Shown here: positions 1 to 37,748 of the stretch, piece by piece
Layout: each line of letters opens with the position of its first letter
Numbering within the stretch: position 1 is the stretch's first letter
NCBI GenBank assembly: GCA_902792115.1
Contig: CADAYJ010000012.1
Coordinates: forward strand, 1-37,748
Reading direction: 5' to 3'
Origin: an uncultured Ruminococcus sp.
GTDB taxonomy: Bacteria; Bacillota; Clostridia; Oscillospirales; Acutalibacteraceae
DNA: 37,748 nucleotides
Notes under the pieces: model-generated
Databases searched by the model: none
What the model was told of the DNA's origin: nothing
Seen by the model: only the letters and a program-made list of their open reading frames with translations
Position numbers and translations under genes: made by a program

Positions 1-26
1 CTTCATCTGCCTTCATCTGCCTTCAG
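1..26. repeat. Short 10-bp direct repeat at the window edge
   Basis: The 10-mer CTTCATCTGC occurs twice in direct succession and a third partial copy (CTTCAG) follows. It is cut by the window start, so its full length is unknown. No coding or regulatory role is evident. Confidence 0.5.
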
Positions 27-57
27 ATTACTTATTATTCTTGATTAGCATAATTTT

Positions 58-86
58 AACCCCGTATTCTTTCCGAATACGGGGTT
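58..86. terminator. Hairpin downstream of dnaI
   Basis: A perfect 12-bp stem (AACCCCGTATTC / GAATACGGGGTT) with a 5-nt loop lies 22 nt beyond the dnaI stop on the minus strand. The following U tract is weak (TTAAAATT on the minus strand), so termination is likely but not certain. Confidence 0.5.
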
Positions 87-98
87 AATCTACAAGCT

Positions 99-126
99 GA
101 GAGACGCTTACGAGCGTCTCTTTTTT
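99..126 (+). terminator. Plus-strand intrinsic terminator overlapping the dnaI 3' end
   Basis: The stem GAGACGCT/AGCGTCTC with loop TACG is followed by six T on the plus strand. It overlaps the dnaI stop codon at 108-110. Oriented this way it would stop rightward antisense transcription, or serve as part of a bidirectional terminator with the hairpin at 58-86. Confidence 0.5.
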
Positions 127-1097
127 CTCAGTATTCTAATGTCGTCGCCGAAGAACGTCATGTAATGATTGTCGCCTACAAGCCGTGAGACGAGACGGTC
201 GGAATAATTCTTCTTCATCTCGCCGAGCGTGAGATTTGTGTTGATGATCGTCGGCTTTTCGCGCACGAGACGCGCATTCACGAGGTTGTACACTGCCGTC
301 TTGTTGAACGGCTTCGGGTACTCGGTTCCGAGATCGTCCAGGATAAGAAGATCGCACTGTTCAAGGCGGTCTGTCATTTCGTGATCGTGCGTATATGAGA
401 AATTCTCCTTTTCGAGGACGGAAAGCAGATCGGGCGCAGAGCCGTAAATAACGCCGAAGCCCTTCCCTATCACCTCGCGCGCTATCGCTAGCGAAAGGTG
501 CGTTTTTCCAAGCCCCGTTGCGCCCTCCATCAGGATAGAACGGCTTCCCGCGCCGAATTCCTCGGCGTATTTTTTGCAGAAATTGTACACGCGCTCCATC
601 TGCCGGTACGGAGTCGGTGAATCCGAAGCTCCGCTGTCCTTGTAATACGAGAGATCGAAGCTCTGAAAAGAAGAGCTTTCGAGCGGAAGCGGCGAACGTG
701 AATTAAGCTCGCCGTACGCCGTGTCGCGCAGCAGCTTTTTCAGGCAGCCGCACATTTTGCCCTCAACGTACCCCTTGTCGCGGCACTCAGGGCAGAAATA
801 GCGCTCCTCCAGATCCTCCGGAGTGTAGCCCTTCGTCGCAAGAAGCTGTCTCAGCTCTTCCTGCGTTTTAAGATTTTCGTCGCGCAGCCCTTCGAGCACC
901 GTCTTTGTGTCGCCTCCGGCAAAAACAGCCTTTGCCGCCGATACTCCCGACTGCCTGAGCCGCTTTTCAAGCTCGTCAACACCCGGCAGCTCCTTTGTTA
1001 TGCGCTCGCGGCGCGCCTCCGCGTCCGTAAAAGCGCGGTGGCGCCTGATCGCAAGCTGCTCGTTTGCCTTTTCGTAAATATCCTTTCCGTAGCCCAT
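108..1097 (-). CDS. dnaI: Primosomal helicase loader, DnaI/DnaC-type AAA+ ATPase
   Basis: This is probably the helicase loader that places the replicative helicase on DNA during replication initiation and restart. The 329-residue protein has an N-terminal helical region and a small cysteine cluster (C102, C105, C116, C118), as in DnaI zinc-binding N-domains. A AAA+ module follows, with Walker A GATGLGKT at about 192-199 and Walker B LLILDD ending at D254-D255. Length and domain order fit DnaC/DnaI proteins of Clostridia. It starts 12 nt after the end of dnaD, so the two form a primosome operon read dnaD then dnaI. A hairpin after the stop may end the transcript. It could be annotated simply as an ATP-binding protein, but the dnaD neighbour favours DnaI. 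Confidence 0.88.
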   Translation of the reverse strand: MGYGKDIYEKANEQLAIRRHRAFTDAEARRERITKELPGVDELEKRLRQSGVSAAKAVFAGGDTKTVLEGLRDENLKTQEELRQLLATKGYTPEDLEERYFCPECRDKGYVEGKMCGCLKKLLRDTAYGELNSRSPLPLESSSFQSFDLSYYKDSGASDSPTPYRQMERVYNFCKKYAEEFGAGSRSILMEGATGLGKTHLSLAIAREVIGKGFGVIYGSAPDLLSVLEKENFSYTHDHEMTDRLEQCDLLILDDLGTEYPKPFNKTAVYNLVNARLVREKPTIINTNLTLGEMKKNYSDRLVSRLVGDNHYMTFFGDDIRILRKKRRS

Positions 1098-1109
1098 TCA
1101 TATACCTCC

Positions 1110-2139
1110 CTATTCGCTAAGCAGACCGAGTCCGCTGAGGTCGTTGACGTCGAACGACGAATGCCCGTCGGAGCCGCTGTCTGTGCCGCTGTTCTTTTTG
1201 CGTGAACGTGCGCGCGCTTCATCTACGGTACGCACACCCTCGTCGTGCCAGTTTTGAAGGATCGTCGCGACGTATTTCGGGATAAACTTCCCCTTCGCGT
1301 CAACGCAGACGTCGTAAGCCTCCTTGATAAGCTCGGAGCCGAGCTTCCACTCGTTTATCCAGCGGTCGTAAAGCTCCTCCTCCGTCTTGCTCGCCTTTCG
1401 GAATTCCAGCCCAAGGATAGTCTGCACCTTGCGGTATGCCTCCTTGCGCTCCTCCAGACGGCGTATTTTCTCGTCTGCCTGTTCGATCGTCAGAATGCCC
1501 TCCTTAGCCCACGACGCACCGAGCATCGCTACATGGTTCATTCCCTTGTGGTTCTCAACGCAGTACGTCAGCAGCATCAGAATGACCTCGCACGGCAGCG
1601 CGTCGTTGTCATGCAGCATGATAAGCACGCCGTTGTCGTTACCGGAAAGCGGACGTCCCAGAATATACTGCGCCTCGTTAAGCAGCGACTCGATCTCCTT
1701 GTCCTCGCTCACGCGCTTCGCTACGTATATCGGATCGGGGCGCAGAGGACGCGCAACGACGGTATCGGACGGCTTGTCCTTCGCAGGCTCCAAAGCAGGC
1801 TTTTCCTCCCTCTGCTCCGCAGTCTTCGGCTCGGGAACAGGCTCGGGCTGCGCCGGCTTTTTCCGTTCGGCGCGCGCGGCCGCCGGCTGCCCCTGCTTCG
1901 GAGTAATCTCTCCGTCGTTGACAGCGATAACTCCGAACGACGACCAGATTGACGTCGTAGGTGTCCATATTTAGCGCCGCCGCGATATCGCTCTCCGAGA
2001 AAGCGCTTCCGCTGCTGCGAAGGATATACAGCAGCACCTTCAGCTGCGCCGATCCCGCTATTTTCAGATATTTATCCACAACGTCCGTAGGGACGGCGAA
2101 GACGCTGCCCCAACAGCCGAGATTTACCGTATAATTCAT
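1110..2139 (-). pseudogene. dnaD: DnaD-domain replication initiation protein, interrupted by a frameshift
   Basis: DnaD remodels DNA and helps load the helicase with DnaI. The start at ATG 2139 is preceded by AAAGGGGC. The first frame reads a winged-helix DnaD N-domain (MNYTVNLGCWGSVFAVP through MDTYDVN). Near 1944-1952 the reading frame is lost. The matching continuation WSSFGVIAVNDGEITPK lies in the next frame and runs through a Pro/Glu/Lys linker to the C-terminal DnaD domain and the stop at 1110. The total length of 1030 nt is one more than a multiple of three, so one extra base or a 3n+2 loss would explain it. Family members usually have several residues between the two joined segments, which favours a small deletion. 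The remaining C-terminal frame has a TTG at 1793 but no good reason to start there. DnaD is essential in Bacillus subtilis, so a sequencing or assembly error is a serious alternative to a true pseudogene. Confidence 0.75.
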
Positions 2140-2244
2140 AATCTGCCCCTTTGCCGATATGCTATGTATAAATTGGAACGCGCAGCGCTCCGATCCATAC
2201 AATTAGCGTCGGTTCCTTTGTAATACTCAAAATCATTCATAATC

Positions 2245-2273
2245 ATTATACCACACTTCGCTCAAAATGAAAA
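2245..2273 (-). promoter_or_regulatory. Candidate sigma-A promoter for dnaD-dnaI (extended -10)
   Basis: On the minus strand TATAAT (2250-2245) is preceded by TGG, an extended -10, and by a weak -35 TTTTCA (2273-2268) at a 17-nt spacing. It lies about 105 nt ahead of the dnaD start. Confidence 0.5.
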
Positions 2274-2284
2274 CAGCCGCGGCG

Positions 2285-2313
2285 GAATATTTTTTCGGTA
2301 AACAGCATACAAT
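2285..2313 (+). promoter_or_regulatory. Candidate sigma-E (sporulation) promoter for spoIIP
   Basis: GAATATT (2285-2291), a 14-nt spacer and CATACAAT (2306-2313) closely match the Bacillus sigma-E consensus (-35 kmATAtt, -10 CATAcanT). spoIIP is a known mother-cell sigma-E gene in Bacillus, so position and target agree. Confidence 0.7.
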
Positions 2314-2388
2314 GTTACAAACGCAAAAGGGAGCGCAGGACGCTGCCCGCAGGCGAAGAAAAAGGAAGCTAAGGAGCGTGTGTACTGT

Positions 2389-3477
2389 ATGAGAGCGAGC
2401 GAACGTGTCGGGAAAGCAAGCGCGCTGATATTCGCAGCGCTGATGTCTGTGTTCGGAACGGTCTGCACCTGCGGACGAATAGCCTCGGCAGCCGGTGCAA
2501 GCCGCGCACTTACCGCGACGGCAGGGCTTGCGATGGTCGAAAATGCCGCGTCAACGGACTTTGACAAAGCCCCGAAAGCGAAGTCCGAAGGCTCCATGCC
2601 CGAGCCGGACGACACGTATACGTTTATCGACTCCGACGAGGACACCGAGCTTGCCGACCTCTCCCACGACTCCGACGAAGACCACACGGGAGAGGACACG
2701 TACCTGGTGACCGAGAGCCTTTTCAGAGAATCGAACATGAGCTACGGCGGCTTCTACGTCAAGAACGCTACCGATCTGAGCCTTGACCTTCGCGGTTTTC
2801 TGAACGCGAAGCTGCCGTTTTCATACGAGGAAACGAAGGAGCCGCAGGTGCTGATCGTCCACACGCACGCAACGGAGTCGTACATGGACAGCGACCTCGG
2901 CTACTACTACGAGAGCTTCTACCCGCGCAGCACCGACGACAAGCGAAACATCGTCCGCGTCGGCGACGCGATATGCGAGAGTCTGGAGAAGGAGGGCGTC
3001 GCCTGCGTTCACTGCACGGAGCACCACGACGATCCCTCCTACCTCGGCGCGTATGACAACAGCGCCGATTCGATAAGCGAATACATGGAAAAATACCCTT
3101 CTATCAAGATAATTCTCGATATTCACCGCGACAGCATAACGACGGAAGAAAACGAAAAAATAAAGCCGACCTTCACGTACGGCGGCGAGAAGGCGGCTCA
3201 GATCATGATAATGTGCGGCAACGACAACTACGGCTACTACGATTTCCCCGACTGGGAGCAGAATATGAGCCTCGCCGTCAAGCTGCAAAGCACCGCCGAG
3301 AACGACTACCCGGGAATGACGCGCCCTCTATATTTCGGCAACTTCATGTACAACATGAACATGGCGCCCGGCTCGCTTCTGATCGAGATCGGAACGGACG
3401 CGAACACGCTCCCCGAGGCTGTCCGCTCCGGAAAAATGCTGGGCACAGTGATCGCCAAGGTGCTGAAAGCAGGCTGA
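2389..3477 (+). CDS. spoIIP: Stage II sporulation protein P (peptidoglycan hydrolase of engulfment)
   Basis: SpoIIP works with SpoIID and SpoIIM in the mother cell membrane to degrade septal peptidoglycan during engulfment; it acts as amidase and endopeptidase. The protein has an N-terminal membrane anchor (ASALIFAALMSVFG), an acidic low-complexity linker, then the SpoIIP domain from about residue 150. Recognisable motifs are VLIVHTHATESY (catalytic-site histidines), ILDIHRDSI and LLIEIGTDANT near the C-terminus. A GTG at 2380 could add three residues. AAGGAG at 2371-2376 suits neither start perfectly; ATG 2389 is chosen because the next residues form a normal anchor. It is transcribed alone from a sigma-E-like promoter and ends in a strong terminator. 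Confidence 0.9.
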   Translation: MRASERVGKASALIFAALMSVFGTVCTCGRIASAAGASRALTATAGLAMVENAASTDFDKAPKAKSEGSMPEPDDTYTFIDSDEDTELADLSHDSDEDHTGEDTYLVTESLFRESNMSYGGFYVKNATDLSLDLRGFLNAKLPFSYEETKEPQVLIVHTHATESYMDSDLGYYYESFYPRSTDDKRNIVRVGDAICESLEKEGVACVHCTEHHDDPSYLGAYDNSADSISEYMEKYPSIKIILDIHRDSITTEENEKIKPTFTYGGEKAAQIMIMCGNDNYGYYDFPDWEQNMSLAVKLQSTAENDYPGMTRPLYFGNFMYNMNMAPGSLLIEIGTDANTLPEAVRSGKMLGTVIAKVLKAG

Positions 3478-3502
3478 GACGTTTATCTCAGCCTGCCTTT
3501 TT
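3469..3502 (+). terminator. Intrinsic terminator of spoIIP
   Basis: The perfect 11-bp stem GCAGGCTGAGA/TCTCAGCCTGC has a 6-nt loop and is followed by five T. The spoIIP stop codon lies inside the left arm. Confidence 0.9.
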
Positions 3503-3517
3503 AATGTTGATCTGCGG

Positions 3518-4909
3518 TCACTCGTAGTCTTCCTCTTCTCCGCCGCCGTAATCCTCCTCATAACCGTTGCCGCCGTCATCGCCGTAGTCATCGCCGCCGG
3601 CATTCGCGCCGCCGTCCTCGTCGGAGTGTTCAACTACGCCGACCTGGTTGTTGATTCCGACGTCGTAGATATATTCCGGCTCGCCGCTTTCGGAGTCGGT
3701 GGAATCGCTGTCGGAGCCTTTTTTCTTATCGTTCTTATCGGAGTCCGAATCGGAATCCGAATCGGAGTCGGAGCCGGGTGCGTTGTCCTTGAGGTCGCCG
3801 TGCGTCGCCTGTGTGCGAAGCGATTCAAGCGTATAAACGCGCGTGTCCGTAACGGTGTATGTATTCATCAGGTACAGCACATCCGTGATCCCGAATTCAT
3901 TTATCATCTCGATCATGTTCGCTTTAAGGTAGTCGTACGACACGACGTAGATCTGCGAGAACGAGCTTGTGAGGAAGGTGGGAAGCACCGTCCCGTATTC
4001 GTCCTTGACAAGCAGCAGCTTCCTTTCATTGTTCACCTTCGTATCGAGGCGCAGGCAGTAGAATCCACCCTTGTAATAGCCCTCCTGAAGGCTTTCCGGG
4101 TACTCGGAGTAGAACTTGTCAACAGCGGCATACTCAAATTCCTCGTTGTAGTAGTTCGTCGTAAAGGAGGCCTTGGGCGCGTAGTAGCTGAAGCTGTCGG
4201 GCTGCTCCTTGAAATCGGCGTAAGCCTGATCGCCGCAAAGCGCAGAAAGGTCGCCTACGTATTCCTTCTCCGTGGTCTTGGTATATTCGGAGATATCGGC
4301 ATATGGTACGCCTGCCGCCTTCGCGAAGACCTTCCCGGCGTAGTATGCGCCGAGCGGAGTCCAGCGGCTGTCCGTTCGGTAGTAGATATCCTCGGCGTTG
4401 TGGTTTTTGAGCGTCGGGAGAACATCAACCTGCTGTACGCCGATGAGCATCGACTTCACGCTCGCGATGATCTCCTCCTGGCTGTCGATCCTGTATCGCT
4501 CGTTGGCAGGGCAGTACAGCTCGCACGCCGTCGGAACGATCATCGAATACATCTTCACCTTCGGACTCACGGATTTCTTCTGCTGGTTCAGCTCGTTTGC
4601 GTAAAATTCGAGGCAGCCGGTTCCGAGCGTCATTACATACGTCTCCATGCCGCGCTTCTTGCCGTCCTGCTCCGCTACGATTATCGAGCCGGATTCGTAG
4701 CACGCTGCGTCCTCCTTGTCATAATCCTTGTGTTCGCCGATATCAGGCTCTTCGGCAGGCTCCGACTCCGCGGGCGCGGACGAAACGACCGGCTGGGAGG
4801 AAACGACGGAGGCGTTCTCCCCTTCACTTCCCTTTTTGCAGCCGGCAAACGACGCCGCAAGCACGAGCGCGAGCGCAGCCGCTGCAAGCCTAATGCTTTC
4901 TCTTTTCAT
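3518..4909 (-). CDS. DHHW/AlgX-like (SGNH-type) surface lipoprotein
   Basis: This is an exported lipoprotein with a signal peptide and lipobox (FAGC, C about 24) followed by a Ser/Pro/Glu linker. The middle region resembles DHHW-family proteins, relatives of AlgX/DltD that usually act with MBOAT acyltransferases in O-acetylation of cell-surface polymers. The signature segment is YYRTDSRWTPLGAYYAG, where the family motif is typically a D-H/S-H-W-T; here Arg occupies the second histidine position. The C-terminal tail is Ser-Asp repeat, then Gly/Glu/Asp rich, and ends EEEDYE. Start ATG 4909 has AAAGGAG nine bases upstream; a GTG at 4915 is less well spaced. It sits 64 nt after the phosphopantetheinyl transferase gene and probably belongs to that operon. 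No MBOAT gene is in the window, so the substrate is unknown. Confidence 0.65.
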   Translation of the reverse strand: MKRESIRLAAAALALVLAASFAGCKKGSEGENASVVSSQPVVSSAPAESEPAEEPDIGEHKDYDKEDAACYESGSIIVAEQDGKKRGMETYVMTLGTGCLEFYANELNQQKKSVSPKVKMYSMIVPTACELYCPANERYRIDSQEEIIASVKSMLIGVQQVDVLPTLKNHNAEDIYYRTDSRWTPLGAYYAGKVFAKAAGVPYADISEYTKTTEKEYVGDLSALCGDQAYADFKEQPDSFSYYAPKASFTTNYYNEEFEYAAVDKFYSEYPESLQEGYYKGGFYCLRLDTKVNNERKLLLVKDEYGTVLPTFLTSSFSQIYVVSYDYLKANMIEMINEFGITDVLYLMNTYTVTDTRVYTLESLRTQATHGDLKDNAPGSDSDSDSDSDSDKNDKKKGSDSDSTDSESGEPEYIYDVGINNQVGVVEHSDEDGGANAGGDDYGDDGGNGYEEDYGGGEEEDYE

Positions 4910-4973
4910 ATACACGATCTCCTTTTCCTTTCACTTATGGAACACCAGTAAAAAACGAATGACGTTCGGGGAA

Positions 4974-5528
4974 TTATTTCAGGCAGCAGACCGCAAGCGA
5001 AAAGCTGCCGTAGTCACAAAGGCAGTAAAGCCCCTCTCTGTTTGAAAAGCGCCCTGTGAGCCTGCCGTCAAAGCCCCTGATGTCGAATGTGATCTCGTCC
5101 ATAGGGAATGCCATACCCATGCCGATTGCCTTGATGTAGCTCTCCTTTAGCGACCAGAGATTGATAAATGTGCGCTGCGTATCGCCCGAAGCGGCAATAT
5201 AATCAAGCTCACTGCCTCGGCACAGCTTTCGGACAAGACCTTCCTTTATCGGGCGGTACACCTGAATATCGACGCCGACCGGCACACTGCACACTGCCGC
5301 TGCGGCGTAGTCTCCGCTGTGACTGATATTAAAATTCACGGCGCTGTCAGGGAAATACGGCTTCCCGTGTTCGCCAAGCTCTATCATCATCGAGGCGGAA
5401 TCAAGCCCGTATGCGTCCCGGACGGCGAATCCGAGAAGCTCGCGCCCGTTTTGCGTTTCCGCTTTTTTTCTGCCTCCGCGCTCAATGCCGGAATAGTCGT
5501 ATTTACCTATATAGACGCGGCAGCTCAT
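4974..5528 (-). CDS. 4'-phosphopantetheinyl transferase, Sfp type
   Basis: The enzyme transfers phosphopantetheine from CoA to a conserved serine of carrier proteins of fatty-acid, polyketide or peptide synthetases. The 184-residue sequence has the superfamily motifs in order: NFNISHSG (65-72), GVDIQ with Mg-binding D87, and WSLKESYIKA (125-134) with E129 and K133. The length is slightly short of Bacillus Sfp but complete. Its start overlaps the end of rqcH by 4 nt, indicating translational coupling. No carrier-protein synthetase is nearby, so it may be the general enzyme for acyl carrier protein (AcpS role) or act in trans. Confidence 0.85.
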   Translation of the reverse strand: MSCRVYIGKYDYSGIERGGRKKAETQNGRELLGFAVRDAYGLDSASMMIELGEHGKPYFPDSAVNFNISHSGDYAAAAVCSVPVGVDIQVYRPIKEGLVRKLCRGSELDYIAASGDTQRTFINLWSLKESYIKAIGMGMAFPMDEITFDIRGFDGRLTGRFSNREGLYCLCDYGSFSLAVCCLK

Positions 5529-7267
5529 AACTGCTCACCCAAGGACGGCTTTACGTATACCGTTCTGTTCTTAACGAAAATAACGGAGCCGGGACGCGCG
5601 CCCTGCGGCTTGCTCACGTTGCGGACGAGCGTGTAATCGACAGGCACCTGCGAGCCGTCCTTTGCTCGGCTGTGGTATGCGGCGATCGCTGCCGCCTCCA
5701 TGATACTCTCCTCGCCCGGCTGCCTGCCGTCCGTTACGAGTATCGTGTGAGATCCGGGGATATCCTTCGTGTGAAGCCAGATGTCGTTCTTCGCGGCAGT
5801 TTTGAGCGTCAGCTTGTCGTTCTGACGGTTGTTGCGCCCGACGAGAACGGTGAATCCCTCCGACGTCCTGAACTCAAGCGGCGGAAGCGGCTTCTGCTCT
5901 TTGTTCTTACCCTTCGGCGCTTTGATATAGCCCGTCTGCACAAGCTCCGCGCGTATCTCCGCAAGCTCTCGCTCCGTCTGTGCGCGCGTCAGCGAGTCGA
6001 AGACGTTGTCGAGGTATTCAAGCTCCTGCCGCGCAAGCGCTATCTGCTCTCCCAGCACCTGCTCCGCCGTCTTCGCCTTGCGGTATTCCTTGTAATACTT
6101 CTGCGCGTTCTGAGACGGTGTTTTCGCGGGATCAAGCGCCACGCGGAGAGATGCCATGTTTTCGTCGTAAAAGTTTTCCAGGATCGCGAAGGGCGCGCCC
6201 TTCTCTATCTTATACAGATTCGCCTGGATAAGGTCGCCGCAGACGCGGAGATGCTCTCTGTCAGCGCATCTTTCAAGCTCCGCCTGCTGCGTATTGATCT
6301 TTCGGGCGCAGCGCTCCGAGGCGTTCGTTATCAGCTTCAAAAGATCCTGAGACTTTGCGCGCATACGCTCCTGACGGTCGCGCTCGTCATAGAAAGCGTC
6401 GAGCAGAGACGAAAAGCTCTCGGCTTTTTTTACGGTGTAGAGCGTCCCGTACTGCGTGATCTCTGCAAACGACATATCCTTCGGTCTGCCGTTCTCGTCG
6501 AATAACGTATACGGTGCGCCGCGAAGCTGCCTTACGTCCTCCGTCAGCTTGCCGATATAATACGAAAGCCTGTTTTTGTAATTCGAGGTCAGCCTGTCGG
6601 AATAGACGGAGTCGTCGCTGCCGCATATCCTGTAAGCGATCTCACGGCTGACGACCGGCGAAATACCGAGCACCGTTTTGAGGATCGCCTTGTCGAGCTT
6701 TTCGCAGCACGACGTGATCTTTTTTACAATATCCTCCGGCTCACACGTCAGAACGGACATCTTGTCCTGCTGCGGCGGCAGCTCGTATTTCATTCCTGGA
6801 AGCACTATCCTCTGCGACGTCATCGACGGATCGACACGTTTCAGCGCGTCAATGACGTTTTCCTCCGAATCGAGAAAAATCACGTTTGAGTACCGCCCCA
6901 TGATCTCGCAGGCAAGTGTGCAGCGCACCTCATCTCCAAGCTCGTCCGTCGCATCGAAGTCTATCATTACGATACGCTCCAGACCGGGCTGGCGAACGCC
7001 TCTTATCTTAGCGCCCGACAGCTTCTTCCTCAGCAGCATACAGAGCATCGGCGGAGTCGCCGGGTTTTCCGGAGCGCTGCGCGTAAAGCTGACTCTCGGA
7101 GAATTCGCACGGGAGCTTATCAGCAGCTTCCGCGTCCCCTCCAGCGTTCGCAGGTTGAGCACAAGCTCGTCCTTGTTCGGCTGATGTATCTGAGACACAC
7201 GCGCGCCGCTTAGTGCATCGCGAAGCTCATTTGCAAGAAAGCGCACGAATACGCCGTCAACGGCCAT
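5525..7267 (-). CDS. rqcH: NFACT/RqcH ribosome quality-control protein
   Basis: RqcH binds obstructed large ribosomal subunits and recruits tRNA-Ala to add C-terminal alanine tails that mark nascent chains for proteolysis; older databases call it fibronectin-binding protein FbpA. The start is placed at ATG 7267 (MAVDGVFVRF), because this matches the family N-terminus and GGGAGG lies upstream; the frame extends 24 codons further without homology. Domains: NFACT-N from 1, a long coiled-coil middle around 280-450, and NFACT-R with NDIWLHTKDIPGSHTILV in the C-terminal fifth. The functionally essential Asp-Arg pair of Bacillus RqcH appears here as E97-R98. It is first gene of an apparent three-gene operon. 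About 580 residues, normal for the family. Confidence 0.9.
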   Translation of the reverse strand: MAVDGVFVRFLANELRDALSGARVSQIHQPNKDELVLNLRTLEGTRKLLISSRANSPRVSFTRSAPENPATPPMLCMLLRKKLSGAKIRGVRQPGLERIVMIDFDATDELGDEVRCTLACEIMGRYSNVIFLDSEENVIDALKRVDPSMTSQRIVLPGMKYELPPQQDKMSVLTCEPEDIVKKITSCCEKLDKAILKTVLGISPVVSREIAYRICGSDDSVYSDRLTSNYKNRLSYYIGKLTEDVRQLRGAPYTLFDENGRPKDMSFAEITQYGTLYTVKKAESFSSLLDAFYDERDRQERMRAKSQDLLKLITNASERCARKINTQQAELERCADREHLRVCGDLIQANLYKIEKGAPFAILENFYDENMASLRVALDPAKTPSQNAQKYYKEYRKAKTAEQVLGEQIALARQELEYLDNVFDSLTRAQTERELAEIRAELVQTGYIKAPKGKNKEQKPLPPLEFRTSEGFTVLVGRNNRQNDKLTLKTAAKNDIWLHTKDIPGSHTILVTDGRQPGEESIMEAAAIAAYHSRAKDGSQVPVDYTLVRNVSKPQGARPGSVIFVKNRTVYVKPSLGEQL

Positions 7268-7312
7268 CTGCGCCGCCTCCCTTCCTTCTATCATGTGTAA
7301 CATATCTATTAT

Positions 7313-7341
7313 ACAACATAGCCCGGAAAATTTCCACATTT
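7313..7341 (-). promoter_or_regulatory. Candidate sigma-A promoter for the rqcH operon
   Basis: On the minus strand TATAAT (around 7313-7318) is preceded at 17 nt by TGGAAA, a 4/6 match to TTGACA. It lies about 45 nt ahead of the rqcH start. Confidence 0.5.
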
Positions 7342-7396
7342 ATTTATTGTGAAAAGCGGAAAAGTTGCCGCTCCGGCAGCACTTCGGCAATGCGTA

Positions 7397-7424
7397 GGCG
7401 CCCCCTCTTCTCCGAGGGGACGCC
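7397..7424. terminator. GC-rich hairpin after the giant gene
   Basis: The stem GGCG-CCCCTC / GAGGGG-CGCC has one internal mismatch. There is no T tract on either strand, so it may be only a weak or factor-assisted terminator, or an mRNA 3'-end stabiliser for the gene ending at 7460. Confidence 0.35.
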
Positions 7425-7459
7425 GCTATGTTATGATGTTAAGATGTTTTGACCTGTGA

Positions 7460-10400
7460 TCACTGCTCAAGCACCTTCTGGATATGCTCGCAGTTGCGAT
7501 CGTTGAACTCGAAGCGGAGCGAGCCTTCGTTGAGAACGACTACGCTGTTCTGCGGAACGGTGTACTTGCGGAGGATCTCCTTGTAGTTGACGATCTCATA
7601 GTCCGCTACGACGTTGACGTTTTCGCCGAAGAAGCGCTTCATTTCAAACTCGTCGCTGAATACAAGCACCTTCTTCATTCCGTTCTTGTCGTCGATAGTG
7701 ATCGGGCGAAGGTCGCTTCTGTCGCGGCCGTACATCGGGAGAACGTATCTCGCCGTTGTGAATTCGCGGATCATGCGCTTCTCGAGCGAACGCACCTCAG
7801 CTTCCTTGTTCGGATTGGAGGACTTGATCTGGAGCTTCTGGAAGAGCGTCGTCATGCTGAACATCAGCTCGGGGTTCATGACGGGGATCTTCACGTAGTC
7901 TCTCTCGTAAACGTCGAGCATCTCGGAGATGCGGTTCGTCTGGATAATGATCCAGTGTCCCGTCTCATCAAGGACAAGATCTTCGATGCCGTGACGTCTG
8001 TACTCAAAGAGCATATTGTAGATATCCTTTGTGCGGTACTCCTGGAGGTATACCTTGATATTTGCCTTTGCGAAGTTCTCTACGGACTTCTCTGCAAGGT
8101 ACTTATCGGAGAAGATATGGCCCTTGTTGTTGCCGTCAATGAGGATATGCCTTGTGTGCGCGTCAAACTCTGCGTACATCACATCGGCGTTTGCGATCAT
8201 CTTTGCGAGATCACGGTAGCAAGTGTCCAGCTTATCGCGCAGCTCCTTTGCCGCCATCGCGTCGCTCTCAACATCAAGCGAGCGCTGCGTAGCCTTCGTC
8301 TTTGCAGCCTGATCCTGGATCGTCATGCCGCCTCTGCGCTGCTGCGATCCCTGTCCGGAAACGTCGCCGTACATCAGACTCGAAAGGTCAAACATATCGT
8401 TCTTCCTGTCGTTCTCATGAGCAAGCTCGTTGAGGACGGTGTTCACGCCCTTTGTCCTTGCCTCTGTCGGCTTCGTTGTGATCGGAGCCGCGCTTACGAT
8501 ACCGTCGGAATACGGAGTCGCCATGATCTCGTCCTCGGGAACGTCCTCGATAAAGAGCGGCTTCGATACCTTGAACGCCTTCTTTACCTTTCCGCCCTCG
8601 ATGCCCTCGGATACGGAGCTGATAACGAGACCGTCAGGGTTCTCCTGAGCGTCAAGCTGGCGCTTTGCAGCCTGCTGAGCAGGAGACGGGATCGTCTTCG
8701 GTGCCGGCGGAACAGTTGCCGGAGCAGCGGCGGACTGATTTACGGAAGGCATATTATAATCGAACGAACGCTTCTGCGCCGACTCGTAAATGCTCTTCTG
8801 CTGCATTCCGTTGCCCTTGGCTATCTGATTGCTGCCGTATATATTTGTTTTCTTGAAATCGTTGTTGGGAAGCTCGATCGGAGGCTTCTCCGGCGGCGCT
8901 CCCTGCGGTCTGTAATAGCTGCTCGGAGCCGCTTCCTCAGGCTCGAATACGTCGCTGTCTGCCAGACCGGAAAGGTCGAGGCTCGGAAGATCCGGCGAAT
9001 CGCTGTTGAGGTTCATGCCTGCAAGAGGAGACTTCTTGTCTTCTTCGTCGCTGAAGAAGATGCCGCCGCCTGCCGGCTTCTTCAGGTTCGCTGCGACCGC
9101 TGCCGCTGCTGCAGGAGGTGTGAATCCGCCCGGCTTGTTTGCGAACGCTGCCGCTGCTGCCGGCGGGATACCGAATGCCTTTGCAGCCTGAGCCGTCTCG
9201 GCCTTCGCCTTTGCCTCGGCAGCCTTTGCCTTTGCCTCAGCCTCTTCCTTTTCCTTCCTTGCAGCTTCAAGCTGCGCTTCCTCTGCCTTCTCCTTGGCCG
9301 CTATCTCTGCCTTAGCCGCTGCTGCGGAGGCTGCATCCTTCTCCGCTCTCTCGGCTCTTTCATTAGCTGCAGCTCTTGCGGATTCCGCTGTCTGAGCGGC
9401 CTTGATAGCCTCCTCTGCCGCAGCCTTGGCTTCCTCCGCCGTGTGTACTGCGTCGTCGAGAGCCTTCTTAGCCTGTGCAAGCTCTGCCTTGGCTTCCTCT
9501 GCTTCTCTTGCGGCCTGCTCGGCAGCCTGCAAAGCTGCGTCTGCGCGGGTTCTCTCCTCTGCGAGAGACTTCTCCGCCGCCGCCTTGACTGCCTCGATCT
9601 CCTCGCGCTCCTTCGCTGCCTTCTCCTCTTCGCGTCTGATCTTTTCCTCGTCCTCGAGGTCGAACGGGTTGACATACTCGTCGATCTTAGTCCTGCGCTC
9701 GTCGTTCTCGTCTACAATAGACTTGTCGTAATTCGGCTTTGCGCCCTTGAGGATCGTCTTGTTCATGATAAATCCAAGGCTCGACGGGTTGATGATATAG
9801 TGAGTAACGTCGTGGAACGCAAGCAGCCTTGTCTCGATCTCGTAAAGACCTCTGAACGGCATACCTACGCTTCTCGCCTCGGTGAAGTCCGTAAATACGG
9901 GGCAGAAGTTATTTTTGCCGTCCGTAAATGTGAGGGGCTTGAAGTCGTCTATATTCTCGTCGGTTATCTCTGTGATATCCTGATTGAGTGCGTATGTGTA
10001 AACCTTGCTGCCGAGGAACGACTCTGCGATCGCCGAGCGCAGTCCGTCGTCTCCCTTCTGCATAAAGTTGAGCACCTTGAAGTACAGCTTCGGAGCGATA
10101 ACGCCCTCGCTCTTGACGTGGGGATCGAAGTCCTCCGGAGCATACACGTGACTTCTGTCGTTGTTTACAATGATCTTCTTGAGACCGAAGCGCTTGAGGT
10201 CGTCAAAGAACGCGCCCTTTTCGTCGATCTCCTGAGCGATCGTGTCCTCGATGCCAAGCTCTGCCGCACGTTTTACAGTGCACACGTTTACGCAGAATTC
10301 GTCGTCAAGGTACGGGTAGTTCGTTATAAGCGAATATGTGCAGTAGATCTCCGTAGCGCCCTTGATGTCCTCGATGTTCTGCTGGACGGGATCGACGACC

Positions 10401-12217
10401 TTGACGTCGAGCTTCGCCTTAACGAGGTTCTCCATGCAGGCGGAGCAGATGTTCTTGTTGTCGAAGAGGAAGAGATCGGACTCCTTGTAGCGGTTGTTGC
10501 AGATCGCGCAGTTCGTGATCTTGTTGGAGTTCGGGCGCTTCTTTGTGCCGCCCATGTTGATTCTCTCGGTAACAGGAGGCAGATTCGTCTTTGTTGACGT
10601 CGTCTCGACAGCTGCGGTCGCGTTCGACGTTCTCGTGATCTCGTAATCGTATATATCGCCGGCCGGTGTGCGGATCTCCTTGACGGCGAAATCGCCCGGT
10701 CTGCGCTGGCGGTTTTTCCACATATTCAGCTCGCGCTGAGGAAGCGGAGCGATCTCGCCGTTGATGACCTTGAAGGTCGCGCCGCGGCGTGAATCGGTAT
10801 AAATGCTGAAATACTCATTTTCGAGCAGCAGCTTCATGGTGTCTGTCTTTTCAAACTTGACTCTCTTCTGATCGACGCCCTTTGCGACCTCCTGAGTCGG
10901 AGCCGGTGCGCCTGCCGGTGCTGCCGGCTTAGCGGAGGAGCCCTTTACGCCGTTCATCTCGGGAACGTGTACGTCGTCCGGGATAATTACGGGAACGGGA
11001 GCCGTTACTACGGGCGCTGCCGTGAGAGTGCCGTCCTCGTTGATCTTGGAGATCAGGTAGTCGAACGGCTTGCCGGAGGAATCCTTCATCGTCGTGACAA
11101 CGAAGCCGGTGGGATTCTTAACTCTGTTCTTCCAGAAATTAAGCTCACGCTGCTCGATGTTGACGATCTCGTCGTCTACGACCTTGAAGACCTTTGACGC
11201 GCGCTTGTCCTTGTAGAACTTGCAGAATTCCGTCTCGAGAAGAAGCTCCGTCGTATCGTTCATCTGGAACTTTACGCGGTCCGTCGGACGCTCGCCTACC
11301 TTCTCCTCGTTTCTGAGAGTCCTTGCTCTCTGAGGCTGTGCCTGTCTCGGCGCAGGCGCAGGTGCAGCCTGTCTCGGAGCCGGTGCCGGTGCGGGCGCGG
11401 GTGCAGCCTGTCTCGGTGCCGGTGCGGGATTGGGTGCAGTCTGCCTCGGTGCCTGCATGACCGGAGTCGTTACAGGCTCCTGAGTCGGAGCCGGCGCAGG
11501 TGCAGCTGCCGGCGCAGGCGCAGCCGGAGCCTCCGCCCTTTCTATCTTATAGTCGTACGTCTTTCCTGCCGCGTCGTTTAAGATCGTGACCTGGAAATTC
11601 GCAGGGTTTTTAAGCTGATTCTTCCACATATTCAGCTCACGGACCTCGATATTCGCGACCTCTCCGTCTATGACCTTGAATGTGCGGTTCGTACGCTTGT
11701 TGCGGTATACGGAAAAGAAGTCGTTAGCGAAGATCTGCTCTATGTCTTCTCCCTGCTCGAACTTGATCCTTGACTCCTTCTCGTCCTCGGAAATAGTATG
11801 CGTCTTCGGCATTCCTGCGCGCGCAGGTCTTGCCGGAGCTGCCGCTCTTGCAGGTGCCGCCGCCCTTGCCGGAGCTGCCGCCGCCCTTGCCGGAGCTGCC
11901 GCCGCACTCGGTGCGGACGCCGGAGCCGGTGCCGGAGCAGGCGCAGGAGCCGCGCCTCTTGCCGTCCTCGCGATCTGATAATCAACGATCGCTCCCTGCG
12001 GATTCTTAACGGGAGTTACGACGAAGCCGGCCGGATTCTTTTTCCGGCTTTTCCACATATTCAGCTCTTTCAGTTCAATCGGGACCGTCTGCCCGTTGAT
12101 GAGCTTATACGTTTTGCTTGCTCTCGGATCGTTGCAGATCTTAAAGTACTCGTTTTCCAAAACGATAGTAATGTTTTCGTTTATGTCTTCAAATTTGGAT
12201 CGATTTGACTCAGTCAT
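7460..12217 (-). CDS. Giant multidomain cytoplasmic protein: four repeat domains, zinc knuckle, SseB-like modules, coiled coil
   Basis: I do not recognise this 1585-residue protein as a named family. Start ATG 12217 has AAGGAG eight bases upstream. Four copies of a domain of about 76 residues lie at 8-83, 151-226, 315-391 and 453-529, with the consensus kF..(t)..ll.neyF.iy.d.R...tFKVi.gei..i..RELNMWKnr.k.P.gF.V ending in DYeI. Copies 1-3 are separated by Ala/Pro/Arg/Gln-rich linkers. A zinc knuckle follows (C570, C573, C591, C594; CX2C-X17-CX2C). The region about 610-825 resembles SseB domains (FCPVFTDFTEARSVG, YIINPSSLGFIM), then comes a charged Ala/Glu coiled coil at about 855-1060, a disordered Pro/Ser segment, and a C-terminal SseB-like module (1487-1585; ARYVLPMY, VLVFSDEFEMKRFF). 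There is no signal peptide or membrane segment. SseB domains occur in type III secretion regulators and type VII-linked proteins of Gram-positives, but that does not fix a function here. It is monocistronic. Confidence 0.75.
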   Translation of the reverse strand: MTESNRSKFEDINENITIVLENEYFKICNDPRASKTYKLINGQTVPIELKELNMWKSRKKNPAGFVVTPVKNPQGAIVDYQIARTARGAAPAPAPAPAPASAPSAAAAPARAAAAPARAAAPARAAAPARPARAGMPKTHTISEDEKESRIKFEQGEDIEQIFANDFFSVYRNKRTNRTFKVIDGEVANIEVRELNMWKNQLKNPANFQVTILNDAAGKTYDYKIERAEAPAAPAPAAAPAPAPTQEPVTTPVMQAPRQTAPNPAPAPRQAAPAPAPAPAPRQAAPAPAPRQAQPQRARTLRNEEKVGERPTDRVKFQMNDTTELLLETEFCKFYKDKRASKVFKVVDDEIVNIEQRELNFWKNRVKNPTGFVVTTMKDSSGKPFDYLISKINEDGTLTAAPVVTAPVPVIIPDDVHVPEMNGVKGSSAKPAAPAGAPAPTQEVAKGVDQKRVKFEKTDTMKLLLENEYFSIYTDSRRGATFKVINGEIAPLPQRELNMWKNRQRRPGDFAVKEIRTPAGDIYDYEITRTSNATAAVETTSTKTNLPPVTERINMGGTKKRPNSNKITNCAICNNRYKESDLFLFDNKNICSACMENLVKAKLDVKVVDPVQQNIEDIKGATEIYCTYSLITNYPYLDDEFCVNVCTVKRAAELGIEDTIAQEIDEKGAFFDDLKRFGLKKIIVNNDRSHVYAPEDFDPHVKSEGVIAPKLYFKVLNFMQKGDDGLRSAIAESFLGSKVYTYALNQDITEITDENIDDFKPLTFTDGKNNFCPVFTDFTEARSVGMPFRGLYEIETRLLAFHDVTHYIINPSSLGFIMNKTILKGAKPNYDKSIVDENDERRTKIDEYVNPFDLEDEEKIRREEEKAAKEREEIEAVKAAAEKSLAEERTRADAALQAAEQAAREAEEAKAELAQAKKALDDAVHTAEEAKAAAEEAIKAAQTAESARAAANERAERAEKDAASAAAAKAEIAAKEKAEEAQLEAARKEKEEAEAKAKAAEAKAKAETAQAAKAFGIPPAAAAAFANKPGGFTPPAAAAAVAANLKKPAGGGIFFSDEEDKKSPLAGMNLNSDSPDLPSLDLSGLADSDVFEPEEAAPSSYYRPQGAPPEKPPIELPNNDFKKTNIYGSNQIAKGNGMQQKSIYESAQKRSFDYNMPSVNQSAAAPATVPPAPKTIPSPAQQAAKRQLDAQENPDGLVISSVSEGIEGGKVKKAFKVSKPLFIEDVPEDEIMATPYSDGIVSAAPITTKPTEARTKGVNTVLNELAHENDRKNDMFDLSSLMYGDVSGQGSQQRRGGMTIQDQAAKTKATQRSLDVESDAMAAKELRDKLDTCYRDLAKMIANADVMYAEFDAHTRHILIDGNNKGHIFSDKYLAEKSVENFAKANIKVYLQEYRTKDIYNMLFEYRRHGIEDLVLDETGHWIIIQTNRISEMLDVYERDYVKIPVMNPELMFSMTTLFQKLQIKSSNPNKEAEVRSLEKRMIREFTTARYVLPMYGRDRSDLRPITIDDKNGMKKVLVFSDEFEMKRFFGENVNVVADYEIVNYKEILRKYTVPQNSVVVLNEGSLRFEFNDRNCEHIQKVLEQ

Positions 12218-12239
12218 TAGAATCACTCCTTCTCATAAA

Positions 12240-12268
12240 ATTTTACTATAAATAGGATTTTTTTTCAA
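12240..12268 (-). promoter_or_regulatory. Sigma-A promoter of the giant repeat protein gene
   Basis: On the minus strand TTGAAA (12268-12263), a 17-nt spacer and TAAAAT (12245-12240) are followed almost at once by AAGGAG and the ATG at 12217. The leader is thus only about 15 nt. Confidence 0.75.
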
Positions 12269-12485
12269 TAGAATTTATAAGTTTTTTTATTAAAAATTTG
12301 TTTTTCATCAAATTTTTTATATTCTTCTTCACTTTTGTACAAATCAGCCAATCTATTTTTGTATAAAAAAATTAAAAACGAGATTTTTTTAGCAATTTGC
12401 ACAAAATTTCTTAGATAATTTTTCTTAAAACGCATTAACAAACGTCAAATATCCTCAAATACAGCTAACCTTGCATTTAAAAAGA
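12269..12485. other. Very AT-rich gene-free stretch
   Basis: This stretch between divergent promoters is almost entirely A and T, with many A and T tracts. Lying directly upstream of the giant gene's -35, it could act as an UP element or bent DNA. No gene, repeat or RNA structure was recognised. Confidence 0.5.
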
Positions 12486-12514
12486 TTGACAAAAATGATA
12501 ATGAATGTTACAAT
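12486..12514 (+). promoter_or_regulatory. Sigma-A promoter of the ArsR-type gene
   Basis: TTGACA (12486-12491), a 17-nt spacer and TACAAT (12509-12514) form a near-consensus promoter. The leader to the ATG at 12640 would be about 120 nt. An imperfect GATA...TATC symmetry spans the -10 region and could be an operator, but it is weak. Confidence 0.7.
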
Positions 12515-12639
12515 TATAGTATCAGAGAACAAGATATTATACATAGTAAGATAGAAATAATTCAATTTCACTAAAAATAATATCCTGTTAAGAGTGTTTG
12601 TAAACCGCATATCAATTAGTATTCAGGAAGGTGGTTATT

Positions 12640-12948
12640 ATGGAGCAGGTCTATCTTAATACTACAAAGGTCCTCAAAGCGCTTTCCGATCCAAAACGGC
12701 TGCAGATCGTGGATATGCTGTCAAAGAGCGAGCTGTGCGCGCACCACATACAGAGTGCGTTTGACATATCTCAGCCTACACTTTCGCACGATATGCGCGT
12801 ATTGAAGGAGGCAGGCATTACCCACGAACGCCGTGAAGGGAAGAATATCTTTTATTCGCTCAATCAAACGACGCTCGGTGAATTCATTGAAATTCTGAAG
12901 AGTGTTTTTGAAGCCTCCGAGGATGCGATCATCGGCGAAGCAGAATGA
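12640..12948 (+). CDS. ArsR/SmtB-family transcriptional regulator
   Basis: This is a 102-residue winged helix-turn-helix DNA-binding protein. The family motif set is visible: KALSDPKRLQIVDMLSKSELC, the recognition helix region QPTLSHDMRVLKEAGI, and the wing REGKNIFYSLN. Many relatives sense metals or metalloids through cysteines near SELC; here a single Cys followed by Ala-His-His is present (ELCAHH), so metal sensing is possible but not shown. Start ATG 12640 has AGGTGG five bases upstream; the in-frame GTG at 12631 overlaps that site and is rejected. No transporter or resistance gene is adjacent. It is monocistronic, with its own promoter and terminator, and may be autoregulated. Confidence 0.82.
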   Translation: MEQVYLNTTKVLKALSDPKRLQIVDMLSKSELCAHHIQSAFDISQPTLSHDMRVLKEAGITHERREGKNIFYSLNQTTLGEFIEILKSVFEASEDAIIGEAE

Positions 12949-13009
12949 CATACTGTTTTTCATTCATATTTAAAGGCTTTGATCAAATAGCAGTATCATA
13001 CAAGATCTT

Positions 13010-13043
13010 ACGGCATGGAGCACTGGCTTCATGCCGTTTTTTT
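13010..13043 (+). terminator. Intrinsic terminator of the ArsR-type gene
   Basis: The stem ACGGCATGGAGC/GCTTCATGCCGT has one G-U pair, the loop is ACTG, and seven T follow. It separates the regulator gene from the ctsR operon. Confidence 0.9.
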
Positions 13044-13144
13044 GTTTCGTGATACAAAAGATCAAAAGTTTAAAATAATGCGAAGTAGTGAGATTCTCTG
13101 CGATTTCGCGAGAATTTTAAAGCTAATCTTCCGCATTTGCCGTT

Positions 13145-13161
13145 TTTGACCTTTTTTGACT
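13145..13161 (-). promoter_or_regulatory. CtsR box, perfect
   Basis: Read on the minus strand this is AGTCAAA-AAA-GGTCAAA, an exact match to the CtsR heptad repeat (A/GGTCAAA-N3-A/GGTCAAA). It abuts the -35 of the ctsR promoter and overlaps a further TTTGACT heptad at 13161-13167. Confidence 0.85.
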
Positions 13162-13190
13162 TTGACTTTTACTGACTTATAGCATATAAT
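13162..13190 (+). promoter_or_regulatory. Sigma-A promoter of the ctsR operon
   Basis: TTGACT (13162-13167), a 17-nt spacer and TATAAT (13185-13190). CtsR boxes flank it on both sides, so repressor binding would block RNA polymerase. Confidence 0.85.
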
Positions 13191-13200
13191 AAAATCACAA

Positions 13201-13217
13201 GATCAAAGAAAGTCAAA
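13201..13217 (+). promoter_or_regulatory. CtsR box, one mismatch
   Basis: GATCAAA-GAA-AGTCAAA matches the CtsR direct-repeat operator except for A in place of G at the second position. It lies just after the -10, around the likely transcription start. Confidence 0.75.
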
Positions 13218-13237
13218 GGCAAAGTAAGGTGAGTATC

Positions 13238-13699
13238 ATGCGTATAAGCGATCTGATCGCACAATACATTATGAATATGCTTGAAGAGGACGGCTCGGAC
13301 GACTCCTCGGCGACGATCAAGCGAAACGAGCTGGCCGAAACTCTCGGCTGCGTGCCCTCGCAGATCAACTACGTCATTACCTCGCGGTTCACACCGGAGC
13401 AGGGGTACATCGTGGAGAGCCGACGGGGCGGCGGCGGCTACATCAAGATCACACGCATCAGCATGGATAAGCACACCGCTCTCACGCATCTGATGAGCTC
13501 GATCGGCGACAGCATCGACGCAGGCTCTGCCGCGGCGATAGTCAAGGAGCTTGTGACGCGGCAGATGATCGACGTTTCGACGGCAAAGCTGATGATCGCA
13601 GCCGTCGCAGAGCGGCCGTATCAGACGCTGCCCCCGGAGCAGAGAGATAAGCTGCGCGCCGCGATCCTGAAAAATATTCTTTTGACGATCGGGCAATAG
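13238..13699 (+). CDS. ctsR: CtsR, class III heat-shock repressor
   Basis: CtsR represses clp genes and its own operon and is inactivated under heat or thiol stress, with McsA and McsB taking part. The 153-residue protein begins MRISDLIAQYI, as CtsR proteins do, and carries the winged helix with its tetraglycine loop (SRRGGGGYIKITRI), which acts as the thermosensor in Bacillus. ATG 13238 follows AAGGTGAG; the in-frame GTG at 13229 lies within that Shine-Dalgarno sequence. It is the first gene of the ctsR-mcsA-mcsB-clpC operon and has CtsR boxes around its promoter, implying autoregulation. Confidence 0.93.
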   Translation: MRISDLIAQYIMNMLEEDGSDDSSATIKRNELAETLGCVPSQINYVITSRFTPEQGYIVESRRGGGGYIKITRISMDKHTALTHLMSSIGDSIDAGSAAAIVKELVTRQMIDVSTAKLMIAAVAERPYQTLPPEQRDKLRAAILKNILLTIGQ

Positions 13700-13783
13700 A
13701 ACGAGCCGCCGTCCGGCTGCATCGGTCATTATATTAAAAAACAGCTTCAATACGATACAACGACAGGAAAAGGAGAGATCATT

Positions 13784-14314
13784 ATGTTATGTCAAAACTG
13801 CAAAACAAGACAGGCAAACACACACATCAGGCAAGTCATCAACGGTGAGCTGACAGAGCTTGACCTTTGCCCCGAATGCGCCGCTAAGCTCGGCTACGAG
13901 AACGCATTCTCGGATTTTCTCGACCTCGGCTCTATGATGAGCGGATTCCTCGGAATGCCGACGGTCTCCGCTCTCGCGCGGGAGGATAAATGCCCCGGCT
14001 GCGGAGCGACGTTCTCGCAGATCACAAAGAGCGGAAAGGTCGGCTGCGCGAAGTGCTACGACGTCTTTTTCGAGCGCCTGCTGCCTACGATCAAAAGGAT
14101 CCACGGAAACACCGTCCACACGGGAAAGCGCCTGAGAACGGCGCGCCTGCAGAGCGGCAGCACCAAGGAGCAGCACGAAGACAGCAGAACAGAGCTGGAA
14201 ACGCTCTCCGAAAAGCTGCAGGCAGCCGTTAAGGCGCAGGAATTCGAGCAGGCTGCAAAGCTGCGCGACAGGATCAACGAGCTGAAGGAGAAGGGAGAGG
14301 CAGATCATGGATAA
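13784..14314 (+). CDS. mcsA: McsA, zinc-finger activator of McsB
   Basis: McsA binds and activates the arginine kinase McsB and modulates CtsR. The 176-residue protein has zinc-binding CXXC pairs at C3/C6, C29/C32, C70/C73 and C88/C91, and a C-terminal UVR motif of the UvrB/UvrC type at about 137-172 that contacts partners. AAAGGAG precedes the ATG. It overlaps the mcsB start by 8 nt, indicating coupled translation. All key cysteines are present. Confidence 0.92.
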   Translation: MLCQNCKTRQANTHIRQVINGELTELDLCPECAAKLGYENAFSDFLDLGSMMSGFLGMPTVSALAREDKCPGCGATFSQITKSGKVGCAKCYDVFFERLLPTIKRIHGNTVHTGKRLRTARLQSGSTKEQHEDSRTELETLSEKLQAAVKAQEFEQAAKLRDRINELKEKGEADHG

Positions 14315-15326
14315 AAAGTGGTATGAGAAAAACGGAAAGGACGGCGAGGTCGTCATAAGCACGCGCGTGCGCCTCGCAAGGAATCTTGAAGAGTTCCCGT
14401 TCCCTGCACGCTGCGGCAGTGACCTTCGCCGCCGTATATCGGAGCGCGTAAAGGACGCCGTAATGAACTCCGGCTCCGTGATTTCGTCAAGATTTTCGTG
14501 CCTTGACGTGGATAATATTAGTACGGGTGAGAAGGTATCTCTCGTTGAACGCCACCTCGTAAGCCCGGAATTCATCGGAACAAAGGGCGAAAAGACGGTT
14601 CTTCTGATGGATGATGAAAGCGTCTCGATCATGGTAAACGAGGAGGATCACATCAGGCTGCAGGTAATGTGCGAAGGTTTTGACCTTGACCGCGCATATG
14701 AGCAGGCGAGCCGCATAGACACGCTTCTCGACGAGCGCCTGAAATTCGCGTTCTCCGACACGCTCGGATACCTCACGCAATGCCCGACAAATCTCGGCAC
14801 CGGCATGAGAGCCTCCGTAATGCTCCATCTCCCGGCGCTGAAGGCTGCAAATGCGATGCAAAAGATCGCGGAGAACCTCTCAAAGCTCGGCATCACGATC
14901 CGCGGAGCATACGGAGAGGGCACCGAGCCGAAGGCCGGTCTTTACCAGCTTTCCAATCAGATCACACTCGGCATCAGCTAAAAAACCGCGATCGAAAACC
15001 TCCGCAATATCACGAAGCAGCTAATCGCTCAGGAGCTTCAGACGCGCGAGAAGATGGCAAAGCAGCTCGACGTTCAGGATAAAATATACCGTTCCGAGGG
15101 AATACTGAGAAGTGCGCGCCTGATCGACGGCAGCGAAGCGCTGATGCACCTTTCGAGAGTGCGCTTCGGCGTTACGGCAGGTCTCATAAAGGACGTCTCC
15201 CTCGACACGATCAACAGGCTTATAGTCGAGATTCAGCCGGCAACGCTGATGCTCGCTGTCGGCAAGGAGCTTTCTCCCGGAGAGCGCGACGCCGCCAGAG
15301 CGGCGCTGATACGCAGTAATCTGTGA
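14307..15326 (+). pseudogene. mcsB: McsB protein-arginine kinase with one in-frame UAA codon
   Basis: McsB phosphorylates arginines on damaged proteins, marking them for ClpC-ClpP. The reading frame 14307-15326 is continuous and 339 codons long except for TAA at 14979-14981 (codon 225). Upstream are the kinase motifs STRVRLARN (18-26), NEEDHIR (111-117), CPTNLGTGMRASV (159-171), RGAYGEGTE (199-207) and YQLSNQITLGIS. The same frame resumes directly with KTAIENLRNITKQ and carries the C-terminal phosphoarginine-binding part to the stop at 15326. A GAA-to-TAA change would explain it (expected LGISEKTAIENL). The truncated product would be 224 residues and lack the C-terminal domain. No other lesion is seen, so this is a recent mutation, a sequence error or, less likely, readthrough. 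An ATG at 15054 could not rebuild a kinase. Confidence 0.85.
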
Positions 15327-15414
15327 GACTTCGCCGCTGTTTCCCGGCGCTGATGCACCGGGAGCATTTTGAAGGGAAAGAAAAGAAATAACAAGAAAGA
15401 AAGGAAGGCAGCAT

Positions 15415-17880
<2,466 letters not shown>

Positions 17881-17905
17881 TCCTATCAAACATCTGAGAT
17901 ATAAC

Positions 17906-17937
17906 GACGCCCCCGTTCGATTTTGAACGGGGGCGTC
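17906..17937. terminator. Bidirectional hairpin between clpC and the LRR gene
   Basis: A perfect 13-bp stem (GACGCCCCCGTTC / GAACGGGGGCGTC) with loop GATTTT lies between two convergent genes. T tracts are poor on both sides, yet stem strength and position support a shared terminator. Confidence 0.7.
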
Positions 17938-17944
17938 TGATTTG

Positions 17945-19023
17945 TTATCCGTTTTTGCCGACGAGCGTCTGCTCGTTCATGCCGATCGAGAAGCGCAGAA
18001 CGGAAAGCGCATCGTTTGCGGTGATGTCGCTGTCCTCGTCCACGTTGCCGATCTTCTTCGTTTCATCGTCATACTCTTCAAGAAGAATGGAGCAGCGAAG
18101 TATCGAAGCGGCGTCAACAGCCGTGATGTAGCCGTCGCGGTCAACGTCGCCGTAAATAAACGACGCTGCGGGCGGAGCGTCCTTTATCAGCTCAAAGGGA
18201 ATATTGTTTGTCTGAGCATACTTATGCGCCGTCGAATTTTCGTAGCACCAGATAAAGGCATTGTGGCTTCGCTCAACTATTTTTTCATCAATCTCGGTAA
18301 CAGATGCGGGAATGAGCAGCTTAGTGAGATTCTCATTGTAGGCGAAAGCGTGGTATCCGATCCTCGTTACGCCGTCGGGAATTATTACCTCTCTCAGATT
18401 ACATTCGACGAACGCACCGTTTTTGATCTCGGTGACATTCTTCGAGATGGTAACGCTCTTTAATCCGTGCATATTGGAAAGCGCGCCGTCATCAAGCTCC
18501 GTCACGGTGTCCGGGATAACAAGCTCCGTAATTTTTTCGTTGTTAAAAAACGCATGTTGACCGAGCTTTGTTATGGAAGAGGGGATCTCGACAGACTCAA
18601 GTGAAGTACAGTACGAAAAGCAGCTCTCCGGAATCTCCGTCAAATTGGAGGACAGCTTGACGCTCTTGATCGTGTTGCAGCACATGAAGGCCTCCTTTGC
18701 GATCGTCGTCACCGAATCGGGGATAATGAGCGTTTCGATCCCCGGAGCGTCAGGATCTGTTCCGAATTTCTCTTGGGCGAAGCCGCGACTCTTACTGTTT
18801 CCGGCGTACTCGAACGCCTGACTGCCGATAAAAGTAAGCGTATCCGGCAGCTCAAGCCTTTGCAGAGAATACAATACTTGTAGTCGCCGCTCTCGATGTA
18901 ATTAACGCCCGACGGCGAAACAGCGGAGATATCAGCCGCGTTTGCAGTCAGCGCAGCGCCGGAAGCTGAAACAGCCATTACCGCAGCGAGAATAAATGCA
19001 GCAATTTTTTTGGTTTTCGCAAT
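17945..19023 (-). pseudogene. Broken secreted leucine-rich-repeat (BspA-type) protein with C-terminal dockerin
   Basis: Read on the minus strand, the 5' part gives a good signal peptide (AKTKKIAAFILAAVMAVSAS...TANA), but no ATG precedes it: AAGGAGG is followed by TTTT and an ATT codon at 19023. The frame reaches SGDYKY and then diverges; the LRR frame begins nearby at a TTG (18874) and reads SLQRLELPDTLTFIGSQAF with about six BspA-type repeats. The C-terminus is a dockerin with two calcium-loop segments (GDVDRDGYITAVDAA and GNVDEDSDITANDAL). Intact relatives have further sequence between GDYKY-like segments and the repeats, so an internal deletion with frameshift plus loss of the start codon is the simplest reading. 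It lies 24 nt after the cyclophilin gene and may share its transcript. The intact protein would have attached to a cohesin-bearing surface scaffold. Confidence 0.7.
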
Positions 19024-19046
19024 AAAACCTCCTTGTACAATTAAAG

Positions 19047-19973
19047 CTACTTATACTTTACTACCTCGATCGACTCGATGATAACAGGAGTCTTAGGCTT
19101 GTTGTTATCGTCCGTCTCGACAGCGGCGATCTTATCGACGACGTCGATTCCGTCGTACACCTGCGCAAAAACGGTGTGACCTCTGTCGAGCGCATTGAAG
19201 GCGCCGTCGAGTGACGGGTTGCCGCCCTGCTCCTTGTAGAGCTGCTTCACCTCTTCGGGAACGATGTCGGTGTTGTAGAAAGCATTGTAGGACATACTGT
19301 ACATTGTGAGGAACGCCTCGAGCTGGTTTGCGTCCTTGTAAGAGCACATAGCGCTGTACAAGCTGTTCCAGTTGTCGGAATATGCGTCTACGTCCGCCGT
19401 CTTCGCCTGGTTTATAAAGAACTGGCTGCCGTTCGTGTCGGGGCCGGAATTTGCCATTGCGACAGAGCCGCGGATATTGAACAGCTTGTTCGAGAATTCG
19501 TCCTCGAAGCTGCCGCCGCTTACGCTTTCGCCGCCCGTGCCGTCGCCCTTCGGATCGCCGCCCTGTATCATAAAGCCGTTGATAACGCGGTGGAACGTCA
19601 GTCCGTCATAGTAGCCGTTCTTTGCATGTGTGAGGAAATTCTCGACCGTTTTCGGAGCAGCGTCCGGGAAGAAGCGCATCGAGATATCGCCCATCGAGGT
19701 GTGCATAATAGCGACCTCCTCGTCCTTTTCGGGCATTTCGAGCTGATAGCCGACCTCATGATCCTTATCGTCGAGGAAATCAGCGCCGAGCCCCAGCTCC
19801 TCCATTGTGTACTTTGTAGGCTCCTTTGAAGCCGTTTCCGAGGAAGCCGCCGCAGAGCTTGAAGCCTCGGAGGAAGACGGGTTTTCATCTGCTTTCTCGC
19901 TGCCGCAGCCCGAAAAAGCGCCGCAGATCAGGATTGCTCCGGCGAGAATTGCTGCCGAATATCTTTTGAACAT
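19047..19973 (-). CDS. Cyclophilin-type peptidyl-prolyl isomerase lipoprotein
   Basis: This is an exported folding catalyst that isomerises Xaa-Pro bonds, probably membrane-anchored outside the cell. It has a signal peptide with lipobox FSGC (C about 23), a Ser/Glu-rich linker, then the cyclophilin domain from about residue 85: [41 protein letters not shown] and, at the end, [19 protein letters not shown] helical insertion of about 70 residues (rich in Tyr, Ser and Met) separates FFINQ from GHTVF. AAAAGGAG precedes the ATG at 19973. It is followed closely by the broken LRR gene. Confidence 0.9.
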
Positions 19974-20049
19974 AGTTTGTCTCTCCTTTTATGGAAATAA
20001 TACGGGCATTTCAAAAAATGCTGCTTTTTGCCGATAATTTACCTTCCCT

Positions 20050-20078
20050 ATTTTACCCGATTTCCGACAAATATTCAA
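20050..20078 (-). promoter_or_regulatory. Sigma-A promoter of the cyclophilin gene
   Basis: On the minus strand TTGAAT (20078-20073), a 17-nt spacer and TAAAAT (20055-20050), about 75 nt ahead of the start codon. Confidence 0.7.
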
Positions 20079-20148
20079 CGGTAATATTGCACCATTTTAT
20101 TGACGCAAAAGGCTCTTTAATGTTTATACTATAAATTGATCTCGAGAG

Positions 20149-20185
20149 AAAAACCCCCGAAGCATTGCAAAAAGTGCTTCGGGGG
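20149..20185 (-). terminator. Intrinsic terminator of rpoBC
   Basis: On the minus strand a perfect 11-bp stem (CCCCCGAAGCA / TGCTTCGGGGG) with a 10-nt loop is followed by five T, 25 nt beyond the rpoC stop. Confidence 0.92.
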
Positions 20186-20209
20186 CTGTCTTTACGTTTT
20201 AATAAGGGA

Positions 20210-23794
<3,585 letters not shown>

Positions 23795-23813
23795 AGTTCT
23801 TTATCCTCCTAAA

Positions 23814-26800
23814 TTAATACTCGTCGTCGCCGTAGAGATCTTCGTCGCCTTCGTCCTCGTCGGAGAGGTACTCGTCGAGATCGTCCTCGTCGTCGTCATC
23901 GAAATCGTCGTCATCGTCGCCGCTGTAATCCTCGTCGTCGTAGAACTCGTCGTCGTTGTAGAGGTCGTCCAGGACGTCGGAATCGCCGAAGATGCTCTTG
24001 TTGTCGGGGTTATCATCCGGTGAGAAGCCCTTCATGTCCTTGGCTGTGATAACGCTCTTTCCGGGGAACGCACTGTTCTCGACCGCCTTCGGGTTCGTCT
24101 CCTCATCGAGATCCTGCTTAAGGTCGATCTCCTCGCCGTTTTCGTCGATAACTCTTACGTCAAGCGCAAGCGACTGCAGCTCCTTGATGAGTACCTTGAA
24201 CGACTCGGGGATACCCGGCTTCGGAATATTCTCTCCCTTTACGATCGACTCGTACGTCTTTACACGTCCGACGACGTCGTCCGACTTGACCGTGAGGATC
24301 TCCTGAAGCGTGTATGCCGCACCGTATGCCTCGAGCGCCCATACCTCCATCTCTCCGAAGCGCTGGCCGCCAAACTGGGCTTTACCGCCGAGAGGCTGCT
24401 GCGTAACGAGGGAGTACGGACCTGTTGAACGCGCGTGGATCTTGTCGTCTACGAGGTGATGGAGCTTTAAGTAGTACATATATCCGACGGTTACGGGGTT
24501 GTCGAAATACTCGCCCGTTCTGCCGTCGCGGACAAGCGTCTTGCACTCCATCGAAATGCCGTCCTTCTCGAAGCACTCAGTGAAGTCGATCGCCTTCGGG
24601 GAAGCCGGCGGCGGAAGCTCGCCGTTCTTCGCCTTTACGGCGAGATCCTTGTATATATCGAAGATATCCTGCTCGTGAGCGCCGTCGAAGACAGACGTCA
24701 TGATCTTCCAGCCAAGCGCCTTTGCAGCGTAGCCGAGGTGAACCTCGAGCACCTGACCGATGTTCATACGTGAAGGTACGCCGAGCGGATTAAGCACGAT
24801 GTCGAGCGGCGTACCGTCGGGCAGGAAGGGCATATCCTCCTGCGGGAGAATGCGGGAAACGACACCCTTGTTTCCGTGACGGCCGGCCATCTTGTCGCCG
24901 ACGCTGATCTTTCTCTTCTGCGCGAGGTAGCAGCGAACGACCTTGTTTACGCCGGGCTGCAGCTCGTCTGAATTCTCTCTTGTGAACACCTTGACGTCAA
25001 CGACTGTTCCGCATTCGCCGTGAGGAACGCGCAGGGAGGTGTCTCTTACCTCTCTTGCCTTTTCGCCGAAGATCGCGCGGAGAAGTCTCTCCTCCGCCGT
25101 AAGCTCCGTCTCTCCCTTCGGCGTGACCTTGCCGACGAGGATATCGCCCGTCTTTACCTCTGCGCCGATGCGGATAATGCCGTCCTCGTTGAGGTTCTTA
25201 AGCATATCGTCGCCGACGTTCGGGATCTCGCGTGTGATCTCCTCGGGACCGAGCTTCGTCTCTCTCGCTTCCGTCTCGTATTCTTCAATGTGGATCGAGG
25301 TATAGTAGTCGTCCCTTACCATCTTTTCGTTAAGGAGAACGGCGTCCTCGTAGTTGTAGCCTTCCCATGTCATGAAGCCGATGAGGGCGTTCTTGCCAAG
25401 GGATATCTCGCCGTGGTCGGTAGCCGGGCCGTCCGCGAGAACGTCGCCCTTCTTCACTCTCTGACCGACCTCGACGATCGGAATCTGGTTGATGCAGGTG
25501 CCCTGGTTGGAGCGCAGGAACTTAGTTACCTCGTACTCGACTACTCTTCCCGTGTCGTCGAGAACTGCGCCGTCGCCGTGGCTGTCGTATCTGACGGTGA
25601 TCGTATCGGCGCTGACCTGAGTTACAACGCCCTCGTCCTCTGCGAGGATACAAACGCCGGAGTCAACGCCTGCCTTGTACTCGATACCTGTTCCGACGAT
25701 CGGAGCCTCGGTAACGAGAAGCGGCACAGCCTGCCTCTGCATGTTCGAGCCCATGAGCGCACGGTTTGCGTCGTCGTTCTCGAGGAAGGGGATCATCGCC
25801 GTAGCGACGGATACTACCATTCTCGGGGAGACGTCCATGTAATCGAAGCGCGAAGCCTCAAGCTCTACGAACTCGTCTCTGTAACGGCCGTGTACCTTCT
25901 TGCGGACGAAGCGGTGCTGCTCGTCGAGCGGCTCGTTCGCCTGAGCGACGATGAACTCGTCCTCCATGTCTGCCGTCATGTATACTACCTCGTCCGTTAC
26001 GACGCCGGTAGCCTTGTCTATCTTTCTGAAAGGAGCCTCTACGAAGCCGTAGGAGTTTACTCTGGCGAACGTAGCGAGGTACGAGATCAGACCGATGTTC
26101 GGTCCTTCAGGAGTCTCGATCGGGCACATTCTTCCGTAGTGGCTGTAATGAACGTCGCGCACCTCGAATCCTGCGCGGTCTCTCGAAAGACCGCCGGGGC
26201 CGAGCGCTGAAAGACGTCTCTTATGCGTAAGCTCTGCGAGCGGATTGTTCTGATCCATGAACTGCGACAGCGGCGAGGAACCGAAAAACTCCTTGATCGC
26301 AGCAGTCACGGGGCGGATATTGATAAGCGAGGTCGGCGTGATGCCGGAGAGATCCTGAGCCTGGAGCGTCATTCTCTCGCGGACGACTCTCTCAAGTCTC
26401 GAGAAGCCGATCCTGACCTGGTTCTGGAGAAGCTCGCCGACGCAGCGGATACGGCGGTTGCCGAGGTGGTCGATATCGTCCGTCGTGCCGATGCCGCAGG
26501 CGAGGTTGTTCATATAGTTGACGGAAGCAAAGATATCGTCGATCGTGATCGTGTTCGGAACGAGATCCGTTCTCCTTCTTGCGCACTCTTCAATAAGCTC
26601 CTCGCCCTCGAGACCGCTGTCGAGGATCTCGCAGAGAACGGAGAAGCGAACCTTCTCGTCAATGTCGCATTTTTCCTTGATGTCAAAATCAACGTACTTC
26701 GTCATGTCCACCATGCCGTTGGAAATGACCTTGACAACGGAGTCGTTCTCGAGCTTTACGAGAGCCTCCTTCACGCCGGCGTTCTCGATCTCGAGAGCCT

Positions 26801-27746
26801 GCGCGCGCGAAACGACGTCGCCGTCCATCGCGATGATCTCGCCCGTTCTCGGATTTACGACGGGAGCCGCGAGCGTCTGCCCTGCAAGCCTTCTCGAAAT
26901 GCCGAGCTTCTTGTTGTACTTGTAGCGTCCGACTCTTGACATATCGTAACGTCTCGGATCGAAGAATAGGTTGTCAAGATGCTGCTGTGCGCTCTCTACC
27001 GTCGGAGGCTCCGAGGGGCGCAGCTTCTTGTACACCTCGATAAGACCTGTCTCCTGATCGGAGCAGCCGTCCTTTGCGATCGTCGCCTTCATTCTGTCGT
27101 CGTCACCGAAGTAAGCGAGGATATCCTCGTCGGAGCCGAGGCCGAGCGCGCGGAGGAACGCCGTTACGGGGATCTTTCTGTTCTTGTCTATTCTGACGTA
27201 GAAAACGTCGTTGATGTCGTTTTCGTATTCAAGCCATGCGCCTCTGTTGGGGATAACGGTCGAGGAGAAAAGCTCCTTACCGGTCTTGTCGTGATCCATC
27301 TTGTAGTAGACGCCGGGGGAACGGACGAGCTGAGATACAATGACTCGCTCTGCGCCGTTGATTACGAACGTGCCGCTCTCCGTCATGAGCGGAAAATCGC
27401 CCATGTAGATCTCGGACTCCTTTACCTCGTCTGTCTCGCGGTTAGTAAGGCGTGCGGTCACCTTGAGCGGAGCTGCGTATGTAGCGTCTCTTTCTTTACA
27501 TTCGATAACGGAATGCTTCGGGTGGTCGATATCGAGGAAATAATCCACGAAATCAAGCACAAGGTTCCCGGTGTGGTCGGAAATGCCCGATACGTCTCTG
27601 AAAACCTCTTTCAGCCCTTCGTTCAAAAACCATTCGTATGACTTTTTCTGAATCTCGATAAGGTTCGGCATACCGATAACTTCGTCGATCTTTCCGAAGC
27701 TCATACGTGTCGTACTTCCCAGTTTTACAGGCTTTACATTCACCAT
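23814..27746 (-). CDS. rpoB: RNA polymerase beta subunit
   Basis: The 1310-residue catalytic subunit forms the rifampicin pocket and the RNA exit path. The rifampicin region reads [20 protein letters not shown] followed by [11 protein letters not shown], with the residues of rifampicin-sensitive enzymes. C-terminal clamp sequences ([33 protein letters not shown]) are intact. The last 65 or so residues form an unusual, almost purely Asp/Glu/Tyr tail. Start ATG 27746 gives [10 protein letters not shown]; a GGAG lies 13 nt upstream. Ribosomal-protein genes that often precede rpoB are absent on this side; an own promoter lies about 200 nt upstream. Confidence 0.97.
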
Positions 27747-27901
27747 AGGCTTGCTGTCACTCCAATCTTATATTTTTGGACAGTCTCTTTTTCGGGAGAT
27801 GATCCAAATGGAAAGCGAGGTATTTTTAAAAATCGTATGAATACACAAATTTTCAAAAGAAATTTTGTAAATATTAGTGCATTCGCGATACAATTTTCAT
27901 T

Positions 27902-27933
27902 AAAAAAACCTCAATAGCCCAAAATCGGCTATT
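27902..27933 (-). promoter_or_regulatory. Possible attenuator hairpin in the rpoB leader
   Basis: On the minus strand AATAGCC / GGCTATT forms a 7-bp stem with a 7-nt loop. GAGG and then seven T follow about 10-40 nt after the expected transcription start. It resembles a weak terminator and could adjust rpoBC transcription. The 4-nt gap before the T run lowers confidence. Confidence 0.45.
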
Positions 27934-27948
27934 ATGATACAATAACCT

Positions 27949-27977
27949 ATTTTAATAGATTTGCAAGCGTTTGTCAA
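27949..27977 (-). promoter_or_regulatory. Sigma-A promoter of rpoBC
   Basis: On the minus strand TTGACA (27977-27972), a 17-nt spacer and TAAAAT (27954-27949): a near-perfect promoter giving a leader of about 195 nt. Confidence 0.88.
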
Positions 27978-28049
27978 GAGGGTAAAACGAATTTTTTTGC
28001 CCTTGACAACGAAAAATTCGCAAAAATCAAGGGGAAATCAGCCGTTCGG

Positions 28050-28271
28050 ACACGCCGCAATGAGATTCGGTGCATGAAACACGCGGCAGGTGGTGCAAAA
28101 CCGTCGCAATATCCGTTGAATTGGCTGCTTGACACACGCCTCACCTTAGTGTAAAGCATGGTGTACGGTATCAGACACGGAGAATGATTTACAAATCGAA
28201 AAAAATTCATCATCAGAACTTACGGCAGGCGCACGCCTTAACTCGGTGTATTGCATTGTGTAAAGTATCAG
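28050..28271 (+). repeat. Degenerate tandem promoter-like units, about 97 bp each
   Basis: At least two diverged units precede the cassette at 28272. TATCAGACACGG (28169) and TATCAGACGCGG (28266) are 97 bp apart, with matching flanks (CACGCCT..., GGAGA..GATTT). Each holds a promoter-like core at 17-nt spacing: TCACCT/TACGGT (28141-28169) and TTAACT/TAAAGT (28238-28266). A still older unit may lie at 28050-28130. No coding sequence was found here. Confidence 0.6.
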
Positions 28272-28370
28272 ACGCGGAGAGGGATTTGGGAATTGAAAAA
28301 ACTATCAGCGGAACTGCCGGCGGACGCTCGTCCGCCTGTTGACCTGGTGTGAAAAAAATGGTATTATTAT
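28272..28370 (+). repeat. 99-bp promoter-bearing repeat, copy 1
   Basis: This segment is identical over 99 bp to the reverse complement of 37650-37748. It contains a hairpin (GGCGGACG / CGTCCGCC, 28319-28336) followed by TTGACC (28339-28344), 17 nt and TATTAT (28362-28367). Sequences beyond 28370 differ between copies. No transposase or terminal duplication is visible. Confidence 0.92.
28339..28367 (+). promoter_or_regulatory. Sigma-A promoter inside repeat copy 1
   Basis: TTGACC-N17-TATTAT would transcribe toward the sigma factor gene with a leader of about 150 nt. Confidence 0.75.
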
Positions 28371-28473
28371 AAGCAGCCGCTTAACAGATCATATCCTTCG
28401 GGCTGAGCGCCGAATCTGCCGCAGCATTTGGGCACTCGATCTGATCGGTTTAGCAAAAATTTCTGCGCCGAGG

Positions 28474-28512
28474 GTGAGGAATGCCGGGCGCATAAACGAC
28501 TAATTATCAGAG
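28474..28512 (+). promoter_or_regulatory. Candidate ECF promoter upstream of the sigma gene
   Basis: GTGAGGA (28474) and ACGACTAATTATCAGA (28496) recur, with the same 23-nt offset from GTGAG to the CG of the second block, upstream of the serpin gene at 29960. The CGwCTA core resembles ECF -10 elements. The Shine-Dalgarno sequence follows immediately. Confidence 0.5.
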
Positions 28513-28525
28513 AGGAGGACGCGCT

Positions 28526-29083
28526 GTGCCAAATGCAGAGGACGCTTTCCGACAATTCCTTGAGGGCGATAAAAACGCTTTTTCCGTTATCATCGACGAA
28601 TTCCACGATCCGCTCATTTTCTTTATAAACGGGTACGTAAAGAATCCCGACACGGCAGAGGATATCGCAGCCGACTGCTTCGCGGAGCTTATCGCAAGAC
28701 CGAACAGGTTCTCGTTCCGATCAACGCTCAAATCGTACCTCTTTTCTATGGCGCACAACAAGGCGGTGAGCCACATCAGAAAGCATTCGCGCCTGACGCT
28801 TCTTGACGACGATTCGCGCCTGACCGCAGACGACGAATATGAGGCGCTCGAAGCGCAGATGATAAGAGACGAGCGCTCGCGTGCGCTCCATGAGGCGCTG
28901 CCGAAGCTGAACGACAACTACCGCACCGCGCTCCATCTCGTTTATTTTGAAAAAATGTCATACGCAGAGGCGGCCGCCGTGATGCACAAATCGGCAAAGC
29001 AGATAGACAACTTCGTCGCCAGAGGCAAGGCGGCTCTTAAAAAAATTCTGACAGAGGAGGGATCGGTATATGAGGAACCGTGA
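28526..29083 (+). CDS. ECF-like sigma-70 family RNA polymerase sigma factor
   Basis: This is a 185-residue alternative sigma factor of the compact two-domain type. Region 2 spans about 10-75 (PDTAEDIAADCFAELIARP, then SFRSTLKSYLFSMAHNKAVSHIRK), and region 4 spans about 125-178 (LPKLNDNYRTALHLVYFEKMSYAEAAAVMHKSAKQIDNFVARGKAAL). The GTG start is supported by GAGGAGG eight bases upstream. Its end overlaps the next gene by 14 nt, the usual arrangement of a sigma and its anti-sigma. Two promoters are likely: a sigma-A one in the repeat and an ECF-like one just upstream, implying autoregulation. Confidence 0.88.
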   Translation: MPNAEDAFRQFLEGDKNAFSVIIDEFHDPLIFFINGYVKNPDTAEDIAADCFAELIARPNRFSFRSTLKSYLFSMAHNKAVSHIRKHSRLTLLDDDSRLTADDEYEALEAQMIRDERSRALHEALPKLNDNYRTALHLVYFEKMSYAEAAAVMHKSAKQIDNFVARGKAALKKILTEEGSVYEEP

Positions 29084-29768
29084 GGAATTTGAAAGCCTCG
29101 TTTTTGAACGGGCAGAAAAGATCAAGGCGCGCGACCGCGCCGCGAAAACGATACGCCTGAGCATCATGCCGATAGCCGCGGCGTTTCTTGTGCTGACCGC
29201 CGTAGGTATCCACCGCCTGACCTCCATGAACGCAAACCTTTCGGACGCCGCTGCACCTGCCGACGCGGCAAACGCAGCCGAGGGCGCGAGTTTCGCGGCT
29301 CCGGATTATACGAAGCAAAACGAGGAGTACAGCGAAAAGAATATATCAGATGAGCTTGCGCCGCAGGATATCGCCGGATCGACGGCAAACAACGCACGCG
29401 CCGGCGAATACGAAGACTACGCCGCCGAGGACGCCGATAACGGTGCGGCAAAATCTGCCGAAGTATCCTCCGAGGCAAAAAGCGAGCGCGGCGTGACCGT
29501 GACGTTTTCCGCGAACGATCCCGTAACGCTCGTCGGCGAGCCTGCCGGAGAGCTTGCAGACGCACTCGCCGGGGAATCTACTCCGTCCGAGGACGGCAGC
29601 AGGGGTTACATCGGCAGGATCACCGTCGAGGAGGGCGGCACAGACACCGATTACTACCTCTACCCGGATCACGTAAGAAAAGCGGAAAACGGCAGCACCA
29701 GCGGCAGCTACGCTCTCAGCGATACGACAAAGGCGCTGATCGAGAAGTACTTTTCCGTGAGATTTTAA
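29070..29768 (+). CDS. Probable membrane-bound anti-sigma factor
   Basis: The 232-residue protein begins with a short charged cytoplasmic segment (about 1-30, MRNREEFESLVFERAEKIKARDR) that could bind the sigma factor, one membrane segment at about 31-50 (LSIMPIAAAFLVLTAVGI), and an exterior Ala/Glu/Asp-rich low-complexity region followed by a small globular end (YIGRITVEEGG, TKALIEKYFSVRF). No family is recognised. The role is inferred from the 14-nt overlap with the sigma gene and from topology. No zinc-binding anti-sigma HXXXCXXC motif is seen. Confidence 0.65.
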   Translation: MRNREEFESLVFERAEKIKARDRAAKTIRLSIMPIAAAFLVLTAVGIHRLTSMNANLSDAAAPADAANAAEGASFAAPDYTKQNEEYSEKNISDELAPQDIAGSTANNARAGEYEDYAAEDADNGAAKSAEVSSEAKSERGVTVTFSANDPVTLVGEPAGELADALAGESTPSEDGSRGYIGRITVEEGGTDTDYYLYPDHVRKAENGSTSGSYALSDTTKALIEKYFSVRF

Positions 29769-29783
29769 GAAGCCGATCGCTAA

Positions 29784-29808
29784 ATCGCTTTCAACAGCTT
29801 AAAGCGAT
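29784..29808 (+). other. Hairpin after the anti-sigma gene
   Basis: ATCGCTTT and AAAGCGAT form a perfect 8-bp stem with a 9-nt loop, 15 nt past the stop. No T tract follows, so it is probably an mRNA end structure rather than a classical terminator. Confidence 0.4.
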
Positions 29809-29820
29809 CCCATATTCTTA

Positions 29821-29920
29821 AACAAAGGGGGCTTTCCTGTCATCTCCGCTGCCGGTGCGACGGCGGCGCTGACCTCGGCAGACTGCGCCCCTTGTTCCCA
29901 TTACGGGGCAAAGTGTTTTT
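29821..29920 (+). other. Possible structured RNA with alternative pairings
   Basis: AACAA(A)GGGG near 29821 can pair with CCCCTTGTT near 29888, enclosing CTGCCG/CGGCAG (29849-29854 and 29876-29881). The same CCCC can instead pair with GGGG at 29905-29908, followed shortly by a T run. Such exclusive pairings resemble leader regulation, but no known riboswitch class was recognised. Confidence 0.35.
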
Positions 29921-29959
29921 TATTTGCGAAAAATATTTTTAAAAATTTTTTTAAAAAGT

Positions 29960-29998
29960 GTGAGAGTTTTTCGTCTGCGTTACGTCTAATAATCAGAA
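29960..29998 (+). promoter_or_regulatory. Candidate ECF promoter of the serpin gene
   Basis: GTGAGAG (29960) and ACGTCTAATAATCAGA (29982) match the motif upstream of the sigma gene in 14 of 16 positions of the second block, all five of GTGAG, and in spacing. The leader to ATG 30035 would be about 35-40 nt. Confidence 0.55.
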
Positions 29999-30034
29999 GC
30001 GTTAAACAACCCCAAACCGAAAGGAGCATTGTTT

Positions 30035-33000
30035 ATGAAAAGAATACATAGAAAATCAAAAAAAATCACCGCAGCGGTGCTTGCAGCGTGCATTGCCGCT
30101 TCCTGCGCGTCGATCGGTTCGTTCGCGGACAACGTACAGGAGGTGTTCGGCGACGTTGACGGCGACGGCTTCGTAACATCGGCGGACGCCTTAGAGGCGC
30201 TGCGTATGTCGCTCGGCATGGACGTTTCTGATAAGAGCGGCGCACCGTCCGGAGCGTCGAGAAACGCCGCCGACGTTGACGGAGACGGAGACGTCACCTC
30301 AAACGACGCTCTTCTGATCCTGCGTGAAAGCGTGGGCTTCAACGTACTCGCTTCATACATCGCCAAAGCTAACGGTAATTTCAAATCTGATACCGATGAC
30401 CGCCCCGATCACAGCGACCTCTCGACCGATACCGGCACTGATACCTGCGATCCGCAATCGTACAAAAATATTTACTTTAACTTTGAACACGGCCCCGTCG
30501 AGTTCACGGTGTATGACAGCGGCGCAGGCGAATATATTGATTTAGAGGGAGACTCTCTTGGAATTAAGGACGACACCCTCCAGATCAAGGTTCCTATGCC
30601 CAAGGATGAGTTTGGCAAAGATAAGTATAACTCGGTCGATATCGGGATCAAAGGAGAGTACAATAGTACGCAAACCCAATTCGACGAAGAAACACAGGCG
30701 TATATCTTCTACATAGCCGGGATAAGCAGCGGCCTTACGATAACGCTCGCATACGTTTCCGAGGAGGAGCAGGGCACCGACGTTCCGGCTATCGAGCATA
30801 ATATTAAGGTTGTATCAAAGGGCGAGCCTGTACCTTTCTCTGTGTACAGCGACTCCCAGTATCAGTCACCGACGGGCGAAGTATACGATAATTACTCGTT
30901 AACGGCTTGGAAGGACGATTATGAGGACGGCTGTGTAGAGTTCATCAAACCTTCCGAAGAGCTTAAGTTAAAGGCTATTATGATGCACGACGATGCGGGC
31001 AACGAGATATATGACGGCATCAATATTGAGATCGACGGCAAATATGCCGATCTCAGCACCGAGATCGACTCCGATACGCTCGACCGCACATTCACGATCT
31101 CAGGTCTTATGAGCATAGATCTTACGATCACGTTATACTACGGCAATAAGATAGATTTGGACTCCGACCAAGAGAAGGATACGGATACGGCGTCGGGCAC
31201 AGATACAGACACAGAGATAACCTCCGACAATTCTGAAAATGACAGCCGGCTTATAGAGAACGGTATCAACAAATTCTCCGGTCAGCTCTTCAAGGAGTGC
31301 TACGAGAACGGCAAGAACACGATCATCTCCCCCCTCTCCGTGTACATAGCTCTCGCAATGACGCAGAACGGCGCAGACGGCGATACGCACAAGGAATTCG
31401 CGCAGCTGCTTTCCGAAGGCGCCGTCAGCGACGAGGCAATGAACAAGTATTTCAGAAAGTACATCAAGACAGCAAACTTAGGCGATACTCTCCGCACCTC
31501 AAACTCCTATTTTATCATCGAAAACGGCCTTGTGGATATGCAGCCCGGCTTTAAGGATACCATCGAGTCGAACTACTTCGCCGAGGTCTTCAACGGCAAG
31601 CCCGACATTGAAACGGAAAACATGATCAATGACTGGGCAAAGGACAAGACAGACGGCATGATCGACTCGATCCTCCCTCCCGGCACGCTTAACGAGCATT
31701 CGATCGCCGTTTTGCTCAACGCGATCTGCTTTGACGCCGAGTGGCGCGATAAGTACGACGAAGACCATGTCGGCGAGAGCAAATTCACGAATTACGACGG
31801 ACAGACCGTCAATACTGAATTCCTCTACGGTGAAGAGAACAGCTACATCAACGGCGAGAACGTCACAGGCTTTATAAAACCCTACTCCACGGAATGGAGC
31901 AGCGAGTATTTCAATCAGACGGGCAACGGATACAGAGAGAATTACAGCTTTGTCGCTCTGCTCCCGGATGAGGACGTTTCCATCGACGATTATATCGCTT
32001 CGCTCGACGACGATACGATCAGATCACTCGTCAAAGGCGCAAGGTCTGTTCCCGTAGACACCAAGATGCCGAAGTTCACGGCGGACAGCGACCTAAGTCT
32101 CAACGACATTCTCCGCAAGCTGGGTATCCCGCAGGCGTTCGACAAGATCAGCGCCAACCTCAAAAGGCTTGCGAAGCACAAGCTGGACGACGGCAACGTC
32201 TATATCGACAGTGTTCTCCATAAGGCGCATATCGCGCTTACGGAAGCCGGAACGAAGGCGGCCGCCGTAACAGCGATCACAGTCTGTGAAGCAGACTCCG
32301 CACCCGATGGGCCTGAGCAGCGCATGGAGGTCGATCTCGACCGCCCGTTCGTCTACGTGATATACGACAAGAATAACGATATCCCCGTATTCATCGGCGC
32401 ACAGTGCGATCTCACGGAGGACGCGAAAGCGTACCGTGAGCGCTGCAATGAGAAGGAAAACCTCCAAAACGTAAAAAATCAGATCACTGACGATATCAAC
32501 GGCTTTTCCTCGGATATGTTCAAAAAGTTCTCGCAGAACAACAAGGGCAAAAACACCGTTATCTCTCCCCTCTCCGTATATGCCGCTCTCGCAATGACTA
32601 ACAACGGCAGCGCAAACGTCACGAAGGACGAAATGCTTGGCGTTCTCTCCCGCAAGCCGGAGATGATCAGCGACAGCAGCCTCAACACATATTTCAAGGA
32701 CTATATGAACGATCTTCAAATAAGCGACTCGCTCAAAATGGCGAATTCCATATTTGTAATGGACCGCGACGACGTTGACGTAAAGGAGACGTTTATCCGG
32801 GCGCTCAAGGACAACTATTTCTCAGAGGTTTTCAACGCTCCGGCAAACGACGAGACGGTAGACAAGATAAACAAATGGTGCAGCGAGAATACGGACAAGA
32901 TGATCGAATCTATCCTCGACCACGGCAGCCTGGACGAGACATCACTCGCAGTTATTCTCAACGCGATCTGCTTTGATGCCGAGTGGGATGAGCCGTACGA

Positions 33001-33664
33001 CGACGCTGAGAACATCAGGAACTACGCCTTCAACAACTACGACGGCACTCAGACGGAGGCAAAATTCCTCTGCTCGACGGAATCCCAATACATTGAGGAC
33101 GACAAGGCTGTCGGCTTCATAAAGAAATACGCCTATAAGAGCCCGATCACCGATTTAAACCTTTCGGACCGCTACTCGTTCGCTGCGATCCTTCCGAAGG
33201 AGGGCGTGACGATCGACGAATACATCGCTTCAATGGACGACGATACGATCCGTTCCCTTATAAACGATGCCTGGTACGAGCCGGTAGACACAAGGCTTCC
33301 CGCCTTCAAGATCGACAGTGAAGCGTCTCTCAGAGCGATGCTCGCGGCTCTCGGAATGCCCTCCGCATTCAGCCTGCCGGACGCAGACTTCTCCGAGCTT
33401 GCCGTTCCGAAGAATCCGGACGAAAACGTATACATCGACGACGTTATTCACAAGGCTCACATCGAGCTTGACAACCAGGGCACAAAGGCAGCCGCAGTAA
33501 CGGCAGTAGTAATGAAGTGCGACGTTACTGCGTTACCGATAGAAGAAGATCCGCACAAGCAGGTCTTCCTCGACCGTCCGTTCATTTACGTGATCTACGA
33601 CAATGCTCACGACATTCCCGTATTCGTAGGAACGGTCTGCGATTTCAGCGACACGGCAAAGTAA
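30035..33664 (+). CDS. Secreted dockerin protein with two serpin domains
   Basis: This is a protease-inhibitor protein probably docked on a cellulosome-like scaffold. Order in 1209 residues: signal peptide (1-31), N-terminal dockerin with calcium loops DVDGDGFVTSAD (40-51) and DVDGDGDVTSND (80-91), a Thr/Asp linker, two beta-rich domains of about 100 residues each that share an FTVYDSG/FSVYSDS-like start and (D)LTITLYY-like end, a Thr/Asp spacer, serpin 1 (about 405-798) and serpin 2 (about 818-1209). Both serpins have the inhibitory hinge GTKAAAVTA (near 737 and 1147), followed by different reactive loops (ITVCEADSAPDGPEQ and VVMKCDVTALPIEED) that are some 7-8 residues longer than that of alpha-1-antitrypsin, so P1 cannot be assigned safely. 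ATG 30035 has AAGGAG eight bases upstream. Dockerin serpins are known from cellulolytic Clostridia. Confidence 0.9.
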   Translation: MKRIHRKSKKITAAVLAACIAASCASIGSFADNVQEVFGDVDGDGFVTSADALEALRMSLGMDVSDKSGAPSGASRNAADVDGDGDVTSNDALLILRESVGFNVLASYIAKANGNFKSDTDDRPDHSDLSTDTGTDTCDPQSYKNIYFNFEHGPVEFTVYDSGAGEYIDLEGDSLGIKDDTLQIKVPMPKDEFGKDKYNSVDIGIKGEYNSTQTQFDEETQAYIFYIAGISSGLTITLAYVSEEEQGTDVPAIEHNIKVVSKGEPVPFSVYSDSQYQSPTGEVYDNYSLTAWKDDYEDGCVEFIKPSEELKLKAIMMHDDAGNEIYDGINIEIDGKYADLSTEIDSDTLDRTFTISGLMSIDLTITLYYGNKIDLDSDQEKDTDTASGTDTDTEITSDNSENDSRLIENGINKFSGQLFKECYENGKNTIISPLSVYIALAMTQNGADGDTHKEFAQLLSEGAVSDEAMNKYFRKYIKTANLGDTLRTSNSYFIIENGLVDMQPGFKDTIESNYFAEVFNGKPDIETENMINDWAKDKTDGMIDSILPPGTLNEHSIAVLLNAICFDAEWRDKYDEDHVGESKFTNYDGQTVNTEFLYGEENSYINGENVTGFIKPYSTEWSSEYFNQTGNGYRENYSFVALLPDEDVSIDDYIASLDDDTIRSLVKGARSVPVDTKMPKFTADSDLSLNDILRKLGIPQAFDKISANLKRLAKHKLDDGNVYIDSVLHKAHIALTEAGTKAAAVTAITVCEADSAPDGPEQRMEVDLDRPFVYVIYDKNNDIPVFIGAQCDLTEDAKAYRERCNEKENLQNVKNQITDDINGFSSDMFKKFSQNNKGKNTVISPLSVYAALAMTNNGSANVTKDEMLGVLSRKPEMISDSSLNTYFKDYMNDLQISDSLKMANSIFVMDRDDVDVKETFIRALKDNYFSEVFNAPANDETVDKINKWCSENTDKMIESILDHGSLDETSLAVILNAICFDAEWDEPYDDAENIRNYAFNNYDGTQTEAKFLCSTESQYIEDDKAVGFIKKYAYKSPITDLNLSDRYSFAAILPKEGVTIDEYIASMDDDTIRSLINDAWYEPVDTRLPAFKIDSEASLRAMLAALGMPSAFSLPDADFSELAVPKNPDENVYIDDVIHKAHIELDNQGTKAAAVTAVVMKCDVTALPIEEDPHKQVFLDRPFIYVIYDNAHDIPVFVGTVCDFSDTAK

Positions 33665-33694
33665 CAAAGTAACAAAGAAACATCGGCATAAAGC

Positions 33695-33735
33695 AAACCG
33701 CGCACAGGGCATCAGTCTTGTGCGCGGTTTATTTT
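33695..33735 (+). terminator. Intrinsic terminator of the serpin gene
   Basis: The perfect 12-bp stem AAACCGCGCACA/TGTGCGCGGTTT has a 12-nt loop and is followed by ATTTT. Confidence 0.88.
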
Positions 33736-33796
33736 CACGGATAAAGAAGCGAGAGTATCGCTTTGTAAATCCATAATTTTCAATTTATACGCCGTA

Positions 33797-34441
33797 TCAC
33801 GTATTTAAAAGAATGAACGTAAACAAAAAACCCGTGACGGCTACGATAAGTGTGTTGGTGATAAATGCTTCGCCGATCATTCTTGACTCTACTATGTCCT
33901 TCGGATCGTACGGATCGACCTTGCAGGACAGCTCCTGCCCCTTGCTCGGACGCCTGCGCCGCCTGATTGTCGCGCCGTAAGTCTTCCCCTTCGCCTCGTA
34001 GGAAACGTCGGTGTAATAGATCACCTTGTCGCTCACGTCGCCGATCTTTGAGTGAGGGTTTTCCGTAACGACAGTGAAGTCCGTCACCCTCGCGCTCACC
34101 GGCTGCGTGTACAGGGAAAAGTTCATAGCGAGGTCGAATATGATGTGGTGTATCACGCCGATCGCCGTGACGGAGATCATCGCGAATACTCCGACGCGCC
34201 TGCCGACGACTCCGCACACGGTCGAGACGAACGTCAGGAAGCCGAAGCCGACAAGGCCAAGCGTTATCATCGCGCTCACGTGAGCCTGATAGTCCTTGCC
34301 CTGAATGTGTTCCTCCAGAGAAACGGCGTCCTCCGCATTCATCAGCTTTTCATATATCGACATATCGGGGATATCCTCACTGCTGATGGCAAGGCGCGCC
34401 TTTGAAGCCAGCTCAGACGGCTCCTTGTCATTCTTGTTCAT
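33797..34441 (-). CDS. Membrane protein, DUF3592-like
   Basis: This is a 214-residue protein of unknown function. A charged N-terminal segment (1-60) is followed by two hydrophobic segments (MITLGLVGFGFLTFVSTVCGVV and VFAMISVTAIGVIHHIIF), an extracytoplasmic or cytoplasmic beta-rich domain (VSARVTDFTVV...YYTDVSYEAKGKTYGATI, then RRRRRPSKGQELSCKVDPYDP), and a C-terminal membrane segment. The KGQ-x-VxVxYDP pattern of the beta domain resembles DUF3592 proteins. Start ATG 34441 has GGGGG five bases upstream; earlier starts exist. It follows the CorC-like gene by 82 nt on the same strand. Confidence 0.6.
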   Translation of the reverse strand: MNKNDKEPSELASKARLAISSEDIPDMSIYEKLMNAEDAVSLEEHIQGKDYQAHVSAMITLGLVGFGFLTFVSTVCGVVGRRVGVFAMISVTAIGVIHHIIFDLAMNFSLYTQPVSARVTDFTVVTENPHSKIGDVSDKVIYYTDVSYEAKGKTYGATIRRRRRPSKGQELSCKVDPYDPKDIVESRMIGEAFITNTLIVAVTGFLFTFILLNT

Positions 34442-34523
34442 CTTATCCCCCATTTCCTTCAGAGTAATGACATAATACAATTTCGGTAAAGACGCTTCTG
34501 CGCCTTAGCTGCGCTTTGCTCTG

Positions 34524-35381
34524 TCAGAGCGGCTTGCTCTTCATTATCAGCACCTTTGAGATGCGGCGGTCTTCTATCTCGGAGACGGTCAGGATCACGT
34601 CGCCCTTTTTGATCACAGGCTTTTCCTCGGGCTGAGGTATCCTGCCGAGGCGCTCGAGTATGTACGCCGCGAGCGTTTCGCAGCCCTCGGGCGCTTCGAG
34701 CGATTCGCCGACAAGCTCCTCAACGTCCTCGATCGCCGTCATTCCGTCCACGGAGAAGGCGTCGCCGCCGAGCTTTCTGATGCTCTCGTCCTCGTCGTCG
34801 AATTCGTCCTGAATGTTGCCGAGGATCTCCTCCACGAGATCCTCAAGTGTGATAAGCCCCTCTGTGCCGCCATACTCGTCAACGACGACGGCCATCTGCA
34901 CCTTCTGCTCCGTCATGAGCGCGAACAGCGCCTCGCAGTTCTTGCTTTTCGGAACGAACGGAACCTTTCTCACTATATTCGCAAGGCTGAATGCGTCCTT
35001 CGATTCTCCGATGACGTAGCGAAGAAGATCCTTCACGTACAGCACGCCGATGATCGTGTCGATGTCGTCGTGATACACGGGAATACGTGAATAACCGGTG
35101 TCGATCGCAAGGCGCACCGTCTCGTCAAGCGAGGCCGTATCCTCCAGCGCGGTAATATCTATGCGGTGCGTCATAATGTCGCCGACCGCCATATCGGTAA
35201 AGTCAAAGATATTCTCTATACGGCTCTTCTCGTGTTCCTCTATGCTTCCGTTTTCCTCTCCGGCGTCGATCAGGTCGAGGATCTCCTCCTCCGTGACGTC
35301 TCGCCGCCTGAGACCGAGAAGCTGCGCGAACGAGTTTTTTGCCTTCTTCTTTTCCTTTTTTTCCGAACTGTCATCGGGCAT
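34524..35381 (-). CDS. CorC/HlyC-like protein with paired CBS domains
   Basis: The 285-residue protein starts with a Lys-rich segment, then VTEEEILDLIDAGEENGSIEE, which links to a pair of CBS domains (about 65-190; VGDIMTHRIDITAL and VPFVPKSKNCEALFALM) and the CorC/HlyC transporter-associated domain at the C-terminus (ALGGDAFSVDGMTAIEDV-like segment through GDVILTVSEIEDRRI). Bacillus and other Firmicutes relatives usually carry an N-terminal membrane CNNM/DUF21 domain; none is present, so this is the soluble CorC type, associated with magnesium/cobalt efflux in enterobacteria. The substrate here is unknown. Confidence 0.85.
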   Translation of the reverse strand: MPDDSSEKKEKKKAKNSFAQLLGLRRRDVTEEEILDLIDAGEENGSIEEHEKSRIENIFDFTDMAVGDIMTHRIDITALEDTASLDETVRLAIDTGYSRIPVYHDDIDTIIGVLYVKDLLRYVIGESKDAFSLANIVRKVPFVPKSKNCEALFALMTEQKVQMAVVVDEYGGTEGLITLEDLVEEILGNIQDEFDDEDESIRKLGGDAFSVDGMTAIEDVEELVGESLEAPEGCETLAAYILERLGRIPQPEEKPVIKKGDVILTVSEIEDRRISKVLIMKSKPL

Positions 35382-35445
35382 CTTTTCAGCACTCCTTACG
35401 ATCTGTCATGCGCTTTTCCGGCGCAAAAAATAATTCTCTGTTTTA

Positions 35446-35474
35446 CTTATACACTGAATGCTCCGTTTTGTCAA
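35446..35474 (-). promoter_or_regulatory. Sigma-A promoter of the CorC-like gene
   Basis: On the minus strand TTGACA (35474-35469), 17 nt and TATAAG (35451-35446), about 65 nt ahead of the start. Confidence 0.8.
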
Positions 35475-35583
35475 GTGGTCTTCCGCAAAATTTTGGCAGG
35501 TGCAGTGCCGCTCCCGAAGAATCGTTTATCTGCACAAATTCGACAAAAGTTTTATGTTTATAATGTAGAATTTGCGAAAAGTA

Positions 35584-35612
35584 TTGAAAACTTTGCAATA
35601 AAGAAATATAAT
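35584..35612 (+). promoter_or_regulatory. Sigma-A promoter of mscL
   Basis: TTGAAA (35584-35589), 17 nt and TATAAT (35607-35612), about 45 nt ahead of the start. Confidence 0.8.
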
Positions 35613-35657
35613 AATAGATGTAAAAATACTTTATCCTTGAAGAGGGGGACTAACACA

Positions 35658-36161
35658 ATGAGCGAAAAAAAAGGAATTATTGCGGAGTTTAAGGAATTCA
35701 TCTCACGAGGCAACGTGATGGATCTTGCTGTCGGCGTTATCATCGGCGGCGCGTTCAACGGTATCGTATCATCGCTTTGCGACGACGTTATCATGCCTGC
35801 TATCCAGCTTCTGATCGGCACTGTCGCCGGGGACAAATACATCAACCCCGAGACGAACCAGCCCGATTTTGAGATGATGACAAAGGCGCTCAACGTCGGC
35901 ACGATCAAGTTTGGCGCGTTCATTTCCGCTATCATCAACTTTCTCATCATGGCGATCATCATTTTCATGATCGTAAAGGCAGTCAACAAGATGATGGATC
36001 TCGGCAAGAAGAAGGAAGCGCCGAAGGAGGAGGCTCCCACAACGAAGGAATGCCCGTTCTGCCTCAGCGAGATTCCGATAAAAGCAAAGCGCTGCCCGCA
36101 CTGCACCTCGCAGCTTGAGGAGCCTAAGGAGATCAAGATCGAGAAAAAAGCAAAGAAGTAA
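35658..36161 (+). CDS. mscL: Large-conductance mechanosensitive channel with C-terminal zinc ribbon
   Basis: MscL opens under membrane tension to release solutes during osmotic downshift. The 167-residue protein has the conserved N-terminus FKEFISRGNVMDLAVGVIIG, two membrane segments (about 15-45 and 75-103) and a cytoplasmic helix. A double CXXC zinc ribbon (CPFC...CPHC) and a Lys/Glu tail replace the simple end of enterobacterial MscL; such ribbons occur in other Firmicutes. The ATG follows AGAGGGGG. It is monocistronic. Confidence 0.95.
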   Translation: MSEKKGIIAEFKEFISRGNVMDLAVGVIIGGAFNGIVSSLCDDVIMPAIQLLIGTVAGDKYINPETNQPDFEMMTKALNVGTIKFGAFISAIINFLIMAIIIFMIVKAVNKMMDLGKKKEAPKEEAPTTKECPFCLSEIPIKAKRCPHCTSQLEEPKEIKIEKKAKK

Positions 36162-36164
36162 CAA

Positions 36165-36193
36165 AAAAAGCGCCCGGATCCCGGGTGCTTTTT
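36165..36193. terminator. Bidirectional terminator between mscL and the CapA gene
   Basis: The stem AAAAAGCGCCCGG/CCGGGTGCTTTTT has one G-U pair and loop ATC, so a T tract follows on both strands. It serves two convergent genes. Confidence 0.92.
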
Positions 36194-36197
36194 CAGT

Positions 36198-37463
36198 TTA
36201 TTTCGCGCACGGTGCGAACGTCAGCGATTTGTCCTTCCTGCGGAAAATATCGGTGTAGTGGTCGTAGACCTCCTTATACTCCGGGAGAAAGCGCTTGATC
36301 TCGGGCGCGGAGAAGGGAACGATCAGGTAATCCGCCCACGTCGCCTGGTTGTAGTAGCAGTACATCAGTTCGTGGCTGAGATCCTCGATAATGATCTTCG
36401 TCTCGCCGTTTTCCGTCGTTTTTCTCACGGTGAACGTCGCAAGGACGCTCGTGACCTTATTGTAGTATTCGTCCTGCATCTGCGCGCAGAAAAGGTTGCC
36501 GAGGGAGTAGTAGACAAGCGTATCGCCTATGTACTCGGCAGGCTCTATGACGTGCGGGTGCGTGCCGATAACGAGGTCTGCGCCGCAGTCGGCGAGGTAT
36601 TTCGCCATGTCGTCCTGGTAATCCGTCTCGTCCGTCGAATACTCAACTCCTGCGTGCATACATACGACGAGGAAATCAACCTTATCCCGGACGGCGTCGA
36701 TATCGCTCTTGACCTGCTTTTTGTACGCCTTGTACTCCGCGTCCTCGCCGGGACTTGTGAAATTGCACGGCCAGACGTTGACGAGGTAATCCTTCCCCTC
36801 CGGCAGTATAAAGCCGTTGAGGCCGTACGTGTAATCGAGGACGGAATACGTCACGCCGTTGCATTCAAGGACGTGTACCTCATTGCGCTCCTCGCGGCTC
36901 GCGAAGGAGCCTGTCATAAACACGCCGTCCTGCTTTTTCCAGTATTTGCACGAAGCGAGAATGCCCTCCTCGCCGGCGTCGTACGTGTGGTTCGTCGCCG
37001 TGGATACGATATTGTATCCGAGATCGACCATCGCGTCGCCAGCCTCCTGCGGACTGCAAAAGCACGGATAGCTCGAAAGTCCGACCTCCTCGCCGCCAAG
37101 GATCGTTTCCTGGTTGTAGTAATTGAGGTCGCAGTCCTTTGTGAAGCGGCGCAGGTTGCGGACCATCGGCTTGAAATCGTACCCATTGCCGTTAGCGAGG
37201 GCATTTGCGTATGCGTACGTTGAATCATAGATGATATAGTCGCCTGCGATCGACATTCTGAACGTGCCGTTCTCCCTGCCCTGCGGCGCCGTATCCTCCT
37301 CGGGAGCGGACGCATTATGCTCCAACTCAAAGAGAACCTCGCCTTCCTCAAGCGCCTCGTCGGGAGCCTCCTGCTCCGCCGCAGCGCAGCCGCCGCACGC
37401 CGCCAGCACGCAAGCCGCCGCAAAAGCAGCAGCCGACCGCGCGGTAAATCCAAATTTCCTCAA
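36198..37463 (-). CDS. CapA-family lipoprotein (poly-gamma-glutamate-type capsule protein)
   Basis: CapA-like proteins have a metallophosphatase fold and act in surface poly-gamma-glutamate or related polymer handling. The protein has a signal peptide with lipobox VLAAC, an acidic linker, then the CapA domain: MSIAGDYIIYD, NQETILGG, STATNHTYDAGEEG, VVCMHAGVEYS and DLVIGTHPHVIEP, YSLGNLFCA. The nucleotide frame allows starts at TTG 37493, GTG 37472 and TTG 37463; the last has GGGGTGA at good spacing and is chosen. The repeat-borne promoter lies about 190 nt upstream. No CapB/CapC is nearby, so the substrate is unknown. Confidence 0.85.
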   Translation of the reverse strand: MRKFGFTARSAAAFAAACVLAACGGCAAAEQEAPDEALEEGEVLFELEHNASAPEEDTAPQGRENGTFRMSIAGDYIIYDSTYAYANALANGNGYDFKPMVRNLRRFTKDCDLNYYNQETILGGEEVGLSSYPCFCSPQEAGDAMVDLGYNIVSTATNHTYDAGEEGILASCKYWKKQDGVFMTGSFASREERNEVHVLECNGVTYSVLDYTYGLNGFILPEGKDYLVNVWPCNFTSPGEDAEYKAYKKQVKSDIDAVRDKVDFLVVCMHAGVEYSTDETDYQDDMAKYLADCGADLVIGTHPHVIEPAEYIGDTLVYYSLGNLFCAQMQDEYYNKVTSVLATFTVRKTTENGETKIIIEDLSHELMYCYYNQATWADYLIVPFSAPEIKRFLPEYKEVYDHYTDIFRRKDKSLTFAPCAK

Positions 37464-37649
37464 AACGATCACCCCGATAGTATCATAAATCAATGTGTGT
37501 TGACTCCGCCCTGAAGCAGCTCATTTTGGCACAATGTCTTCTCATACTGCGCCGCGAAAAAAACGCATAGGTCCGCGGTCTTCGGCTATTCCCTGTCCGA
37601 GCAGAAACCACGCTCAAGGATATACGAATTTCCGCATTGTCAGCACACC
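37464..37649 (-). other. Leader region of the CapA gene
   Basis: This is a roughly 185-nt region between the repeat-borne promoter and the CapA start. It shares no evident sequence with the leader of the sigma gene behind the other repeat copy. Nothing else was recognised in it. Confidence 0.5.
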
Positions 37650-37748
37650 ATAATAATACCATTTTTTTCACACCAGGTCAACAGGCGGACGAGCGTCCGC
37701 CGGCAGTTCCGCTGATAGTTTTTTCAATTCCCAAATCCCTCTCCGCGT
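37650..37748 (-). repeat. 99-bp promoter-bearing repeat, copy 2 (cut by window end)
   Basis: Exact reverse complement of 28272-28370, ending at the window boundary, so the repeat may be longer. Its hairpin precedes TTGACC-N17-TATTAT (minus strand, 37681-37653), oriented toward the CapA gene. Confidence 0.92.
37653..37681 (-). promoter_or_regulatory. Sigma-A promoter inside repeat copy 2
   Basis: On the minus strand TTGACC (37681-37676), 17 nt and TATTAT (37658-37653), identical to the promoter ahead of the sigma gene. Confidence 0.75.

What the first reader, a model, noticed from the sequence alone, without database searches (positions are those of the whole stretch)
7460..12217. Giant protein with a possibly undescribed fourfold domain joined to a zinc knuckle, SseB-like modules and a coiled coil
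Four copies of an approximately 76-residue unit share the strict core RELN(M/F)WKN (KELNMWKS in copy 1) and a FKV...DY(E/K)I frame, separated by Ala/Pro linkers. A CX2C-X17-CX2C knuckle, two regions that read like SseB domains, and an Ala/Glu coiled coil follow. I know no named family with this order. The tandem sensor-like units, flexible spacers and absence of a membrane segment suggest a cytoplasmic scaffold. Repeat structure and cysteines are seen directly; SseB likeness is by motif; scaffold role is inference.
Basis: partly seen in the sequence, partly recalled or inferred. Interest (0 to 1): 0.75.

Follow-up and report, generated by a model that had tools for sequence, protein, structure and literature searches.

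The report
Giant rumen-bacterial scaffold with orphan repeats
A genus of mostly rumen clostridia carries a very large cell-interior protein that joins four copies of an unrecognised domain to a zinc finger, a long coiled coil and two SseB-type modules; it looks like a protein-gathering scaffold, but its job is untested.

Summary
It has four units of about 80 residues (33-36 of 82 positions identical pairwise), a CX2C-X17-CX2C finger, a heptad-periodic Ala/Glu helix and two SseB-type regions. Each SseB region is two-lobed: residues 609-833 and 1331-1588. The C-terminal one is firmly SseB-related (profile E down to 1.5e-13 against stand-alone SseB proteins of the same taxonomic family); the middle one is weaker.

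The repeat matched no described family in the libraries used and, apart from one chance-level hit, no genome outside the genus in order and phylum samples. The gene is in 21 of 22 genus genomes; all 15 ORFs whose N-terminal part is not cut by a contig end have four repeats, grouping largely by position. Purifying selection is clear (dN/dS 0.11).

Best reading: a soluble, coiled-coil-oligomerised, multivalent scaffold whose SseB modules (Tic22-like, according to PMC9503650) bind clients. Architecture is well supported; function is inference. The neighbouring McsA-McsB-ClpC genes are a hint limited to part of the genus.

The parts
12240..12268 (-). sigma-A-type promoter TTGAAA-17-TAAAAT, 22 bases before the ATG
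   Evidence: seen in sequence; same core upstream of 13 of 15 genus loci looked at; only zero-mismatch site among 8 sites with up to 2 mismatches in the own genome, backwards-pattern control 0
12226..12231 (-). Shine-Dalgarno AAGGAG, 8 nt before ATG 12217
   Evidence: seen in sequence
7460..12217 (-). giant protein gene, 1,585 aa from ATG (1,588 codons from GTG 12226)
   Evidence: dN/dS 0.113 over 1,560 aligned codons against a relative (L043) with 82% amino-acid identity there; match in 21 of 22 genus genomes, own included
11957..12190 (-). repeat 1 (residues 13-90, GTG numbering)
11771..11956 (-). Ala/Pro linker 1 (45% Ala, 19% Pro)
11531..11770 (-). repeat 2 (residues 153-232)
11279..11530 (-). 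Ala/Pro linker 2 (30% Ala, 27% Pro)
11039..11278 (-). repeat 3 (residues 317-396)
10868..11038 (-). Ala/Pro linker 3 (18% Ala, 16% Pro)
10625..10867 (-). repeat 4 (residues 454-534), the most conserved copy in the pair compared (91% identity, dN/dS 0.042)
10403..10513 (-). C4 zinc-finger-like motif, C573 C576 C594 C597
   Evidence: the four Cys are invariant in 20 of 20 aligned homologues; weak DUF4428/RING/LIM/ClpX-finger matches below cut-off
9728..10402 (-). SseB-type module 1, two lobes (residues 609-833)
   Evidence: PF07179 listed for 17 of 20 members at E up to 5, best 2.9e-4, window 0.0033; profile and register match, weak
9002..9694 (-). Ala/Glu helix (residues 845-1075), coiled-coil periodicity at about 861-980
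8237..9001 (-). likely flexible linker (residues 1076-1330) with a conserved patch at about 1204-1229
7463..8236 (-). SseB-type module 2, two lobes (residues 1331-1588)
   Evidence: profile hits to five stand-alone SseB proteins, E 1.5e-13 to 1e-7; PF07179 listed for 11 of 16 members at E up to 5, best 0.0011

Best explanation
The gene encodes a soluble, multivalent scaffold/adaptor protein, probably well expressed. Shown by sequence: four copies of an orphan domain on Ala/Pro linkers, a C4 finger motif, a two-lobed SseB-type module, a stretch of 164 residues without Pro or Gly and with coiled-coil periodicity in its first part, a long linker, and a second two-lobed SseB-type module. Inferred: the coiled coil makes an oligomer; the SseB modules bind peptides or client proteins in a chaperone-like way, as proposed for SseB from its likeness to Tic22 in PMC9503650; the four repeats dock separate partners or one repetitive partner, so that clients are gathered near a partner machine. 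Which partner is unknown. The McsA-McsB-ClpC and cyclophilin genes nearby suggest protein quality control, but only in part of the genus.
For: SseB relationship: C-terminal profile against 445 ORFs from SseB loci: five proteins at E 1.5e-13 to 1e-7; best of 4,450 shuffles 0.04; profile of six stand-alone tandem proteins finds 16 of 16 C-terminal regions at 1.4e-9 or better. Chaperone idea for SseB: section 3.8 of PMC9503650. Oligomerisation: periodicity. Soluble. Repeats kept apart by selection: four in each of 15 ORFs not cut at the N-terminal side, grouping mostly by position with 5 label changes against a shuffled mean of 33.7. Module conservation: repeat 4 and the SseB modules have the lowest dN/dS, 0.042, 0.043 and 0.078. 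Expression: conserved promoter; codon bias rank 44 of 301 sampled genes. Neighbourhood: McsA-McsB-ClpC in 6 and cyclophilin in 10 of 20 genus genomes looked at (19 plus the window; tallied by hand).
Against: My literature searches showed no measured activity for Pfam-type SseB proteins (mostly listings); the Tic22 link is a published HHpred probability of 89% and was not retested here. That paper also leans on the Salmonella T3SS translocon protein called SseB, which I recall to be only a namesake. The middle module is weak: with the six-protein profile 2 of 20 members score worse than the best of 1,850 shuffles (2.4e-4); with L157 left out 12 of 20 do (best shuffle 0.0023) and the window copy (0.0022) about equals it. 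L157 had itself been picked because it matched the middle profile, so the first figure leans towards the middle module. Repeats 1 and 2 (dN/dS 0.173, 0.135) are no more constrained than the linkers (0.112, with saturated dS) in the one pair compared. The neighbourhood is not constant: G003, G004 and G009 have other genes beside it. Nothing shows what the repeats bind. No fold was predicted.
Confidence: 0.4

Rival explanations
1. Structural or spacer protein: the coiled coil and Ala/Pro linkers build an elongated filament or a cell-pole or division organiser, and the SseB modules are mere end caps.
For: 164 residues without Pro or Gly, with heptad signal, long flexible linkers, four fixed repeats.
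Against: The SseB modules, not the coil, are the conserved parts (dN/dS 0.043 and 0.078 against 0.189 for the coil), which favours a binding role.
Confidence: 0.2
2. Adaptor for the ClpC/McsB arginine-phosphorylation degradation pathway, delivering clients through its finger and SseB modules.
For: McsA-McsB-ClpC within 6 kb of the gene start in the window and on the same fetched stretch in five other genus genomes; finger weakly like the ClpX finger (3 of 20 members at E up to 5; PDB profile E 0.14).
Against: Not found beside the gene in the other 14 of 20 genomes looked at, though many contigs end close by; own promoter, no shared operon; McsB in the window carries an in-frame stop.
Confidence: 0.12
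3. Conflict (anti-phage or ADP-ribosylation) component, as SseB is in some ARG-centred systems.
For: SseB is linked to such systems in PMC9503650; two SseB proteins found here are fused to a domain that reads, by eye and recall, as an ADP-ribosylglycohydrolase (L143, L151).
Against: No PADLOC match; residues 453-842 have no match in phage and plasmid records, and repeat and 453-842 patterns gave no confirmed relative in viral contigs; nearly genus-wide, with stable architecture under purifying selection, unlike fast-changing defence genes.
Confidence: 0.08
4. Nucleic-acid- or ribosome-associated hub, the basic, Trp-containing repeats being the binding units.
For: Three of four repeats have calculated pI 9.1-9.6; invariant or nearly invariant Arg, Lys and Trp.
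Against: Repeat 2 is near neutral (pI 6.5) and net charges are only 0 to +4; no significant match to any family (the best PDB hits, eS4 ribosomal proteins, are at E 0.77).
Confidence: 0.15

Closest known systems
SseB family proteins (Pfam PF07179), stand-alone tandem kind in the same taxonomic family (loci L141, L148, L149, L152, L154, L157)
   Same: Two-lobe layout; second lobe with a (V/F)F(T/S)D-like core and a late (I/V)xN(P) strand; the C-terminal module aligns with L154 over profile positions 11-260 of 265.
   Different: Those open frames are 297-571 aa with one tandem; here two tandems are joined to repeats, finger and coil in 1,585 aa. The window regions score 18.0 and 15.4 bits, below the 21-bit cut-off.
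Tic22 peptide-binding chaperones
   Same: SseB was related to Tic22 by others (PMC9503650, HHpred 89%).
   Different: Not compared here; Tic22 serves protein import in plastids and cyanobacteria (recalled).
Giant 'T3SS SseB-like' protein (6,783-nt gene) of Rathayibacter toxicus, PMC7143919
   Same: Very large and annotated SseB-like (passages).
   Different: Only the annotation was seen; no sequence was compared, so any relation is unknown.
DUF4428 / ClpX C4 finger / Gin-type small zinc modules
   Same: CX2C...CX2C pattern and weak profile matches.
   Different: All below Pfam cut-offs in the window; one finger inside a giant protein.
TolA-like Ala/Glu/Lys helical domain
   Same: Composition; NCBIfam TolA E 0.0018 at 17.4 bits over 860-1073.
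   Different: Far below the 213-bit cut-off; no membrane segment; read as a compositional match.

Membership tests
SseB (PF07179) | Curated Pfam gathering score (21 bits) | tested here: not met
   Window: 18.0 bits (middle) and 15.4 bits (C-terminal). One genus relative (G004) is marked over the cut-off at 21 bits.
SseB (PF07179) | Detectable homology of the C-terminal module to proteins that pass the Pfam cut-off | tested here: met
   E 1.5e-13 to 1e-7 to five such proteins; shuffles no better than 0.04 (cut-offs).
SseB (PF07179) | Same for the middle module | tested here: inconclusive
   Six-protein profile: best member 2.1e-9, window copy 1.4e-5, worst 5.7e-4, best of 1,850 shuffles 2.4e-4; without L157 12 of 20 members are worse than the best shuffle. 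Middle profile against SseB-locus ORFs: best 0.0028 (L157), shuffles 0.039. PF07179 listed for 17 of 20 members at E up to 5, best 2.9e-4.
SseB (PF07179) | SseB three-dimensional fold | not testable with these tools
   Structure prediction switched off.
Tic22-like chaperones | Profile or fold match to Tic22 | not tested
   Literature claim only.
DUF4428 (PF14471) | Gathering score 27.8 bits | tested here: not met
   15.4 bits in the window region, listed for 12 of 20 members at E up to 5; 17.4 bits for a consensus.
Any described family, for the fourfold repeat | Significant profile match | tested here: not met
   38 selected units against Pfam: at most 3 units per family, best E 0.0053, scattered; consensus none; PDB profile best E 0.77. 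NCBIfam and PHROGs were searched with the whole protein only.

The most novel reading that the evidence does not exclude
The fourfold unit is a previously undescribed protein domain, born or diverged beyond recognition in one rumen clostridial genus and fixed there in four distinct copies, and it equips a giant SseB-based protein to act as a client-gathering hub, a new kind of bacterial chaperone scaffold.
Probability: 0.3. Interest if true: 0.65.

Novelty: new variant of a known kind. Interest (0 to 1): 0.5.

Why it matters
SseB proteins occur in quite different bacteria (2 of 14 control genomes, E. coli and Lactococcus lactis, and 31 of 200 genomes of this taxonomic family), yet my searches showed no tested activity. 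A nearly genus-wide protein under purifying selection that carries two SseB modules on one scaffold makes the chaperone proposal testable, and the repeat is an unassigned domain whose fold could be settled quickly. Large lineage-specific proteins of uncultured gut bacteria are easily overlooked.

Tried and rejected
Rejected: the + strand ORF (1,037 aa) over the same DNA; I put it down to codon bias, since the frame is broken up in 8 of 9 relatives, although it is longer in L043. Rejected: membrane protein. No sign of mobile or phage origin: 27 and 28 pattern matches in viral contigs, none confirmed, no match of residues 453-842 in phages or plasmids. Rejected: homologues outside the genus; 16 of 150 genomes matched, 14 of them outside the genus (best E 1.7e-10, G028), and I read those 14 as Ala/Pro low complexity or chance because the matched parts lie wholly or partly on linkers and the repeat profile matched only genus members in the order sample. 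One repeat match elsewhere in the phylum (G504, E 0.008, 33-codon frame with a stop) was treated as chance. Led nowhere: hhalign of genus-only profiles, where even two true SseB subfamilies reached only 31.6% and a shuffled control reached 30%; a relation of the repeat to the N-terminal part of L157; Rfam; tRNA scan; PADLOC.

Weak points: the profile search (290 order genomes) listed no SseB relatives of the kind that one search found in this taxonomic family; whether those genomes were in its sample was not checked. So absence means absence of close relatives at that tool's sensitivity, not of distant ones. The neighbour tally (6 and 10 of 20) was made by hand; G015, whose contig holds little beyond the gene, was left out, and several contigs end within a few kb. 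In one search one of ten sequences (L049) was started at a wrong Met, which adds about one gap per column in the N-terminal part. In one search the start chosen for L046 was internal, and L050 lacks the promoter. The codon-bias reference was rpoB and rpoC only, and genes were taken as longest ORFs of 150 codons or more in the window and 20 stretches. dN/dS is NG86 on one pair with dS 0.67-2.1. Repeat tree: few columns; R1, R2, R3 and R4 needed 2, 3, 1 and 2 changes, so grouping by position is strong but not perfect, exceptions lying in G001, G007, G012 and G020.

Full report
1. What is there. The feature is a single gene on the minus strand, 7460-12226 from a GTG (1,588 codons). The AAGGAG Shine-Dalgarno overlaps that GTG and sits 8 nt before an ATG at 12217, so the protein probably starts there (1,585 aa). 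Residue numbers below count from the GTG unless stated. The finding named the right ends but no strand. The + strand over the same DNA also holds a 1,037-aa ORF; in nine relatives that antisense frame has 2-35 stops and is broken into shorter runs in eight, though longer in L043, while the minus frame gives dN/dS 0.113 over 1,560 aligned codons against L043.

2. The four repeats. Units at about 13-90, 153-232, 317-396 and 454-534 share 33-36 of 82 positions pairwise. Each is found by a profile of the other three at 94.6-102.3 bits against at most 11.7 bits in 2,000 shuffles per unit. Across 38 selected units, F6, K34, N49, W51, F61, G71, D75 and I78 (positions in repeat 4) are invariant. Of 19 genus ORFs in which repeats were found, 15 have exactly four; the other four have two or three and run off their contig on the N-terminal side. 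For G003, G004 and G009 repeat-bearing pieces lie on a second contig and are probably the missing part. In a tree of 60 units from 15 genomes the copies group mainly by position: 5 label changes against a minimum of 3 and a shuffled mean of 33.7. The copies therefore largely diverged before the genus did. That the unit is two hairpins around a helix carrying ELNMWKN is my reading by eye, not a prediction.

3. What the repeat is related to. Nothing significant: Pfam on the whole protein, on 38 units (best E 0.0053, no family in more than 3 units) and on a consensus (none); PDB by profile (best E 0.77); NCBIfam, PHROGs and PADLOC with the whole protein. With the repeat profile 2 of 295 genomes of the order matched, both in the genus, and 2 of 398 of the phylum: the own genome and one E 0.008 match that I treat as chance. 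Profiles of residues 453-842 and of the C-terminus each matched 2 of 290 order genomes, again only the genus. A genome-contig scan with residues 453-842 gave 20 confirmed loci, titled uncultured Ruminococcus, Clostridiales or Clostridia. One title says rumen and one duodenum of dairy cattle; most others carry RUG isolate names, which I recall to mean rumen uncultured genomes. Within the genus 21 of 22 genomes carry the gene; the one without is 68% complete.

4. Finger, coil and SseB modules. C573, C576, C594 and C597 are invariant in 20 of 20 homologues. Weak matches, listed at E up to 5, point to DUF4428 (12 of 20 members), RING, LIM, Gin and the ClpX finger (3 of 20), all below cut-off in the window. 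Residues 855-1018 hold no Pro or Gly, and the Ala/Glu stretch has a 3.5-residue periodicity matched by 4 of 2,000 shuffles, strongest at about 861-980. PF07179 (SseB) is listed at E up to 5 for 17 of 20 middle regions (best 2.9e-4) and 11 of 16 C-terminal regions (best 1.1e-3). A genus-wide PF07179 scan at E up to 0.01 reached the giant ORF in four of 22 genomes, once over the cut-off. SseB proteins of the same taxonomic family that pass the cut-off settled the point for the C-terminus: its profile finds five of them at E 1.5e-13 to 1e-7, one (L154) over positions 11-260 of 265, with no shuffle of 4,450 better than 0.04; the middle profile reached only 0.0028 (L157) against a best shuffle of 0.039. 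A profile of six stand-alone tandem proteins finds all 16 C-terminal regions (1.4e-9 or better) and lists all 20 middle regions, the latter weakly: 2.1e-9 to 5.7e-4, with two of 20 worse than the best shuffle (2.4e-4). Without L157 in the profile 12 of 20 middle regions are worse than the best shuffle (0.0023), and the window copy (0.0022) about equals it. By eye the middle region shares with L157 a KR(F/Y)G..KII stretch, a (P/L)(V/L)FTD stretch and an NPS(S/T)LGFI stretch in the same order.

5. Expression and selection. A TTGAAA-17-TAAAAT promoter with AT-rich upstream DNA lies 22 bases before the ATG and recurs before 13 of 15 genus genes looked at (L050 lacks it; L046 was misread by the script). 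In the whole genome it is the only exact match among 8 sites with up to two mismatches. Codon bias towards rpoB/rpoC ranks 44 of 301 sampled genes. dN/dS by part, one pair: repeats 1-4 0.173, 0.135, 0.086, 0.042; linkers 1-3 0.112 (dS 2.1, saturated); finger 0.086; SseB module 1 0.043; coil 0.189; C-terminal linker 0.134; SseB module 2 0.078. So repeat 4 and the SseB modules are the constrained parts, while repeats 1 and 2 are not more constrained than the linkers in this pair. Conservation over ten sequences shows short islands outside the domains at about 534-550 and 1203-1225, there counted from the ATG.

6. Neighbours. The gene lies between rqcH (NFACT domains) and a divergent ArsR-type regulator. 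Beyond follow a McsA-like protein (UVR motif), McsB (ATP:guanido phosphotransferase), ClpC, a dockerin protein, a cyclophilin (Pro_isomerase), rpoC and rpoB (Pfam; ClpC, rpoB and the names McsA and McsB are my reading of the sequence). By hand and the window, McsA-McsB-ClpC share the stretch in 6 of 20 genus genomes looked at and the cyclophilin in 10 of 20. In G003, G004 and G009 other genes lie downstream. There is no constant operon partner.

7. How it may work. From the anatomy: an oligomer (inferred from the coil), soluble (no hydrophobic segment), with several binding modules on flexible arms. PMC9503650 (passages, then section 3.8) relates SseB to Tic22 peptide-binding chaperones by HHpred at 89% and proposes a chaperone role. 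I infer that the SseB modules hold clients and the repeats dock partners. Client and partner are unknown; quality control with ClpC is one option. Rivals are listed with their tests.

8. Literature. Searches for SseB with enhanced serine sensitivity, SseB domain/family/like, DUF4428, SseB with Tic22, and SseB Pfam names listed no paper that I recognised as describing this protein. Beyond the listings I saw passages of PMC9503650, PMC13190303 and PMC7143919 and one section of PMC9503650. PMC13190303 reports DUF4428 at the N-terminus of some SNIPE nuclease homologues. PMC7143919 mentions a very large (6,783-nt) SseB-like gene in Rathayibacter toxicus, so a giant SseB-annotated protein is not in itself new; it was not compared. 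These searches do not prove that the present protein is undescribed.

9. Verdict. A real, conserved and unusual architecture; SseB is a known family; new are the orphan repeat and the combination. Function is open.

Noticed in passing
window 14307-14981 (+): McsB-like arginine kinase gene has an in-frame stop where three genus relatives read on; either a broken gene or an assembly error.
   Followed up: partly
window 30029-33664 (+): 1,211-aa protein with a type I dockerin and two serpin stretches, a possible cellulosome-borne protease inhibitor.
   Followed up: no
window 17945-18874 (-): BspA-type leucine-rich repeats followed by a type I dockerin.
   Followed up: no
L143 and L151: SseB regions fused to what reads by eye as an ADP-ribosylglycohydrolase (L143 also with a macro-like C-terminus), recalling the ARG-SseB link of PMC9503650.
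   Followed up: no
L001 829-1923, L002 1333-1911: Two stand-alone SseB proteins in the window's own genome; 22 of 22 genus genomes have an SseB match over the cut-off.
   Followed up: partly
L157 1078-2790 (-): 571-aa tandem SseB open frame with an acidic stretch and a basic, aromatic C-terminal tail; a similar basic tip is at the N-terminal side of the L001 SseB protein, perhaps membrane-touching (by eye).
   Followed up: no
window 7484-10597 (+): Long antisense ORF of 1,037 aa over the giant gene, even longer stop-free in L043 (1,473 aa); put down to codon bias.
   Followed up: yes
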